Shown here piece by piece: positions 1 to 64,000 of a DNA stretch of 64,000 nucleotides. The first letter of the stretch is position 1; every line of letters begins with the position of its first letter. The notes beneath the pieces were generated by a model, which worked only from the letters and a program-made list of their open reading frames with translations, was not told where the DNA came from and did not search any database. The stretch covers positions 1,362,003 to 1,426,002 of the forward strand of contig NC_012438.1 of the NCBI RefSeq assembly GCF_000021545.1, written 5' to 3'. This stretch comes from Sulfurihydrogenibium azorense Az-Fu1. Lineage in GTDB: Bacteria; Aquificota; Aquificia; Aquificales; Hydrogenothermaceae. The position numbers were made by a program, and so were the translations under genes.

Positions 1-1041
1 GAGGTAGGTTATATGAAAGGTATTATAGGAACCCCTATGTATATGACAACACTCTTTCCTAAAAAACTATCAAACAAGATTAAAGACATTCCTTTAACAA
101 AAGAAGCCAAAAAAAGACTAAAATGGATACAGCACTACCAAGATACAAAAAATATATCCAAAACCTGCAGATACTTCGGAATATCAAGAACTACCTTCTA
201 TAAATGGTTTGAAAGATACAAAAAAGACGGACTTGAAGGACTTCTTGATAGACCTAAAACACCAAAAAACACAAGAAAACCAACTATAAGAAATCAGTAC
301 AGAGAACAAATAATAAAAGTCAGGAAACAAAACCCAACTTGGAGCAAAGAAAAAATATCGGCATATCTACAAGAAGAAAAAAACATAAAAGTATCACCAT
401 CTACAGTGTATAAAGTATTAAAAGAAGAAGGATTAATAGAGAGAACAAAATCAATTAAAATACAAAACAAAAGAAAAAAGAGTATAAAGAAGAAAAGGAC
501 AAAAAGAGGCTTGCAAGCACAAGCCCCAGGGGATGTAGTACAAATAGACGTAAAACACCTGAACATCGCAGGTGCAACATATTACCAATTCACAGCTATA
601 GATAAGTATAGCAGATTTTGTTTTGCACGGGTATATGAAAGTAAAAATTCAAAGAAAACAAAAGAATTTTATATTGAGTTAAATGAGTATTTTGAATTTG
701 AGATAAAGAGGGTACAAACAGATAACGGGAGTGAGTTTTTAGGGGAGTTTAACAAGTATTTAACGGATATAGGAGTGGAGCATTACTTTAGCTATCCAAG
801 GAGTCCAAAGACTAATGGTGTTGTAGAAAGATTGATAAGGACAATAGAAGAGGAGTTATGGTTGATAGAGGGATTAGATTACACATTAGAGGAGATGAAT
901 AAGAAGTTAAGGAAGTATGTAAGGAAGTACAATTTTATAAGGCCACATCATTCTTTAGGATACAAAAGACCAGCAGACATTGTTTATGGAGTATGATAAA
1001 ATTTTTAGGTGAAGGTGTTCACGATGTATAGAACTCATACA
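1..1041 (+). mobile_element. IS481-like element, copy 1 (left end outside window)
   Basis: One transposase gene followed by a right end whose last bases read inward as TGTATGAGTTCTATACATCG and then GTGAACACCT. The complete copy at 60311-61413 shows that about 62 bases of the left end lie outside the window. Wherever I compared the two copies they were base-identical, including the non-coding end, so they are recent duplicates or kept homogeneous. The flanking target duplication cannot be checked here because the left junction is missing; bases 1042-1045 (TCTT) would be its right half if the duplication is 4 bp as at copy 2. Confidence 0.9.
13..996 (+). CDS. IS481-like DDE transposase, copy 1
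   Basis: A 327-residue integrase-core transposase. An N-terminal helix-turn-helix (about residues 35-80, containing SKTCRYFGISRTTFYKW) is followed by a second winged-helix region and a basic stretch (about 145-165). The RNase H-like core carries the DDE triad: D179 in VVQIDVKH, D237 in VQTDNGSEF and E272 in NGVVERLIR, with 34 residues between the last two, as in IS481 and related IS3-type enzymes. The tail motif FIRPHHSLGYKRPAD is typical. The start has a good SD (GAGGTAGG) just inside the window. The protein is identical to the copy at 60356-61339. There is no frameshift or internal stop, so it could be active. Confidence 0.93.
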   Translation: MKGIIGTPMYMTTLFPKKLSNKIKDIPLTKEAKKRLKWIQHYQDTKNISKTCRYFGISRTTFYKWFERYKKDGLEGLLDRPKTPKNTRKPTIRNQYREQIIKVRKQNPTWSKEKISAYLQEEKNIKVSPSTVYKVLKEEGLIERTKSIKIQNKRKKSIKKKRTKRGLQAQAPGDVVQIDVKHLNIAGATYYQFTAIDKYSRFCFARVYESKNSKKTKEFYIELNEYFEFEIKRVQTDNGSEFLGEFNKYLTDIGVEHYFSYPRSPKTNGVVERLIRTIEEELWLIEGLDYTLEEMNKKLRKYVRKYNFIRPHHSLGYKRPADIVYGV

Positions 1042-1059
1042 TCTTCTTGATAGACCCAT
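1042..1059 (-). pseudogene. Possible 5' stub of a gene cut by IS copy 1
   Basis: Reading leftward toward the IS, GGAGG (1068-1072) stands 8 bases before an ATG at 1059 that opens the codons M-G-L-S-R-R, after which the IS begins. The strong SD plus start directly abutting the element suggests the IS landed near the 5' end of a minus-strand gene. The residues SRR would fit a twin-arginine signal peptide, but six codons prove nothing and the rest of the gene lies outside the window. Confidence 0.3.
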
Positions 1060-1191
1060 TTCACTAACCTCCGTTTAATTTAATAGTTGGGTTTTTAACT
1101 AAATATAAATGTAATTAAAATTAAAAACAATATCTAAATTTAAAACAAAAATATCTGAAATTATATTACTTTTGTTATATAATTTAAGTCA

Positions 1192-1205
1192 TTGATTTAA
1201 ATCAA
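1192..1205. promoter_or_regulatory. FNR/CRP-type box 1 (perfect)
   Basis: TTGAT-TTAA-ATCAA matches the FNR half-site consensus TTGAT-N4-ATCAA in all ten defined positions. It lies between the possible truncated minus-strand gene and the region leading to gdh, so it could serve either direction. A TATAAT on the plus strand (1178-1183) stands just upstream; if that is a real -10, a bound regulator would block it. Other CRP/FNR-family proteins (DNR, NnrR types) bind similar palindromes, so the regulator is not identified. Confidence 0.65.
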
Positions 1206-1232
1206 GACATTTTTTTATTGAATAAAAAAATT

Positions 1233-1252
1233 GGGAACCGGAGGAGGTTCCC
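1233..1252 (+). promoter_or_regulatory. Hairpin with GGAGGA loop
   Basis: GGGAACC (1233-1239) and GGTTCCC (1246-1252) form a perfect 7-bp stem around the loop GGAGGA. An ATG follows directly at 1253, so the SD-like AGGAGG would be partly hidden in loop and stem. A second weaker inverted repeat, AAATGTAA (1265-1272) with TTACATTT (1291-1298), also holds AAGGAGG in its loop. The two structures could control translation of the short ORF, or be GGA-in-loop sites of the kind bound by CsrA-family proteins. Confidence 0.5.
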
Positions 1253-1351
1253 ATGGGAGAAAACAAATGTAAAAGGAGGTGTGGTGGAACTTACATTTAT
1301 ATTTTATTGATAAGTTTTAACTTAATCATTGATTTTTATCAAAAATTTTAA
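1253..1351 (+). CDS. Possible 32-aa membrane peptide
   Basis: ATG with SD AGGAGG five bases upstream opens a 32-codon frame. The peptide starts with a basic stretch holding two Cys (C6 and C10, in KCKRRCGG) and continues into a hydrophobic run of roughly 17 residues (TYIYILLISFNLII), so it could be a single-pass membrane peptide. The SD is sequestered in a perfect hairpin. The end of the frame overlaps the second FNR-type box. No family is recognised; a chance frame in an AT-rich leader is a serious alternative. Confidence 0.3.
   Translation: MGENKCKRRCGGTYIYILLISFNLIIDFYQKF
1329..1342 (+). promoter_or_regulatory. FNR/CRP-type box 2 upstream of gdh (perfect)
   Basis: TTGAT-TTTT-ATCAA is a full match to TTGAT-N4-ATCAA. 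Its centre (1335.5) lies about 41.5 bases upstream of a start site predicted from the -10 TATATT at 1366-1371. This is the standard position for class II activation by FNR/CRP-family proteins. It suggests that gdh is switched on by oxygen limitation or another redox or nitrogen signal. Confidence 0.7.
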
Positions 1352-1365
1352 TAATAAAATGATAG

Positions 1366-1371
1366 TATATT
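1366..1371 (+). promoter_or_regulatory. Predicted gdh -10 element
   Basis: TATATT matches the sigma-70-type -10 consensus in five of six positions, with no good -35 hexamer, as expected for an activator-dependent class II promoter. Transcription would begin near 1377-1378 and leave a leader of about 30 bases before the gdh ATG. Confidence 0.5.
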
Positions 1372-1406
1372 TAGATTTAAAATTATTTTGTATATGTGAG
1401 GGTTAA

Positions 1407-2663
1407 ATGGAGAATTTTACAACGTCTACTTTCGAAAAAATAAAAAGTATTATTAATTATTTTTCAATTGCTACTGAGGAAAAAAATTCTTTACTTGAGA
1501 TACTTAAATATCCAGATATATCTTTTGAGTTTTCAATCTACTTAAAAAAAGAAAATCAAATAAAAAGTATTAAGGCTTATAGAGTACTTCATAACTCTTT
1601 GAACGGACCATACAAAGGAGGATTAAGAATATCTCAAGATATAACTTACCAAGAACTTTTAGAATTATCTACGCTCATGACTTTAAAAAATGCTTTACTT
1701 GATATTCCTTTTGGTGGTTCAAAAGGCGGAATTTCAATTGGTTCAAAATCTCTAACATTGGAAGAAAAAGAACTAATCATAAGAGAATATGTAAGAAAGT
1801 TAAGTAAATATATTGACGAGTATACTGATATTCCTGCTCCTGATATGAACACAGATGAGTATGATATGAACGTTTTCTTTGATGAATATTCAAAAATAAA
1901 GGGAAAGCCAGTTTATGCTATAGTTACTGGAAAATCTCCTGAACTAAAAGGCATTGAATATAGGAAGTTTTCTACGGGATATGGTGTTGCTTATATAACC
2001 GATAAAGTTATAAAAGATTTTTTAAACAAGGATAATGTAAAAATAGCTATTCAAGGTTTTGGAAAAGTTGGAAAATACACATTCAAAAAGATTCAAGAGT
2101 TGGGTTATAAAGTAGTAGCTATATCAGACTCAAAATGTGGTATTTATTCAAAAGAAGGCTTAGATTTTAATCAGATAAATGAAATAAAAAAAGAGTATGG
2201 ATCTGTTTGTGAACTAGCTGAATTAAACAAAAGTGTAGATAAATTAAATCCATCTGAATTTTTATACATAGATTGTGATGTGCTTATACTTGCTGCAAAA
2301 GAAGATGTTATTAATAAGGATAATGCAGATAAAATTAAAGCAAAAATAATAATAGAAGGTGCAAATAAGCCTATAACTACAGAAGCAGATGATATTTTAA
2401 ATAAAAATGGAAAATTAATTATTCCAGATATATTATCTAATTCCGGTGGAGTTTTTGTAAGTTATTACGAATGGTTAAAAGGTTTAGGTTTAGTAGATCT
2501 AACAGATGAAGAAATAGATAAAATAATGAAAGAAAAGTTAATACAGGCATACAACAAGGTTAAAAATATAAGCCAAAGTAAAAGTCTACCCTTTAGAGAA
2601 TCAGCATTAATCTTATCTTTAGAAAATCTTTATAAAAAAGCTAAACTTAGAAAGGTCATATAA
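1407..2663 (+). CDS. gdhA: Glutamate dehydrogenase (Glu/Leu/Phe/Val family)
   Basis: A 418-residue NAD(P)-dependent amino-acid dehydrogenase, interconverting glutamate and 2-oxoglutarate plus ammonium. The N-terminal substrate domain has GPYKGGLR and GGSKGGI, carrying the substrate and catalytic lysines, and PAPDMNTDEYDM. The Rossmann domain starts near residue 210 with IQGFGKVGK, and the late motif ILSNSGGVFVSYYEW is typical. Oddly, the usual GGS-GR-ATG segment reads KGIEYRKFSTGYG, so substrate or cofactor preference may differ from standard GDH. The SD is weak (GAGGG) and the gene looks more AT-rich than its neighbours. It is monocistronic behind two FNR-type boxes. Confidence 0.85.
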   Translation: MENFTTSTFEKIKSIINYFSIATEEKNSLLEILKYPDISFEFSIYLKKENQIKSIKAYRVLHNSLNGPYKGGLRISQDITYQELLELSTLMTLKNALLDIPFGGSKGGISIGSKSLTLEEKELIIREYVRKLSKYIDEYTDIPAPDMNTDEYDMNVFFDEYSKIKGKPVYAIVTGKSPELKGIEYRKFSTGYGVAYITDKVIKDFLNKDNVKIAIQGFGKVGKYTFKKIQELGYKVVAISDSKCGIYSKEGLDFNQINEIKKEYGSVCELAELNKSVDKLNPSEFLYIDCDVLILAAKEDVINKDNADKIKAKIIIEGANKPITTEADDILNKNGKLIIPDILSNSGGVFVSYYEWLKGLGLVDLTDEEIDKIMKEKLIQAYNKVKNISQSKSLPFRESALILSLENLYKKAKLRKVI

Positions 2664-2667
2664 TTAA

Positions 2668-2692
2668 AAGGAAGGCAGTAGTTGCCTTCCTT
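2668..2692. terminator. Bidirectional terminator between gdh and cydB
   Basis: AAGGAAGGCA and TGCCTTCCTT form a perfect 10-bp stem with a 5-base loop in the short gap between convergent genes. Read on the minus strand it is followed by TTTTAATT, so it is best as the cydB terminator; the plus-strand tail is weaker. Confidence 0.75.
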
Positions 2693-2700
2693 GATAAATG

Positions 2701-3735
2701 TTAGTGATATCCGCCTTCTGAAGAAACTTTTCCTTTGAAAACTCTATATACATAAGTTGTATAAAAGATAACAATAGGCATTATTAAGATTGTAACTACA
2801 AGCATAACTGTTAGGGTAATATGAGAAGAAGCAGAATTCCATATTGTTAAGTTGTATTCAGGATTTAATGAAGACCTCATAAGAACTGGGTATGAAGCAA
2901 GGGCTATAGTTAGAACTGTTCCAACAGTTGTAAGTGTAGAGCCATAAATAACTTTGTCATAATTATTAGAAACAAGGTTTTTAAAGTAAAGAATAAGACC
3001 AATAATAATAAATGCAGGAGCTATCCAGAATAAAGGATATTTAAAGTAATTATCATAAAGAAATGGTGCTACAATAACCATTAAAAAATCTGTTATTGCA
3101 AGAGTAATTACATATCCAAAGAATCCTATGTAAGCTGCCTTTTTAGCAAGCTCAAAAACCTCTCCTTCTGTCTTTCTAAGTAGGTAAGCAGACCCATGCA
3201 TAAGGAACATAAACGCTGCTACAAAACCCATTAAAAGTGGAATAGGTCTTAAAAGGGTAAAGAAATCTCCTCTGTAAATACCTTCTTGGTCAATAGGAAC
3301 TCCTATTACAGCATTTCCTACTGCAACACCAAAAAGGAGTGCAGGAACAAAATTACCAATCCAGTAAATCCAGTCCCAAGTATTTCTCCATAAAGGTGTT
3401 TCTTTTTTATTTCTGTATTCAAATGCCACTGCTCTTCCAATTAAAGCCCATAAAACAAGTAAAATAGCTAAATAGAAGCCACTAAAAGAGGCTGCATAAA
3501 CAACGGGGAATGCTGCAAAGAGCATTCCACCACCAGCTATAAGCCATACTTCATTACCATCCCAAACAGGGGCTATAGCATTGTAAAGTATTCTTCTATT
3601 TTCATCTTTCTTCGTGAAGATAGTTAATATTCCGGTACCAAGGTCAAAACCATCTGTTAAGGCATAACCAACTAAAAAGACCCCCGCAAGTAAAAACCAT
3701 ATACCTTCTAAGGTTGTTAGCATTTCCATAGGCAT
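2701..3735 (-). CDS. cydB: Cytochrome bd ubiquinol oxidase subunit II
   Basis: A 344-residue integral membrane protein with about eight hydrophobic segments, matching CydB of bd-type oxidases. Typical signs are the start EGIWFLLAGVFLVGYALTDG followed by FDLGTG, and the conserved segment NEVWLIAGGGMLFAAFP near residues 60-75. It is the partner of CydA, which carries the haems. An SD AAGGAGG lies 9 bases before the chosen ATG, and the gap to cydA is 14 bases, so the pair is co-transcribed. A second in-frame ATG two codons later is possible. Confidence 0.93.
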   Translation of the reverse strand: MPMEMLTTLEGIWFLLAGVFLVGYALTDGFDLGTGILTIFTKKDENRRILYNAIAPVWDGNEVWLIAGGGMLFAAFPVVYAASFSGFYLAILLVLWALIGRAVAFEYRNKKETPLWRNTWDWIYWIGNFVPALLFGVAVGNAVIGVPIDQEGIYRGDFFTLLRPIPLLMGFVAAFMFLMHGSAYLLRKTEGEVFELAKKAAYIGFFGYVITLAITDFLMVIVAPFLYDNYFKYPLFWIAPAFIIIGLILYFKNLVSNNYDKVIYGSTLTTVGTVLTIALASYPVLMRSSLNPEYNLTIWNSASSHITLTVMLVVTILIMPIVIFYTTYVYRVFKGKVSSEGGYH

Positions 3736-3749
3736 AGCTTTACACCTCC

Positions 3750-5300
3750 TTAAATATTATTTACTTTTGAGAAAGCTGTTACAGTAGCTGGATTTTCATA
3801 AGGTGGAATAGGTTCACTTTTAGAAGTATCTGGTCCCTTTTTTATTGCCTTAACCATTGCATAGAAGAACACTATATAAATCAAAGTGTAAATAACCATA
3901 AAGAAAATAACTGAAAATAAAACATTTACTGTAGGATGGAAAGATACACCATCTTTTGTAAGTAAGACTCCTTGAACAAGCCATGGCTGTCTTCCAATTT
4001 CTGCAGATATCCAACCTAAGTTACTTGCTATAAATGGCAATGGAATTGATAATAAAACAGTCCATAAAAATGCTTTGTTTGTATAGAGTGTTCCTTTCTT
4101 GAGGAGTATAAGACCCCATATAACAACAAATGCAAAGAAAAATCCAAGGTATACCATTAAGTGAAAGGTTGTAAATACTGTAGCTACAGAAGGTAGGTCG
4201 TTAAAAGTTATGTTGTAAGCTTTAGCTTGAGATTTAGCCATTGCAAGATCATCTTTTACCTTTTGGATTTCTTCCTGTGAAGCATTAGTAGCTTCAAGCT
4301 CTTTTAACTTTTGCTCTAAAACAGGTATTCTAGCAGATGCTTCTTGAGCTTTTTGCTGATACTCTTTAACAAGGTCTTTTATACCTTTAAACTCTGCGTT
4401 AGGGTCATGGTAAGATAAAATACTTAAAAGATAAGGTATTTTAAGAATAACTCTTGTTTCTTGCTTTTCTTGGTCTACCACACCTAACAAGTCAAGAGAA
4501 GCACCTTTTTCTGTTTCCCACTTACCTTCCATCATAGCCATTTTTAAAGGTTGTGTATTAGAAACTTGATAACCGTGAATATCTCCAAATATAATCTGAA
4601 ATATTGAAACAACCGCTGTAAATATAAGAGCAAATTTTAATCCAACTTTAGCTATTTCAACGTGCTTTCCTTTAAGTAGATAATATGCCATAACACCCAT
4701 GACAAAAAAACCACCAACTATATATCCTGCATCTACACAATGTAAAAATCTGATTATGCTAGAATGGTTTAAAGCAGCTTCAAAGAAAGCAGTTAAAACT
4801 GCTTTTACTCCGTGAGGTGATTCTACTATTTTATACCCTGCAGGTGTTTGCATCCATGAATTTGCTATCAGTATCCATAGAGCTGATAAAGTACTTCCAA
4901 GAGCTACCATCCATGCAGAAAAAGTATGAACTACATCTGACACCCTATCTCTACCAAATAAGAAAAGACCTATAAAAGTAGATTCAAGGAAGAAAGCCAT
5001 TAAACCTTCAATTGCCAAAGGAGCTCCAAATATATCTCCTACTAGTATAGAGTATTTAAACCAGTTTGTTCCAAACTCAAACTCCATTGTAAGACCTGTT
5101 GCAACACCGACAGCGAAGTTAATAGCAAAAAGCTTCATTAGGAACATAGCAAGGTTATCATACCTTTTGTCCTTCGTTTTAAGGTAAATAGTTTTTAAAA
5201 TTGCAATAATGAGAGCAAGGCCAAGAGTTAAAGGAACAAATAAAAAGTGGTAAAATGCTGTCATCCCAAATTGAAACCGAGATAATGTTAGTAAGTCCAT
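3750..5300 (-). CDS. cydA: Cytochrome bd ubiquinol oxidase subunit I
   Basis: A 516-residue subunit of the high-affinity bd oxidase, which oxidises quinol and reduces oxygen at low tension in the inner membrane. The N-terminus SRFQFGMTAFYHFLFVPLTL holds the first haem ligand His (H18). A second ligand His lies in IIRFLHCVDAGY, the Met ligand is probably in TTFHLMVYLG, and GRQPWLVQG is the family signature. The quinol loop begins GDIHGYQVSN and carries an inserted, strongly charged coiled-coil-like stretch (roughly residues 295-345). I use ATG at 5300 (SD GGAGG, 7-base gap) rather than the GTG one codon earlier. Confidence 0.95.
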   Translation of the reverse strand: MDLLTLSRFQFGMTAFYHFLFVPLTLGLALIIAILKTIYLKTKDKRYDNLAMFLMKLFAINFAVGVATGLTMEFEFGTNWFKYSILVGDIFGAPLAIEGLMAFFLESTFIGLFLFGRDRVSDVVHTFSAWMVALGSTLSALWILIANSWMQTPAGYKIVESPHGVKAVLTAFFEAALNHSSIIRFLHCVDAGYIVGGFFVMGVMAYYLLKGKHVEIAKVGLKFALIFTAVVSIFQIIFGDIHGYQVSNTQPLKMAMMEGKWETEKGASLDLLGVVDQEKQETRVILKIPYLLSILSYHDPNAEFKGIKDLVKEYQQKAQEASARIPVLEQKLKELEATNASQEEIQKVKDDLAMAKSQAKAYNITFNDLPSVATVFTTFHLMVYLGFFFAFVVIWGLILLKKGTLYTNKAFLWTVLLSIPLPFIASNLGWISAEIGRQPWLVQGVLLTKDGVSFHPTVNVLFSVIFFMVIYTLIYIVFFYAMVKAIKKGPDTSKSEPIPPYENPATVTAFSKVNNI

Positions 5301-5316
5301 CACATAACCTCCTGAT

Positions 5317-5340
5317 ATGTTAGTTAATACTAACTAACAT
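5317..5340. promoter_or_regulatory. Operator-like palindrome upstream of cydA
   Basis: ATGTTAGTTA and TAACTAACAT are perfect 10-bp inverted arms separated by ATAC, lying 17 bases upstream of the cydA start and next to a possible -10 (TACTAT, minus strand, 5344-5339). The same design, GTTAGTWA-N4-TWACTAAC, recurs at 8099-8122. Placement at or just downstream of a start site suggests a repressor operator. It is not the Rex or FNR consensus; the regulator is unknown. Confidence 0.6.
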
Positions 5341-5364
5341 AGTACGAAACAGGGAAATTTAATA

Positions 5365-5376
5365 TGAGATAAATCA
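5365..5376 (-). promoter_or_regulatory. Weak FNR-like site upstream of cydA
   Basis: Read toward cydA, TGAT-TTAT-CTCA keeps seven of the ten positions of TTGAT-N4-ATCAA when flanks are counted. Its centre is about 38-42 bases upstream of the start predicted from TACTAT, close to a class II activator position. cydAB is under FNR-family control in many bacteria, which makes the site plausible but not secure. Confidence 0.35.
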
Positions 5377-5418
5377 TTGATTTTAATTTCAGATGGTTTT
5401 AACTGTTAAAATTACAAA

Positions 5419-6597
5419 TCATCTCTGTAAACTGTTATGAACTCTCTCCCAAAGGGTAAGAGCTTCCTTACACTCTTCTAAGGTAGGTACAAGGGCTACT
5501 CTAAAGTATTGGCTTTCACAACTTTCTTCTGATACTTCGAGACTACTACAGAAGTTTTCTCCTATCGATACAACTATACCGTTTTCCAGTAATGCTTTAA
5601 CGTAATCTTTTGCATCTATCCAAGAAGGTGCTTTTATCCAGATATAAAAGGTTGCTTTTGGATATAGGTATTCAAGACCAACTTTATTTAAAAACTCTAT
5701 AAATAAATCTCTCTTTTGTTTAAAAATTTTATTTCTTTCTAAAACATGGTTCTCATCTTCCCATGCAGCTTTTGCAGCTTGCTGTATAAAATCAGGACTT
5801 GCAACTCCAAAATTAGCTCTTTCCTTTCTATAAAATGAGATTATTTTTTCATCACCTGCAACAAATCCTGACCTATAACCTGTCATACCACTTCTTTTAG
5901 ATAGAGAATGGAAAACTACCACATTATCAATTCCAAACTCTAAAGCAGAGTGGGGTTTTTCTTCAAAGTAAAGTTCAGTATAACACTCATCAGAGCAAAG
6001 GATAATACCATACTCTCTACACATATCTATAGTTTCCTTAAAATAACTTGCAGGAGCTGTAGCTCCAGTAGGGTTGTGTGGATAGTTTATCCATACTATC
6101 TTAGTCTCCTCTAAAATAGATTTTTCAACTTTATCTAATCTAAGTAAAAATCCATCTTCTTTTTTTAACTTAACTGCAGTAGGAATACCTCCTGCGTAAA
6201 GAGTTCCTCTTTCGTAAACAGGGTAAGCAGGTGTTCCAAATATAACTCTCTTTTTATCTTCTTCTGGGTCAATAAAAACAAGAGGAAAATGAAAGATTGC
6301 TTCTTTTGAACCTGCAGAAGGGATTATTTGAGTATCTGGGTTTAACTTTACGTTAAATCTTTTTTCAAACCATTTTGATATGGCTTCTCTTAAATCTTTT
6401 CTTCCAAGTACAGATGGGTACTGGCTTACCTCTGGAACGGCATCTATCAGGGCTTTTCTTATAAAGTCTGGTGTTGGCTCTTTTGGGTCTCCTGTACCAA
6501 AATCGTATATCTTTACACCTTTTTCTTTTAAAGATGCTTTTATTCTGTTAAGCTCTTCCATAGGATAGTTTTTGAGATTTTTAATAGTTTTATTCAT
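5419..6597 (-). CDS. Class I/II aminotransferase, DapC-like
   Basis: A 392-residue fold-type I PLP aminotransferase. Visible landmarks are FGTGDPKEPTP near the N-terminus, SAGSKEAIFHF for phosphate contact, NYPHNPTGA, SDECYTELYF, the PLP-lysine motif SLSKRSGMTGYRSGF (about residues 232-246) and the carboxylate-binding Arg in YFRVALVPT. The SLSKRS-GYRSGF pattern resembles N-succinyldiaminopimelate aminotransferase (DapC). lysC and dapB in this window supply other lysine-pathway steps, but LL-DAP or aspartate/alanine aminotransferase cannot be excluded from sequence alone. The start ATG has GAGG upstream. It is probably its own transcript, upstream of cydA and separated by that promoter. Confidence 0.75.
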   Translation of the reverse strand: MNKTIKNLKNYPMEELNRIKASLKEKGVKIYDFGTGDPKEPTPDFIRKALIDAVPEVSQYPSVLGRKDLREAISKWFEKRFNVKLNPDTQIIPSAGSKEAIFHFPLVFIDPEEDKKRVIFGTPAYPVYERGTLYAGGIPTAVKLKKEDGFLLRLDKVEKSILEETKIVWINYPHNPTGATAPASYFKETIDMCREYGIILCSDECYTELYFEEKPHSALEFGIDNVVVFHSLSKRSGMTGYRSGFVAGDEKIISFYRKERANFGVASPDFIQQAAKAAWEDENHVLERNKIFKQKRDLFIEFLNKVGLEYLYPKATFYIWIKAPSWIDAKDYVKALLENGIVVSIGENFCSSLEVSEESCESQYFRVALVPTLEECKEALTLWERVHNSLQR

Positions 6598-6658
6598 ACA
6601 AAAACCTCACTTAGATGATTTAGGAGTAATATTTTAGCAGGTTTTTAAAGGAAATTTT

Positions 6659-6680
6659 ATCCCTTCCACTTGGAAGGGAT
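6659..6680. terminator. Hairpin after the helicase gene
   Basis: ATCCCTTCC and GGAAGGGAT form a 9-bp stem with a 4-base loop, 8 bases past the helicase stop on the minus strand. The following sequence is AT-rich rather than a clean U run, so termination may be partial. Confidence 0.6.
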
Positions 6681-6688
6681 TTGTTTTA

Positions 6689-7882
6689 TTATCTTCTTGA
6701 TGAGATTCTTCTAGAGTTGAAAGATGATTTTTTAGTTTCTTTTTTTGTAAACTTTTTTTCAGAAGCTTCGTTAATAACTTCTATGTTTGCTTTTGTTTTC
6801 TGTAATATTTGTTGTAAATACTTATCTTCTGATGGTGTTGGTATAGATATTGCTGTTCCTTCTTTTCCGGCTCTTCCAGTTCTACCTATTCTATGTACAT
6901 AACTTTCTGCATTTTTTGGAAGACCGTAGTTTATAACTAGCTCAACACCTTTAATATCAAGCCCTCTTGCAGCAACGTCAGTTGCAACCAATATTTTTAA
7001 CTTTCCAGTTCTAAAGTTATGCAGGACTGTTTCTCTTTTCTTTTGAGAAAAATCTCCGTGAATTGCGCTTACGCTAAATCCTTCTTTGGACAAGTCTTCT
7101 GATAGCTGGTCAGCTTCTAACTTTGTTTGAGTAAATATTATAGTTTTTTCTGCTTGGTTTTGAGATAAAACTTCTATAAGTTTGTTAAACTTATTTTTAG
7201 GGTCTACTCTGTAGATAATCTGTTTTATCTTTTCTACCGTTATCTCATCTGGTTTAACTTTTATTGTTTGATAATCTTCGTTTAAAAACTCTTGAGCCAA
7301 CTCTAAAATTTCTTTTGGCATAGTCGCTGAGAAAAGTAAATTTTGTCTATCTTCTGGAAGGTAAGACATTATATCTTCTATATCCTCTATAAACCCCATT
7401 TCAAGCATTCTATCTGCTTCATCTAAAACAAACATCTTTACATTATCTAACTTTAAAAATCCTCTTTCTAATAAATCTTTAACTCTTCCTGGTGTTCCTA
7501 CTATTACAACATCATTACCCTTTTTAAGGAAATCTATTTGATGTTTCATAGATTTTCCACCGTAAACTGATAAAACAAAAACTTTTTTGTTTTTCCCTAA
7601 ATCTTTAATCTCTTTTGCAACTTGAATTGCCAGCTCTCTTGTTGGAACTAAAACTAAAGCTTGGATTTTTTTCTGTTTAGTATTAACACTTTCAACTATT
7701 GGAATACCAAAAGCTGCTGTTTTACCTGTTCCTGTTTGGGCTTGAGCCACTAAGTCTTTACCGCTTAAAACTGCTGGAATTGCCTTCTCTTGAATCTCTG
7801 TTGGTTTTGAATAACCAAGATCTTCCAAAGACTTTAAAGTCTCTTGAGAAATACCTAAATCTTTGAATGTTTTGTTTGACAT
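6689..7882 (-). CDS. DEAD-box ATP-dependent RNA helicase (CshA/RhlE type)
   Basis: A 397-residue RNA helicase with all the standard motifs in order: Q motif (FKDLGISQETLKSLEDLGYS then PTEIQ), motif I AQTGTGKT, Ia PTRELAIQ, Ib GTPGRV, II VLDEADRM, III SATMP, IV IIFTQTK, V ATDVAARGLD and VI HRIGRTGRAG. A short basic C-terminal tail (about the last 20 residues, rich in K and R) probably binds RNA. It would remodel structured RNA in ribosome assembly, decay or cold adaptation. SD AAGGAGG precedes the ATG. The gene stands alone behind a structured leader of about 120 bases. Confidence 0.93.
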   Translation of the reverse strand: MSNKTFKDLGISQETLKSLEDLGYSKPTEIQEKAIPAVLSGKDLVAQAQTGTGKTAAFGIPIVESVNTKQKKIQALVLVPTRELAIQVAKEIKDLGKNKKVFVLSVYGGKSMKHQIDFLKKGNDVVIVGTPGRVKDLLERGFLKLDNVKMFVLDEADRMLEMGFIEDIEDIMSYLPEDRQNLLFSATMPKEILELAQEFLNEDYQTIKVKPDEITVEKIKQIIYRVDPKNKFNKLIEVLSQNQAEKTIIFTQTKLEADQLSEDLSKEGFSVSAIHGDFSQKKRETVLHNFRTGKLKILVATDVAARGLDIKGVELVINYGLPKNAESYVHRIGRTGRAGKEGTAISIPTPSEDKYLQQILQKTKANIEVINEASEKKFTKKETKKSSFNSRRISSRR

Positions 7883-8003
7883 AAAAATGCCTCCTTAAAA
7901 AATGTTTTTTAAAGAGGAAAAGAATCTCCGACTTACATTAGATCTTTGTTGATTGCTCCCCTGAGCCTTTATATCTAATGGAGGATTATTTTCCTCTTTT
8001 CTT
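7883..8003 (-). ncRNA. Structured 5' leader of the helicase gene
   Basis: From the predicted start near 8003 the leader can fold into nested stems. An 11-bp closing stem pairs AAAGAGGAAAA with TTTTCCTCTTT (7989-7999 with 7911-7921). Inside it CCTCC/GGAG segments can pair with one bulge, followed by a 7-bp stem of ATTAGAT with ATCTAAT (7973-7979 with 7937-7943), and a small hairpin GCTC-AGGG-GAGC (7966-7955). About 20 bases then lead to the SD and ATG. I could not match it to a riboswitch class I know. It could be a temperature-responsive or helicase-autoregulated leader. Confidence 0.55.
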
Positions 8004-8010
8004 ACTATAC

Positions 8011-8038
8011 ATTATACAGTAATAATAAAAAAAAGCAA
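8011..8038 (-). promoter_or_regulatory. Predicted helicase promoter
   Basis: Minus-strand TTGCTT (8038-8033), a 16-base spacer and a perfect TATAAT (8016-8011) form a reasonable sigma-70-type promoter. Transcription would start about 8003, just before the long leader stem. Confidence 0.55.
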
Positions 8039-8048
8039 CCTTCAGTTT

Positions 8049-8062
8049 ATGATTATAATCAT
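8049..8062. promoter_or_regulatory. CRP/FNR-like palindrome upstream of the helicase
   Basis: ATGATTATAATCAT is a perfect palindrome containing the core TGAT-N4-ATCA of FNR boxes, with the outermost T and A exchanged. It is centred about 52 bases upstream of the predicted helicase start, immediately upstream of the -35 hexamer. Confidence 0.4.
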
Positions 8063-8098
8063 TTTGATTGTTTCGCTTTTAATTTATTATATTTTTGT

Positions 8099-8122
8099 AA
8101 GTTAGTAAGTATTTACTAACTT
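8099..8122. promoter_or_regulatory. Operator-like palindrome, second copy
   Basis: AAGTTAGTAA and TTACTAACTT are perfect 10-bp inverted arms around GTAT. The core GTTAGT-A-N4-T-ACTAAC is shared with the palindrome upstream of cydA, including the 4-base spacer. This argues for a common DNA-binding regulator. Here it lies about 107 bases upstream of the predicted helicase start. Confidence 0.55.
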
Positions 8123-8134
8123 TATTTCTCTCAT
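8102..8134 (-). other. Ten-codon mini-ORF with a strong SD
   Basis: GGAGG (8145-8141) is followed six bases later by an ATG that opens the peptide MREIKLVNTY and stops. The stop and last codons are part of the GTTAGT palindrome. It could be a leader peptide, the remains of a decayed gene, or a coincidence. I found no longer frame continuing from it. Confidence 0.25.
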
Positions 8135-8166
8135 GACACACCTCCGTTATATTGTATCATTTATTT

Positions 8167-8184
8167 GGGAGCCAATAAGTTCCC
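8167..8184. terminator. Hairpin after aroE
   Basis: GGGAGC and GTTCCC (one G-T pair) form a 6-bp stem around CAATAA, four bases beyond the aroE stop on the minus strand. A T6 run lies on the plus-strand side. It is a short, weak terminator for the long minus-strand operon ending in aroE. Confidence 0.45.
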
Positions 8185-8188
8185 TTTT

Positions 8189-9031
8189 TTACTCTAAATT
8201 AAGGGATTTTTTCATTATCTCTACAGGGGCTTTTTGACCAGTCCAGATTTCAAATGATTTTGCACCTTGATAGATAAGCATAGGGAAACCGTTTTGATGC
8301 TTGCAGCCTTTTTCTTTTGCAACCTTTAAAAGTTTTGTTTCTTTATAGATTATATCAACAACTATATGGGAGTCTTTTAATAAAGAGTAATCAAAAAGTG
8401 GAAAATCTTCATCGTTTAAACCTACAGAGGTTGTATTAACTATTATATCTACATTGTTTAAAAAACCTTCAATATCTTGCAAAGATATAGGAGTTATGAT
8501 TTTATCAATTATCCTAAAATGGCTTTTATACTCTTGTATAAGGTTGTATACCTTTGGGAGAGTTCTGTTTGCAAGGTAAATTTTATCTACATTTTCTCTC
8601 AATAAGCCATAAACAACAGCTCTTGATGAACCACCTGCACCTATAACTAAAACTCTTTTATCTTCTAAATTGGGTTCTAACTCTTTTAACCCTTCTACAA
8701 ATCCAATCCAATCAGTGTTGTAAGCTATAAGATAGCCATCTATGTTTTTTATTGTGTTTGCAGCTTTTATAATTTTGACTTCTTCTGAAAGTTCGTTAAC
8801 GTAATTAATTACATTTTCTTTATGAGGAATTGTGATATTTACACCAGCTATTTTTAACACTTTTAAAGATTCTACAGCTTTTTCTAAATCGTTGGGATTT
8901 ACTTCAAAGGGAACATAAACTGCGTTTATTCCAAGATGTAAAAAAGCAGCTGTTTGAAAAGTTGGAGATTTTGAATGTTTAACAGGATAACCAAATATAC
9001 CGTAAACTTTTGTCTGTCCGTCTAAAATCAT
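8189..9031 (-). CDS. aroE: Shikimate dehydrogenase
   Basis: A 280-residue enzyme that reduces 3-dehydroshikimate with NADPH in aromatic amino-acid synthesis. The shikimate-binding SKSP lies near residue 20 (GYPVKHSKSPTFQ). The catalytic Lys and neighbours are in GVNITIPHKENV, and NTDWIGF is the conserved Asn-Thr-Asp. The NADP fold shows VIGAGGSSRAVVYGL, with NTTSVGL after it. Its ATG overlaps the stop of nfu as ATGA, so it is translationally coupled to the Fe-S operon although it has no direct role there. Confidence 0.95.
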   Translation of the reverse strand: MILDGQTKVYGIFGYPVKHSKSPTFQTAAFLHLGINAVYVPFEVNPNDLEKAVESLKVLKIAGVNITIPHKENVINYVNELSEEVKIIKAANTIKNIDGYLIAYNTDWIGFVEGLKELEPNLEDKRVLVIGAGGSSRAVVYGLLRENVDKIYLANRTLPKVYNLIQEYKSHFRIIDKIITPISLQDIEGFLNNVDIIVNTTSVGLNDEDFPLFDYSLLKDSHIVVDIIYKETKLLKVAKEKGCKHQNGFPMLIYQGAKSFEIWTGQKAPVEIMKKSLNLE

Positions 9032-9282
9032 ATAATCTGGTATTTCTCTTCACCTATGTTTACAGCCTTAACCCAAGGTAGAGACTCTTTTATAGTGTAA
9101 ACAACAAGGTCTTTCATAGTCATATCTGCTACAGGACAAGTTTGGCAAGTTCCATACAGTTTTAAAAACACTTCGTCGTTTTCAATTTTTACTAAATCTA
9201 TCTTTCCTGCATCTGCCATAAGAGCTGGTCTAATTTTTTCTAAAACTTCTTTAACTTCTTGTTCTTTGTCTTCAATAACCAT
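9028..9282 (-). CDS. NifU C-terminal-domain (Nfu) Fe-S carrier
   Basis: An 84-residue single-domain Nfu protein. Nfu proteins bind a [4Fe-4S] cluster between two subunits through a CxxC pair and pass it to target enzymes. Here the pair is in GTCQTCPVADMTMKDLV, and the N-terminal half has the usual IRPALMADAGKI pattern, with DAG where DGG is common. It has a good SD (GAGGTGG), sits 10 bases after the DUF1858 gene and overlaps aroE by four bases. The company of iscU, mrp and an IscS-like gene supports a role in cluster delivery. Confidence 0.88.
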   Translation of the reverse strand: MVIEDKEQEVKEVLEKIRPALMADAGKIDLVKIENDEVFLKLYGTCQTCPVADMTMKDLVVYTIKESLPWVKAVNIGEEKYQII

Positions 9283-9291
9283 AATACCACC

Positions 9292-9513
9292 TCAATGTTT
9301 ATTAACGGTTTTATAAAACTCTTGAATAATTTTTTCTCTATCTTCCTCGGGCAAGTTTAAAAGCTTTAAAGCACCCATCAAACTTAATTTTCTAAATAAA
9401 ATACCATCTAACTTTTCTTCATAAAAATAACTTAAATAAGGCTTAAACTTTTCTTCAAGATAGGGATAATGTTTAAATATATCAGAAATTTTACTTTCTA
9501 AGTTTAACTTCAT
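9292..9513 (-). CDS. Small DUF1858-like protein
   Basis: A 73-residue helical protein without Cys. The pattern, an N-terminal SKISDIFKHYPYLEEKF, a central turn, then LSLMGALKLLNLPEEDREKI, resembles the DUF1858 / ScdA N-terminal fold, which is often found near hybrid-cluster, nitrosative-stress or sulfur-carrier genes. It starts at an ATG preceded by AAGGTG embedded in the end of tusA, three bases away, so it is co-expressed with the sulfur relay genes. The function is unknown; a small adaptor for the relay is a guess from context. Confidence 0.6.
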   Translation of the reverse strand: MKLNLESKISDIFKHYPYLEEKFKPYLSYFYEEKLDGILFRKLSLMGALKLLNLPEEDREKIIQEFYKTVNKH

Positions 9514-9515
9514 TT

Positions 9516-9749
9516 TTACACCTTTCTAATGTAAAAATGATAAACGCCGTCTTCTTCTTTATAGCCTAAGTATTCATTACCTGTCGTTTGACACCAAGCG
9601 GGTACATCTTGAATAGCTCCTTCATCGTCTGCAAGAAGTTCTACAATCTGTCCTTTTTCTGCTTTTTTCATAACTTTCGCAAGTTCTGTTATAGGAATTG
9701 GACAGTAAGTTCCAGTTGCATCATGGACTATGTCTGGTTTGATTTCCAT
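9516..9749 (-). CDS. tusA: TusA-family sulfur carrier
   Basis: A 77-residue TusA/SirA-like protein. These proteins accept persulfide sulfur on the Cys of a CPxP motif, here GTYCPIPITELAK near residue 17, and hand it to thiolation or sulfur-oxidation partners. The rest fits the family two-layer fold (GQIVELLADDEGAIQDVPAW). I choose ATG at 9749: the GTG at 9764 would have no SD, while GGAGG stands 8 bases before the ATG. It overlaps the end of the PP-loop thiolase gene by about 22 bases, implying coupled translation. Confidence 0.87.
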   Translation of the reverse strand: MEIKPDIVHDATGTYCPIPITELAKVMKKAEKGQIVELLADDEGAIQDVPAWCQTTGNEYLGYKEEDGVYHFYIRKV

Positions 9750-10777
9750 AAACTTATCCTCCACTGGTTTAAAGTTTCATCGTCAAAAGGTATTCCAGTT
9801 AAAATCTCTTCATTATTATACTTAACATCTATTTTTCCATCAACAGTTTTTGAGTATCGAGCTATTATATTTGCTATTATCTGCTTATCATCTTCATCTA
9901 AGGTGTTATCATGTAGGGGTTTTGCTATTGCTACTGGACCTTTTCCAATTGGTTCAAAGTAAGGGTATCTATTTAAAAATCCAGATAAAAAGTTATTTTC
10001 TCCTTCATTCCTTGATACTATTACTTTAGTCCCTGAATCTAATCTAAAGTGTCTTCCTACTGTAAACAGTATTAAATCTTCTTGGGTTATCTTTCCTTCA
10101 ACTTCCATAGTTTCTCTATATTTATGGGCATAATTTTCATCTGTAAGATAGCAACAACCCCCCGCTGGAGATTCAAACTCATCTATACCTAACTCTTTTG
10201 CAAGCTCCAACTGTCTTTTTCTACTTCTTCCTACTATACCTTCTAACTTTTCTCTATCTACCCAACCTTTTATCTCTGGGATTGTTGGAGGCAGTCTCTT
10301 AGCTGATAATGGTCTAAGTATCAATCCTTCTAAACCAGAATCTCTCTCTATTATTTTCATAGGTATGGACTTTTGACTTTTAGGTCTTTGTCCTAAAACT
10401 TCTCCGGATATTATAAAATCAGCTCCGATTTCTTCCATTATCTGTTTGGCTTTTTTAAACATGTATATTCTACAGTCTATACAAGGGTTTATGTTTGCTC
10501 CGTATCCATATTTAGGATTAAGGATAACATCCATGTATCCGTCAGAAATATCTACTATTTCAAGGGGAAAACCATACTTGGCAGCGTACTTTAAAGCAGG
10601 GTTCATATAGTGAGTTCCATCTTCTTTCTTTTCTCCCCTTCTTCTTTTTGTTTCTGTTATACAAAAACCTGTGTAAAAGTGAACTGCTAATATATCTATA
10701 CCTTGATTTTGAATGAGCCTGATAGCGAGAGTGCTATCAAGCCCACCAGAGTATAATGCTACTGCTTTTCTTTTCAT
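9728..10777 (-). CDS. PP-loop tRNA thiolation enzyme (ThiI/MnmA-like) with NFACT-R-like tail
   Basis: A 349-residue adenylating enzyme. The ATP-binding PP-loop is LYSGGLDST near residue 10. NPCIDCRIYMFKKA (CxxC, about 95-110) and GEVLGQRPKSQ follow, as in tRNA thiouridylases of the MnmA/ThiI/TtcA group, and a further Cys pair is in SPAGGCCYLT (about 205). The C-terminal third has GRHFRLDSGTKVIVSRN then EN, resembling the NFACT-R RNA-binding domain, while a THUMP domain is absent. It probably activates a tRNA base and inserts sulfur from TusA or an IscS/IscU-type donor. Its start overlaps iscU as TAATG. The exact base modified is not evident. Confidence 0.72.
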   Translation of the reverse strand: MKRKAVALYSGGLDSTLAIRLIQNQGIDILAVHFYTGFCITETKRRRGEKKEDGTHYMNPALKYAAKYGFPLEIVDISDGYMDVILNPKYGYGANINPCIDCRIYMFKKAKQIMEEIGADFIISGEVLGQRPKSQKSIPMKIIERDSGLEGLILRPLSAKRLPPTIPEIKGWVDREKLEGIVGRSRKRQLELAKELGIDEFESPAGGCCYLTDENYAHKYRETMEVEGKITQEDLILFTVGRHFRLDSGTKVIVSRNEGENNFLSGFLNRYPYFEPIGKGPVAIAKPLHDNTLDEDDKQIIANIIARYSKTVDGKIDVKYNNEEILTGIPFDDETLNQWRISLWKSNQT

Positions 10778-11241
10778 TATCCTATATGTTCTAAAGATAC
10801 TGGTGCTTCTTCTTCGTGGTCTTCTTCTATACAGTCTGGTATTTTGCTTGCTTCTTCTACTCTACCTTGTTTTAAGAGATAGTCTTTTATAGCAACATGG
10901 AGAGTTTCAAGTCCAAGGTTTGTACAGTGTATTTTTTGTGGTGGTAATCCACCAAGTTCTTCAAATATCTCTTTGTAAGTTAAGTTTAGTGCATAGTCTA
11001 TAGGCTTTCCTTTTACCATTTCAGTTAAAACTGAAGAAACAGCTATAGCAGATCCACAACCAAACGTTTTAAACTTAACGTCTGTAATTATATCTGTGTC
11101 TTTATCCACCTTTATAGTAAACAACATAGCATCACCACAAGATGGATTACCACACTGACCGTATCCATCTGGATTTGGTATTTCTCCCAAGTTTCTTGGA
11201 TTCATAAAGTGATCCATCACTTTTTCTGTATATTCAAACAT
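10777..11241 (-). CDS. iscU: IscU Fe-S cluster scaffold
   Basis: A 154-residue scaffold on which [2Fe-2S] clusters are assembled. The three ligand Cys are in GNPSCGDAML, FGCGSAIAVSS and IHCTNLGLETL, and the ligand-region Asp is present (CGDAM). The tail (about 125-154) is acidic. It has SD GGAGG nine bases from the ATG. It follows the IscS-like gene by 73 bases, which hold a hairpin, and overlaps the PP-loop gene by one base. A full set of ligands in IscU contrasts with the degenerate PLP site of the neighbouring IscS. Confidence 0.95.
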   Translation of the reverse strand: MFEYTEKVMDHFMNPRNLGEIPNPDGYGQCGNPSCGDAMLFTIKVDKDTDIITDVKFKTFGCGSAIAVSSVLTEMVKGKPIDYALNLTYKEIFEELGGLPPQKIHCTNLGLETLHVAIKDYLLKQGRVEEASKIPDCIEEDHEEEAPVSLEHIG

Positions 11242-11281
11242 CTTACTTTACCTCCGATTTATTTTAAGTTATAATATTTCC

Positions 11282-11308
11282 TTTTTATCATCTTTCCAAT
11301 GATAAAAA
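11282..11308 (-). promoter_or_regulatory. AT-rich hairpin between iscS-like gene and iscU
   Basis: TTTTTATCAT and ATGATAAAAA form a 10-bp inverted repeat with a 7-base loop in the only real gap inside this operon. It could be an attenuator or an RNA-processing or stability element that changes the ratio of IscU to IscS. Being AT-rich it would be weak at high temperature. Confidence 0.4.
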
Positions 11309-11314
11309 TCACTT

Positions 11315-12523
11315 TTACTTGAATTTTGAAGCTTTCTTTGTAAAGTCTTCCCAGTTTTCTGGGTTGAATGGAGATATTTCCCTTAATCTTGCAATAACTT
11401 TTGGATACTCTTCAATGATGTAATCTATATCTTCTTCTGTATTATCTCTACCAAGAGAGAAAACTATTGACCCGTTAGAAGCTTCCTTTTCTACTCCTAT
11501 AGCAGCTAAAACGTGGGATTGTTTTAGTGCATAAGAAACACAAGCTGAACCTGAAGCTGCATAAGTTTTTTTGATGTTTAACATAAGAAGCATTGCTTCT
11601 CCTTCTATGTACATAACAATTAAAGATAAATGGTTTGGAAGTCTTTTTTCTGGATGTCCTGTAAATTTTATGTGAGGTATTCTTTCCTCAATACCTTTCT
11701 TTAGTTTATCTCTTAGATATCTTAACCTGTTTACCCTATCGTCCATCTCTTTGATAGCAAGTTCTGCTGCTGCTCCCATACCTACTATGCCAGGTACGTT
11801 TTCTGTTCCAGCTCTTCTACCACCTTCTTGTATTCCACCTTCTATAAGAGGTTTTAACCTTATACCTTTTTTAACGTATAGTCCACCTACTCCTTTTGGT
11901 GCATAGAAGTAATGTCCTGTAAATGAAGCCATATCAAGTCCCCAGCCTTCTACGTCAACTGGCATATGTCCAACTGCTGCTGCAATATCAGAGTGGAAAA
12001 CTACTCTTGGATTCTTTTCTTTAACAGCTGCTACTAAAGCTGGCATATCTTGAATTGTACCAATCTCTCTGTTTGCAAATCCCACTGATACAAGTATTGT
12101 GTCTTCTCTAACAGCATCGGCTAACTTTTGTGGGTCTATTATTCCGTACTCGTCTGGTTGAACTTCTGTTATTTCAAATCCTTCTTTTTCTAAGGTTTTA
12201 CAAGAGTGTAAGATAGAGTGATGCTCTATAGCTGATACTACTATATGTTTTCCTCTTCTTCCTGGTGCCTTTGCAAATCCTTTTATGGCAAGGTTATTCG
12301 CTTCTATTGCTCCAGATGTGAAAACTATATCATCAGGATTACTTACATTTAAAAGCTCTGCTACCTGCTCCCTAGCTTTGTTTATTGCTTTTTTAGCCTC
12401 TATTCCCATCTCGTGTAGAGATGTAGGATTACCAAACTTTTCTTTAAAGTATGGCATCATGGCTTCTATGGCTTCATCACAAACAGGTGTTGTAGCTAAA
12501 TGGTCTACATATATTCTTCTCAT
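11315..12523 (-). CDS. IscS-like cysteine desulfurase lacking the PLP lysine
   Basis: A 402-residue class V aminotransferase-fold protein clearly homologous to IscS/NifS. The sulfur-accepting Cys is present (C328 in ASGSACVSY), as are GGIQEGGRRAGTENVPG and the His of AIEHHS. The PLP site is eroded. The motif normally SFSGHK reads SFTGHY, so Y205 replaces the Schiff-base Lys. The VNNEIG motif reads ANREIG, the GAT motif reads GAI, and the DATQ motif reads DIAA. It probably cannot act as a normal desulfurase but may still bind IscU. Archaeoglobus IscS is a known case with Asp at the Lys position. SD AAGGAGG and operon position show it is expressed with iscU. Confidence 0.88.
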   Translation of the reverse strand: MRRIYVDHLATTPVCDEAIEAMMPYFKEKFGNPTSLHEMGIEAKKAINKAREQVAELLNVSNPDDIVFTSGAIEANNLAIKGFAKAPGRRGKHIVVSAIEHHSILHSCKTLEKEGFEITEVQPDEYGIIDPQKLADAVREDTILVSVGFANREIGTIQDMPALVAAVKEKNPRVVFHSDIAAAVGHMPVDVEGWGLDMASFTGHYFYAPKGVGGLYVKKGIRLKPLIEGGIQEGGRRAGTENVPGIVGMGAAAELAIKEMDDRVNRLRYLRDKLKKGIEERIPHIKFTGHPEKRLPNHLSLIVMYIEGEAMLLMLNIKKTYAASGSACVSYALKQSHVLAAIGVEKEASNGSIVFSLGRDNTEEDIDYIIEEYPKVIARLREISPFNPENWEDFTKKASKFK

Positions 12524-12535
12524 AATAGCTCCTCC

Positions 12536-13618
12536 TTACGTTAAACTGAGTTTTCTAATAATTTTTTCTGCTATATTTATAAACTCTTTTGCAGATTGAG
12601 AGTCTTCTTTTGCAAATACTATAGGTATTCCAAGGTCAGAAAACTCTGCAACTTTTGGTTCTATAGGTATTTTACCTAAAAGTTCTACTTCATAGGTTTT
12701 AGCAATTTCTTCTGTTTTACTTTTACCAAATATTTCATAAACTTTTCCACTGTCTGGACATACAAAGTAACTCATATTTTCAACTACTCCAAGGATTGGA
12801 ATTTGTACTTCGTTAAACATCTGTATTCCTTTTTTAACGTCTATAAGAGCAACATCTTGAGGTGTTGTAACTATAACAGCTCCATCTATTTCAGCTGTTT
12901 GACCAAGGGTAATCTGTACGTCTCCTGTTCCAGGTGGTAAGTCTATAACTAAAAAGTCTAAAGGTTCTTCTCCCCAATCTACATCAAATAAAAACTGGGT
13001 AAGAGCCTTGAATAAAACAGGACCTCTCCATATAACCGGAGTATCTTCAGATGGTAATAAAAATCCTATTGACATTACTTTTACGCCGTGAGCTTCGGGA
13101 GCTATAATCTTATCCCCTTCTGGTGTCTGTCTTGCCATAACTTTTTTATCTTTTGCTCCAAACATAGTTGGACCACTTGGACCATACATATCAGCATCTA
13201 AATACCCTACGTTATATCCTAACTTTTTTAAAGCAGATGCAAGGTTAACAGCTACAGTTGATTTACCTACACCACCTTTACCAGAAGCTACAGCTATAAC
13301 CTTTTTTACATTAGGAATTCTTCTTCTAGATTCAAAAGGATTAGCTTGTGGTGGAGGAGGTGGTGGCTGTGTCTGTCTTTGGGAAGGTGGTTCACTTGAA
13401 AACTCAACTTCTACTTTTTCAGCTCCAATTGACTTTAACGTTTTTTCTATCTTTTCTTTTAGAAAGTCATGATATTTTTCACTTGGAGAAAAAACTTTGA
13501 TGTAAACATTATTCCCATCTATCTTTAAATCCTTCATTAAGTCAGCTATAGAAAAGCTTACTCCTATTTCTTGTAGTGTTGTTCTTTTTAATGCATCAAT
13601 TACTCCTTGTAATGCCAT
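12536..13618 (-). CDS. mrp: Mrp/ApbC-type Fe-S cluster carrier ATPase
   Basis: A 360-residue P-loop ATPase of the Mrp/NBP35 family that carries [4Fe-4S] clusters to apoproteins. Residues 1-75 resemble a divergent DUF59 domain. A proline-rich linker (about 80-105, with a run of six Pro) leads to the ATPase with the deviant Walker A SGKGGVGKST, then DADMYGPSGPTMFG and DLPPGTGDVQ. The usual CxxC region reads YFVCPDSG, so only the first Cys is kept; some Mrp proteins have this change, and it may alter cluster binding. It is the first gene of the Fe-S/sulfur operon, 12 bases before the IscS-like gene. Confidence 0.88.
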   Translation of the reverse strand: MALQGVIDALKRTTLQEIGVSFSIADLMKDLKIDGNNVYIKVFSPSEKYHDFLKEKIEKTLKSIGAEKVEVEFSSEPPSQRQTQPPPPPPQANPFESRRRIPNVKKVIAVASGKGGVGKSTVAVNLASALKKLGYNVGYLDADMYGPSGPTMFGAKDKKVMARQTPEGDKIIAPEAHGVKVMSIGFLLPSEDTPVIWRGPVLFKALTQFLFDVDWGEEPLDFLVIDLPPGTGDVQITLGQTAEIDGAVIVTTPQDVALIDVKKGIQMFNEVQIPILGVVENMSYFVCPDSGKVYEIFGKSKTEEIAKTYEVELLGKIPIEPKVAEFSDLGIPIVFAKEDSQSAKEFINIAEKIIRKLSLT

Positions 13619-13725
13619 CTTAACCTCCTTAATTTTGTTATAATAGAATAAGGATTTTTCATTATTATACTATGATAGCAGTCATTATTAAAGATTTTTA
13701 AGTCTTAAATTTGAAAGGAGATGAT

Positions 13726-13944
13726 ATGGAGCCGTACACAGGGTCTTTAAACTTTTTACATAACTACTCGGCAATGCAAGGGATAGTACATTTTATAGGA
13801 TGGACTATAGCTATAATTATACTTATCTATGTATTTAAGTTCGTTAAGAAACATCAGCAGGAAGATGAAAGAGCCAAGAAGTATACTCCGAAAAATCCAG
13901 TTGAAGAGTTGAAAAATCAGGAAAGTAAGGAAGGAGGAGAGTAA
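13726..13944 (+). CDS. Small single-pass membrane protein
   Basis: A 72-residue protein with one clear membrane helix (about residues 18-40, GIVHFIGWTIAIIILIYVF) and a charged, helical cytoplasmic tail. I start at ATG 13726 with SD AAGGAG five bases away, instead of an in-frame TTG five codons upstream. It is transcribed away from mrp, and a TATAAT-like sequence lies in the shared gap. I recognise no family. The size and layout resemble accessory subunits of respiratory complexes, but nothing in the sequence shows this. Confidence 0.7.
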   Translation: MEPYTGSLNFLHNYSAMQGIVHFIGWTIAIIILIYVFKFVKKHQQEDERAKKYTPKNPVEELKNQESKEGGE

Positions 13945-13953
13945 TCCTCCTTC
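13930..13953. terminator. Terminator overlapping the small membrane protein's stop
   Basis: GAAGGAGGA and TCCTCCTTC form a 9-bp stem whose 6-base loop contains the stop codon. It separates this gene from the convergent DUF2267 gene and could work both ways. The stem also contains SD-like GGAGG, but no start follows. Confidence 0.6.
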
Positions 13954-13959
13954 TATTAA

Positions 13960-14394
13960 TTAATCTTCCCAGAGAGCTTTTAAGCTCTTTGGTAAATCTC
14001 CTTTTACGTCTTGTATCTCTCCGTCGGAGACATGCCTTTTAATAACTCTAAATACAGCTTTTATAACTTGTTTCGCATGTTCTTCATTTCCAAAATCTTT
14101 ACCTGCAGCTCTCCTATCTTCCTCTAAAACTTCATGTATAAAATCTTCAACTGTTTTGATGGTTTTGTCTGGCATAGGAGAAGGTTTCCATCCATCAATA
14201 TAAACTGCTTTAATGCACATCGGAAGTTGAGAAATTAGATCAAAAGATTCTTCTAATGTCAATCTTCTTCTTAAAACATGTAATACTGTTCTTAAAACTC
14301 TCCCTGCTTTTTCTTTGTCATCAGGATTACCTAACTCTTGAGCAAGTTCTTTCAAGAAGAGATTTCCTTTTTCTACATACTTTTCAAAGTTCAT
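13960..14394 (-). CDS. DUF2267 protein
   Basis: A 144-residue soluble helical protein with two repeated halves. Each has the pattern AGRVLRTVLHVLRRRLT / AKQVIKAVFRVIKRHVSDGE followed by a segment on LP (QLPMCIKAVYIDGW; DLPKSLKALWED). This internal duplication with R/K-rich helices is the DUF2267 family, for which I know no established biochemical role. It has a clean SD (AGGAGG, 5-base gap). The gap of 64 bases from atpZ means it may be the last gene of the dapB unit. Confidence 0.75.
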   Translation of the reverse strand: MNFEKYVEKGNLFLKELAQELGNPDDKEKAGRVLRTVLHVLRRRLTLEESFDLISQLPMCIKAVYIDGWKPSPMPDKTIKTVEDFIHEVLEEDRRAAGKDFGNEEHAKQVIKAVFRVIKRHVSDGEIQDVKGDLPKSLKALWED

Positions 14395-14458
14395 GACTAC
14401 CCTCCTACCTTTTTTGTCTAATTTTAAATATAGGATTTATTCTTGAGATAGCAAGAGT

Positions 14459-14680
14459 TTAATTATTTTTTTCTTCTGATTGGATGTACTTCTTGGCGTC
14501 TATGTACATATTTCTAAATCCGGCTGCTAATCCTAAAAAGAAAAAGATTATAGTCAAGTAAGGTGATGTTCCAAAGTATTTATCTAGTAAATAGCCTATT
14601 GTTACTCCAACTATTACTCCAGAAACAAGATGTAATCCTATGGATAGAAAAGAGAAAGTTCTGTTTACTTCTTTACTCAT
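14459..14680 (-). CDS. atpZ: AtpZ/AtpI-like membrane protein
   Basis: A 73-residue protein with two membrane helices (about 10-30 and 40-60) joined by a short loop with GYLLDKYFGTSPYLTI. This is the hallmark of the ATPase-gene1/AtpZ family, small proteins usually encoded ahead of the F0F1 ATP synthase operon and linked to its assembly or to Mg/Ca transport. Here no ATP synthase genes are adjacent; it overlaps dapB by 8 bases and depends on that transcript. The motif makes the family likely; the role is inferred. Confidence 0.7.
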   Translation of the reverse strand: MSKEVNRTFSFLSIGLHLVSGVIVGVTIGYLLDKYFGTSPYLTIIFFFLGLAAGFRNMYIDAKKYIQSEEKNN

Positions 14681-15476
14681 TTAAGCCAAGAACATCAATC
14701 ATATCGTAAAGTCCAGCAGGTTTATCTTTTACCCACTTTGCAGCTTCTATTGCACCTTTTGCAAATATGTCCCTTGAGCTTGCTTTATGAGTTAGTTCTA
14801 TTCTTTCTCCCATAGATGCAAAAATAACTGTATGATCTCCTACTACGTCTCCACCTCTTAATGCAAAAACACCTATCTCTTTACTACTTCTCTCTCCTGT
14901 TATTCCTTCTCTACCGTATACAATCTTTTCTATACCCGTTTCTCTTTTTAAAATATCCACTATTTTCATAGCTGTTCCAGATGGTGCATCTTTTTTATAC
15001 CTATGGTGCATCTCAACCACTTCTATATCAAAACCTTTATCCTTCAAAACTCTTGCAGCTTTTTCTACAAGTTTAAACAAAAGATTTACACCTATACTCA
15101 TATTCGGAGCTAAAACAATAGGAATTTCTTTTGAAATTTCTTTTATTTCTTGAAGTTGATAATCTAAAAATCCTGTTGTTCCTATCACTGCAGCTTTTTT
15201 ATCTGCTGCAAGAATTCTTAAATGTCCTAAAACTGCTTCCTGATTAGCTGCAAAGTCTATAAGTACATCTATCTGGTCTATCACTTGAGATAAATCTGAA
15301 GTAATTGGAGCTGTCAGGTCTTTTTTATTTATTAACTCTCCAATAGTGTTATGTAAATGAGCACAATCGGGACTTTCTATACCTGCTGTGATTGATATAT
15401 CAGGGTCATTAGATGCAAGATTTGCAATAGTTCTTCCCATTCTACCCATTACACCGGATATTCCAAGTCTAAGCAT
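14673..15476 (-). CDS. dapB: 4-hydroxy-tetrahydrodipicolinate reductase
   Basis: A 267-residue enzyme that reduces 4-hydroxy-tetrahydrodipicolinate with NAD(P)H in the lysine/diaminopimelate pathway. The N-terminus has the dinucleotide motif GISGVMGRMGR. GTTGFL and APNMSIGVNLLF follow, and the active-site EMHHRYKKDAPSGTA holds the His pair and Lys. The start is ATG 15476, with AGGAG suitably placed upstream; the TTG six codons earlier is less likely. It overlaps the upstream small gene by 8 bases and the downstream atpZ by 8 bases. Confidence 0.94.
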   Translation of the reverse strand: MLRLGISGVMGRMGRTIANLASNDPDISITAGIESPDCAHLHNTIGELINKKDLTAPITSDLSQVIDQIDVLIDFAANQEAVLGHLRILAADKKAAVIGTTGFLDYQLQEIKEISKEIPIVLAPNMSIGVNLLFKLVEKAARVLKDKGFDIEVVEMHHRYKKDAPSGTAMKIVDILKRETGIEKIVYGREGITGERSSKEIGVFALRGGDVVGDHTVIFASMGERIELTHKASSRDIFAKGAIEAAKWVKDKPAGLYDMIDVLGLNE

Positions 15477-15717
15477 TCTCCTCTCCTCTTCCAAAGATTA
15501 TCCTACTAAACTCTTGTAGTAAATCGTTAGCTTGGTGTGGAGGGACTATAGAAGGGGCTAAAGCTACATCTACACCAGGTTTAAATAGCTTTTCTTTTAC
15601 TAATCTTTCTATTTCTTCCATGTCTTGAGCTGTTACATCTTCTCTAAAAATTTCTTGTGGGTCTTTTTCAGTAATAAAAAATCCTGCAAAGACAAACGCA
15701 TAAGCTTTCTTTTCCAT
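15469..15717 (-). CDS. Conserved-looking small protein of unknown function
   Basis: An 82-residue, soluble protein without membrane helix, Cys or known motif. It starts AYAFVFAGFFITEKDPQEIF, has a charged helix (QDMEEIERLVKEKLF), then the Pro-rich LAPSIVPPHQANDLL and a final helix. ATG at 15717 has an SD-like GGAG. It opens the transcript with dapB and atpZ and overlaps dapB by 8 bases. I do not recognise a family. Real because of start signals, coupling and even composition. Confidence 0.65.
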   Translation of the reverse strand: MEKKAYAFVFAGFFITEKDPQEIFREDVTAQDMEEIERLVKEKLFKPGVDVALAPSIVPPHQANDLLQEFSRIIFGRGEENA

Positions 15718-15751
15718 AAAATCTCCTTTAACAAAAAATTAAAAAATAACC

Positions 15752-15779
15752 CTACATAAGCAAAATAAACCTTATGTAG
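15752..15779 (-). terminator. Terminator of the cytochrome c unit
   Basis: On the minus strand CTACATAAG and CTTATGTAG pair over nine bases around a 10-base loop and are followed by GGTTATTTTTTAATTTTTT, a good U-rich tail. It lies between the 40-aa membrane protein and the next unit and would end the transcript from the cytochrome gene. Confidence 0.65.
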
Positions 15780-15835
15780 AGTTCTAACTTAATTTTATTT
15801 ACCAACCACTTACTTATTAAATTAATTAATCGTAA

Positions 15836-15958
15836 TTACTTTTCCTCTTTTGTTCCCATTTTGTACATTATTGAACCCCATAAGAACACAAGTTGAGTTA
15901 ACATTAAAACCAATAAAATTACTTCAGCATTTGGAATTCCACCAAAAGTCATTTCCAT
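15836..15958 (-). CDS. 40-aa single-pass membrane protein
   Basis: A 40-codon frame with an excellent SD (AAGGAGG, nine bases from the ATG), lying 19 bases after the cytochrome c stop. Residues 10-32 (NAEVILLVLMLTQLVFLWGS and following) are a membrane helix, followed by a short basic tail ending KMGTKEEK. Size, topology and its position after a haem protein suggest a small accessory subunit of an oxidase or cytochrome complex, comparable in kind to CydX or CcoQ, though not recognisably homologous to either. Confidence 0.62.
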   Translation of the reverse strand: MEMTFGGIPNAEVILLVLMLTQLVFLWGSIMYKMGTKEEK

Positions 15959-15977
15959 GATAACACACCTCCTTAAA

Positions 15978-16565
15978 TTAATGTTTTAAAATAAATTCTG
16001 CTAAAGCTTCTTTCTCTTCTTTAGATAATTTTTTTGTTATCTCTATTTGTGGTTTCATTACTGCTTCCTTAGCAGGATCAACTATAGCTTTTCCTTCACC
16101 ACTGAAAAATTTAATTAAATCTTCTTTTTTTCCATTGTATGCAGATGCAATTTTCTTTAAAGCTGGTCCTACGGTGTCAGCAGCTGCTTGGTGGCAAGCT
16201 GTACAACCTTTTGATTTAAAAATAGACTCCCCATCTACTTTTGCTACTGTTGTTTCAGTCTTTTTTTCTTCTTTCTTAGATTCTGAAGATTTTTGTTCTT
16301 TCTTTGGTTCTGAAGATTTCTCTTCTTTCTTAGATTCTAAAGATTTTTGTTCTTCTTTAGATGGATGTTGCTGTTCTTCGGATTTTTGCTCTTGTGGTTT
16401 TTGCTGTTCCTGAGATTGTTGTTGCTGAGCCGGTTGTTGTGTTGTTTGGGTTTGTTGAACCGGAGCTGACTGTTGAGATTCTGTAGAAGTTTCTTCTTTT
16501 TTAGAGCAGCCGATTATCAAAGCTGTAGATATAACTGCTAAAGACATTAGTTTTATTCTTTTCAA
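15978..16565 (-). CDS. Lipoprotein cytochrome c with low-complexity linker
   Basis: A 195-residue exported haem protein. A signal peptide ends in the lipobox ALIIGC (Cys20), so it is probably lipid-anchored outside the inner membrane. Residues about 25-110 are a repetitive Gln- then Lys/Glu/Ser-rich tether (for example EEKSSEPKKEQKSS). The C-terminal class I cytochrome domain has one haem site, KGCTACHQ, GPALKKIASAY, and a likely Met ligand in VMKPQ. Start is TTG at 16565 with SD GGAGG. It likely shuttles electrons to an oxidase or from a sulfur or hydrogen oxidation complex. The tether is a rapidly evolving repeat. Confidence 0.88.
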   Translation of the reverse strand: MKRIKLMSLAVISTALIIGCSKKEETSTESQQSAPVQQTQTTQQPAQQQQSQEQQKPQEQKSEEQQHPSKEEQKSLESKKEEKSSEPKKEQKSSESKKEEKKTETTVAKVDGESIFKSKGCTACHQAAADTVGPALKKIASAYNGKKEDLIKFFSGEGKAIVDPAKEAVMKPQIEITKKLSKEEKEALAEFILKH

Positions 16566-16629
16566 TTTTGTTTCCCTCCTAAAATCTTAAAAAAACTTCA
16601 ATAATATAATAATAAACCTTTTTTAAAAA

Positions 16630-17811
16630 TTAATCAACTTCAACTTTTATAAACTCTGCAGCTTTTTTCGCTTTTTTTCTTGCTTCTTCTACTGTTTCTC
16701 CAGTTGCTAAAGTAATGCCCATTCTTCTTTTAGGTCTTGTAGTAGGTTTTCCAAATATTCTTACTTTTACATCTCCAAGAGAAAGGGCTTGTTCTACTCC
16801 TTTATAAATAGGAGCTACTCCATACTCTTTTGCATGAAAGCAGTAAGAAGCTGAAGGTGAAAGTAATTTTATTTCTATAGGTAAGCCTAGTATAGCTCTT
16901 AAATGTATCTCAAACTCTGACATATTTTGGGATATTAACGTTACCATTCCAGTATCGTGGGGTCTTGGAGATATTTCGTTAAACCAAACCTCATCTCCTT
17001 TTACAAACATCTCACATCCAAATATGCCGTATCCTCCAAGCTCGTCTGTGATTTTTTTTGCAATTTCTTTAGCTTTATTTAGTGCAGTTTCAGACATTAT
17101 ATGAGGTTGCCAGCTTTCCCAGTAATCTCCTTCTACCTGTATATGACCTATTGGTTCACAAAAAAGTGTTCCTTGGTTTTTTGTTCTAACTGTAAGCAGT
17201 GTTATTTCGTAGTCAAAGTTTATAAACTCTTCTATTATTACTTCACTTCCCTTGCCTCTTGCGTTTTCTTGGGCATAATACCAAGCTCTGTCTATGTCTT
17301 CTAAACTTCTGACTACGGACTGTCCTTTTCCTGAGGAACTCATTACAGGTTTAACTACACATGGAAGTCCTATTTCCATAACTTTTTTTCTGTAAGTCTC
17401 TATATCAGAAGCAAAGGCATATTTTGAAGTTTTTAATCCTACTTTTTCAGCTGCAAGCCTTCTTATTCCTATTCTGTTCATAGTGTATTTAACAGCTTGA
17501 GCACAAGGGACAACCGTGAAACCTTCTTTTTCTAAATCTATTAGATCGTCTGTATCTATTGCTTCAATTTCAGGGACTATAAAGTCAGGTTTTTCTCTGT
17601 AAACAATATCTTTTATCTGTTTTCCATTTTTCATATCTATTACATAGTATCTATGAGCTACTTGCTGAGCTGGAGCGTTTTGATAGCTATCTACAGCTAT
17701 TACCTCTATTCCCATCCTCATAGCTTCTATGACAAACTCCTTTCCTAACTCTCCACTTCCAAGTAAAAGGATTTTTGTTGCGTTGTGAGAAAGAGGCGTT
17801 CCAATAATCAT
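16630..17811 (-). CDS. purT: Formate-dependent phosphoribosylglycinamide formyltransferase
   Basis: A 393-residue ATP-grasp enzyme that makes formyl-GAR from GAR, formate and ATP in purine synthesis. The N-terminal domain has [11 protein letters not shown], the ATP-grasp core [10 protein letters not shown] and [18 protein letters not shown], and the metal-binding segment [23 protein letters not shown] (motif quoted in part: [15 protein letters not shown]). Length and order fit PurT rather than the related PurK. SD AGGAAAAGT precedes the ATG. It is 12 bases downstream of the DUF3592 gene and in the same direction. Confidence 0.94.
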
Positions 17812-17823
17812 ACTTTTCCTCCG

Positions 17824-18324
17824 TTAATCATGAAGTTTATGTAAAATATTTTTAACTATTTCTGCTATCGTCTTGGTATCTAACCCATAACCATGAATTT
17901 CTATAAAAGTTTGGTATAAAAATGGAAGCATAATTCCAATTAAAGCTATTAACATCACTACTAAACCAGCATTTATAGACCTTTTTAAAACACTTTCAGA
18001 GGGATTAAAAGGATTGTAGAAAACATCTACTTTTTCCGATTTAAACTCATTGATTATCTTCTCAGCTGTATTTTTATCTGTTTCGAAGGGGGATAGAAAG
18101 ATTTTATCAGACTGGAATTCTTTACCATTTACGGTATACTTGTACTTTACAATAGGTCTATAGGTTTCATACTTTATTATCTGGTGAACTCTTTCTACTT
18201 TTTTTTCTAAAATCTCTCCTTGGGTCTTCTTCCAAAAGACATACCTAAAATTTTTGTATATTACAAAAAATGCCAAAATAGAGGCCAAAACTATATAAAA
18301 TGTATAAAGCATTACTGGGTTCAT
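17824..18324 (-). CDS. DUF3592 membrane protein
   Basis: A 166-residue protein with an N-terminal membrane helix (about 5-25), an extracytoplasmic or cytoplasmic beta-rich domain (about 30-115, including RPIVKYKYTVNGKEFQS and VDVFYNPFNPSESVL) and a second helix (about 118-138). The paired pattern, VKYKYTVNGKEF then VFYNPxNPxxSVL, is characteristic of DUF3592. Its function is not known. It is probably co-transcribed with purT. Confidence 0.78.
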   Translation of the reverse strand: MNPVMLYTFYIVLASILAFFVIYKNFRYVFWKKTQGEILEKKVERVHQIIKYETYRPIVKYKYTVNGKEFQSDKIFLSPFETDKNTAEKIINEFKSEKVDVFYNPFNPSESVLKRSINAGLVVMLIALIGIMLPFLYQTFIEIHGYGLDTKTIAEIVKNILHKLHD

Positions 18325-18363
18325 AGTTAATAAATCTCAAATTCTTGATTTTTTTCTCCAATA

Positions 18364-19206
18364 TTATAACTTAACTTTCTCATAAACTTCTCCAGCATGA
18401 AAGGAGCTTCTTACAAGGATGCCTGAAAATACTTGTTTAAAACCTATTTTATAGCCTATATCTTCAAACTCTTTAAACTCTTCTTCTGTATAGTACTTTT
18501 CTACTGGAAGATGGTTTTTAGATGGTTGTAAATACTGTCCGATTGTTACCACATCACAGTTATGTTGTTTTAAGTCTATTAGTAAATTTATAACTTGCTG
18601 TTTTGTTTCACCTAAACCAAGCATAAATCCTGACTTTGTTATTATATTGCTGTCTAACTCTTTTACAGTCTTTATCAACTTTAAAGACCTTTCATAATTT
18701 CCTTGAGGTCTTACTTTTTTGTAAAGCTGTTTTACAGTCTCAACATTGTGGTTAATAACATCAGGTTTAGAATCTACTACTATTTTTAATGATTCAACAT
18801 TTCCTTTAAAATCTGGTATTAAAACCTCTATGGTAGTATCTGGGTTTAACTGTCTTACTTTTTCTATGACTTTAGCAAAGTGGGAAGCTCCACCGTCAGG
18901 AAGGTCATCTCTGTCTACCGATGTTATAACTACATGTTTTAGACTTAGTATTTTAACAGCTTTTGCTATGTTTTCAGGTTCATCTGGGTTTAAAGGAAGA
19001 GGTTTTCCGTGGTTTACATTACAGTAGGGGCAGTTTCGTGTACATACATCACCCATTATCATAAATGTTGCGGTTTTTCTGGAAAAACAGTCTCCTATGT
19101 TGGGACAGGAAGCTTCCTCACAGACTGTGTGTAAGTTAAGGCTGCGAAGAAGCTTTTTTATTTTAAAAACTTCTGGAAGAAGTGGAGATTTTACTTTTGG
19201 TTTCAT
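18364..19206 (-). CDS. lipA: Lipoyl synthase
   Basis: A 280-residue radical SAM enzyme that inserts two sulfurs into octanoyl groups on lipoyl domains. Both clusters are visible: the auxiliary cluster in [13 protein letters not shown] and the radical SAM CxxxCxxC in [10 protein letters not shown], with the conserved RSSFHAGE tail including the auxiliary Ser. Start ATG 19206 overlaps the glyA stop as ATGA; a GTG nine codons upstream lacks an SD. A likely substrate, the E2 lipoyl domain, is encoded at 50871-52115. Confidence 0.94.
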
Positions 19207-20474
19207 TTCTCGCCATAACCGTAGTCTTTCCACCAGTTAGGGTAGAGAGGGTATGATGAGCATAAGGATAGCACATCTTCTTTTACTTCTTGTATAATCT
19301 TTTCATTGTCAAGGTTTTTCAATACTTTGACTATATTTTTTGCAATTCTTCTCATATCATTTTCTTTCATTCCCCTTGTAGTAAGAGCTGCTGTCCCTAG
19401 TCTTATTCCGGATGTTATAGTTGGTTTTTCTGGGTCAAAAGGTATAGCATTTTTGTTTACTGTAATGTTTGCTTTTCCAAGAGCTTCCTCTGCTTGATTT
19501 CCTTTAACGTTAAGAGGTCTTAAATCTACAAGCATTAAATGGGAGTCTGTTCCACCAGATACTATTCTTAAACCTTGTGCCATAAGTTCTTCGGCTAAAA
19601 CTTGAGCATTTTTCACAACCTGCTGAGCATACTTTTTAAACTCATCAGAAAGAGCTTCTTTAAATGCTACTGCTTTAGCTGCTATTACGTGCATCAAAGG
19701 TCCACCTTGAAGTCTAGGGAAAACCCACTTGTCTATGTCTTTAGCATACTCCTGTTTACAAAGTATGAAACCTCCCCTTGGACCTCTTAGAGTTTTGTGA
19801 GTTGTAGAGGTTACAAACTGAGCGTAAGGAACAGGGTTAGGGTAAACTCCACCTGCTATTAAACCTGAGTAGTGAGCCATATCTACCATAAGTAAAGCAC
19901 CTACTTCGTCAGCTATTTCTCTAAATTTGGCAAAATCTATAACTCGAGAGTAAGCTGAAGCTCCTGCAATTATTAGTTTGGGTTTGTACTCTTTTGCAAG
20001 TCGGTAAACTTCATCGTAATCTATAAGTTCTGTTTTTGGGTTTAACCCGTACTGGACGGAGTTAAAGACAACACCTGATACGTTTACTTTTGCACCGTGG
20101 GTTAAGTGTCCACCATGGTCAAGTCTCATTCCAAGTATCGTATCACCCGGTTGGAGCTGAGAAAAAAAGACAGCTTGATTAGCTTGAGACCCTGAGTGAG
20201 GTTGAACATTTGCGTGCTCTGCACCGTAGAGTTTTTTTAGTCTCTCTATTGCTAAGTCTTCTACTATATCAACGTATTCACATCCACCGTAATACCTTTT
20301 ATGGGGAAGTCCTTCTGCATACTTGTTAGTAAGGACGCTGCCTTGAGCTTCCATCACAGCTTGTGAAGTGTAGTTTTCTGATGCTATCATCTCTAAGTGT
20401 TCTTGTTGTCTTTTAAACTCTAAAGAAACTGCCTGATAAACTTCTGGATCAGTGCTTTTAAGATTTTCTAACAA
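19203..20474 (-). CDS. glyA: Serine hydroxymethyltransferase
   Basis: A 423-residue PLP enzyme interconverting serine and glycine while loading tetrahydrofolate with a one-carbon unit. Landmarks: [27 protein letters not shown], the PLP region [13 protein letters not shown] and the lysine motif [14 protein letters not shown]. Start is TTG with SD GGAGG eight bases upstream. It lies between rpiB and lipA, overlapping the latter by four bases. Confidence 0.97.
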
Positions 20475-20491
20475 TTTTTTTACCTCCAGAT

Positions 20492-20938
20492 TTAAATCTT
20501 TCCTTCCTCAATATCTAAAATAAGTTTAACTCTTCTTTCGTGTCTTCCACCTTCAAATGGAGTTTCTAAAAACACGTCAACTATTGCAAGTGCATGGTCT
20601 AAACCAATAACTCTTTGGCCAAGGGCTAAAACGTTTGCATCGTTATGAGACCTTGCCATCCTTGCCATAAACTCATTGGTACACAAGGCAGCTCTTACAC
20701 CTTTTATTTTGTTTGCTGCTATAGATATACCTATCCCTGTTCCACAGATTATTATTCCTCTATCAGCTTCCCCAGATGCAACTGCCATACCTACATTCTC
20801 ACCAAAGTATGGATAATCAACAGGTTCAGGAGAGTAAGTGCCTTTGTCTATAATTTCATACTTTTTTGATTTCAAATACTCCTTTATTTTTTCTTTATAG
20901 AAGAATCCACCATGATCACTTCCAAGGGCTATTTTCAC
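20492..20938 (-). CDS. rpiB: Ribose-5-phosphate isomerase B
   Basis: A 148-residue isomerase (ribose-5-P to ribulose-5-P) of the RpiB/LacAB family. [11 protein letters not shown] is at the N-terminus, [13 protein letters not shown] carries the catalytic Cys, and [13 protein letters not shown] is conserved. Start is GTG with SD GGAGG nine bases upstream. It leads the transcript rpiB-glyA-lipA and faces the L,D-transpeptidase gene divergently over about 100 bases. Confidence 0.96.
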
Positions 20939-21040
20939 GTAAATAAACCTCCGAAAGACTTAACTACTACCAATTATATCACAAAAAGTTTGTGGTATAA
21001 TCATTTATTCTTACATTTAAACAGAGGTTTTTTCGAGGAG

Positions 21041-22423
21041 ATGGTTAAAAAGTTTTTACTACTATTATTTTCAATAACATTAACTTCATATGCAACTGAA
21101 GACTTATTTAAAATCGCCAAGCAAAAAGTTCAGACAAAAAGTGTAGAAGATACGGTATTAAAATCTTTAAAGCTTTACAACGATGGACTTTACACAAACG
21201 CAATAAATCTTATCCAAGATACACTTATAAAAAGCGAGGTAAACGACCAAAATTATGCTATTTTAAATCTAATCCTTGCTTCTTCTATATACAAAGCCCG
21301 GGAAGAAGATTTAATGTATAAAGTTATACAGCAGCTGCAAGACAACAGACTTGATGATTATTCCCTCTATAGAATCTACCAAATAGCAATGACAATATTT
21401 ATTGAGAGAAAACATCAAGAAGGTCAGGAGTATATATTAAATAAGTTAGGTATAAACACACAAGATAATCCAAAGTTAGAGACTACTGAAGATCCAAGCA
21501 AAGTAATAGAGGCTATAATAACAGGGAAAGAATCAAAAAAAGAAAAGATAAAAAGACTTACAAAAAGCAACAGATTTATACTTTTTGGAGAAGATTCAAA
21601 AGTTATAAACTACAAAAATGTAAGTTTTATTCTTGGTCAAAACATATTTGAGTTAGACCCTCAAATCCCAATAATAGGAAAGTTGTCTATATACATCTCA
21701 GAAAAAGACCAAACTTTACTTGAGATATCAAAAAAGTTAGACCTTGGATACTATGAACTTAAAAATGCAAATCCATTCTTAGACCCTTTTGACATAAGAA
21801 AAAATCAGATAATCATCGTACCCTTTAGAAGAATACTACCAATCAAAAACTTCTCTTACGGAACTATATACATAAATATAAATGAAAAAAGACTTTACTA
21901 TCCAGTTTTAATAGAAGATAAAAGCTACATAATAACCTTCCCAATAGGAATAGGTGCAGACGAAGCCCAATCACCAGTAGGAGATTTTAAGATAACCCAA
22001 AAAAGAAAAAACCCTGCTTGGTATCCACCTGAGAGTATAAGAAAAGAGCAACCTGATTTACCACCTGTTTTTCCACCAGGACCTGATAACCCCCTTGGGA
22101 CAAGAGCTATGAGACTTGGAAATACTTCATTTTTAATGCATGGAACAAATAAAGAGTACGGCATAGGTATGAAAGTTAGCCACGGTTGTATAAGGATGTA
22201 CAATGAAGATGTAGAAAAATTGTTTGAAGTTGTAGATGTAGGAACTCCCGTTGTAAGTAGAGATATTCCTTATAAGGTATTTTTTAACTCAGAAAAGTTT
22301 GTAGAAGCTTTTGATGATGATTCAATATTAGAATTAGAAAAAACCAGTCTCGTTAGTAAAAAGTTTATACAGCTTTATAAAACAGATATTATAGGAAAAA
22401 GCTTTGCAATAAAAGCTTGGTGA
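21041..22423 (+). CDS. L,D-transpeptidase with LysM-like and YkuD domains
   Basis: A 460-residue exported protein. A signal peptide (VKKFLLLLFSITLTSYA) begins at the chosen ATG, and GAGGAG is close upstream. Residues about 25-150 form a helical, TPR-like segment. A LysM-like stretch follows (KDQTLLEISKKLDLGYYEL ... NQIIIVPFRR), then the YkuD catalytic domain (about 275-410) with FLMHGTNKEYGIG and SHGCIRM carrying the nucleophile Cys. It would cross-link peptidoglycan or anchor proteins to it. A TATAAT-like -10 lies near 20993. It starts a long plus-strand run. Confidence 0.88.
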   Translation: MVKKFLLLLFSITLTSYATEDLFKIAKQKVQTKSVEDTVLKSLKLYNDGLYTNAINLIQDTLIKSEVNDQNYAILNLILASSIYKAREEDLMYKVIQQLQDNRLDDYSLYRIYQIAMTIFIERKHQEGQEYILNKLGINTQDNPKLETTEDPSKVIEAIITGKESKKEKIKRLTKSNRFILFGEDSKVINYKNVSFILGQNIFELDPQIPIIGKLSIYISEKDQTLLEISKKLDLGYYELKNANPFLDPFDIRKNQIIIVPFRRILPIKNFSYGTIYININEKRLYYPVLIEDKSYIITFPIGIGADEAQSPVGDFKITQKRKNPAWYPPESIRKEQPDLPPVFPPGPDNPLGTRAMRLGNTSFLMHGTNKEYGIGMKVSHGCIRMYNEDVEKLFEVVDVGTPVVSRDIPYKVFFNSEKFVEAFDDDSILELEKTSLVSKKFIQLYKTDIIGKSFAIKAW

Positions 22424-22434
22424 GGTAAAAGAAT

Positions 22435-23796
22435 ATGGAAAAAAAAGATTTAATTAAATGGGACAAAGAGTATTTCTGGCACCCTTTTACCCAGATGAAA
22501 GTTTATAGAGAAGAAGATAACGTGATAGTTGAAAGAGGAGAAGGAAACTATATTTACGACATATTTGGTAATAAATATTTAGACGGTGTAGCATCTTTGT
22601 GGTGTAATGTTCATGGTCATAACCATCCAAAATTAAATAAAGCAATCTGTGACCAAGTCAGTAAAATATCCCACTTTACAACTTTAGGAGCTTCTAACGT
22701 TCCAGCTATACTCCTTGCAAAAAAACTTGTAGAGATAACACCTAAAAATCTAAACAAAGTCTTTTACAGTGAAGATGGTTCGGAAGCTATGGAAATTGCT
22801 ATAAAAATTGCATACCACTACTGGCACAACAAAGGCTATAAAGAGAAAACAAAGTTTATAACATTAAGCGAAGCCTACCACGGAGATACTATAGGAAGTG
22901 TAAGTGTTGGAGGAATAAATATATTTCATGAAAAGTATAAACCTCTTTTATTTGATGTTTACAAACTTCCATCACCTTATCTAAAGGCTTTAGAGATAGC
23001 AGGTAGAGAGAAAGCTCTTGAGTATGAAACTACAAAAAAACTTGTTGAAGAAGTAGAAGAGTTTGTTTTTAAACATCATCAAACGATAGCAGGGTTTGTG
23101 TTAGAAGCTGGCGTTCAAGGAGCTGCTGGAATACTTCCTTTCCCAAAAGGATACTTGAAAGAAGTTGAAAGGATATGTAGAGAGTATAACGTTTTAATGA
23201 TAGTAGACGAAGTTGCTACCGGATTTGGAAGAACGGGAGAGATGTTTGCTTGTATAAAAGAAGGTGTAAATCCAGATATAATGGCTTTAGGTAAAGGGAT
23301 AACAGGGGGTTATCTACCTTTAGCTGCAACGTTAACAACAGATGAGGTATTTGAAGCATTTTTAGGAGAGTTTGGAGAAGCAAAACATTTTTACCACGGA
23401 CACACTTACACAGGAAACCCTATAGCGTGTAACGTTGCCCTTGCAAATATAGACCTATTTGAAGAAGAAAAAACCCTTGAAAATGTTAGAAAAAATATAG
23501 ATATTTTAGAAAAGCGATTACTCGAATTTTTAGAGTTAAACCACGTTATAGACGTTAGAAATTACGGTTTAATGGCAGGAGTAGAGCTTATTAAAGATAA
23601 GAAGACAAAACAACCTTACCCATACGGAGAAAGAACTGGTTTTAAAGTTGCAAAAGCAATGCTTAAGAGAGGTATATGGGTTAGACCCCTTGGAGATGTA
23701 ATGGTTATCATGCCACCACTTTCAATAAAGGAAGAAGAGTTAAATTACTTTTTAGACTCACTAAAAGAAAGTATAATGGAAGTATGTGGAGATTAA
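22435..23796 (+). CDS. bioA: Adenosylmethionine-8-amino-7-oxononanoate aminotransferase
   Basis: A 453-residue class III PLP aminotransferase of biotin synthesis. The start WDKEYFWHPFTQMKVY is the BioA signature. DGVASLWCNVHGHNHPKLN, YSEDGSEAMEIA, IVDEVATGFGRTG and the PLP-lysine motif ALGKGITGGYLPLAAT follow. It overlaps the GTG alternative of mqnD but stops before its real start. The partner gene bioD is far away at 56722. Confidence 0.95.
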   Translation: MEKKDLIKWDKEYFWHPFTQMKVYREEDNVIVERGEGNYIYDIFGNKYLDGVASLWCNVHGHNHPKLNKAICDQVSKISHFTTLGASNVPAILLAKKLVEITPKNLNKVFYSEDGSEAMEIAIKIAYHYWHNKGYKEKTKFITLSEAYHGDTIGSVSVGGINIFHEKYKPLLFDVYKLPSPYLKALEIAGREKALEYETTKKLVEEVEEFVFKHHQTIAGFVLEAGVQGAAGILPFPKGYLKEVERICREYNVLMIVDEVATGFGRTGEMFACIKEGVNPDIMALGKGITGGYLPLAATLTTDEVFEAFLGEFGEAKHFYHGHTYTGNPIACNVALANIDLFEEEKTLENVRKNIDILEKRLLEFLELNHVIDVRNYGLMAGVELIKDKKTKQPYPYGERTGFKVAKAMLKRGIWVRPLGDVMVIMPPLSIKEEELNYFLDSLKESIMEVCGD

Positions 23797-23812
23797 AAAC
23801 AGGAGGAAAAAG

Positions 23813-24640
23813 TTGATTATAAGAGTTGCCCACAGTCCTGATTCAGATGATGCATTTATGTTTTACGCTATCAATCAAAAAAAGATAGACACTAAAGGAT
23901 ACGAGTTTGTAGATATACTTTCCGACATAGAAACTCTCAACAGAGAAGCCCTTAAAGGAACGTATGAAGTGAGTGCCATATCTATCCATGCGTTTCCCTA
24001 CGTGGCAGACAAGTATGCCCTTTTATCAAGTGGTGCAAGTATGGGAGATAATTACGGACCTATGGTTGTTGCAAAACAGCCTTTTGACCCGAAAGAGTTA
24101 AAAAATAAAAAGATAGCAGTGCCTGGAACTTTAACCTCTGCATTTTTAGCCTTAAAACTCTTTGAACCAAACATAGACTATGTTGTAATACCTTTTGATA
24201 AAATAATAGAAGAAGTAAAATCTGGAAATGTAGATGCAGGGCTTATAATACATGAAGGACAGTTAACCTATCAAGATGAAGGTTTAGTATGTATTGTAGA
24301 CCTTGGTAAGTGGTGGCATGAAAAAACAGGAGGTTTACCACTACCTTTAGGTGGAAATGTAATAAGAAAAGATTTAGGTATTGAGATAATGAAAGAAATT
24401 TCCGAAATATTAAGAGAGAGCATTAAATACTCCCTTACCCATAGGGAAGAAGCTGTAGAGTATGCATTAAAGTTTGCAAGAGGAATGGATAAAAGTAAAG
24501 CTGATAAATTTATAGGAATGTATGTAAATGATTTAACGGTAGATTATGGAGAGAGAGGGAAAAAAGCAATACAACTGTTTTTAAAAGAGGCTTACGAAAA
24601 AGGTTTTATACCTAATATGCCTGAGATAACTTTTATTTAA
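23813..24640 (+). CDS. mqnD: 1,4-dihydroxy-6-naphthoate synthase (menaquinone, futalosine route)
   Basis: A 275-residue periplasmic-binding-protein-like lyase of the futalosine pathway to menaquinone. Motifs: RVAHSPDSDDAFMFYA at the N-terminus, SIHAFPYVADKYALLSSGAS, MGDNYGPMVVA, and LIIHEGQLTYQ with the catalytic His. Start is TTG 23813 with SD AGGAGG six bases upstream. MqnD rather than MqnA is favoured by the SPDSDD and GGLPLPLGGN segments. It fits a menaquinone- or methionaquinone-using respiratory chain that could feed cytochrome bd. Confidence 0.9.
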   Translation: MIIRVAHSPDSDDAFMFYAINQKKIDTKGYEFVDILSDIETLNREALKGTYEVSAISIHAFPYVADKYALLSSGASMGDNYGPMVVAKQPFDPKELKNKKIAVPGTLTSAFLALKLFEPNIDYVVIPFDKIIEEVKSGNVDAGLIIHEGQLTYQDEGLVCIVDLGKWWHEKTGGLPLPLGGNVIRKDLGIEIMKEISEILRESIKYSLTHREEAVEYALKFARGMDKSKADKFIGMYVNDLTVDYGERGKKAIQLFLKEAYEKGFIPNMPEITFI

Positions 24641-24652
24641 AGGGGAGATAAG

Positions 24653-25129
24653 ATGAAAATCCTTTACGTAGGAAAAGACAAAAATTCATACAAAATTTTA
24701 AATGAGGTAGCATCTTTAAGTCAATCAGAAGTTATAATGGTTGAAAGTTTGGAAGATGCAAAAAATTACATAACTACAAACAGAGATATCCACGGAATAA
24801 TAGCATCTCCAAAAGTAGATAACCTGCCTTCACTTCAGCTGTTATCTATCCTAAAGAGAGATGAAAATTTAAAAGATATTCCGTTTATAATACTTGGTGA
24901 AGACATTACAAAAGAAGATATTGAATATTACAAAGCTATGGGAGTTACAGAAGTTTTTGAAATACCATTCAATCCACTGGAAGTTTTCCTTATTTTAACT
25001 GCAGCTTTAAAGGACGCAAAAGGTGAAGAAGTTGTAAAACAGATACTTCACGAAGCTAAGAAAGATAAATCTTTATTTATGAAAATCCTTGAACTTATTA
25101 AAAAACTTTTTGGAATCAAAAGTGAGTAG
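24653..25129 (+). CDS. Pseudo-receiver domain protein
   Basis: A 158-residue protein with the fold pattern of a response-regulator receiver (about 1-120) and a helical, basic C-terminal tail (about 125-158). The phosphorylation residues are gone: the beta-3 Asp position reads IIASPK, the Thr/Ser after beta-4 reads IILGED, and the KP motif reads EIPFNP. It therefore cannot be a normal phospho-switch and may bind a partner constitutively. SD GGGGAG precedes the ATG. It overlaps the TOPRIM gene by eight bases, which suggests the two proteins act together. Confidence 0.7.
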   Translation: MKILYVGKDKNSYKILNEVASLSQSEVIMVESLEDAKNYITTNRDIHGIIASPKVDNLPSLQLLSILKRDENLKDIPFIILGEDITKEDIEYYKAMGVTEVFEIPFNPLEVFLILTAALKDAKGEEVVKQILHEAKKDKSLFMKILELIKKLFGIKSE

Positions 25130-25469
25130 TAAGTTTTCTTCATTTGAAGATTGGAAGATAAAACTAAAAGAAGAGTCCCAAGATAATTATACATGTGTGC
25201 TTGTAGAAGGTAAAAGAGACTTAAAAAAGTTATCAAGCTATGGAATTAGTAATATAATTGTTCTTCAGGGAAAAAAGTATTACGATGTTGTAGAAAGTAT
25301 TCTAAATAACTTTAACAAGTGTATTATTCTTTTTGATGTAGATAAACATGGAGATAAAATGTTTCAAAAATTTTCCCAGATGTTGAAAGCAGAAGGGATA
25401 CAAGTAGATTCATCTTACAGAGATTACATAAAATCTTTAAACATTGAAGAGATTGAAAATCTGCCTTAA
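25122..25469 (+). CDS. Small TOPRIM-domain protein
   Basis: About 115 residues. The TOPRIM motifs are CVLVEGKRD (catalytic Glu) and IILFDVDKHGDKM (DxD), as in the small stand-alone TOPRIM proteins and RNase M5. It would bind Mg and act on nucleic acid phosphates. The start is uncertain: GTG 25122 overlaps the previous stop by eight bases, and TTG codons further up are possible. It is placed between a pseudo-receiver gene and hisF. The biological substrate is unknown. Confidence 0.7.
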   Translation: MSSKFSSFEDWKIKLKEESQDNYTCVLVEGKRDLKKLSSYGISNIIVLQGKKYYDVVESILNNFNKCIILFDVDKHGDKMFQKFSQMLKAEGIQVDSSYRDYIKSLNIEEIENLP

Positions 25470-25503
25470 AATATTAATCTCAAAATTTTTTTAAGGAGAA
25501 AGA

Positions 25504-26262
25504 TTGTTAGCAAAACGTATTATACCTTGTTTAGACGTTAATAAGGGTAGAGTTGTAAAAGGTGTTAACTTTGTAAACCTGATAGACGCAGGAGACCCTG
25601 TAGAGATAGCAGCTGCATACGACAAAGAAGGAGCTGACGAGATAGTTTTTCTTGATATTACAGCTTCTGCAGAAGACAGAAATATTATATTAGATGTTGT
25701 TAAAAAGACAGCAGAAACAGTTTTTATGCCATTAACTGTAGGTGGTGGAGTAAGGTCTTTAGAAGACATAAGAAAACTTCTTGAAAATGGAGCAGATAAA
25801 GTATCTATAAACACTGCTGCCGTTAAAAATCCATCTTTGGTAGAAAGTGCAGCAGTTAGATTTGGGTCTTCTACTATAGTTGTGGCTATAGATGCAAAAA
25901 AAGTAAGTGAAAGTAAATGGGAAGTTTATATAAACGGTGGTAGGACGCCGACAGGAATAGATGCAGTCCAGTGGGCAAAAGCTGTAGAAGACTTAGGAGC
26001 TGGAGAGATACTCCTTACATCTATGGATAAAGACGGAACAAAATCAGGATACGATATAGAACTTACAAAAGCTGTATCTCAAGCTGTTAAAATACCAGTT
26101 ATAGCTTCAGGGGGAGCAGGTAAAAAGGAAGATTTTTATCAAGTTTTTGAAGAAGGAAAAGCAGATGCAGCTTTAGCAGCTTCCTTATTCCACTTTAAGG
26201 AGGTAGGGATAAAAGAATTAAAACAGTTTTTAAAGGAAAAAAATGTAAACGTGAGGATTTGA
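25504..26262 (+). CDS. hisF: Imidazole glycerol phosphate synthase cyclase subunit
   Basis: A 252-residue TIM barrel that uses ammonia from HisH to make imidazole glycerol phosphate (histidine) and AICAR. Catalytic Asp residues are in [14 protein letters not shown] (D11) and VVAIDAKK, with GGGVRS and ASGGAGK phosphate-binding loops. TTG start with SD AAGGAG five bases upstream. The next gene cimA follows one base after the stop. hisH is not in the window. Confidence 0.96.
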
Positions 26263-26263
26263 T

Positions 26264-27865
26264 ATGGAAAAACAAGTATTAATATACGATACAACACTAA
26301 GGGACGGAACACAAGCAGAAGGTGTAAGTGTATCTGTTGAAGATAAGTTAAGAATTGCAGAAAAGTTAGCAGATTTTGGCGTACACTACATAGAAGGTGG
26401 TTGGCCAGGTTCAAATCCAAAAGATATGACATTTTTCAAAGAAGTAAAAAAGTTAAACTTAAAAAATACCAAAATAACAGCTTTTGGATCTACAAGAAGA
26501 TCTTCTTTAAAAGTAGAGGAAGATCCACAGATTCAGGATTTAATAAAGGCAGAAACACCAGTTATAACTATTTTTGGTAAATCTTGGGATTTACATGTAA
26601 CCCAAGCTCTCAAGACAACCTTAGAAAAAAATCTTGAGATGATATACGATTCTATCTCTTATTTAAAAAAGTATGTAGATGAAGTTATCTTTGATGCAGA
26701 ACACTTTTTTGATGGATTTAAAGAAAACCCAGATTACGCTATAGAAGTTTTAAAAGTAGCTCAACAAGGGGGAGCTGACTTTTTAATTCTTTGTGATACA
26801 AACGGAGGAAGCCTTCCTACAGATATAGAAAAAGCGTTTAAAGCTGTAAAAGAGGCAGGTATCACTGCTAAACTAGGCATTCACGCCCATAACGACTCAG
26901 ATACAGCTGTTTGGAACTCTATTGTAGCCGTCTTACATGGAGCGATCCAAGTACATGGGACCATAAACGGTATAGGAGAAAGATGTGGAAATGCTAACCT
27001 CTGCTCTATCATTCCTAATCTATCTTTAAAACTTGGATACGAAACAGTCCCAAGAGAAAATATAAAAAGGTTAAAAGAAATATCTAACTTCGTTTCAGAT
27101 ATCCTAAATATGCCAGTACCAAAAAATATGCCTTACGTTGGAGATAGTGCATTTGCCCATAAAGGTGGAGTACACGCATCAGCAGTTTTAAGAAATCCAA
27201 GAAGTTATGAACACATCTTACCACAAGAAGTAGGCAACAGAAGAAAAGTATTGGTATCAGACTTAGCAGGAAAAAGTAATATTATATACAAAGCAAAAGA
27301 GATAGGAATAGAAATAGATGAAAAAGATGAAAGACTTACAAAACTTGTACAAGAAATAAAAGAGTTAGAAAATCAAGGTTATCACTTTGAAGCAGCTGAA
27401 GCTTCTTTAGAACTACTTATAAGAAAACATCTAGGAACGCTACCGAAGTACTTTGATTTAGATGCTTACAGAGTTTTAATAGCAAGAAGGTACACAGACA
27501 AAAGTCCTATATCAGAAGCAACAGTAAGGATAAAAATAGAAAATCATTACGAGCATACCGCATCTTTAGGTTATGGTCCTGTTAATGCATTGGATAAAGC
27601 ATTAAAAAAGGCTTTGACAGCTGTATATCCTTCACTTGCAGAAGTTGAGCTTATAGACTATAAAGTTAGAATAGTTAACGAAAGTGGTGGAACAGCTGCA
27701 AAAATAAGAGTGCTAATAGAAAGTAGAGATAAAAGTAAAAAATGGGGAACTGTAGGAGTTTCTGATAACATTATAGAAGCCTCTTGGCAAGCAGTAGTTG
27801 ACAGTATTGTTTATAAACTTGTAAAGGATGGTATAAAACCTGCTGGGGGAAATAAGGATGCATAA
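26264..27865 (+). CDS. cimA: (R)-citramalate synthase
   Basis: A 533-residue HMGL-family enzyme condensing pyruvate and acetyl-CoA to citramalate, the threonine-independent route to isoleucine. The N-terminal [28 protein letters not shown] and the metal-site [10 protein letters not shown] with [14 protein letters not shown] distinguish CimA from 2-isopropylmalate synthase. The C-terminal third (about 390-525) is the regulatory LeuA dimer domain. It overlaps the following methyltransferase gene by eight bases. Confidence 0.93.
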
Positions 27866-28430
27866 CGACCATGTTTACATATCTGTAGTTCATTACCCTG
27901 CTTTAAACAAAGAAAAAAAATGGGTATGTACATCTTTTACAACTTTAGATTTCCATGATATAGCAAGGCCAGCAAGGACTTACGAACTTGCAGGTTATTA
28001 CATAGTACAGCCACTTGAGGCTCAGCAGTTTGTTATAAAAGAGCAGATAAAGTACTGGACGGAAGGTTTTGGAGCTTCTTTTAACCCAAAAAGGTCTATG
28101 GCAGGTAGTTTAGTAAAAGTTGTTTCTTCTATCACAGAGATGTTAGAAAAGATAAAAGAAGAAAAAGGAAAGTATCCAAAATTAATAGCAACTTCAGCGA
28201 AAAAGTATCCTCAAACTGTAAGTTATTCCCAGATGAGAGAGATTTTAAATAAAAAGGATGACGTGTATCTTATTTTACTTGGAACAGGTTGGGGTATGCC
28301 TCCAGAGTTAGTTGAGAGCTGTGATTACATTTTAGAACCTATATTAGGTCCAGGAGATTACAATCATCTATCCGTAAGAAACGCAGCTGCTATCATCTTA
28401 GATAGACTTTTTTCTATTAATAGGTGTTAA
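27858..28430 (+). CDS. SPOUT-type RNA methyltransferase (Methyltrn_RNA_4-like)
   Basis: A 190-residue protein resembling the small SAM-dependent RNA methyltransferases typified by Thermotoga TM1570. The C-terminal half has the trefoil-knot pattern: [15 protein letters not shown] and [20 protein letters not shown]. The N-terminal part ([30 protein letters not shown]) fits the same family. Target RNA is not evident. It is translated by coupling with cimA and followed by mraY in 12 bases. Confidence 0.8.
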
Positions 28431-28442
28431 AAAGGAGATTTA

Positions 28443-29510
28443 ATGTTTTACCATATATTTTATGAGTATTTAGATGTAAACATATTCAAGTATATAACAT
28501 TTAGAGGCTTTTATGCTTTACTGACAGCATTTTTTATATCGTTAATCTTGGGTCCTTACATTATAGAAAGGTTAAAAGTCTTTCAAAATAAACAAGGTGG
28601 GTATGTAAGACAGGATACTCCCGATTGGCATCAGATAAAGAAACACACACCTACAATGGGAGGAGTTTTGATACTTTTATCTGTTTTATTTACATCCTTT
28701 TTATGGTGTCGTCTTGATAATGTTTATATATGGCTTTTAATGTTTACATTTTTATCTTTTGGTCTTATTGGGTTTTTAGATGATTATAAAAAAATAAAGG
28801 ATAAAAAAGGTTTGTCTTCTAAGGCAAAATTTTTGATGCAGCTTGTATCAGCAACTTTAATATCTGTAGTGTTGTATCTATATCCTAAGTTTAATACTGT
28901 TTTATACTTCCCATTTTTTAAAAATTTAAGTTTAGATTTGGGTATTTTTTATATTCCTTTAATGATTTTTATAATAGTAGGTGCATCAAACGCTGTTAAC
29001 TTAACAGATGGACTTGATGGTTTGGCTATAGGACCTTCTTTAATATCAGTTTCTACTTTTGCGGTGTTTGCTTACATCAGTGGTAATATTGTTTTATCTA
29101 AATATCTTATAGTTCCTTACGTTGAAGGTAGTGGAGAGATAACTGTTTTCCTTCTGGCCTTACTGGGTGCAGGACTTGGGTTTTTATGGTTTAATTCCTT
29201 TCCAGCTGAGATGTTTATGGGAGATGCAGGAGCTCTATCTATAGGTGCTGTTTTAGGACTTACATCTATAATAACAAAACAAGAGATTGTTTTAGCTATA
29301 GTAGGTGGGATATTTGTATTAGAGACTTTATCTGTTATAGCTCAAGTAAGCTACTACAGGTTAACAGGTGGTAAAAGACTTTTTAAAATGGCTCCTATTC
29401 ATCACCACTTTGAACTTCACGGTATTCCTGAACCAAAGATAGTAGTTAGAGTATGGATAATATCTCTCCTTCTTTCAATTATAGCCTTATCAACACTAAA
29501 AATTAGATAG
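28443..29510 (+). CDS. mraY: Phospho-N-acetylmuramoyl-pentapeptide transferase
   Basis: A 355-residue polytopic membrane enzyme (about ten helices) making lipid I from UDP-MurNAc-pentapeptide and undecaprenyl phosphate. Key segments: HTPTMGG, FLDDYKKI with the paired Asp, NLTDGLDGLAIG, FNSFPAEMFMGDAGALS and KMAPIHHHFELHG. Good SD (AAGGAG). The other mur-cluster genes are not adjacent. It overlaps the convergent ntrY-like gene by 15 bases at the 3' ends. Confidence 0.96.
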   Translation: MFYHIFYEYLDVNIFKYITFRGFYALLTAFFISLILGPYIIERLKVFQNKQGGYVRQDTPDWHQIKKHTPTMGGVLILLSVLFTSFLWCRLDNVYIWLLMFTFLSFGLIGFLDDYKKIKDKKGLSSKAKFLMQLVSATLISVVLYLYPKFNTVLYFPFFKNLSLDLGIFYIPLMIFIIVGASNAVNLTDGLDGLAIGPSLISVSTFAVFAYISGNIVLSKYLIVPYVEGSGEITVFLLALLGAGLGFLWFNSFPAEMFMGDAGALSIGAVLGLTSIITKQEIVLAIVGGIFVLETLSVIAQVSYYRLTGGKRLFKMAPIHHHFELHGIPEPKIVVRVWIISLLLSIIALSTLKIR

Positions 29511-31463
29511 CTTTATTAAAAATTTTGCACCTTTACTACTTTCTAATGCTTGTATTTCTCCATTATGGTTTTCTATTATCTCTTTTGTAATCGCTAGTCC
29601 AAGTCCGCTACCTTTCGGTTTTTTAGAGTAGTAAGGTAAAAACACTTTATCTAAATCTTCTTTTGTTATTCCTCTTCCGTTGTCTTCAAAAAGTATTAAC
29701 ACACTGTTTTCTTGTAGCTTTACAGTAATTTTTAAATAGTCAGCTTCTTCGTAAGAGTTTTGAATTATATTTGAAAATGCCTGCTTTAAAAGTTTTTTAT
29801 TCCCTTTGATAAAAGGTTTATACTGGCATTCTATCTCAACTTTAAATCGTTCATCTATATAACTTTCAGCCGTTTCGTTCAATAGCTGACAAAGGTCTAC
29901 AATCTCTTTTTCAAATTCTGAGAAAGAAAGACCAAACTGGTTAAACTCCTTAACAAGTTGAGATAGATGCTCTGTTTCAGAGATTATAACTAATGTTGCT
30001 TTTTCTATAATCTGGTCTATGTTTGGGTTTTTCTTTTTCCACTGGTTTATTATCCTTTCTGCAGACAGCTTTATTGGTGTAAGTGGATTTTTTATCTCAT
30101 GGGCTATTCTTTGGGCTACTTCTTTCCACATCTTTAATTTTTGTGCTGATATGATATCTGTAATGTCATCGAAAACAATAACGTATCCTTCTTTTGATAT
30201 ATTCGTTATTTTAACTAGTAAAGTTTTACCATTTATCTCTACTATCTGTTCTTTTTCATTTGATAAATCTAACTTAAACTCGTTAGCAAAGTCCTTTATG
30301 TGCTTTCTTTTGAATCTTTCAACATCCTCTCCCAAAATTGATTTAGCAGATAGATTTATATTCTCCACTTTTCCATCCTCTGAAGAGTAAACTACACCTG
30401 CTCTTATGTTATTTAAAATTGCTTCTAAGTACTCTTTATTCTTCCTAAGTATATTATTTCTTTCTTCTAACTTTTTGTAAAGTAGGTTAAGTCTATCTAC
30501 CATTTTGTTAAACTCTTCTATCAGTATTCCAAACTCATCTTGTGCTTTTAAATCTATCTTTACAGATAAATCACCTTCTGAGAGTCTTTTAGAAGCATCT
30601 ACGAGAGCTTCTAGAGGTTTTGTGATGTTGGTTATTATAAATCTACTGAGCCAAAAGGCAGCAAATATAACTGATATGGTAATTGTGAGTAGTATGAGGA
30701 TATAACCTATACGGATAGGTGTTTTGTAAAACTTTAACTGGTTGTAAATCTCAAGTATTAGAGCTGTATCTTCCTTTGAAAGGATTATATCTTTGGGTAG
30801 TTCGTAAACTAAAAGTATTTTTCTATTACTGTCTAAAATGTTTTGATAAACAATCTTGTTTTCATAAGTGATAAAGCCTTCTTTCCCAAGGGCATTTAAA
30901 ATTTCTCTATCGTAGGGTTTTCCATAAAACTCTAAAAGTCTTCCTTCACTATCGTTTATAGCAACTGTTCTAAGTCCTAAAAAATCTACTGCATCTTTGG
31001 GTTTTAATACACCTTCTTTGATTGATGTATAGATTTTATACACCCATTCTTGGTTTGAGGTAATGTTTTGGGTTACTATCGTGTCTAACTTACTAAGGGC
31101 ATTTCCTACTTTTCCAGAAAACCAAAGGTTTGTGGCACTTGATATAATAGAAACAGACACTGTAAAAAGTATCATTGAAGGGATTATAATCATTAAAACT
31201 AATATAACTGTAAGTTTTAACCTTAGTTTTCCTTTGATACCTTCTTGGAAAAAGATTTTTATAATGTATCTAAGTAAAGATGCAAATATGATTATAAAGA
31301 AGATTACATCAATGTTTAAAATGAATAAGAAAATGTAAGGGTTAAGTACATCTTTAACCTTTTCAAGTTTGTTAAAGATATAGTAATTTCCACCTAAAAA
31401 TAGAATAAAAGAAACAAGGAATATGATAAGATTTCTCTTTGTTTTATCCTTTTCTAAGTTCAT
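29496..31463 (-). CDS. NtrY-like membrane sensor histidine kinase
   Basis: A 655-residue kinase with several N-terminal helices (two or three in the first 110 residues), an extracytoplasmic region to about 240, another helix (about 245-268), HAMP (270-325), PAS (about 345-430), then HisKA with the phospho-His in AHEIKNPLTPIKLSAERI and an HATPase domain with NIIQNSYEEAD, DNGRGI and GSGLGLAI boxes. This architecture is that of NtrY. The response regulator (NtrX type) is not adjacent. It is the last gene of a seven-gene minus-strand run, three bases after the citryl-CoA-lyase-like gene. Confidence 0.88.
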   Translation of the reverse strand: MNLEKDKTKRNLIIFLVSFILFLGGNYYIFNKLEKVKDVLNPYIFLFILNIDVIFFIIIFASLLRYIIKIFFQEGIKGKLRLKLTVILVLMIIIPSMILFTVSVSIISSATNLWFSGKVGNALSKLDTIVTQNITSNQEWVYKIYTSIKEGVLKPKDAVDFLGLRTVAINDSEGRLLEFYGKPYDREILNALGKEGFITYENKIVYQNILDSNRKILLVYELPKDIILSKEDTALILEIYNQLKFYKTPIRIGYILILLTITISVIFAAFWLSRFIITNITKPLEALVDASKRLSEGDLSVKIDLKAQDEFGILIEEFNKMVDRLNLLYKKLEERNNILRKNKEYLEAILNNIRAGVVYSSEDGKVENINLSAKSILGEDVERFKRKHIKDFANEFKLDLSNEKEQIVEINGKTLLVKITNISKEGYVIVFDDITDIISAQKLKMWKEVAQRIAHEIKNPLTPIKLSAERIINQWKKKNPNIDQIIEKATLVIISETEHLSQLVKEFNQFGLSFSEFEKEIVDLCQLLNETAESYIDERFKVEIECQYKPFIKGNKKLLKQAFSNIIQNSYEEADYLKITVKLQENSVLILFEDNGRGITKEDLDKVFLPYYSKKPKGSGLGLAITKEIIENHNGEIQALESSKGAKFLIKLSNF

Positions 31464-31465
31464 TA

Positions 31466-32233
31466 CTATTCAAGGTTTCTTGGTGGATGGCCTTGATACT
31501 CTATCTCTTCTTCATCTAACCTTCTGAAAGGTGGTTCTTGAGTTAGTTCTTCAAATGCATGGGCAACAAGTCCTGGGATTCTACCTATAATAAAAAACCC
31601 TTTTCCAAGTCTGTAATCAAATCCCATATCAGAGGTTATGGCTGCAATTGCACCATCTACGTTTAACACAAGTTTTTTACCTTTTATTTTGTATATCTCT
31701 TCTTCTAAAGCCAAAGCAAGTCTACAGTGTTTTCCAAAAAGACCTAACTCTTTTGCTAAGTTCATAAGTTTTTTTGTTCTAGGGTCAAAGTCTTTATAGT
31801 ATTTATGTCCAAATCCTGATATCTTCCACTTCTCTTTTACCACTTTCTCTGCAAGTCTTGTAGCTACAGCTTCTACATCTTCCTCATCTTTTCCATACTC
31901 TTGCAGGAATCTCATAGCATCTTCTAAAGCTCCACCGTGATAATCTCCAAATGTAAGTACTCCTGCAGCTACCCCTACGTGGAGGCTGTTTCCTCCTGAT
32001 ATAACGTTTCTCAGAGCAACTACTGATGGTGGAGCTACCCCGTGGTCTATTACAGACACAAATATTGCATCAAACATCTTCTTTTCTTTTTCTGTTGGGA
32101 GTTCCCCTTTTAAAAGTAGATAGATGCCTTCAGAAAAGGAAAGTTTACCTATCATCTGGGTTAAAGGGTATCCTCGTATATAAGTCTCTTCTTTTGTGTT
32201 AAACGATATCTTAGTTCTCCATTTTTGAGCCAT
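31466..32233 (-). CDS. Citryl-CoA lyase-like (short citrate synthase homologue)
   Basis: A 255-residue protein of the citrate synthase superfamily but only about 60 percent of full citrate synthase length. This is the size of citryl-CoA lyase, the second enzyme of citrate cleavage in Hydrogenobacter, and of the C-terminal domain of ATP-citrate lyase. Catalytic residues are present: DHGVAPPS, SGGNSLHVGVAAG, GFGHKYYKDFDPR (His) and VDGAIAA (Asp). It would split citryl-CoA into acetyl-CoA and oxaloacetate in the reverse TCA cycle. The partner citryl-CoA synthetase is not in the window. Confidence 0.82.
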   Translation of the reverse strand: MAQKWRTKISFNTKEETYIRGYPLTQMIGKLSFSEGIYLLLKGELPTEKEKKMFDAIFVSVIDHGVAPPSVVALRNVISGGNSLHVGVAAGVLTFGDYHGGALEDAMRFLQEYGKDEEDVEAVATRLAEKVVKEKWKISGFGHKYYKDFDPRTKKLMNLAKELGLFGKHCRLALALEEEIYKIKGKKLVLNVDGAIAAITSDMGFDYRLGKGFFIIGRIPGLVAHAFEELTQEPPFRRLDEEEIEYQGHPPRNLE

Positions 32234-32235
32234 GT

Positions 32236-32873
32236 TTACACCTCTACTTCTTTTAGACTATTTATTACGTATTCAGGGTTTAAAGATAAAGCCAGTTGTT
32301 TGTTTCCATAACCATGTAGGACAAGACAGCTTTTGACTTGGGCATTTTTTGCTGTGAGAATGTCTGTTTCACTGTCTCCAATAAGGATTGAGTTTTGGTT
32401 GCTAACTTTTAACTTTTCTAAAGTGTAAAAAACTGGCACTGGACTTGGTTTTTTTTCAGAAGTTGTATCAGCTCCAACCACTAAATCTATGTAGTTTAAA
32501 ATACCAAGTTTATCTAATATTCTTCTTGATAAATTTTCGTACTTATTTGTGACTACTGCTGTTAACTTGCCACTTTCTTTTATTTTTATAACTGTTTCTT
32601 GTGCTCCTTCGTAAAGTTTTGAATAGATAACAGGATTTTCAAAGTAAAACTCTCTAAAAAGTTCTAAAGCTTTGTCTCTTATATCTTGTGGATAGTCTGG
32701 TATTAGGTCTTCTATAAGCTTTTTAGCTCCATAACCTACTTTTGAGACTACTTCTTGTGTTGTTTTTGTTGGAATCTTTAACTTTTCAAATGCATAGTTT
32801 ACGGCAATAGCTATATCTTCTGCTGAATCTAACAAAGTTCCATCTAAATCAAACATGAAAAGTTCAATATGTT

Positions 32874-32877
<4 letters not shown>
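32236..32877 (-). CDS. gph: HAD phosphatase, phosphoglycolate phosphatase-like
   Basis: A 213-residue HAD hydrolase. Motif I FDLDGTLLDS carries the nucleophile Asp, motif II is VVTNK, and the region LIGDSETDILTAK carries the acidic pair; a helical cap lies between. Phosphoglycolate phosphatase (removing the 2-phosphoglycolate made by side reactions) is the closest match, with pyrophosphatase PpaX-type activity possible. Its ATG overlaps the ftsB-like stop by four bases. Confidence 0.85.
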
Positions 32878-35979
<3,102 letters not shown>

Positions 35980-35987
<8 letters not shown>

Positions 35988-37215
35988 ACTGTATATCACC
36001 TTCCATGTTCTCTATAAAAGCTTCGTGGAGAGCCCTTACTGCAAGCTCTGCATACTTTTCATCTATAAGACAAGATATTTTTATCTCAGAAGTTGATATT
36101 GCGTATATGTTGATACCTTCTTTGTATAGGACTTCAAACATCTTTCCAGCAACACCTGAGTGGGTTTTCATACCAAGGCCTACTACTGAGATTTTTGCAA
36201 TTTTATCGTTTCTTTCAACATCTTCAGCTCCAACTTCCTTCGCCACTTCCCTTGCTATCTCTTCAGCGTAATCTGCATCAGTTTTATTAACAGTAAAAGA
36301 GATATCTGTAAATCCTTTGTGGGAAACGTTCTGAACTATCATATCAACGACTATATTCTTATCTCCTAAGGCTTTGAAAAGTTTTGCAGCTACCCCGGGT
36401 TTGTCAGGTACTCTAACAACTGTTATTCTTGACTCTTTTAATTCGTGAGAAATCCCTCTTACTACTACTTTTTCCATCTCTTCATTCTCCTCCATTATCC
36501 AAGTTCCTTCTTCATCGTTAAAAGAAGACCTTACATGTATTTTTACGCCATACTTGGCTCCAAACTCTACAGACCTTATCTGCATCACTTTAGATCCTAA
36601 AGATGCCATTTCCATCATCTCTTCGTAAGATATTACAGGTATTTTTCTCGCATTTTCTACTATTCTTGGGTCAGCTGTAAAGACACCTGGAACGTCTGTA
36701 TAAATCTCACATACATCGGCCTTTAACGCTGCAGCCAAAGCTACCGCCGAAGTATCAGAACCTCCTCTACCTAACGTTGTAATATCTCCATCTTCACTTA
36801 CACCTTGAAATCCGGCTACTATAACAACCTTTCCTTCGTCAAGATGTTTTCTTATTCTATGGGTATCTATCTTTTTTATTCTTGCTTTTGTGTGGACGTT
36901 ATCTGTTATGATAGGCACTTGCCAACCTGTTAAACTAATAGCTGGCACACCTAACTCTTGTAATGCAATAGCAACCAACCCTATAGCGACTTGCTCACCT
37001 GTTGCTACAACCATATCTTGCTCTCGAGGATTTGGTCTGTTTGACAGCTCTCTTGTAAGACCAATTAATCTGTCAGTTTCTCCGGTCATTGCAGAAGATA
37101 CTACAACTACTTGATTTCCTTCATCTACAGCCTTTTTTATCTTTCTTGCAACATTTTTTATCCTTTCTATATTACCTACAGAAGTGCCACCATACTTTTG
37201 AACGATTAAAGGCAA
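35980..37215 (-). CDS. lysC: Aspartate kinase
   Basis: A 411-residue kinase starting the aspartate family pathway. [11 protein letters not shown] binds [22 protein letters not shown] is the kinase signature, and two ACT domains (about 265-410) with [13 protein letters not shown] and AGKMFEVLY sense lysine or threonine. Start is TTG with SD AGGAGG seven bases upstream. It leads the minus-strand run and faces the elyC-like gene across a short divergent promoter region. Confidence 0.96.
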
Positions 37216-37279
37216 CAGTTATCCTCCTAATGAGTTGTAAATATGTTATTATAATTCTAACATAATTTAAAGGTGTGAG

Positions 37280-38008
37280 ATGTTTTTCTTAAAAAAACTA
37301 ATAACTTTCTTTATATTACCTCCAGGGCTTTTTATTGTTATTTTTAGTGTTATAGCATATTTTGGAAGGAAAGATAGAAAGATATTTATTGTTTCATTTC
37401 TATCAGCTTTTTTTATATATTTACTTTCAATAGAACCTGTTAAAGATAGTTTACTTAGACCTCTTGAGACTAAGTACCCTATTCCTAATAAGTTAAACGG
37501 AGATGTTATAGTTGTTTTAGGTGGTGGAAGTTATAACACAGGTATTTTAACAGAAGACTCTCTAAAAAGAGTTTTAACTGGGTTTGTTCTTCATAAAAAG
37601 CTTAACCTTCCTATAATCTTATCTGGAGGGTCTGCTATAACTAACCTTCCTGAAGCTGAAGTTATGAAAAATATCCTAAATGAACTTGGAGTAGACAAAT
37701 CTATGATTTATACGGACGTAAACAGTAGGGATACGTTAGGGAATGCTTTCTTTGTAAAGAAGATATGCGAAAAAAATGGATTTAAAAGGATTATTTTAGT
37801 TACCTCTGCATACCATATGCCAAGGTCTGTAATCGTTTTTCAAAAAGCAGGTCTTGATGTTATTCCTTACCCGACAGACTTTAAGATGGATAAAAGATAC
37901 ACAGTTTACAGTTACTTTCCTAAAATGAACGTTTTACAAGACTCTACTAAAGCGATAAGAGAGTATGTAGGACTAATTGCTTACCAGTTAAACTGGATTT
38001 TGAGATGA
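37280..38008 (+). CDS. DUF218 / ElyC-YdcF-like membrane protein
   Basis: A 242-residue protein with two N-terminal helices (about 5-25 and 32-50) and an extracytoplasmic DUF218 domain. The family pattern is clear: VIVVLGGGSYNTG, LPIILSGGSAI, SRDTLGNAFFVKK and LVTSAYHMPRS. ElyC-like proteins act in envelope or undecaprenyl-carrier metabolism. SD AGGTG. The 3' end overlaps the convergent neighbour by about 20 bases. Confidence 0.85.
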   Translation: MFFLKKLITFFILPPGLFIVIFSVIAYFGRKDRKIFIVSFLSAFFIYLLSIEPVKDSLLRPLETKYPIPNKLNGDVIVVLGGGSYNTGILTEDSLKRVLTGFVLHKKLNLPIILSGGSAITNLPEAEVMKNILNELGVDKSMIYTDVNSRDTLGNAFFVKKICEKNGFKRIILVTSAYHMPRSVIVFQKAGLDVIPYPTDFKMDKRYTVYSYFPKMNVLQDSTKAIREYVGLIAYQLNWILR

Positions 38009-38584
38009 TTCTTCTTCTCTTTCTTTTTTAGAAACGTAAGTATAACGAGGTATGATCCATATTCCTCCTTCGTGTTCTATCGTTTCAAACCGGTTGTTGT
38101 AAAAGCTGTAAGCTGCAAAGGATAAAACTACAGCATCTAACTCTTTACCGATAAATCTTTTATCTTGAGATAAAAGTTTCTTGTTTAACTTTATTCCACT
38201 TTTCGGCAAGTTATAAAGCCTTTGTTCTAAACCTTCAGGAGTTTCAGCTGGTAGAATATCTTTATGGATTATCTTTTTCCAAAACTCTTCTACGTTAGAC
38301 TTAAATATCCTTTTTTCTTTCTCTCTAAAACTTTTCTTATCTACCTGTCTGTACTCGAAAGTTTCAATTATATCTTTATAAAGATTTGAGTAAGCTTTAT
38401 TTGTAAGGGATAGTTTTGAACTTACTCCAAAATCGTAGTTTACAGCAATGATTTCTGGATTGTAATGGTCTAAAAACCACAAAAGCCCTTCTTTATAAAA
38501 TTTAAATATTCCTTTTACATACCTGTTGTTATCCATCAAAGAGACAATAAATACTTTATCTTTAACCTCTATTCCTGCAAACAA
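37988..38584 (-). CDS. Putative RNase H-fold protein (DUF429-like)
   Basis: A 198-residue soluble protein. The N-terminus FAGIEVKDKVFIVSL resembles the first strand of an RNase H-like fold, EIIAVNYDFGVS the second acidic strand, and GKELDAVVLSFAAYSFY near residue 155 the C-terminal Asp helix found in DUF429 proteins. The first catalytic Asp is not obvious (Glu is present). Start is TTG with GGAG upstream. It follows the DUF190 gene by one base, at the end of the fba-fbp-crcB run. The assignment is tentative. Confidence 0.5.
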   Translation of the reverse strand: MFAGIEVKDKVFIVSLMDNNRYVKGIFKFYKEGLLWFLDHYNPEIIAVNYDFGVSSKLSLTNKAYSNLYKDIIETFEYRQVDKKSFREKEKRIFKSNVEEFWKKIIHKDILPAETPEGLEQRLYNLPKSGIKLNKKLLSQDKRFIGKELDAVVLSFAAYSFYNNRFETIEHEGGIWIIPRYTYVSKKEREEESSQNPV

Positions 38585-38585
38585 A

Positions 38586-38924
38586 CTACTCTCCTTCGGC
38601 TGTGTATTTGATTACTTTTACTTTTTCCATGGTAATTAAACCATTTTTAACATACTTTTCTATGATTGGAATTACATTTTTTATTTTCTCTTCACTGTCT
38701 ATAACTTCAACTATTATTGGTAGGTCTTCAGATAGGTCTAAAATAGAAGCAGAGTGTATAACGGTAGATTTTCCGTATCCTAATATCCCTCTAAGAACAG
38801 TTGCACCTGCTATATGATTTTCTCTTAAGATTTGGACAATCTTTTTATAAAGTGGTTTTCCTTCACACTTATCAGCTTCACCTATATGTATCCTTAAAAG
38901 TAAAGCTTCACCTTCTATTTTCAT
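38586..38924 (-). CDS. DUF190 PII-like protein
   Basis: A 112-residue protein of the DUF190 family, with a PII-like ferredoxin fold. Motifs: ALLLRIHIGEADKCEGKPLY, AGATVLRGILGYG and LPIIVEVIDSEEKIKNVIP. DUF190 genes very often sit next to crcB, as here, where the start overlaps crcB as ATGA. A role in regulating or assisting fluoride export is inferred from that association. Confidence 0.88.
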   Translation of the reverse strand: MKIEGEALLLRIHIGEADKCEGKPLYKKIVQILRENHIAGATVLRGILGYGKSTVIHSASILDLSEDLPIIVEVIDSEEKIKNVIPIIEKYVKNGLITMEKVKVIKYTAEGE

Positions 38925-39298
38925 AGTAAACTCCTAGCAAAAACTATACCTAAAAAGGCTGATGTTAAAGATAATGTTAGATTTAAAATTACGTTTAATC
39001 CAGCTTTTATATAATCTCCGTCTATTAAAAGGGCAAATGTTTCATAAGTAAAAGATGACATAGTAGTAAAGCTACCACAAAATCCAACTGCCACAAAAAG
39101 TCTCCATAAAGGATCTAAAGACAACTTTTCTAAAAATAGAATCATAAAAAAACTCAGTATAAAAGATCCAACTGTATTTACTATCAACGTTCCATATGGA
39201 AAGTCAGACCCTAATATCTTTGCAGAATATACACCTGTAATGTACCTTAAAATAGTTCCTATTGCTCCACCAATAGCTAAAACTATGTACTTATCCAT
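38921..39298 (-). CDS. crcB: Fluoride exporter CrcB/FluC
   Basis: A 125-residue membrane protein with four helices. It shows the Fluc signatures: GGAIGTILRYITG, PYGTLIVNTVGSFILSFF with the conserved Asn, and GFCGSFTTMSSFTYE with the Phe pair lining the pore. Fluc channels work as antiparallel dimers; a single gene here implies a homodimer. It overlaps fbp by eight bases and DUF190 by four, so there is no room for a fluoride riboswitch directly upstream. Confidence 0.94.
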   Translation of the reverse strand: MDKYIVLAIGGAIGTILRYITGVYSAKILGSDFPYGTLIVNTVGSFILSFFMILFLEKLSLDPLWRLFVAVGFCGSFTTMSSFTYETFALLIDGDYIKAGLNVILNLTLSLTSAFLGIVFARSLL

Positions 39299-40247
39299 CT
39301 TTTAAGAACTCTTTTAACTTCTCTATCTCATACTTTCCACCTAAGAAGACAGGTACTCTTTGATGAATATCATTAGGTTTTATACTTAAGATATCTTCTT
39401 TTCCAGTTGTAGCGTATCCACCTGCTTGAGTAATCAAAAATGCCATAGGAGAAGCTTCATAAAGTAATCTTAACTTTCCATTTTTACTTTTTACATCAGC
39501 TGGGTAAGCAAAAATACCACCTTTTATTAATGTCCTATGAACATCTGCAACCATAGAACCAATATATCTTGAAGTGTAGCCTTCATCTTTCAGTGATTCA
39601 ACATACTCCTTTAACCCTTTGTCTATCCATTTTTTGTCGTTAGATTCGTTAATTGAGTATATTTTTCCTTTCTCAGGTATTTTCATGTTAGGATGGGAAA
39701 GTAAGTACATTCCTACAGAAGGGTCTAAGGTAAATCCGTTTACACCGTTGCCTGTTGATAAAACAAACATAGTAGAAGATCCGTATATAACGTACCCTGC
39801 AGCTACCTGTTTATAACCTTCTTGTAAAAAGTCAGATACGTCAGAGTTTACTCTTTTATGAATAGAGAATATAGTTCCTATACTTATGTTCACATCTATG
39901 TTTGAAGATCCATCTAACGGGTCAAAAGCAATAATGTACTTAGCATCTTTTCCTTCTTCTGGAAAGATTGGCTCGTCTAACTCTTCAGATGCAAGGGCAA
40001 AAAACTCTCCCGATTTAGATAAGTACTGGATAAGTATATCGTTTGCAAGTTCATCTAACTTTTGGACTTCTTCACCTTGTATGTTTGTTTTACCTGCTTT
40101 ACCTAAAACATCTACAAGCCCTGCCATTCTAACGTGAGACGCTATAACCTTTGTAGCAGACTCAAGTGCAACTAAAGCCCTTGATAGAGAACCTGTTGCA
40201 TTTGGATACTTTCTTTCTTCTTCTAAGATAAAATTGTTTAAATCCAT
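39291..40247 (-). CDS. fbp: Fructose-1,6-bisphosphatase class I
   Basis: A 318-residue gluconeogenic phosphatase. Metal-site motifs ASEELDEP, IAFDPLDGSSNIDVNISIGT and YVIYGSST, and the substrate region GGIFAYPADVKSKNGKLRLLYEASPMAFLITQAGG (key residues: Lys and Arg of KLRLLYE, EASPMAF) are all present. ATG with a nearby weak SD. It is two bases after the NTase-like gene in the fba-like operon, consistent with hexose synthesis in an autotroph. Confidence 0.96.
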   Translation of the reverse strand: MDLNNFILEEERKYPNATGSLSRALVALESATKVIASHVRMAGLVDVLGKAGKTNIQGEEVQKLDELANDILIQYLSKSGEFFALASEELDEPIFPEEGKDAKYIIAFDPLDGSSNIDVNISIGTIFSIHKRVNSDVSDFLQEGYKQVAAGYVIYGSSTMFVLSTGNGVNGFTLDPSVGMYLLSHPNMKIPEKGKIYSINESNDKKWIDKGLKEYVESLKDEGYTSRYIGSMVADVHRTLIKGGIFAYPADVKSKNGKLRLLYEASPMAFLITQAGGYATTGKEDILSIKPNDIHQRVPVFLGGKYEIEKLKEFLKDG

Positions 40248-40249
40248 CT

Positions 40250-40756
40250 TTAGGCCTCCGCCAACTTTTTATACTCTTTTAATTTTGGTATAAACCTTTT
40301 ATCTGTTATTCTTTGGTATATGTAATGAAAATCTAAAACTTTGTAGTAGGACTTTACAATCATTTTTACAAGATCACAAACCAAATCGTCTCCTTCTACA
40401 CAGTACTTCATCATATCAAGTATTAAATCTTCTAAGGATATTACATTTAAGATTTCTTCTTTATCTACTTCTATCTGGTTTAACATTCCTGTTAAAAGGT
40501 GAAAATCTTTACTTACTTCTATATTTATATCGTCCTTTAACCACAAATCACCAAACCTTTGATAACCAAGGTCTGAAAGTACTTTCTCTAAAAGAGGAAT
40601 ATCAAGGTAAAGTAAAGATATGATGTTAGCAGGATACATTCCTTGTGTATAAACGGTAAGGGCAAACTTTCCTACAATTATAGGCTTGTGTTTTACCCTT
40701 ACCTTATCAAACTCTCTGTAAATCTCTTTTATAGCTTTTATCTGTTTGTCTAACAA
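40250..40756 (-). CDS. Degenerate nucleotidyltransferase-like protein
   Basis: A 168-residue soluble protein with a pattern reminiscent of minimal nucleotidyltransferases: IIVGKFALTVYTQG where VGG-AL--YG is usual, then VLSDLGYQRFGDLWL and VISLEDLILDMMKYC. The catalytic GS and DxD residues are absent, so catalysis is unlikely. Start TTG has AGGAG eleven bases away and no better alternative is seen. It is locked between the fba-like gene and fbp (gaps of two bases). I do not recognise a named family; regulation of the neighbouring enzymes is speculation. Confidence 0.55.
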   Translation of the reverse strand: MLDKQIKAIKEIYREFDKVRVKHKPIIVGKFALTVYTQGMYPANIISLLYLDIPLLEKVLSDLGYQRFGDLWLKDDINIEVSKDFHLLTGMLNQIEVDKEEILNVISLEDLILDMMKYCVEGDDLVCDLVKMIVKSYYKVLDFHYIYQRITDKRFIPKLKEYKKLAEA

Positions 40757-40758
40757 AA

Positions 40759-42177
40759 TTAATCAGCTCCTGCTTCTAACTTTATGTCTTGGGCTTTTTG
40801 TTGAACGTCTTTTGTGGAACCTTTTATGTAAGGTGTTTTAATAAGTTTTATATACTTATCAGTATACTCTTTTGTTCCAAATACATTTAGTTTTTTAAAT
40901 AAAAACTCAAACTTTTTCTCTATAGCATCTAAAATCTCTTCCTTGTTTTCTAAAGTCCACCACTGGTACTTAAACGGTCCCATTCCTCTTTTTCTTGATT
41001 TGTATAAAAACTGCTCTCTTGTCATTCCTTCTTTCCACTCATCTTTAAAGTTTTCTTCTATGAACTTGTAAACTTCCTCTTTAAACTTTTCTGGTGCAAG
41101 GTCAAACATTATGTTTTGAAATCCTGTTGCAAGGTGTATCTCACAGCAGTTATTTTGAGGAAACTTGTCAAAAAGCTCTTCTGGTAGTGTAGAAGCTCCG
41201 TGTTGAACAGTTCCAGCTAAACCGTACTTTTTCTTTGCAACTTCTCCAATATTCTTTAAAACATCAAAGTCAAGTTTTACCTTTGCTACAGTTCCATCAG
41301 GAAGTGGTATACCACCGTGCTCCGTTCCTGTTTGAACAGATATCTTTGATATTCCCGGGCGTTTTGTTATAGTTTGAAGGTATCCTTCCATAAATGCCTC
41401 AAATTCTTCTACTGTTGAGTTTTTGCCACCTATGTGTCCTATCTCAGCTCCAATAGAAATATCTATACCTTCTGGTTGTATCTCTCTTATATAGTCTGTC
41501 ATTTTAGCTGTATTTAGATAGTTATGATACTGCTGCTCTTTTAAGGATTCTTTTGAGTAATCTACCAAAGTAGAAGGATCTATATCTATGTTATAAAATC
41601 CTGCGGCTACAGCTTCTTTAGTAAGGTCTTTTATAGCTTGCAGTTCTTTTTCTGGATTTTCAAAGTACTTTTTAGAAGAAAACTGGAAGTGGTCTCCCTG
41701 TATAAAGACAGGACCTTTATAACCTTCTTTTATAGCAGCTGCTAAAACACAGCTTGCATACTCAGATGGTCTTTGATAGGTGTACTCTATCTCTGATTTT
41801 GCTATCTCAAATATCATAGCTCCTATATTGTTTCTTAAAGCTACTTTGAACATTCTCCTTGCAACATCGTAGGTCATTCCTCTTATATTAACTGCAGGTG
41901 TAGTAAAGTCTTTGGTCTCACCTCTACCAACAGCCATGTATAAGTCGTGGATAGAGGATGGAATAGCACCAAACTCGTTAGCTATCTCCCTTATTATGTA
42001 CTTAACTTCTTCTTTAAGGTTGTAATCTTTGGAAAATACAGCTGTATATATAAGGTCATCAATAACTTCATCTCTTAGTTTTTTCTCATCTAAAATAGAT
42101 ATTTTTCCATTTTCAATAGAAACAACATCTTTTAATCTTTCATTGACTTGGTGAGTGTTTTCAAGTATGGTTGCCAT
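40759..42177 (-). CDS. Class II aldolase (fructose-bisphosphate aldolase family, long form)
   Basis: A 472-residue protein with the class II aldolase metal site: FIQGDHFQFSS (catalytic Asp, metal His), IGAEIGHIGGKNS (Glu), TGTEHGGIP (His) and VQHGASTLP, plus the terminal phosphate-binding region HLATGFQN. It is longer than classical enzymes, with an N-terminal helical extension of about 90 residues and a C-terminal extension. Fructose-1,6-bisphosphate aldolase in gluconeogenesis is the likely role because fbp is in the same operon; tagatose-bisphosphate aldolase-type specificity is possible. A minus-strand TATAAT (42212-42207) is a plausible promoter. Confidence 0.78.
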   Translation of the reverse strand: MATILENTHQVNERLKDVVSIENGKISILDEKKLRDEVIDDLIYTAVFSKDYNLKEEVKYIIREIANEFGAIPSSIHDLYMAVGRGETKDFTTPAVNIRGMTYDVARRMFKVALRNNIGAMIFEIAKSEIEYTYQRPSEYASCVLAAAIKEGYKGPVFIQGDHFQFSSKKYFENPEKELQAIKDLTKEAVAAGFYNIDIDPSTLVDYSKESLKEQQYHNYLNTAKMTDYIREIQPEGIDISIGAEIGHIGGKNSTVEEFEAFMEGYLQTITKRPGISKISVQTGTEHGGIPLPDGTVAKVKLDFDVLKNIGEVAKKKYGLAGTVQHGASTLPEELFDKFPQNNCCEIHLATGFQNIMFDLAPEKFKEEVYKFIEENFKDEWKEGMTREQFLYKSRKRGMGPFKYQWWTLENKEEILDAIEKKFEFLFKKLNVFGTKEYTDKYIKLIKTPYIKGSTKDVQQKAQDIKLEAGAD

Positions 42178-42224
42178 AGTTTCCCTCCAAACAAGATTTT
42201 GAAATTATTATAACATTTTTGTGC

Positions 42225-42230
42225 TATAAT
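42225..42230 (+). promoter_or_regulatory. Predicted -10 of the ndk/GTPase-module operon
   Basis: A perfect TATAAT preceded by GTGC, 31 bases upstream of the ndk ATG, in the divergent gap with the fba-like gene. No convincing -35 at 17 bases; TTGAAA is 20 bases away. The gaps downstream suggest one transcript could run from ndk through to the GTPase gene. Confidence 0.45.
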
Positions 42231-42260
42231 TTGATAAAAACTATATTAGGAGGAAAATCG

Positions 42261-42677
42261 ATGGAAAGAACTTTAGTCTTAGCAAAACCAGACGCTGTAA
42301 GAAAAAACGTAGTAGGAAAAATCATCTCAAGGTTTGAAGAAGAAGGATTTAAGTTAGTTGCTCTAAAGAAATTAAAACTAACAAAGGAGCAAGCTGGAAA
42401 GTTTTACATAGTACATAAAGAAAGACCTTTTTATGACCAGCTTTGTGAGTTTATGTCTTCTGGACCTATAGTAGCTATGGTATGGGAAGGGGAAAATGTA
42501 ATATCAAGGGTAAGAGAGATTATGGGAGCTACAGACCCAGCAAAAGCAGAGGAAGGAACTTTAAGAAAACTCTACGGAACAAATGTAGGTGAAAACGCAG
42601 TTCACGGGTCAGACTCACCTGAGTCAGCTGCATATGAAATACCATTTTTCTTCAGTGGGTTAGAAATTGTTGAATAA
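42261..42677 (+). CDS. ndk: Nucleoside diphosphate kinase
   Basis: A 138-residue kinase that transfers phosphate from ATP to other NDPs. TLVLAKPDAVRKN is at the N-terminus, and the phospho-His is in GENAVHGSDSPESA. ATG with SD AGGAGG seven bases upstream; an in-frame start 14 codons earlier has no SD. It is directly upstream of a small-GTPase module, so it could supply GTP locally, though ndk is also a housekeeping gene. Confidence 0.97.
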   Translation: MERTLVLAKPDAVRKNVVGKIISRFEEEGFKLVALKKLKLTKEQAGKFYIVHKERPFYDQLCEFMSSGPIVAMVWEGENVISRVREIMGATDPAKAEEGTLRKLYGTNVGENAVHGSDSPESAAYEIPFFFSGLEIVE

Positions 42678-43173
42678 GTATGTTGCTTTTGTAATACTCT
42701 TAATGATAAGTGTTTTAATAGGGAGTAATGTATTTTTATCCTTTGTCGTTGCTCCCGTCCTTTTTTCAAACTTTGATAAAATTGCAGCTGGAAGCATTAT
42801 GCAACTGATATTTCCTTACTACTTTAAAATCAACTGGATTTTGGGAATAGTTATCTATACTATTATAGGAGTATTATCTTTTAAAGATAAAGAAATTGTA
42901 AAATCTTTGAAATGGTTTTTAGTAAGTATTGGAGCTATAGTTATATTAAATATGGCACAAGACAGAAGCTTGCTTCCTATGGCACAATCTATTCAAAATC
43001 AGTATGTTCAAGCATTAGAAGAGAAACAAAATGAAAAAGCTAAAGTACTATACTCCCAATTTTCAACAGTACACAAAGTTTCATCGTTTGTAAATATAAC
43101 AACGATGATTTTAGAAATATTTTTGTTGTACAATTTTTTAAGTTTTTTAAAATTTAGCCGAAATAAGTTATAA
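42667..43173 (+). CDS. DUF4149-like membrane protein
   Basis: A 168-residue protein with four membrane helices (about 5-27, 50-70, 80-95 and 140-160). The first helix pair has the pattern GSNVFLSFVVAPVLFSNF, typical of the DUF4149/TMEM205-like family. Start is a TTG overlapping ndk by 11 bases (a second TTG follows at once). Function is unknown. It may be part of the same transcript as the GTPase module. Confidence 0.68.
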   Translation: MLNKYVAFVILLMISVLIGSNVFLSFVVAPVLFSNFDKIAAGSIMQLIFPYYFKINWILGIVIYTIIGVLSFKDKEIVKSLKWFLVSIGAIVILNMAQDRSLLPMAQSIQNQYVQALEEKQNEKAKVLYSQFSTVHKVSSFVNITTMILEIFLLYNFLSFLKFSRNKL

Positions 43174-43196
43174 GTCGTGTAAAAGGGGGTATAAAA

Positions 43197-43586
43197 ATGG
43201 AAAGAAAGTCTATATCTCAAAAAATCTTTATGATAGTTCTTGGTGGATCATTTGTTGGATCTTTATTTGTAGGGGGGTTAGTTTATTTTATGCTGGCTTC
43301 ATCAAATGTTCAAGATGCTTTGGTAAAAGCTGTTATATCTGTAATTATCTCTCAAATAATGTTTCTTATCCCAGTGTTTGGAATTAAGAAGATTATAGAC
43401 GATAAAATAGTTAGTAAGTTAAAAACTGTCGTTAACGGTATGCATGAAGTAAGTATGGGAAACTTAGATTATGAAATATATGTAGAAAAAACAGGAGATG
43501 AGTTAGAAGAGCTGGCTGAATCCTTTGATAGAATGAGAATGAGCATTAAAGCTATAATGGAAAAGTTAGAAAAAGGTGAGCTTTGA
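43197..43586 (+). CDS. Membrane HAMP protein without output domain
   Basis: A 129-residue protein with two membrane helices (about 10-32 and 42-62) separated by a very short loop, then a HAMP domain (about 62-115) with KLKTVVNGMHEVSMGNLDYE and DELEELAESFDRM, and a short coiled coil to the end. There is no kinase, methyl-accepting or cyclase domain. It looks like a receptor stub that must signal through a partner. ATG follows a GGGGG-rich SD. First gene of the roadblock/GTPase module. Confidence 0.8.
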   Translation: MERKSISQKIFMIVLGGSFVGSLFVGGLVYFMLASSNVQDALVKAVISVIISQIMFLIPVFGIKKIIDDKIVSKLKTVVNGMHEVSMGNLDYEIYVEKTGDELEELAESFDRMRMSIKAIMEKLEKGEL

Positions 43587-43592
43587 TAATCT

Positions 43593-44516
43593 ATGGAAGT
43601 AAAAAACCAGATCCTCAATCTTTTAAACAAGGTTTATAACGATACTAAACTTTATTATGTAGGTGTATTTGTTAAAGGTAAAGTTTTTGTTTCTAAATAC
43701 ACAGGAAGATTTGAAAATTTAGAGTCTAACTTTGCAAGAATTATAGAAAGGTCTTTAGAAATTAATGAAGCTATAAAAGATTTTAATGCAGAATTTTTGT
43801 TCTCAGAAAATAAAAACAAAGATTTTTCTATGTTCGTTTACTATGTCAGTAAGGATATAGCAATAGGTATGATCCATATTGGAAAACCAAACTTTTCACT
43901 TTTGAAGGTGGTAGCTGTAGATTTAGCAAAAGAAGTTAAAAAGTTTGAAAAAGAGCTTTTAGAGTTATATGAAATCCAGTTAAAAGATAAAGAAGAATCA
44001 TCAACTAAGGAAGAGATTAACCTAATTAAAAAAGAAATACCGCAAAAAGAAGTTAGCATAGACTCAGATATAACTGAATTAGAAAAAGTTTTAACTCAAA
44101 ATGTAGAAACTGAGAAAGTCGAAAAAATAGAAAATCCAGACCTATTTGACATTTTGAAAGAAGATATTGAAGCAGAATCTATTAAAAATCAAGAAAATAC
44201 TGATGTATTGAATATTCAATCTGTGCCTGATTTAAGTGAAATACTGACTTCAGATAGCGAGAATTTAACGGAAAAAGGAATAGAAACTATAGACACAGAG
44301 AAAATCTTTGATGAAATCGGCATTATCTTTATAAAGTATATAGGTCCATTTGGTAAATTTTTATTTAATAAAAAAAGGCAGGAGTTTTTTAAAACAAATA
44401 CGATAAATAAGTTTTCTATGGTAAAATTTTTCCACAACCTTGCCGAAGAAATACCAGATAGTAAAAAAAGAGAAATGTTTGTAGAAGAGTGTAAGGAAAA
44501 ATTGTTAAACATTTAA
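43593..44516 (+). CDS. Adaptor with roadblock-like N-terminus and GP-domain C-terminus
   Basis: A 307-residue cytoplasmic protein in three parts. Residues about 1-125 have a longin/roadblock-like pattern (YYVGVFVKGKVFVSK; FSMFVYYVSKDIAIGMIHIG; then a long helix). Residues 125-235 are an acidic, low-complexity linker. Residues 240-307 (IFIKYIGPFGKFLFNKKRQE ... FFHNLAEEIPD) match a short helical domain, with the IGP-x3-LF pattern, often found at the C-termini of bacterial signalling kinases. I infer an adaptor between the HAMP protein and the GTPase system. No catalytic motif is seen. Confidence 0.65.
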   Translation: MEVKNQILNLLNKVYNDTKLYYVGVFVKGKVFVSKYTGRFENLESNFARIIERSLEINEAIKDFNAEFLFSENKNKDFSMFVYYVSKDIAIGMIHIGKPNFSLLKVVAVDLAKEVKKFEKELLELYEIQLKDKEESSTKEEINLIKKEIPQKEVSIDSDITELEKVLTQNVETEKVEKIENPDLFDILKEDIEAESIKNQENTDVLNIQSVPDLSEILTSDSENLTEKGIETIDTEKIFDEIGIIFIKYIGPFGKFLFNKKRQEFFKTNTINKFSMVKFFHNLAEEIPDSKKREMFVEECKEKLLNI

Positions 44517-44529
44517 TCTGGAGGGCATC

Positions 44530-44889
44530 ATGGCTGTAAAATATTATGAAATATTGGAAAGTTTGGTAAGAGATGCTGGAGCAGAAGGTGCAGTACTTGT
44601 TAGTGTCGACGGTTTAGCTATCGCGTCTGTATTACCACCGGGTGCAGATGAAGATAGAGTAGCCGCAATGGGAGCTGCAATACTATCCCTTGGAGAAAGA
44701 GTAACGGCAGAATTAAATAAAGGATCACTAGAGCAGCTTTACATAAAAGGCTCCTCTGGATATGTTATATTTACAGGTGTTAAGGATGTTGCAGTTTTAG
44801 GAGTATTGGCACCTGCAAATGCAAAGTTAGGACTTTTACTTATGGAAATACAAAGGACTATCAAAAAGTTAGAAACAGAGTTAGGATGA
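44530..44889 (+). CDS. Roadblock/LC7 (MglB-like) protein
   Basis: A 119-residue roadblock/LC7 protein. The fold pattern is clear: a first helix, GAVLVSVDGLAIASVLP, AMGAAILSLGERVTAEL, then EQLYIKGSSGYVIFTGV and DVAVLGVLAPANAKLGLLLME. In MglB this domain dimer is a GTPase-activating protein for a small GTPase, and such a GTPase is two genes downstream. SD GGAGG. It is richer in Ala/Gly and more conserved-looking than the flanking genes. Confidence 0.9.
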   Translation: MAVKYYEILESLVRDAGAEGAVLVSVDGLAIASVLPPGADEDRVAAMGAAILSLGERVTAELNKGSLEQLYIKGSSGYVIFTGVKDVAVLGVLAPANAKLGLLLMEIQRTIKKLETELG

Positions 44890-44895
44890 TAACCT

Positions 44896-45591
44896 ATGGC
44901 TATAGCTGGTGATTTAAGAATATTTAACTTTGTTGACGTATTTCAAGTTTTAAAGAAAGATAAAAAAGATGGTATTCTTGTAATAGAAAAGGATGATACA
45001 AACTACGCTGTATACTTTAAAGAAGGAGATATAGTCTTTATAAGAGAAGTTAAAAAAGTTTTTTACGTTTACCTTGATGTAGATTTTGAAGCTGTATTAA
45101 AAAAGGAAGGAATCTCAAAAGAAGAAATGTATAATGTTTTAGTTGCAAAATTACCTAATCTACTTAACTTAAAAGAAGGTAAATTTTCCTTTACATCTGG
45201 ATTTATAAAGTATCCTCCAGACGTAAAGTCAAAGATTCCTATCGAAAAGTTAATTATGTATCTTGCAAGACAGTTAACAGAAGAAGAAGTTGAAAGGAAA
45301 ATATCTGATTTTGGTTTAGTCTTTGAAAAAACAGAAAATTGGGATGAGATAGCAAAAAAAGCTTTCTTGTTAGATCACGAGAAAAAAATCTTACATTTGA
45401 TTGATGGAAAGAATAAAGTTTCAGATATTATTTATATTTCTAAAGTGAATGATTTAATTGTAAAAAGAACCCTTTATGGATTTTTAGCCTGCGGAATAAT
45501 TCAGAGAGAGAAGAAAAAAGAAAGGAAGTTAGGTTTTGACCTAACAAGAACACTCCTTAATAAGATTATATCTAAGATAAGAGGGTTGTAA
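44896..45591 (+). CDS. PATAN (DUF4388) domain protein
   Basis: A 231-residue protein. Residues 1-120 are a PATAN/DUF4388 domain: LRIFNFVDVFQVLKKDKKDGIL, VIEKDDTNYAVYFKEGDIVF, then LNLKEGKFSFTSG and PIEKLIMYLAR. The remainder (about 140-215) is a winged-helix-like segment (HLIDGKNKVSDIIYISKV). PATAN domains are adaptors in GTPase and two-component systems. It lies six bases after the roadblock gene and five before the GTPase gene. Confidence 0.82.
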   Translation: MAIAGDLRIFNFVDVFQVLKKDKKDGILVIEKDDTNYAVYFKEGDIVFIREVKKVFYVYLDVDFEAVLKKEGISKEEMYNVLVAKLPNLLNLKEGKFSFTSGFIKYPPDVKSKIPIEKLIMYLARQLTEEEVERKISDFGLVFEKTENWDEIAKKAFLLDHEKKILHLIDGKNKVSDIIYISKVNDLIVKRTLYGFLACGIIQREKKKERKLGFDLTRTLLNKIISKIRGL

Positions 45592-45596
45592 GTAAA

Positions 45597-46130
45597 ATGG
45601 CAGAGAAAAAGATAAAAATAGTAATATCAGGTCCTTACGCAGCAGGTAAAACTCAGTTTATAAATACTATCAGTGAAATAGAAACGGTAAAAACCGAGGC
45701 AAGAACTACAAAAGCTGGGGAGAAAGAGAAAAAAGATCACACTACAGTAGCAATGGACTTTGGTAGAATAAAAATAGATGATGAGCATACCCTTTATCTT
45801 TTCGGAACACCGGGACAATCAAGATTTGATTTTATGTGGGATATCTTAGGTAAAGGTATGGTTGGATTAGTTGTTTTAGTTGATAGTACTGACCCGGCAA
45901 CTTTCCACGAAGCAAGAAGAATAATTAACTATTTTGAATCAAGGTATCCTGCTCCTTTTGTTGTTGGTTGCAACAAACAAGACTTAAAAGGTGCATGGAG
46001 TCCAGAAGATATTAGAACTGCGTTAGATTTAGGAGAAGAGATAAAAGTTTTACCTTTAATTGCAACAGATAAAGAAAGTGTAAAAAAGGTTTTACTTGAG
46101 TTGTTGGAAGAGATAGGTAAATATATATAA
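45597..46130 (+). CDS. Small Ras-like GTPase (COG2229/MglA-related)
   Basis: A 177-residue GTPase. G1 is GPYAAGKTQFIN, the switch I region TTVAMDFG, G3 FGTPGQSRFDFMW, G4 NKQD (VGCNKQDLKG) and G5 approximately LIATDKES. As in MglA-like proteins the Asp of the usual DxxG is replaced. It would cycle between GTP and GDP states with the roadblock protein as GAP or regulator. In other bacteria the set controls polarity, motility or signalling; here the output is unknown. Last gene of the module. Confidence 0.88.
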   Translation: MAEKKIKIVISGPYAAGKTQFINTISEIETVKTEARTTKAGEKEKKDHTTVAMDFGRIKIDDEHTLYLFGTPGQSRFDFMWDILGKGMVGLVVLVDSTDPATFHEARRIINYFESRYPAPFVVGCNKQDLKGAWSPEDIRTALDLGEEIKVLPLIATDKESVKKVLLELLEEIGKYI

Positions 46131-46182
46131 AAATCCTATTTTTATTCTTTAATAAATTAATTTTTAATCTAAATTTAAAAAA

Positions 46183-46204
46183 TCCCCCTCTTTTTGCAGG
46201 GGGA
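46183..46204 (-). terminator. Terminator of acnB
   Basis: Minus-strand TCCCCCT, an 8-base loop, AGGGGGA, then TTTTTTAAATTT: a strong GC stem and U tail nine bases after the acnB stop. The plus-strand tail is poor, but the stem may also help end the GTPase-module transcript. Confidence 0.85.
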
Positions 46205-46213
46205 CAAGAAATT

Positions 46214-48784
46214 TTATACCGTAAGATATATTAACTCGTCTTTTCCTACTTGGTGGAAATTTAAGTATTTATAAATTTCGTCTTCTTTTCCAGCTAACTT
46301 TTTAGGAACTATACTCATATACTCTTCTACAGTTGGAAGTCTTCCCAAGATTGCACATACAGCTGCAAGCTCTGCACTTCCAAGGTAGACTTTAGCATCT
46401 TTACCCATTCTGTTATCAAAGTTTCTTGTACTTGTTGAAAATACCACTGCTCCATCTCTAACTCTTGCCTGGTTACCCATACATAAGCTACATCCGGGAA
46501 TTTCTACCCTTGCTCCGGCTTGACCGTATATAGCATAATAACCTTCTTCTCTAAGCTGTCTTTCATCCATCTTAGTAGGTGGGACTATCCAGAGTCTAAC
46601 AGGTACTTGTCCTTCTCCTCTAAGTATTTCTCCTAATGCTCTGTAGTGTCCTATGTTTGTCATACAGCTTCCTACAAATACTTCATCTATCTTCTTAGGT
46701 CTTCTTTCATCAGCAAGTACTTCTGATAGTGTGGCAACGTCATCTGGGTCATTTGGACAGGCCACTATAGGTTCTTTAATCTCATTTAAATCTATTTCTA
46801 TAACAGCTGCGTACTCCGCATTTTCATCAGGTTCAAGGAGTGTAGGATTATCAAGCCATGCTTTCATTTTATCTGCTCTTCTTCTTAGTGTTCTTGCATC
46901 TTGGTATCCTGCTTCTATCATTGCTTCAATAAGTTTTATATTAGATTGTATATACTCTATTACAGGTTCTTTATTTAACCTTACTGTACAAGCTGCAGCA
47001 CTTCTTTCTGCTGATGCATCTGCAAACTCAAAAGCCTGCTCAACTTTTAAATATGGTAATCCTTCAATTTCTAAAATTCTTCCTGCAAATACGTTCTTCT
47101 TACCTTTCTTCTCAACTGTTAATAAGCCTTGTTTTATAGCGTAGTAAGGTATTGCATTTACAAGGTCTCTTATAGTTATTCCTGGTTGTATTTCCCCTTT
47201 AAACCTAACTAACACAGATTCAGGCATAACCAGAGGCATCGTTCCAGTAACAGCTGCAAATGCTACTAAACCAGAGCCAGCTGGGAAAGATATTCCTATT
47301 GGGAATCTTGTATGACTGTCTCCACCTGTTCCTACTGTATCCGGTAAAACCATTCTATTTAACCAAGAGTGGATAATTCCGTCCCCTGGTCTTAAGGATA
47401 CTCCACCTCTACTGATTATAAATGGAGGTAATGTGTGATGAAGTTTTACGTCTTCAGGTTTTGGATATGCTGCAGTATGACAGAAGCTCTGGAGTACAAA
47501 ATCACAGCTAAATCCAAGTGCTGCAAGCTCTATTATCTCGTCTCTTGTCATTGGACCGGTTGTGTCCTGACTTCCTACTGTTAACACCTGAGGCTCGACG
47601 TACATTCCCGGTCTAACTCCAGGCATTCCACAGGCTTTACCTACAATTTTCTGGGCTAAAGTATAACCTACTCCTTCTTTTTCAGGTGGTTGCTTTGGTC
47701 TTATGAAAATGTTTTCTTCACCAAGACCTAAAACTTCTCTTGCCTTTCTTGTTAATCCTCTTCCTATAATTAGAGGTATTCTACCACCAGCTCTTACTTC
47801 ATCTGGAAGTGTGTTTGGTTTCAGCTCAAACTCTGATACTACTTCACCGTTTTTAACTATCTTTCCTTCGTATGGATATATTTCTATAACGTCTCCTGTT
47901 TCAAGTTTTGTAACATCTGCTTGTATAGGAAGAGCTCCTGAATCTTCAAGGGTGTTAAAGAATATAGGTGCTATGATACCACCTATTACAATACCTCCTG
48001 TTCTTTTGTTTGGGACATGAGGAATATCTCTTCCTATATGCCATATTAGAGAGTTTGCTGCAGACTTTCTACTTGAACCAGTTCCTACAACGTCTCCTAC
48101 AAAAGCTACTGGATATCCTGATTTTTTAAGTTCGTTTATCTTCTCAATTGCATCTGGCATTTTTGCTTTTAACATACTTAATGCATGGAGAGGAATATCA
48201 CTTCTTGTTGATGCTTCAGTTGCAGGAGAAAGATCATCAGTAGTTATTTCTCCCGGAACTTTAAAGACTATAGCTGTTATTTTTTCTGGTAAAGGCTCTT
48301 TATTTAAAAACCATTCTGCATTAGCCCATGACTCTAAAACTTCTTTAGCGTACTTATTTGTTTTAGAAAGTTCAACTATATCGTTAAACGCGTCGTAAAC
48401 TAAAAGTGTATTTTTAAGAGCGTTTGCAGCTTCTTGAGCAACTTCTGGGTCTTTATGGGAAAGTGCATCTATCAAAGGCTTTACATTATAACCACCAAGC
48501 ATCGTTCCCAGTATCTGAACAGCTCTTTTTGGAGATATAGCAGAAGAGTGTGCTTTTCCTTGGACTATGTCGTTTAAAAATGCCGCTTTTACGTAAGCTC
48601 CTTCATCAACACCGGGACTTACCCTGTTGACGAGTAAATCCATTAAAAATTCTTCTTCGATTATAGGTACTTCCTTAAGAAGCTCTATTAAAGCCGCTAC
48701 TTGCTTTGCATTTAAAGGTTTAGGAGGTATCCCTAACTTTGCCCTTTCTTCCATATGTTGTCTATATTCTGCTAAAAATCCCAT
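46214..48784 (-). CDS. acnB: Aconitate hydratase B
   Basis: An 856-residue aconitase of the AcnB type: an N-terminal helical repeat domain (1-160), then the swivel domain placed before the catalytic domains. Cluster Cys are in [10 protein letters not shown] and [11 protein letters not shown]. Other active-site segments are [22 protein letters not shown] and the Ser in [12 protein letters not shown]. It interconverts citrate and isocitrate in either direction of the TCA cycle and depends on Fe-S supply from the operon at 9-13 kb. It is divergent from the 2-oxoacid dehydrogenase genes. Confidence 0.97.
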
Positions 48785-48957
48785 TTTTACTACCTCATCA
48801 AATAATTTTCTAAATATTATATGTAATCATCAAAGAAAAATCAAACAATGTTATATTTAAGTTCTAATATTTTCCTTTTCTTTAATTATTGCAAGATTTG
48901 AAATCTGTTTGTAGATTTAAAATAAAAGTAAGCTGTCTAAAAAATGAGGAGTCTAAT

Positions 48958-49917
48958 ATGGAACAGTCATTAGCAGAAAAATTTTATTATTTTATGAAGC
49001 TTGGAAGAGTTTTTGAACTAAGGGCAAAAGAAGAGTATATGAAAGGAAACATTGGAGGTTTTTTACATTTAGCTATAGGAGAAGAAGCTGTCCACGTGGG
49101 AGCTACCATAGCATTTGATAAAGGTGATATTTTTGTTCATTACAGAGACCATGTTTATGCTCTGGCAAAAGGGATAGACCCAAAATACTTAATGGCTGAA
49201 TTGTTTGGAAAGAAAACAGGAATATCTAAAGGTAAAGGTGGGTCTATGCATTTTTATGAACCTTCACTTAACTTTTATGGAGGAAATGCTATTGTAGGAG
49301 CTCATATTCCCCATAGTGTTGGTATGGCTTACGCAAGAAAATTTAAAGGAGAAAACACAGGTGTTTTAGTAGCCTTTGGAGATGGTGCAACAAATGCAGG
49401 AAATTTTTATGAATCTTTAAATTTAGCTTCACTGTGGAAACTACCTGTTTTATTTTTATGTGAAAATAATTACTACGCTATTGGAACACGGATAGATAGA
49501 GCTTCAGCGATAACAGACATTTATTTAAAAGCAAAACCTTATATGCTTTCAAAACAGATTGATGGAATGGATATATTTGAAGTATACAAAGCAGTAAAAG
49601 AGGCGAAAGAGTACATTCAAGAAGAATCAAAACCTTACTTTATAGAAGCAATTACTTATAGATACGAACCTCACTCTATGAGTGATACTGGAAACTATAG
49701 GTCTGTAAGGGAGTTAGAGATAGCAAAAAGTAAAGACCCTATTGAAAAGTTAAAAAAATCTGGATTATTATCAGAGAATTATATCAACTACATAGATAAC
49801 CTTGTGGAAAAAGAGATAGAAGAAGCTGTAGAGTTTGCCAAAAACTCTCCCGAACCTGAAGAGATAGAACTTTATACCGATGTATTTTGTGAGGTATGTA
49901 AAAATGTTCTACCGTGA
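48958..49917 (+). CDS. pdhA: 2-oxoacid dehydrogenase E1 alpha (pyruvate dehydrogenase type)
   Basis: A 319-residue thiamine diphosphate subunit. KGKGGSMHFY, the TPP motif GDGATNAGNFYESLNLAS ending in CENN, YAIGT and the phosphorylation-loop-like YRYEPHSMSDTGNYR are typical of pyruvate/acetoin dehydrogenase E1 alpha. ATG 48958 has SD GAGGAG; a long upstream in-frame extension lacks one. It overlaps pdhB. No E3 gene is adjacent. The branched-chain or acetoin enzyme is an alternative. Confidence 0.88.
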   Translation: MEQSLAEKFYYFMKLGRVFELRAKEEYMKGNIGGFLHLAIGEEAVHVGATIAFDKGDIFVHYRDHVYALAKGIDPKYLMAELFGKKTGISKGKGGSMHFYEPSLNFYGGNAIVGAHIPHSVGMAYARKFKGENTGVLVAFGDGATNAGNFYESLNLASLWKLPVLFLCENNYYAIGTRIDRASAITDIYLKAKPYMLSKQIDGMDIFEVYKAVKEAKEYIQEESKPYFIEAITYRYEPHSMSDTGNYRSVRELEIAKSKDPIEKLKKSGLLSENYINYIDNLVEKEIEEAVEFAKNSPEPEEIELYTDVFCEVCKNVLP

Positions 49918-50881
49918 AGCTTTAAATCTTGCTATCGATGAAATGATGGAAATTGATGAGTCTGTTGTTATCTTAGGAGAAGATGTAGGATTTTACGGAG
50001 GTAATTACAAGGTTACAGAAGGGCTTTACGCAAAGTATGGAGAAAAAAGAGTAATAGATACACCTATAGCAGAGAACTCTATTGTAGGAATCGCCATTGG
50101 TATGGCTTTAGGAGGTTTAAGACCTATTGCAGAGATAATGACAGCAAATTTTGCAATGCTTGCAATGGACCAGATAGTAAACAACATGGCAAAACTCAGG
50201 TATATGAGTGGAGGAAAGATAGTTTTACCTATGGTTGTTAGAATGCCACAGGGTGTTGTAAAGCAACTTGCATCTCAACACTCCCAAAGTTTAGAGTCTC
50301 TATTTGCTGGTATACCAGGTCTTAGAGTCTTCACTGCTTCTGATTGTATAACAGCTTACCATGGATTAAAAACAGCAATTAAATTAGATGACCCAGTTGT
50401 ATTCTTAGAGCATACCCTTTTATACTTTGAAAAGTTTGACCTACCTAAAGATAGTTTTTATAATCCTTTCAAAGCAAGGGTTTTAAAGGAAGGTAAAGAT
50501 CTAACAATATTTTCTTATTTAAAAATGGTTCACGATGTTTTAAAGGTTGTAGATAAGATAGAAAGTACATTAAACGTATCAGTTGAAGTTATAGATGTAG
50601 GACCTTTAAATCCTTTAGATTTAGAAACTTTGACAAATTCAGTTAAAAAAACAAAAAGATTCGTAATAGTAGAAGAAAATCCAAAACACGGTGGATTTGG
50701 AGCCCAGATAGTTAGCAGTATTTTAGAAGAATGTTTTTATAACTTAGATGCTCCACCTTTAAGAATAGCAGGAGAAGACGTACCAATACCTTACAACAGA
50801 AAGTTAGAACTTTTATCAATTCCAACACCTGAAAAAATATATTTAAAAATAGTAGAGTGGGGAAAGCAAAATGGCTTATGA
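49904..50881 (+). CDS. pdhB: 2-oxoacid dehydrogenase E1 beta
   Basis: A 325-residue partner of E1 alpha. The N-terminus FYREALNLAIDEMMEIDESV, GEDVGFYGGNYKVTEG, TPIAENSIVGIAIGMA, RPIAEIMTANF and SLESLFAGIPGLRVF are conserved; the C-terminal domain has VEENPKHGGFGAQI. ATG 49904 with SD GAGGT overlaps pdhA by 14 bases. It overlaps pdhC by 11 bases, so all three proteins are made by coupled translation. Confidence 0.93.
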   Translation: MFYREALNLAIDEMMEIDESVVILGEDVGFYGGNYKVTEGLYAKYGEKRVIDTPIAENSIVGIAIGMALGGLRPIAEIMTANFAMLAMDQIVNNMAKLRYMSGGKIVLPMVVRMPQGVVKQLASQHSQSLESLFAGIPGLRVFTASDCITAYHGLKTAIKLDDPVVFLEHTLLYFEKFDLPKDSFYNPFKARVLKEGKDLTIFSYLKMVHDVLKVVDKIESTLNVSVEVIDVGPLNPLDLETLTNSVKKTKRFVIVEENPKHGGFGAQIVSSILEECFYNLDAPPLRIAGEDVPIPYNRKLELLSIPTPEKIYLKIVEWGKQNGL

Positions 50882-52115
50882 AATAGTTATGCCACAACTA
50901 ACTGATACAATGGAAACAGGGAAAATAGTCAGATGGCTAAAAAAAGAAGGAGACTATGTGGAAGTTAACGAACCTATCTTAGAAGTAGAATCAGACAAAG
51001 CAATCATGGAAGTCCCTTCTCTAAAAAGTGGTTATTTAACAAAGATTTTGTTTGATGAAGGTTCAGAAGTTCCAGTAGGAACAGTTATAGCTATAATATC
51101 TGAAAAGAAAGAAGAGAATATTCAAACTCCAGAAGTAAAATCCAAAGAAGAGAAAAAAATAGAAACAGTCAAACAAGAGATCAAAGAAATTAAAATACCA
51201 CAAACAATAGAGATCGAAACTAAAAAGCTTCCTCCTTCTACAGCATCTCCTGTTGCTAAAGTTTTAGCTAAAGAGATAGGTATAGATATTAAATCTTTAC
51301 AAGAGGAAGGTAAACTACCTATCCCCGCTCACGAAAAAGATATAAAAGAGTATATAGTAAACCAAAAGTTAGATGAAAATGTAATAAACTTACTTAAAGA
51401 CTATCAAATAAATCCAGAAGATATTATAAAGCTTTATACAAACATAGAAAAAATAACAGTGAAAGAAGTTTTAACCTACATAAAAGAAAAAAATATACCT
51501 TTAAAGAAAAGTGTAAACTCTATAAGAAAAAGCTTAATCAAAAATCTTAAAAAATCTATAGAAATTCCAGTATTTCATATATTTACAGAAGTTAATTTTT
51601 CAAATATTCCAAAAGATGCAGGTTTTACTTTAACTACTTGGCTTGTAAAAATTTTAGGAGACAGTATATATAAATACGAAAAACTAAGAACTAAAACAGA
51701 CGAAGAATACTACTACGTATATCCTACAGTAAATATATCTATTGCAGTTGATGTTGCAGGAGAACTATTTGCACCAGTTATAAAAAATGTAGAGGTAAAA
51801 ACATTAAAAGATATAGCAAAAGAATTAGAAATAATAAAACAAAAAGCAAAAGAAAGTAGATTCTCAAAAGAAGATTTAGAGGGTGCCATCTTTTCTGTAT
51901 CTAATTTAGGAATGTACAACGTTATATCATTTGACGCTATTATTCCTCCTGAATGTGTAGGAATAGTTGCAGTAGGTAAAGCAGTAGATAATATTGCTAA
52001 ACTGACATTTTCATTTGACCACAGGATAGTAAATGGCAAAGAAGCTGCAGAGTTTATAAATTTATTCCAAGAAAAGTTGGGAAATAAGGATTATATAAAC
52101 TCTCTTTTAATGTAA
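50871..52115 (+). CDS. pdhC: 2-oxoacid dehydrogenase E2 (dihydrolipoyl acyltransferase)
   Basis: A 414-residue E2 with one lipoyl domain (1-80, lipoyl Lys in VESDKAIMEV), a charged hinge (85-120), a peripheral-subunit-binding domain (about 122-165, STASPVAKVLAKEIGIDI), a second similar helical segment (about 170-210) and the catalytic domain. The active-site DHRxxDG motif reads FDHRIVNGKEAAEFI, so the Asp is Asn while the catalytic His is kept. It would transfer acyl groups to CoA. It overlaps the convergent marC gene by nine bases. Confidence 0.88.
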   Translation: MAYEIVMPQLTDTMETGKIVRWLKKEGDYVEVNEPILEVESDKAIMEVPSLKSGYLTKILFDEGSEVPVGTVIAIISEKKEENIQTPEVKSKEEKKIETVKQEIKEIKIPQTIEIETKKLPPSTASPVAKVLAKEIGIDIKSLQEEGKLPIPAHEKDIKEYIVNQKLDENVINLLKDYQINPEDIIKLYTNIEKITVKEVLTYIKEKNIPLKKSVNSIRKSLIKNLKKSIEIPVFHIFTEVNFSNIPKDAGFTLTTWLVKILGDSIYKYEKLRTKTDEEYYYVYPTVNISIAVDVAGELFAPVIKNVEVKTLKDIAKELEIIKQKAKESRFSKEDLEGAIFSVSNLGMYNVISFDAIIPPECVGIVAVGKAVDNIAKLTFSFDHRIVNGKEAAEFINLFQEKLGNKDYINSLLM

Positions 52116-52742
52116 GATAGGGAAAAAGTTTTGTTTTATACCTTTAACGATAAATTGAACAGCCAATGCCATTATAACTATTCCCATCATTCTTGAAACG
52201 ATATCTAAAAATATCTCTCCCAAAAGTTTTTGGATGTATTTAGATGCTTTTAAAATAAAGTAAGATATTAAAAAAGTTATTACTATTGAAATTGCAACTA
52301 TTAAAAGATTTAAGAGACTTTCTTGAGACGATGCTACTGTCATAGCTGTAACCATAGCACCTGGTCCAGCTAAAATAGGAGTAGCAACAGGAATAAGAGC
52401 TATATTTTCTAACTTTTTTATCAAAGGAATCTCTTCAGGAGATATTTTTTCTTTTAATGGTTGCCCAAATATAATGTTTATAGATATCAAAAGAAGTATA
52501 ATTCCACCTGCTATTTGGAAATCGGCAATACTAACACCCAAAATTCCAACAAAAAAGTTTCCCAAAAATAAGAAGAATATCAGTATAAAACATCCATAAA
52601 TAGAAGCTTTTTTAATAATAAATTCTCTTTCCTTATCAGAAAAATTCTTTAACACAGAGATAATCAAAGGAATAGCTCCAAAAGGATCAACTATAGCAAA
52701 AATAGAGATAGTATACTTTAGTATAAGGTACAAAACATCCAT
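52107..52742 (-). CDS. MarC family membrane protein
   Basis: A 211-residue protein with six membrane helices. Family motifs: VDPFGAIPLIISVL at the N-terminus, GNFFVGILGVSIADFQIAGG and ATPILAGPGAMVTAMTVAS. MarC/UPF0056 proteins are conserved inner-membrane proteins without an agreed transport substrate. It stands alone on the minus strand between pdhC and truA, with an AT-rich divergent promoter region of about 40 bases. Confidence 0.9.
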   Translation of the reverse strand: MDVLYLILKYTISIFAIVDPFGAIPLIISVLKNFSDKEREFIIKKASIYGCFILIFFLFLGNFFVGILGVSIADFQIAGGIILLLISINIIFGQPLKEKISPEEIPLIKKLENIALIPVATPILAGPGAMVTAMTVASSQESLLNLLIVAISIVITFLISYFILKASKYIQKLLGEIFLDIVSRMMGIVIMALAVQFIVKGIKQNFFPILH

Positions 52743-52782
52743 AACTTACCCCAGATAATTTTTATCAATTATAATATTTTTC

Positions 52783-53517
52783 ATGAAAAAAAGATATAAC
52801 TACAAACTTACAATATCATACATAGGTACAAGGTATAGTGGTTGGCAAAGACAGAAAAATGCAGTTGGTATACAGCAAATTATAGAAGACCTCCTGGAAA
52901 AACTTTTTAAAGAAAAGATAACCTTAATTGGTTCAGGAAGGACAGATGCGGGAGTCCATGCTTTAAATCAGGTTGCAAACTTTAAAACCTACTCCTACAA
53001 AGACCCATCTACCATTTACTCATACCTAAACGCTAAACTTCCAAGGGATATATCAGTAAAAAAAGTAGAAGAAGTAGACCTAAACTTTAACGCCCGATTT
53101 TCCGCAAAGGGAAAGACATACTTATATAGAATATATACAAAACCAGACCCATTTTTATACGGTAGAGGATGGTTTTTTGATAAAGATTTAGACATTGTAA
53201 AAATGCTTCAAGGCATTGAAATTTTAAAAAAATACAAAGATTTAACATCATTGGCAAAAGAGGGAAACTACATAAGAAAAGAAGTTGACTTAAGGGAGAT
53301 AAAACTGTACTATGATGGTAAAATAATAGATATAGAGATAACAGCTTCCCATTTTTTGAGAAACTTAGTCCGTAGGATAGTTGGACATTTAGTTGCAATA
53401 GGTAGAGGAAGCTTGTCCTTGCAAGAGTTTGAAGATATAATTAAAGCAAAAGACTCTTCTAAAGGAAAGTTTTTAGCACCACCAGAAGGATTGTATTTAA
53501 AAGAAGTTTATTACTAA
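52783..53517 (+). CDS. truA: tRNA pseudouridine synthase A
   Basis: A 244-residue enzyme making pseudouridine at tRNA positions 38-40. The start YKLTISYIGTRYSGWQRQ, the catalytic Asp in GSGRTDAGVHALNQVANF, and the C-terminal ASHFLRNLVRRIVGHLVAIG are canonical. It begins a plus-strand run (truA-era-mgtE-fabD-bioD) with 13 bases before era. Confidence 0.95.
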   Translation: MKKRYNYKLTISYIGTRYSGWQRQKNAVGIQQIIEDLLEKLFKEKITLIGSGRTDAGVHALNQVANFKTYSYKDPSTIYSYLNAKLPRDISVKKVEEVDLNFNARFSAKGKTYLYRIYTKPDPFLYGRGWFFDKDLDIVKMLQGIEILKKYKDLTSLAKEGNYIRKEVDLREIKLYYDGKIIDIEITASHFLRNLVRRIVGHLVAIGRGSLSLQEFEDIIKAKDSSKGKFLAPPEGLYLKEVYY

Positions 53518-53530
53518 AAGAGGTGTAAAA

Positions 53531-54433
53531 ATGAGTTTTAAAGCCGGATTTGTAGCGTTAGTAGGAAGACCAAACGTAGGAAAATCAACATTACTTAACA
53601 ATATACTTGGAACAAAACTAAGTATAGTAAGCCCAAAGCCACAAACAACAAGGATGAGAATACTGGGAGTAAAACATCTTCCAGACGCCCAGATAATATT
53701 TTTAGACGCTCCGGGAGTTCAAAAAGGGGGAGATTTACTCTCTAAATCAGTTTTAGAGTCTGCAGTTGCAAGTATGGAAGATGCTGATGTTATAGTTATG
53801 ATAATAGAGGCTGACAAAGGTTGGACAAAAGAGGACAAGGAAATAGTAGAGAACTACATAAAAAAGTATAACAAACCAGTAATACTTGCAATAAACAAAA
53901 TAGACAAAATTCAAAGAGACTTAGTACTACCACTGATAGAAGAGTCAACAAAGATATACGACTTTAAAGAATATGTACCAATTTCTGCTATAAAGAATAT
54001 AAACATAGATGAGCTTTTAAATACTATAAAGAAATACCTTCCAGAGTCTCCACCCCTTTACCCTGAAGATATGATTACAGACCTACCACTAAAATTATGG
54101 ATAGCAGAGATAATAAGAGAAAAAGTATTCTTTAACACAAAGCAAGAAGTACCTTATTCTGTAGCTGTAGAAGTTGAATCTATAAAAGAGGGAGAAAAGA
54201 ATAAGAATCTCCTTATTATAGATGCAGTAATATACGTAGAAAGGGATAATCACAAAGGAATAATCATAGGTAAAAAAGGTCAGATGCTAAAAAAAATAGG
54301 GTCTCAGGCAAGAGAAGAGTTAGAATTTTTACTTGGTAAAAAAGTTCATTTAAATCTTTATGTCAAGGTAAAAGAAAATTGGAAAGAAGATTTACCTCTT
54401 TTAAGGTCGCTTGGATACAATCAAATATCGTAG
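53531..54433 (+). CDS. era: GTPase Era
   Basis: A 300-residue ribosome-assembly GTPase that binds 16S rRNA. G motifs: GRPNVGKSTLLN (G1), TTR with switch I (G2), DAPGVQKG (G3), NKID (G4) and SAIKN (G5). The KH domain (about 205-295) has RDNHKGIIIGKKGQMLKKIG. SD AGAGGTG. Standard length. Confidence 0.96.
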   Translation: MSFKAGFVALVGRPNVGKSTLLNNILGTKLSIVSPKPQTTRMRILGVKHLPDAQIIFLDAPGVQKGGDLLSKSVLESAVASMEDADVIVMIIEADKGWTKEDKEIVENYIKKYNKPVILAINKIDKIQRDLVLPLIEESTKIYDFKEYVPISAIKNINIDELLNTIKKYLPESPPLYPEDMITDLPLKLWIAEIIREKVFFNTKQEVPYSVAVEVESIKEGEKNKNLLIIDAVIYVERDNHKGIIIGKKGQMLKKIGSQAREELEFLLGKKVHLNLYVKVKENWKEDLPLLRSLGYNQIS

Positions 54434-54441
54434 GTTGTTAA

Positions 54442-55812
54442 ATGAGTCCTATAATTGAAGTTTTAAAAGAAACACTGAAAAGGTCTCTTCAAAAACACGA
54501 CCTGAAAACTGTAGAGAAAATTTTGTCAAAAACCCATAAAGGAGATATAGCCGAAGTTTTTAAATACCTTTCCAAAGAAGAAAGGACAAAGATATTTAAC
54601 ATCCTTTACAAAACAAATCCTGAAAAGGCAGTTGAGGTTTTTAAAGACCTTGATGATATTGTAAAGATAGAGATTATAAGGTCTCTTCATATTAAAGATT
54701 CCGTAGATTTTATATTAAAACTACCCACACCAGAGATAGCATCAATCATAGAAAATATCCCAGAAGATGTTAAAAAGGCTGTTATTGAAAACCTAAAAGG
54801 AGAAGAGAAAGAAGAGTTAAAACATCTTCTTTCTGAAGGTGAAGACAAAGTTGCATCAATAATAAGCGATTCTTATCTTGCAGTTTTAGACACATCTACG
54901 GTAGAAGATGCTATCCAGAAAGTAAAAGAGTATAACCAAGACATTGAATTGGTTTATATATATGTAGTTGATGAAAAAAACAAATTAGTGGGCGTAATTT
55001 CACTAAAAGACCTATTAACCTATCCATCTAATCTGATGATTAAAGACATAATGAAAAGAGACTTGATAACTTTAAACATAGAAGATACTAAAGAAGAGGC
55101 TATAGAAAATTTTAGAAGGTACGATTTATATGTTCTTCCTGTTGTTGATGATGAAGGAACTTTACTTGGTGTTGTTTATATAGAAGATATTTTAGATGTT
55201 ATGTCAGAAAAAACAACAGAAGATTTCTTTAAAATGGCAGGAGCAAAAGAAGAAGAGCTGTTTTATGCAGATAAGACATTCAAAATAGCAAAGTTAAGAT
55301 TACCATGGCTTTTAATAGCAACTGTAGGAGAGTTTATCACTGCAGTTATCATAAGTTTGTTTGATTATACAATATCAGAATTTATACAAGTTGTATTTTT
55401 CCTTCCTATGGTGGCAGCTCTAAGTGGAAATATAAGTTCTCAAGCAGCGATAATAGCAGCAAGAGGACTAAGAGATGGAAGATTAACAGAAAATACCATA
55501 GATTACCTTTTTACAGTTTTTAGAGAGTTAAAAGTTGCAGTTTTTATAGGGATAATAATTGGTATTTTGGTTGGAGTTGTTGCATCTTTATGGATAAGTA
55601 ATCACATACTTGGAATTATAGTAGCAATTGCACTGTTTTTCAGTATCGTTTTTGCTGGATTGATAGGTAGTTTAGTTCCCTTTATAATGTATAAGCTTGA
55701 AAAAGACCCAACGTTAGCAACAGGACCTTTATCGTTAACCTTAACAGATATAATCGGTATATCTATATATCTTGTAGTAGCTACTTTTTTCATACATTAC
55801 CTAAAACTTTGA
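54442..55812 (+). CDS. mgtE: Magnesium transporter MgtE
   Basis: A 456-residue Mg channel. Residues 1-125 form the helical MgtE N domain (ending in repeated LP-x-EIASIIENIPED-like turns), 130-260 hold two CBS domains (including DIMKRDLITLNIEDT and LPVVDDEGTLLGVV), and 285-455 five membrane helices with the pore motifs SGNISSQAAIIAARGL and LSLTLTDIIGI. The N and CBS domains close the pore at high cytoplasmic Mg. The stop nearly touches the fabD SD. Confidence 0.95.
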   Translation: MSPIIEVLKETLKRSLQKHDLKTVEKILSKTHKGDIAEVFKYLSKEERTKIFNILYKTNPEKAVEVFKDLDDIVKIEIIRSLHIKDSVDFILKLPTPEIASIIENIPEDVKKAVIENLKGEEKEELKHLLSEGEDKVASIISDSYLAVLDTSTVEDAIQKVKEYNQDIELVYIYVVDEKNKLVGVISLKDLLTYPSNLMIKDIMKRDLITLNIEDTKEEAIENFRRYDLYVLPVVDDEGTLLGVVYIEDILDVMSEKTTEDFFKMAGAKEEELFYADKTFKIAKLRLPWLLIATVGEFITAVIISLFDYTISEFIQVVFFLPMVAALSGNISSQAAIIAARGLRDGRLTENTIDYLFTVFRELKVAVFIGIIIGILVGVVASLWISNHILGIIVAIALFFSIVFAGLIGSLVPFIMYKLEKDPTLATGPLSLTLTDIIGISIYLVVATFFIHYLKL

Positions 55813-55823
55813 AGGAGGAGTTT

Positions 55824-56729
55824 ATGAAGGCGTTTGTTTTTCCGGGTCAAGGTTCACAGTATGTAGGAATGGGCAAAGATTTTTACGAAAATTTTGAAGA
55901 AGTAAGACAGCTCCACGAAAAAGTTAACGAGAGATTAGGATTTAATCTTACAGATATCATATTTAACAATGAAGAAAAACTAAACCTTACAGAGTATACA
56001 CAACCAGCCTTAGTTCTAACCTCTTACATAACCTATAAAATCTTTAAAGAGAAAAAAGGTATAGAACCTGATTTTGTAGCTGGACACTCACTAGGAGAGT
56101 TTACAGCTCTAGCTGTTGCTGGTAGTTTATCTTTAGAAGATGCAGTTTACATTACCCATATAAGAGGAAAACTTATGCAGTCTGCAGTTCCAGAAGGTGT
56201 TGGGCTAATGGCTGCTATTATAGGTTTAGAAGCTTCTAAAATAGAAGAGATTTTAAAACAGATAGATGGTATAGTTGAAATAGCAAACTACAACTCTTAC
56301 GAGCAGACTGTAATATCTGGAGAAAAAGTAGCAGTAGAAAAAGCTATGGAGATACTTAAATCTCAAGGAGCTAAAAAGGTCGTTCCTCTGGTGGTCTCTG
56401 TACCTGCCCACTCATCAATGCTAAAAGAAAAAGCACAGGAGTTTGGAGAGTACTTAGAAAAAATAGAGATAAAAGATGCAAGCATACCTGTTATATCAAA
56501 CGTATCGGCAAAACCTATAACAAAAGCACAGGATATAAAGCAGGAGTTAAAAGTACATTTTTACAGTCCTGTAAGATGGGTTCAAACTATAGAGTATCTA
56601 TCATCTATGGGAGTAAAAGATATTTACGAAATAGGACCTAAAAAAGTCCTTACAGGGCTTATAAAGAGAATTAACAAAGATTTAAATCTTAAAAACGTTG
56701 AGACTTTACAGGATATAGAAAATGCTTAA
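55824..56729 (+). CDS. fabD: Malonyl-CoA:ACP transacylase
   Basis: A 301-residue transferase loading malonyl groups onto ACP. FVFPGQGSQYVGMGKD is at the N-terminus, the nucleophile Ser is in GHSLGEFTALA, the Arg in IRGKLMQ, and the catalytic His in VPAHSSML. ATG 55824 has SD GGAGG; the TTG upstream overlaps mgtE and is less likely. It overlaps bioD by eight bases, so fatty-acid and biotin steps are coupled. Confidence 0.95.
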   Translation: MKAFVFPGQGSQYVGMGKDFYENFEEVRQLHEKVNERLGFNLTDIIFNNEEKLNLTEYTQPALVLTSYITYKIFKEKKGIEPDFVAGHSLGEFTALAVAGSLSLEDAVYITHIRGKLMQSAVPEGVGLMAAIIGLEASKIEEILKQIDGIVEIANYNSYEQTVISGEKVAVEKAMEILKSQGAKKVVPLVVSVPAHSSMLKEKAQEFGEYLEKIEIKDASIPVISNVSAKPITKAQDIKQELKVHFYSPVRWVQTIEYLSSMGVKDIYEIGPKKVLTGLIKRINKDLNLKNVETLQDIENA

Positions 56730-57375
56730 CAGTTTATTTATAACTGCAACAGATACAGGAGTAGGTAAAACAACAGTATCAGCTGCCATTTGTAAACTAC
56801 TGAAAGAAAAAGGAGTAAATGTAGCCTACTTTAAACCTGCTGAAACAGGCTGTCAGCCTATCCCACAAGATGCCTACACTATATCTAAAATAACAGGACA
56901 GCCTTTAGAAGAGGTGGTCATTTACACATTTGAAAACCCAGTAGCACCATATACAGCTACCGTACTTGAAGGTAAAGAGATAGATATACAAAAAATAATA
57001 AAACATTACAAATACTTAAAAACTAAATATGACTTTGTAATCGTAGAAGGAGCAGGAGGACTTTTAGTCCCAATAAAGAAGAATTATACCTACTTAAACC
57101 TTATTGAAGATTTAAACATCCCAGTTTTAATAGTATCTAGGGCATCGTTAGGAACGATAAACCATACAGCTTTGACTATTAGAGCGTTAGAAGGTAAACA
57201 GATAGTTGGTATAGTTATGAATGGCTTTTCTGGAGAAGATATATCAGAAGAAACAAATCCACAGATAATTCAAGAAATGACAGGTGTAAAAGTTTTAGCA
57301 AAGTGTAAAAAATCTCAGCAACCAGTAGAAGAGTGCTATAGCAAACTTATGGATTTTGTAAAAACATTTGTATAA
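56722..57375 (+). CDS. bioD: Dethiobiotin synthetase
   Basis: A 217-residue P-loop enzyme forming the ureido ring of dethiobiotin from diaminopelargonate, CO2 and ATP. ITATDTGVGKTTVSAAI is the P-loop, FKPAETGC the substrate loop with Lys, and VEGAGGLLVPI the third motif. It works after BioA (22435-23796). The 3' end overlaps the convergent MgtC-like gene by 29 bases. Confidence 0.95.
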   Translation: MLNSLFITATDTGVGKTTVSAAICKLLKEKGVNVAYFKPAETGCQPIPQDAYTISKITGQPLEEVVIYTFENPVAPYTATVLEGKEIDIQKIIKHYKYLKTKYDFVIVEGAGGLLVPIKKNYTYLNLIEDLNIPVLIVSRASLGTINHTALTIRALEGKQIVGIVMNGFSGEDISEETNPQIIQEMTGVKVLAKCKKSQQPVEECYSKLMDFVKTFV

Positions 57376-58597
57376 GAATAAAACTTAAAAATACAAACAA
57401 ATTAAACACTAACACTTTAAACATCTCTCTTTTTAGACTTTCATTTGCAAATATTAAAACGTAAATATATTTAAAAATAGAGTTTGATATTACTGCAAGA
57501 ATAACAATAATACTTGCAGTAGTTGTAAATATAACGCCACTTTTTGATAAAGATGCAGCAGAAAAGGTTATAGCATCAACATCTATAACTCCGGATACAA
57601 AACTAACTAAGTAAACGCCACTAATACCTACTTTATTTTGAATAAACTTAATAAGCACTAAAATAAAAGTGTAAAAGATAGCAAATTGAAGAATCTCTAA
57701 TATTCTAAAAGGATTTTTAAACTCACTCTCTTTAAAATCGGTTGTTGTATCTAATTTAATATACCTATAAACCATTAAAAGTAAAACTACCGAAGATAAT
57801 AACAAAGGAAGTGCAAGAAATTTTAAAAGTTCTACATTTAAAAATCCAGATATAACCAGTACTCTTAAATTCATAACTATCCAAGATAGTGTAATCCCAC
57901 TGAAAAGTATATTTTTTAAATCAGGGCTTTTCTTTGAAAGTATAGAAAAGTTATAAGTGATTGCAGTACTTGAGATAAGTCCTCCAAACAAGGCTATCCA
58001 TAAAAGAGACTTTCCACCTTTCCATCTTACAAGTATATAACCTATAAAATCTATTGTAGCTACAATAATAACAACTTTCCATATCTCTTTTAAATTTATA
58101 GCTTCATAAGGTCCAAAACTTTTATCTGGTAAGATAGGGTATACTATAGCTGTTAGAAGTAAAAATTTAACCAAAGATATAACATCTTCAAAATATAAAC
58201 TTTTTGCAAAACTCTCTAAAGGTTGCTTTATAGCTAAAATTAACGTCGTTAAAAATCCAAGAAAAACAGATAGATAGTAATAGTCAAAATAAACTAAAAC
58301 GCCGATTAAAAAAGTCAGTAAAACAGATACTTCTGTTGTGATTCCTTTATCTTTCTCGTACTCCAGAAAAAAGTTAAACAAGGTAAACCCTAAAATAGAT
58401 AGAAAAGATATATAAATAAAGAAATCAAAATGCTTATCAGAAACCAAAGCAGAAAAGTATCCTAAAAGAGATATTAAAGGATAGGTTCTTACTCCGGCGA
58501 AAACTTCACCTTTTGCCTTATATTCCCTTTCTAATCCTACGAAGAAACCTAAACCTAAGGCAAGGAGTATCTCGTATAGATTTTCATACTCTTGCAT
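57347..58597 (-). CDS. MgtC-like / DUF4010 membrane protein
   Basis: A 416-residue protein with many helices. The N-terminal third is the MgtC fold (LLALGLGFFVGLEREYKAKG, AGVRTYPLISLLGYFSALV), and the C-terminal part is DUF4010 (GGLISSTAITYNFSILSKK; GVIDVDAITFSAASLS). Such fusions are common bacterial membrane proteins without a proven substrate; ion transport or osmotic roles are proposed. It overlaps secG by one base. Confidence 0.85.
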   Translation of the reverse strand: MQEYENLYEILLALGLGFFVGLEREYKAKGEVFAGVRTYPLISLLGYFSALVSDKHFDFFIYISFLSILGFTLFNFFLEYEKDKGITTEVSVLLTFLIGVLVYFDYYYLSVFLGFLTTLILAIKQPLESFAKSLYFEDVISLVKFLLLTAIVYPILPDKSFGPYEAINLKEIWKVVIIVATIDFIGYILVRWKGGKSLLWIALFGGLISSTAITYNFSILSKKSPDLKNILFSGITLSWIVMNLRVLVISGFLNVELLKFLALPLLLSSVVLLLMVYRYIKLDTTTDFKESEFKNPFRILEILQFAIFYTFILVLIKFIQNKVGISGVYLVSFVSGVIDVDAITFSAASLSKSGVIFTTTASIIVILAVISNSIFKYIYVLIFANESLKREMFKVLVFNLFVFLSFILIQMFLQNP

Positions 58598-58896
58598 TAT
58601 TTTTTATTTTCTGTCTGTTGCTGTGAAGGGATGTTTTCTATAACTGTGTTAGACTTTGCAATCTTTACACTTAAGTATGACAGAGTAAGTACTAAAAATA
58701 AAAATATACCACCAAGCCAGTAAGTTATCTTTGTAAGTATAGTTGCAGCCGAAGCTCCTAAAACTGCCTTTGCAGCTCCTGACCCAAAAACAGCACCTAT
58801 CTCTGCTCCTTTTGTTTTCTGCATGAGCACTAAGATAATAAGTAGTACAGATACTATAACAAGTACAACGGATAATAAACCAAATAAAAATTCCAA
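58597..58896 (-). CDS. secG: Preprotein translocase subunit SecG
   Basis: A 99-residue subunit with two membrane helices (about 3-25 and 53-75) flanking the conserved segment LVLMQKTKGAEIGAVFGSGA. The C-terminal tail is Gln-rich. Start is TTG with SD GGAGG eight bases upstream, three bases after tpiA. The tpiA-secG pairing is common in bacteria. Confidence 0.92.
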   Translation of the reverse strand: MEFLFGLLSVVLVIVSVLLIILVLMQKTKGAEIGAVFGSGAAKAVLGASAATILTKITYWLGGIFLFLVLTLSYLSVKIAKSNTVIENIPSQQQTENKK

Positions 58897-58899
58897 CCT

Positions 58900-59652
58900 T
58901 TAAACCTCCAAAGAAGATAAAATTATTTTATAAAACTTTTGTGGGTCAAGACTTGCGGTTCCAACTAAAAATCCTTCAACATCAGGAGCTTTTATCAATT
59001 CAGAAGCATTTTTTTCATTTACACTACCACCATAAAGTATTCTCGTATCTTTATCATTTCCTTTACTTATATCGTTAATAAGATTTCTAATAAAATGATG
59101 TACCTCTTGAGCTTGTTCTACAGTTGCATTTACTCCTGTTCCTATCGCCCATACTGGTTCGTAAGCAATGTCTATAAGGCTTATCTCTCTTTCTAACCCT
59201 GCAATACCGGCTCTTATCTGTCTTTCAACTACATTCATAGTTTTGCCAAGCTCTCTTTCTTCTAATGTTTCTCCTACACATAGAATAGGCCTTAAACCAA
59301 ACTCTACAGCAGTTAAAACTTTTTTATTAATTAGTTCATCTTTTTCACCAAAGATATGTCTTCTCTCAGAATGTCCAAGTATCACATATTTAACGTTAAG
59401 TTCAGTAAGCATAATAGGAGATATCTCACCAGTGTAAGCTCCTCTTTCTACATAAAACATATTTTGAGCACCTAAACTAATGTTTGTTTTTTCAAGTAAA
59501 ATAGAAACAGAAGATAAAGCTGTAAAGGAAGGAGCTATCATAATTTCTACTCCTTCCACCTCTTTAACAAGATCTTTAAATATTTCTATATAATCAATAG
59601 ATTCTGCTACAGTTTTGTTCATCTTCCAGTTTGCTGCTATTAAGTATCTCAT
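58900..59652 (-). CDS. tpiA: Triosephosphate isomerase
   Basis: A 250-residue TIM barrel interconverting DHAP and GAP. AANWKMNKT carries the substrate-binding Asn and Lys, ILGHSERRHIFGE the electrophile His, and AYEPVWAIGTGV the catalytic Glu, with LYGGSVNEKN as phosphate loop. It is 11 bases after gpmA and three before secG. Confidence 0.97.
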   Translation of the reverse strand: MRYLIAANWKMNKTVAESIDYIEIFKDLVKEVEGVEIMIAPSFTALSSVSILLEKTNISLGAQNMFYVERGAYTGEISPIMLTELNVKYVILGHSERRHIFGEKDELINKKVLTAVEFGLRPILCVGETLEERELGKTMNVVERQIRAGIAGLEREISLIDIAYEPVWAIGTGVNATVEQAQEVHHFIRNLINDISKGNDKDTRILYGGSVNEKNASELIKAPDVEGFLVGTASLDPQKFYKIILSSLEV

Positions 59653-59663
59653 AACTCCCTCTT

Positions 59664-60272
59664 TTAATGTCTTCTTATCTCTTTATTTAAAACATTACCT
59701 TCTTTATCCATCTCGTATACTATTGGCACTCCTGTATCAAGTTCAACCTTTATTATCTCTTCTGGAGTTAACTTTTCTAAATACATGATAATAGACCTTA
59801 AAGAGTTTCCGTGAGCTACTACTAAAACATCATTTCCTTCATATATATCACCTAATATAGCCCTTTCTAAAAAGGGTATAGTTCTTGCAGCTGTATCTTT
59901 CAAAGACTCTCCCTCAGGTGGAGCTATATCGTAACTTCTTCTCCAAAGGTGAACTATCTCAGCTCCATACTTCTGTCTTGCTCTATCTTTATTTAAACCT
60001 TGTAAAGCACCATAATGTCTTTCATTTAAAGCTTGGTCTTTTATAACAGGAATTTGAAGTCCTATCACTTCAAGGATTATTCTAAGTGTTTCTTGAGCCC
60101 TTGTTAAAGCAGAAGTGTAAGCAACATTAAACCTTATATCCTTTAAAAGTTCTCCAGCTTTAAAAGCTTCTTCTTTACCTTTTTCTGTAAGGGGAACATC
60201 AACCCATCCAGTAAACCTGTTTTGAAGGTTCCAAAAAGACTGTCCATGTCTTACTAAAACGAGTTTCGGCAT
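59664..60272 (-). CDS. gpmA: Phosphoglycerate mutase, 2,3-BPG-dependent type
   Basis: A 202-residue histidine-phosphatase-fold mutase. LVRHGQSFWNLQNRFTGW has the phospho-His, LTRAQETLRI and LNERHYGALQGLNK the Arg/Glu, and VVAHGNSLRS the second His. The GALQGLNK loop and the FTGWVDVPLTEKG insert mark the BPG-dependent family rather than a generic phosphatase. SD GGAGG. IS copy 2 lies immediately upstream and may have changed its promoter. Confidence 0.92.
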   Translation of the reverse strand: MPKLVLVRHGQSFWNLQNRFTGWVDVPLTEKGKEEAFKAGELLKDIRFNVAYTSALTRAQETLRIILEVIGLQIPVIKDQALNERHYGALQGLNKDRARQKYGAEIVHLWRRSYDIAPPEGESLKDTAARTIPFLERAILGDIYEGNDVLVVAHGNSLRSIIMYLEKLTPEEIIKVELDTGVPIVYEMDKEGNVLNKEIRRH

Positions 60273-60297
60273 TTTTACCTCCGAATTTTTTGACTTT

Positions 60298-60303
60298 ATT
60301 ATA
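60298..60303 (-). promoter_or_regulatory. gpmA -10 element next to the IS
   Basis: Minus-strand TATAAT only seven bases from the IS edge. A -35 would have to lie inside the IS, where no good hexamer is seen at 16-18 bases. Rejoining the flanks without the IS puts TTGATT 18 bases upstream of this TATAAT. Confidence 0.45.
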
Positions 60304-60310
60304 ACAGGTA

Positions 60311-61413
60311 TGTATGAGTTCTATACATCGTGAACACCTTCACCTAAAAATTTTATCATACTCCATAAACAATGTCTGCTGGTCTTTTGTATCCTAAAGA
60401 ATGATGTGGCCTTATAAAATTGTACTTCCTTACATACTTCCTTAACTTCTTATTCATCTCCTCTAATGTGTAATCTAATCCCTCTATCAACCATAACTCC
60501 TCTTCTATTGTCCTTATCAATCTTTCTACAACACCATTAGTCTTTGGACTCCTTGGATAGCTAAAGTAATGCTCCACTCCTATATCCGTTAAATACTTGT
60601 TAAACTCCCCTAAAAACTCACTCCCGTTATCTGTTTGTACCCTCTTTATCTCAAATTCAAAATACTCATTTAACTCAATATAAAATTCTTTTGTTTTCTT
60701 TGAATTTTTACTTTCATATACCCGTGCAAAACAAAATCTGCTATACTTATCTATAGCTGTGAATTGGTAATATGTTGCACCTGCGATGTTCAGGTGTTTT
60801 ACGTCTATTTGTACTACATCCCCTGGGGCTTGTGCTTGCAAGCCTCTTTTTGTCCTTTTCTTCTTTATACTCTTTTTTCTTTTGTTTTGTATTTTAATTG
60901 ATTTTGTTCTCTCTATTAATCCTTCTTCTTTTAATACTTTATACACTGTAGATGGTGATACTTTTATGTTTTTTTCTTCTTGTAGATATGCCGATATTTT
61001 TTCTTTGCTCCAAGTTGGGTTTTGTTTCCTGACTTTTATTATTTGTTCTCTGTACTGATTTCTTATAGTTGGTTTTCTTGTGTTTTTTGGTGTTTTAGGT
61101 CTATCAAGAAGTCCTTCAAGTCCGTCTTTTTTGTATCTTTCAAACCATTTATAGAAGGTAGTTCTTGATATTCCGAAGTATCTGCAGGTTTTGGATATAT
61201 TTTTTGTATCTTGGTAGTGCTGTATCCATTTTAGTCTTTTTTTGGCTTCTTTTGTTAAAGGAATGTCTTTAATCTTGTTTGATAGTTTTTTAGGAAAGAG
61301 TGTTGTCATATACATAGGGGTTCCTATAATACCTTTCATATAACCTACCTCCTGTTTTTGTTGAAATTATTTTAAAGGGGTAGGTGTTCACTGTGTATTG
61401 AAACTTATACACA
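60311..61413 (-). mobile_element. IS481-like element, copy 2 (complete, 1103 bp)
   Basis: The full element: outer ends begin TGTATGAGTTC and TGTGTATAAG, both leading to a shared GTGAACACCT about 20 bases in. A 4-bp target duplication GGTA flanks it (60307-60310 and 61414-61417). Each end also opens with a small palindrome: TGTGTAT-N8-ATACACA on one side, TGTAT-N7-ATACA on the other. It is inserted between gpmA and tRNA-Lys and is oriented opposite to copy 1. Confidence 0.92.
60356..61339 (-). CDS. IS481-like DDE transposase, copy 2
   Basis: Protein-identical to the transposase at 13-996: a 327-residue protein with an N-terminal helix-turn-helix and a DDE core (D179, D237, E272). Here the full upstream region is visible: SD GGAGG lies about eight bases before the ATG and the left inverted repeat begins some 75 bases upstream. 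It is intact and reads toward gpmA, so transcription from the element could also reach gpmA. Confidence 0.93.
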   Translation of the reverse strand: MKGIIGTPMYMTTLFPKKLSNKIKDIPLTKEAKKRLKWIQHYQDTKNISKTCRYFGISRTTFYKWFERYKKDGLEGLLDRPKTPKNTRKPTIRNQYREQIIKVRKQNPTWSKEKISAYLQEEKNIKVSPSTVYKVLKEEGLIERTKSIKIQNKRKKSIKKKRTKRGLQAQAPGDVVQIDVKHLNIAGATYYQFTAIDKYSRFCFARVYESKNSKKTKEFYIELNEYFEFEIKRVQTDNGSEFLGEFNKYLTDIGVEHYFSYPRSPKTNGVVERLIRTIEEELWLIEGLDYTLEEMNKKLRKYVRKYNFIRPHHSLGYKRPADIVYGV

Positions 61414-61417
61414 GGTA

Positions 61418-61446
61418 TTGCATTTTAAAATCAAATGTGATATATT
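61418..61446 (+). promoter_or_regulatory. Predicted tRNA-Lys/Glu promoter
   Basis: TTGCAT, a 17-base spacer and TATATT, starting directly after the right GGTA target copy. Transcription would begin about 8 bases before the tRNA. The IS thus stops exactly at the edge of this promoter and leaves it intact. Confidence 0.45.
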
Positions 61447-61461
61447 ATTAATCTCGATTGT

Positions 61462-61534
61462 GAGTCGCTAGCTCAGTCGGTAGAGCACCGGTCTTTTAAA
61501 CCGGTGGTCCTGGGTTCGATTCCCAGGCGACTCA
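61462..61534 (+). tRNA. tRNA-Lys (anticodon TTT)
   Basis: A 73-base cloverleaf: acceptor GAGTCGC/GCGACTC, D stem GCTC/GAGC, anticodon stem CCGGT/ACCGG around CTTTTAA, and T stem CTGGG/CCCAG around TTCGATT, with discriminator A. CCA is not encoded. All stems are fully paired. Confidence 0.97.
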
Positions 61535-61548
61535 CTTCAAAAGAATAT

Positions 61549-61623
<75 letters not shown>

Positions 61624-61732
61624 TTCTTTTTTTTAAATCCTTACTCACTCAAAATAAAAAGGTTAACAAAAAATTCTTATCTTTAAACTCAGTGTATTAT
61701 AATTTTCTTTTAAAAATCACGGAGGTTTCATA

Positions 61733-62632
61733 TTGGAAAGAGTTGTTGAAAAGGCGAGTATTTTACTTGAGGCATTACCTTACATTAGAACCTTTAGAGG
61801 AAAAACTTTTGTTATTAAATACGGTGGAAATGCCATGGATAAAGCTGACCTAAGGTCTGCTTTTGCTCAAGATGTTATTATGCTTAAGTATATCGGTATT
61901 AACCCTGTAATTGTCCATGGTGGAGGACCTCAGATAGGTCAGTACCTAAAAAAGATGGGGCTAGAGTCTAAATTTGTAGGTGGTTTAAGAGTAACAGATA
62001 AAGAGACTATGGACATAGTTGAGATGGTTTTAGGTGGCCTTGTAAATAAAAGTATCGTTCAACTTATAAACAGCTACTCAGGAGGACATGTAAAGGCAGT
62101 TGGTATTACAGGGAAAGATGGTGGTCTTATAAAAGCGAAAAAGTTAGACGCTGAAGAGTACTTTAAATCAATGGGAGACTTTAGACCTACAGAATTACTA
62201 GACCTTGGACATGTTGGAGAGGTTGAAGAGGTTGACCCTTCACTTTTGATAAATCTTGATGAAGATAACTACATTCCAGTGATAGCTCCTATAGGATATG
62301 ATGATGAAGGTAACGCATACAACATAAACGCTGATTTAGTAGCATCTGCAATAGCTGTATCTTTAAAAGCTGAAAAAGTTATATTCCTAACAGACATAGA
62401 AGGTTTAAAAGACTCAGAAGGTAAAACTTTATCTTCAGTATCAACTAAAGAGATTGAAGAGATGATAAAGACAGGAGTAATAAAAGGTGGAATGATTCCA
62501 AAGGTAAAAGCTTGTACCTATGCTGTTGAAAACGGTGTAAACAAAGCACACATATTAGATGGTAGAATACCACATTGTATACTATTAGAGATATTCACCC
62601 AAGAAGGTATTGGAACAGAAGTTTATAAATAA
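61733..62632 (+). CDS. argB: Acetylglutamate kinase
   Basis: A 299-residue kinase of arginine synthesis. [10 protein letters not shown] and VHGGGPQIG bind ATP and substrate, [16 protein letters not shown] is the NAGK signature, [14 protein letters not shown] lines the active site, and [10 protein letters not shown] is near the C-terminus. An N-terminal helix ([18 protein letters not shown]) is typical of arginine-inhibited hexameric enzymes. TTG start with SD GGAGG seven bases upstream and a TATAAT at 61698-61703. Confidence 0.96.
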
Positions 62633-62639
62633 TATAAAA

Positions 62640-62659
62640 ACGGGGCTTTAAAGCCCCGT
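62640..62659. terminator. Bidirectional terminator between argB and the HU gene
   Basis: ACGGGGC, TTTAAA, GCCCCGT: a perfect stem between convergent genes. On the minus strand it runs into TTTTTATATTATTT, a classic tail for the HU gene; on the plus strand the tail is weaker. Confidence 0.88.
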
Positions 62660-62672
62660 AATATCTAAGAAA

Positions 62673-62957
62673 TTACTTTTTCTTAGCGTTTAAAGCTTCT
62701 TTTAAAGATTTAGCAGCTGTAAATGCTACCACTTTTCTTGCAGGGATTTTAATCTCTTTTCCTGTTCTTGGGTTTCTACCTTTTCTTGCTTTTCTTTCTC
62801 TAACGTTGAAAACGCCAAGACCAGGAATAGCTGTTCTTTCCCCCTTAGAAAGAGCTTCTACAACAGCTTCAATAGCTGCGTTTACAGCTCTTTCCGCTTC
62901 AGCCTTTTTAAGGCCTGCCTTTTCAGCTACCTTTGCGATTAATTCTGACTTAGTCAT
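62673..62957 (-). CDS. hup: HU-family DNA-binding protein
   Basis: A 94-residue histone-like protein. TKSELIAKVAEKAGLKKAEA at the N-terminus, GFGxF-type LGVFNVRERKARKGRNP with the DNA-bending Pro, and TGKEIKIPARKVVAFTAAK are the HU signature. It coats and bends the chromosome as a dimer. Strong SD (AGGAGG) and its own terminator suggest high expression. Confidence 0.96.
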   Translation of the reverse strand: MTKSELIAKVAEKAGLKKAEAERAVNAAIEAVVEALSKGERTAIPGLGVFNVRERKARKGRNPRTGKEIKIPARKVVAFTAAKSLKEALNAKKK

Positions 62958-63080
62958 GAAAAACCCTCCTAAATAAAGTGATATCTAAGTTTAACTCCTA
63001 ATTTATTGATTTGTCAAGAGGTTTTTTATCTTTAAAAGTGGTATAATAATACTTTCCAAACTTGAAGGAGGTTTAAATAG

Positions 63081-64000
63081 TTGGAAATTAAAGATACTTT
63101 AAACTTACCTCAGACAGACTTTCCTATGAAGGCAAACTTACCAAATAAAGAACCAGAGATACTATCCCTTTGGGATAAGATAAACCTATATGGAAAGTTA
63201 AGAGAAGAAAGAAAAGGAAAAGAGAAGTATATACTTCATGATGGACCACCTTACGCAAACGGTCATATTCACATAGGACACGCATTAAACAAGATTTTAA
63301 AAGATATTCTTGTTAAGTATCAGTCTATGAAAGGTAAAGACGCTCCATTCGTTCCAGGGTGGGATTGCCACGGACTACCTATAGAGCAGCAAGTTGAAAA
63401 ACAGCTAAAAGAAAAGAAAATAAAAAAAGAAGATATTCCAAAGTCAGAATTTAGAAAACTTTGTAGAGAATACGCAAAAACATTTGTAGAAATACAAAAA
63501 CAAGAGTTTAAAAGACTGGGAATCATAGGAAACTGGGAAAACCCGTACCTTACTATGAAACCATCTTACCAAGCTCAAGAGATTTTAGAGCTTGGAAGAA
63601 TATTTGAAAAAGGTGTAGCATACAGAGGAAAAAAACCTGTTTACTGGTGTATTTACGATAAAACTGCAGAAGCTGAGGCAGAGGTTGAGTACCAAGAAAA
63701 GAAAGACCCTTCCATCTACGTAAAGTTTAAACTTGTAGATGAAGACGCCTACCCTGTTATCTGGACAACTACTCCTTGGACGCTTCCAGCAAACCTTGGA
63801 ATAATGGTTCACCCTGAGTATGATTATGTTTACTACAAAACAGAAAAAGGTACTTTAATCATTGCAAAAGAGTTGTTAGAAAGTTTTAAAGAAAAGACAA
63901 ATTTAGAAGGTGAAGTTATAAAAGAAGTTAAAGGAAAAGACCTTGAATTTAAAGAGTACTACCATCCGTTTATTGATAGAGTTTCAAAAATATACCTCTC
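63081..64000 (+). CDS. ileS: Isoleucyl-tRNA synthetase (5' part, runs off the window)
   Basis: About 306 codons of a class I synthetase, open at the right edge. The HIGH motif appears as [10 protein letters not shown] after [12 protein letters not shown], then [11 protein letters not shown] and, near the end, the editing-domain start [12 protein letters not shown]. Those motifs separate IleRS from ValRS and LeuRS. Start is TTG with SD AAGGAGG nine bases upstream, and TATAAT at 63042-63047 is a likely -10. The KMSKS loop lies beyond the window. Confidence 0.95.

Follow-up and report, generated by a model that had tools for sequence, protein, structure and literature searches.

A lysine-less IscS conserved in the Aquificales as a probable partner of IscU in sulfide-fed Fe-S cluster assembly

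Introduction

Can an IscS protein that has lost the Schiff-base lysine of its PLP site still serve in the assembly of Fe-S clusters? Cysteine desulfuration is usually regarded as the obligatory sulfur source for ISC assembly. The question is raised by a stretch of 64,000 nucleotides from Sulfurihydrogenibium azorense Az-Fu1 (the window; bases 1,362,003-1,426,002 of a 1,640,877-base single-contig genome), in which an iscS-like gene at 11315-12523 on the minus strand encodes a protein with Tyr at the position of the Lys. This Lys-less protein and its orthologs in the order are together called the Aquificales IscS below. It belongs to the class V aminotransferase fold and sequence family, as judged from its Pfam Aminotran_5 match (1.2e-73) and from PDB fold matches, and to a known kind, the Lys-less IscS, with precedents in Archaeoglobus fulgidus IscS and Methanosarcina IscS1. 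The A. fulgidus protein has no desulfurase activity because the Lys is replaced by Asp, and one of its Cys residues is a ligand of the [2Fe-2S] cluster on IscU; Methanosarcina acetivorans IscS1 also lacks the catalytic Lys, and a role like that of the A. fulgidus protein has been proposed for it (PMC7585200). In E. coli without iscS, Fe-S synthesis is restored by H2S, whereas a strain without iscU is not rescued (PMC13015791). The initial annotation of the window suggested that the protein may be a persulfide or scaffold partner that no longer uses cysteine. This is still the best-supported reading, although the case is less singular than was implied, because the change is order-wide and an ortholog from the Aquificaceae is already in the PDB.

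The altered active site

The gene is an uninterrupted frame of 402 codons without internal stops, and aaggaggagctatt, a strong Shine-Dalgarno sequence, lies directly 5′ of the ATG, as the initial annotation had noted of frame and translation signals. A promoter scan did no better than shuffled sequence. The AlphaFold2 model of the protein is of high confidence (pLDDT 92.3, pTM 0.91), and residues 328-332, the Cys loop, are the sole segment with pLDDT below 50.

In the alignment with E. coli IscS, Tyr205 (codon TAC, 11909-11911, minus strand) falls on the Schiff-base Lys K206, and the motif SFTGHY, read earlier against SFSGHK, also carries Thr202 in place of S203. Since at least two base changes are required to turn AAR into TAC, a single sequencing error could not create Tyr205. 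Three further motifs (GAI, ANREIG and DIAA) had been listed as altered, and the substitutions are there, all on the minus strand: Ile73 (12305-12307) at the PLP phosphate position T76, Arg152 (12068-12070) at N155 and Ala182 (11978-11980) at Q183. The first A of ANREIG, on the other hand, is ordinary, ANNEIG being the reading in most canonical relatives, and the unusual residue of this motif is R152. The earlier list was also incomplete, as it overlooked Val354 (11462-11464, minus strand) at the position of Arg354. In class V desulfurases Arg354 binds the substrate carboxylate, and its loss is as telling as that of the Lys. The residues retained are Cys328 (codon TGT, 11540-11542, minus strand), the persulfide or cluster-ligand cysteine of the mobile loop, His101 (E. 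coli H104), Asp179 (D180) and His204 (H205). The protein thus carries the mobile-loop catalytic Cys of a functional desulfurase and lacks the Schiff-base Lys and the N155, Q183 and R354 contacts. Its NCBIfam scores (474 bits for TIGR03402 with a cut-off of 530.75, 384 for TIGR02006 with a cut-off of 643.2) are non-diagnostic, because L001, the canonical desulfurase of the same genome, likewise stays below the desulfurase cut-offs.

Conservation in the Aquificales

Orthologs were surveyed in 136 genomes of the phylum, covering the Hydrogenothermaceae, the Aquificaceae and three other families of the same class (f3-f5). Identity to the window protein is 81-99% in the Hydrogenothermaceae and 62-69% in the Aquificaceae. 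The Lys position is occupied by Tyr in all 38 distinct Hydrogenothermaceae sequences and by Leu in all 40 from the Aquificaceae, which answers the earlier suggestion to look for fixation of the Tyr and rules out a loss private to the window genome. N155, Q183 and R354 are gone in 78/78 distinct Aquificales orthologs and retained in 107/107 Lys-bearing homologs, a pattern of site loss that lies far outside chance. Arg replaces N155 in both families, Ala or Pro replaces Q183, Val replaces R354 in every ortholog, and Ile stands in all 78 where the Lys-bearing homologs have Thr or Ser at T76. Cys328 is retained in 78/78 orthologs and in all Lys-bearing homologs, bearing out the statement that this Cys is kept.

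Canonical IscS has 96 conserved positions, of which 21 are altered in one or both families; the altered ones cluster at the PLP/substrate site and around the Cys loop. G148, I73, R152, T202 and V354 are fixed in the Aquificales IscS. The dN/dS values of the window gene against its relatives are 0.012-0.043, consistent with a constrained protein that shows no decay. No match to the Aquificales IscS was found in 18 sampled genomes of the families f3-f5.

IscU follows the same distribution: among genomes of the Hydrogenothermaceae and Aquificaceae with a completeness of 95% or more, 58 of 59 have it, against 0 of the 18 f3-f5 genomes. In the window it is a 154-residue protein (10777-11241, minus strand; Pfam NifU_N 1.9e-51), in which the three Cys noted earlier (C35, C62 and C106) are indeed present. 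Together with Asp37 and His105 these ligands are invariant in 48 homologs, as is an N-terminal Tyr. Two additional Cys are invariant in both families, Cys30 in the motif GQCGNP and Cys137 in the IPDC of the acidic C-terminal tail; E. coli IscU has no equivalents of them.

Relation to other Lys-less and canonical proteins

The best PDB matches of the model are the D199K mutant of A. fulgidus IscS and the A. fulgidus IscS-IscU complex (TM 0.89-0.91 by query, 44-46% identity), so that the parallel drawn in the initial annotation holds for the fold as well. A. fulgidus IscS (4EB5, 4EB7, 4HVK; D199K mutant 4R5F) resembles the Aquificales IscS in fold, in the loss of the Lys and, as proposed here, in working with IscU. 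The sampled archaeal phylum holds a Lys-less clade of this kind with Asp in the motif SSND, in which Q183 and R354 are also gone and Cys328 is kept. As expected of this kind, the Aquificales IscS is accompanied by an IscU with its ligands kept, as seen from co-occurrence and ligand conservation. The A. fulgidus protein differs in having Asp instead of Tyr or Leu, Asn in place of His205, no Arg at N155 and a retained Thr76. M. acetivorans IscS1 is archaeal and belongs to one of three IscSU pairs, the others providing residual cysteine desulfurase activity. Canonical IscS/NifS proteins (E. coli IscS; L001) share the fold, the Cys328 loop, His104, Asp180 and His205 with the Aquificales IscS, but retain K206, N155, Q183 and R354 and, in E. 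coli, have cysteine desulfurase activity.

In a tree built with the active-site columns masked, the Tyr and Leu forms of the Aquificales make up one clade (support 100/100), and a second clade (100/98) holds the archaeal Asp sequences. The two stay apart both in the unconstrained tree and in the bootstrap trees, but the AU test does not reject the grouping of all Lys-less sequences in one clade (p = 0.18). Two separate losses of the Lys with the same collateral losses would be a better reading than a single origin, though not a proven one.

A sequence search of the PDB adds seven entries (9WEP, 9WER, 9WEW, 9WF8, 9WFB, 9WFE and 9WFY) for one Aquifex-type ortholog of 406 residues. The aligned part of 9WFY is 100% identical to L121, the ortholog in genome G001, whose identity to the window protein is 68%, and 9WFY is apparently the wild type. 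Like the window protein, it is without the Lys, Q183 and R354 and keeps the Cys, and its gene adjoins mrp; unlike the window protein it has Leu at the Lys position and Pro at Q183, and its gene is not beside iscU. The other six entries are variants in which the changed sites are substituted back stepwise, up to nine of them, with Lys, Asn, Gln, Arg, Thr and Ala and, in 9WEP, also Met, Val and Ser. None of the seven turned up among the matches in a Foldseek copy running to 8 April 2026, and a recent date is therefore probable for them. The Lys-less phenomenon has thus already been recognised by others in an ortholog; a full-text literature search found no paper behind these entries or on Aquificales IscS.

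These comparisons bear on whether the protein could still bind PLP non-covalently and desulfurate cysteine slowly by means of another base or another lysine. The contacts for ring stacking (His101) and for the pyridine nitrogen (Asp179) remain and the fold is intact, as such an activity would need. It is nevertheless very improbable, since K206, Q183, N155, T76 and Arg354 are lost jointly in every ortholog, and the less altered A. fulgidus protein is reportedly inactive (PMC7585200). The PDB variants, with up to nine back-substitutions each, likewise suggest that one change is insufficient. Because the Lys, Gln183, Asn155, Thr76 and Arg354 are gone together, the loss of PLP-dependent desulfurase chemistry from the Aquificales IscS is strongly supported at the level of sequence, and the protein would be expected to carry out no PLP chemistry in vitro.

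Lys-less NifS-like copies and the Arg152 pocket

A second NifS-like protein without the PLP Lys is encoded in four Aquificaceae nif clusters (L175, L176, L177 and L178; e.g., L176:4739-5932(-)), where the motif at the Lys site is SFDGPSL. A further nif cluster holds another such protein with the motif SFAGHY (L165:2157-3353(+)). The Cys at the C328 position is retained in these copies (SSPC, TPC or NSPC), and their neighbours are nifV, an aldehyde-ferredoxin-oxidoreductase-like gene and nifB, the last of which was found in four of the five clusters and not in the L177 stretch. All five copies have Arg at the N155 position, which suggests that they arose by duplication of the Lys-less IscS. Outside the Aquificota, an IscS of Candidatus Endomicrobiellum pyrsonymphae (Elusimicrobiota; L062:4986-6257(+)) has Val instead of the Lys, with Ser replacing Q183 and Leu replacing R354, and keeps the Cys; the same genome has a Lys-bearing copy. 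A quick tree placed the Val form with the Aquificales sequences, but on a long branch, for which reason nothing is drawn from its placement.

The constancy of Arg152 invites the thought that the PLP pocket has been put to another use, with Arg152 near Asp179 and the Tyr or Leu closing it or binding another ligand (sulfide, polysulfide or a metabolite) through which IscU would be regulated or supplied. R152 is fixed in 78/78 orthologs and shared by all five copies from nif clusters, and G148, I73, T202 and V354 are likewise fixed. The archaeal Lys-less clade has no such Arg, which makes R152 specific to the Aquificales lineage. The same pattern would arise if an abandoned pocket had drifted and then been stabilised by packing, and a new function of the pocket is regarded as doubtful.

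Other sources of sulfur in the genomes

The search for a second, complete desulfurase that had been proposed as a check gave a positive answer for the window genome. This is L001 at 1,595,919, just downstream of leuS, which retains SISGHK, the Gln at Q183 and the Arg at R354. The presence of this intact canonical enzyme could be taken to mean that the Lys-less gene is a pseudogene, a sequencing error or a decaying duplicate whose job is done by L001. That idea can be practically dismissed, and is ruled out by the occurrence of the same residues in about 100 genomes, by the low dN/dS values and by the two-base change in the Tyr codon. Moreover, the copy that is usually missing is the canonical one. 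Among the 51 Hydrogenothermaceae and Aquificaceae genomes at least 98% complete (20 and 31, respectively), a second, Lys-bearing desulfurase is found in 17/20 of the former and in only 3/31 of the latter.

No Lys-bearing IscS/NifS/SufS was detected in 31 of these 51 near-complete genomes, 10 of which are single-contig. Their remaining PF00266 matches, with values of about 1e-30 or weaker, are comparable to the aminotransferase-like match in the window genome. Compensation by a canonical copy consequently fails as a general explanation in the Aquificaceae, where such a copy is missing in 28 of the 31 near-complete genomes. SUF is likewise ruled out as a backup, as SufB was found in 0/51 genomes of the two families; it is present in the 14 f5 genomes. 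MnmA is retained in 49 of the 51, and a source of persulfide or sulfane sulfur must therefore remain.

Two observations concern the wider set of genomes. Genomes of the families f3-f5 (e.g., G114-G135) have neither an IscS-type match nor IscU, and those of f5 encode a short SufB-type protein, one copy each and two in G120, so that the phylum falls into two parts, one with a Lys-less ISC and the other with a SUF system of minimal size. In one member of the Hydrogenothermaceae (G083:C1:1692834-1693954) the canonical second desulfurase matches as two pieces of 280 and 126 aa in different open frames, possibly a frameshift or an ongoing loss.

Gene neighbourhood

The gene order in the window is mrp, iscS, iscU, a ThiI/MnmA-like gene, tusA, nfu and aroE. 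Directly upstream of iscS lies mrp (12536-13618, minus strand), encoding a Mrp/ApbC/NBP35-type Fe-S carrier ATPase. On the other side of iscU follow a 349-residue ThiI/MnmA-like ATP-pyrophosphatase with an NFACT-R_2 domain (9728-10777; Pfam ThiI 1.1e-10, tRNA_Me_trans 1.3e-8, NFACT-R_2 1.5e-16), a TusA-like sulfurtransferase of 82 aa (9516-9764; TusA 1.6e-23) and an Nfu protein of 84 aa with the NifU C-terminal domain (9028-9282; NifU 3e-21), all on the minus strand. The product of 9728-10777(-) reached no NCBIfam cut-off and is possibly an uncharacterised tRNA thiolation enzyme. No iscR, iscA, hscA, hscB or fdx was seen within 8189-13618, and the description of the locus as an intact isc-type operon was too strong for what is a minimal mrp-iscS-iscU set. 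The mrp gene adjoins iscS at all examined loci but L149, a 3-kb contig; linkage of iscU to iscS is confined to some Hydrogenothermaceae, and in the Aquificaceae the two genes are not adjacent. A gene similar to the ThiI/MnmA-like gene of the window also adjoins iscU in the Aquificaceae.

This neighbourhood brings up the main rival to a ligand or shield role of Cys328, namely that the Cys accepts sulfane sulfur from TusA, a rhodanese, polysulfide or L001 and passes it to IscU and to the ThiI/MnmA-like protein, the use of cysteine being dead. Such a relay would account for the full conservation of Cys328 and its mobile loop, for the presence of tusA and the ThiI/MnmA-like gene in the same gene run, for the ThiI-like gene beside iscU in the Aquificaceae and for the retention of MnmA even where a Lys-bearing desulfurase is missing. 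The equivalent Cys of A. fulgidus is reported to be a cluster ligand instead (PMC7585200), and the C328 loop is altered in all orthologs (S323A, T329V, S332A and P335Q), which could mean that the loop has a different role. The relay is judged rather unlikely.

Proposed role

The Aquificales IscS is probably a catalytically dead desulfurase that has been kept as a Cys328-bearing partner of IscU in sulfide-fed cluster assembly. That Cys328 and IscU have been retained, and that selection on the gene is purifying, points to a function within the IscU complex. The IscS dimer would join IscU, which offers three Cys, an Asp and a His, in a complex of the IscS2-IscU2 type, where iron and inorganic sulfide, abundant in the habitat, would give a [2Fe-2S] cluster on IscU. 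Cys328 of the flexible loop would act as the fourth ligand or shield the cluster as it forms, in line with what is reported of A. fulgidus; onward transfer would fall to Mrp or Nfu. The complex itself is predicted, Cys328 is more plausibly a ligand than a sulfur carrier, and sulfide is the presumed sulfur donor by analogy with the precedents and from the habitat.

Several facts sit uneasily with this proposal. The window genome has L001, and clusters there could still draw on cysteine sulfur. In the Aquificaceae iscU and iscS are unlinked. The TusA and ThiI-like neighbours suggest a sulfane-sulfur traffic that sulfide alone does not explain, a persulfide source is needed as long as MnmA is retained, and the machinery is minimal besides the two flanking carriers.

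Conclusions

The distribution of the Aquificales IscS is wider and cleaner than described in the open literature searched, and its order-wide fixation, the lack of an alternative desulfurase and the Lys-less NifS in nif clusters are possibly new. The chances appear about even for the broader picture, in which both families build their Fe-S clusters by means of a sulfide-fed dead IscS, most Aquificaceae do so without any IscS/NifS/SufS-type desulfurase or SUF, some carry a Lys-less NifS in their nif clusters and the Arg152 pocket may have a new role. With neither a Lys-bearing IscS/NifS/SufS nor SufB in the 31 near-complete genomes, the ISC system with the Lys-less IscS is the only recognised Fe-S route there. 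The retention of MnmA raises the question of where the sulfane sulfur for tRNA thiolation originates. If the broader picture is true, the scaffold or ligand role of IscS would be separable from its role as an enzyme, and sulfide-fed assembly would become testable in culturable bacteria.
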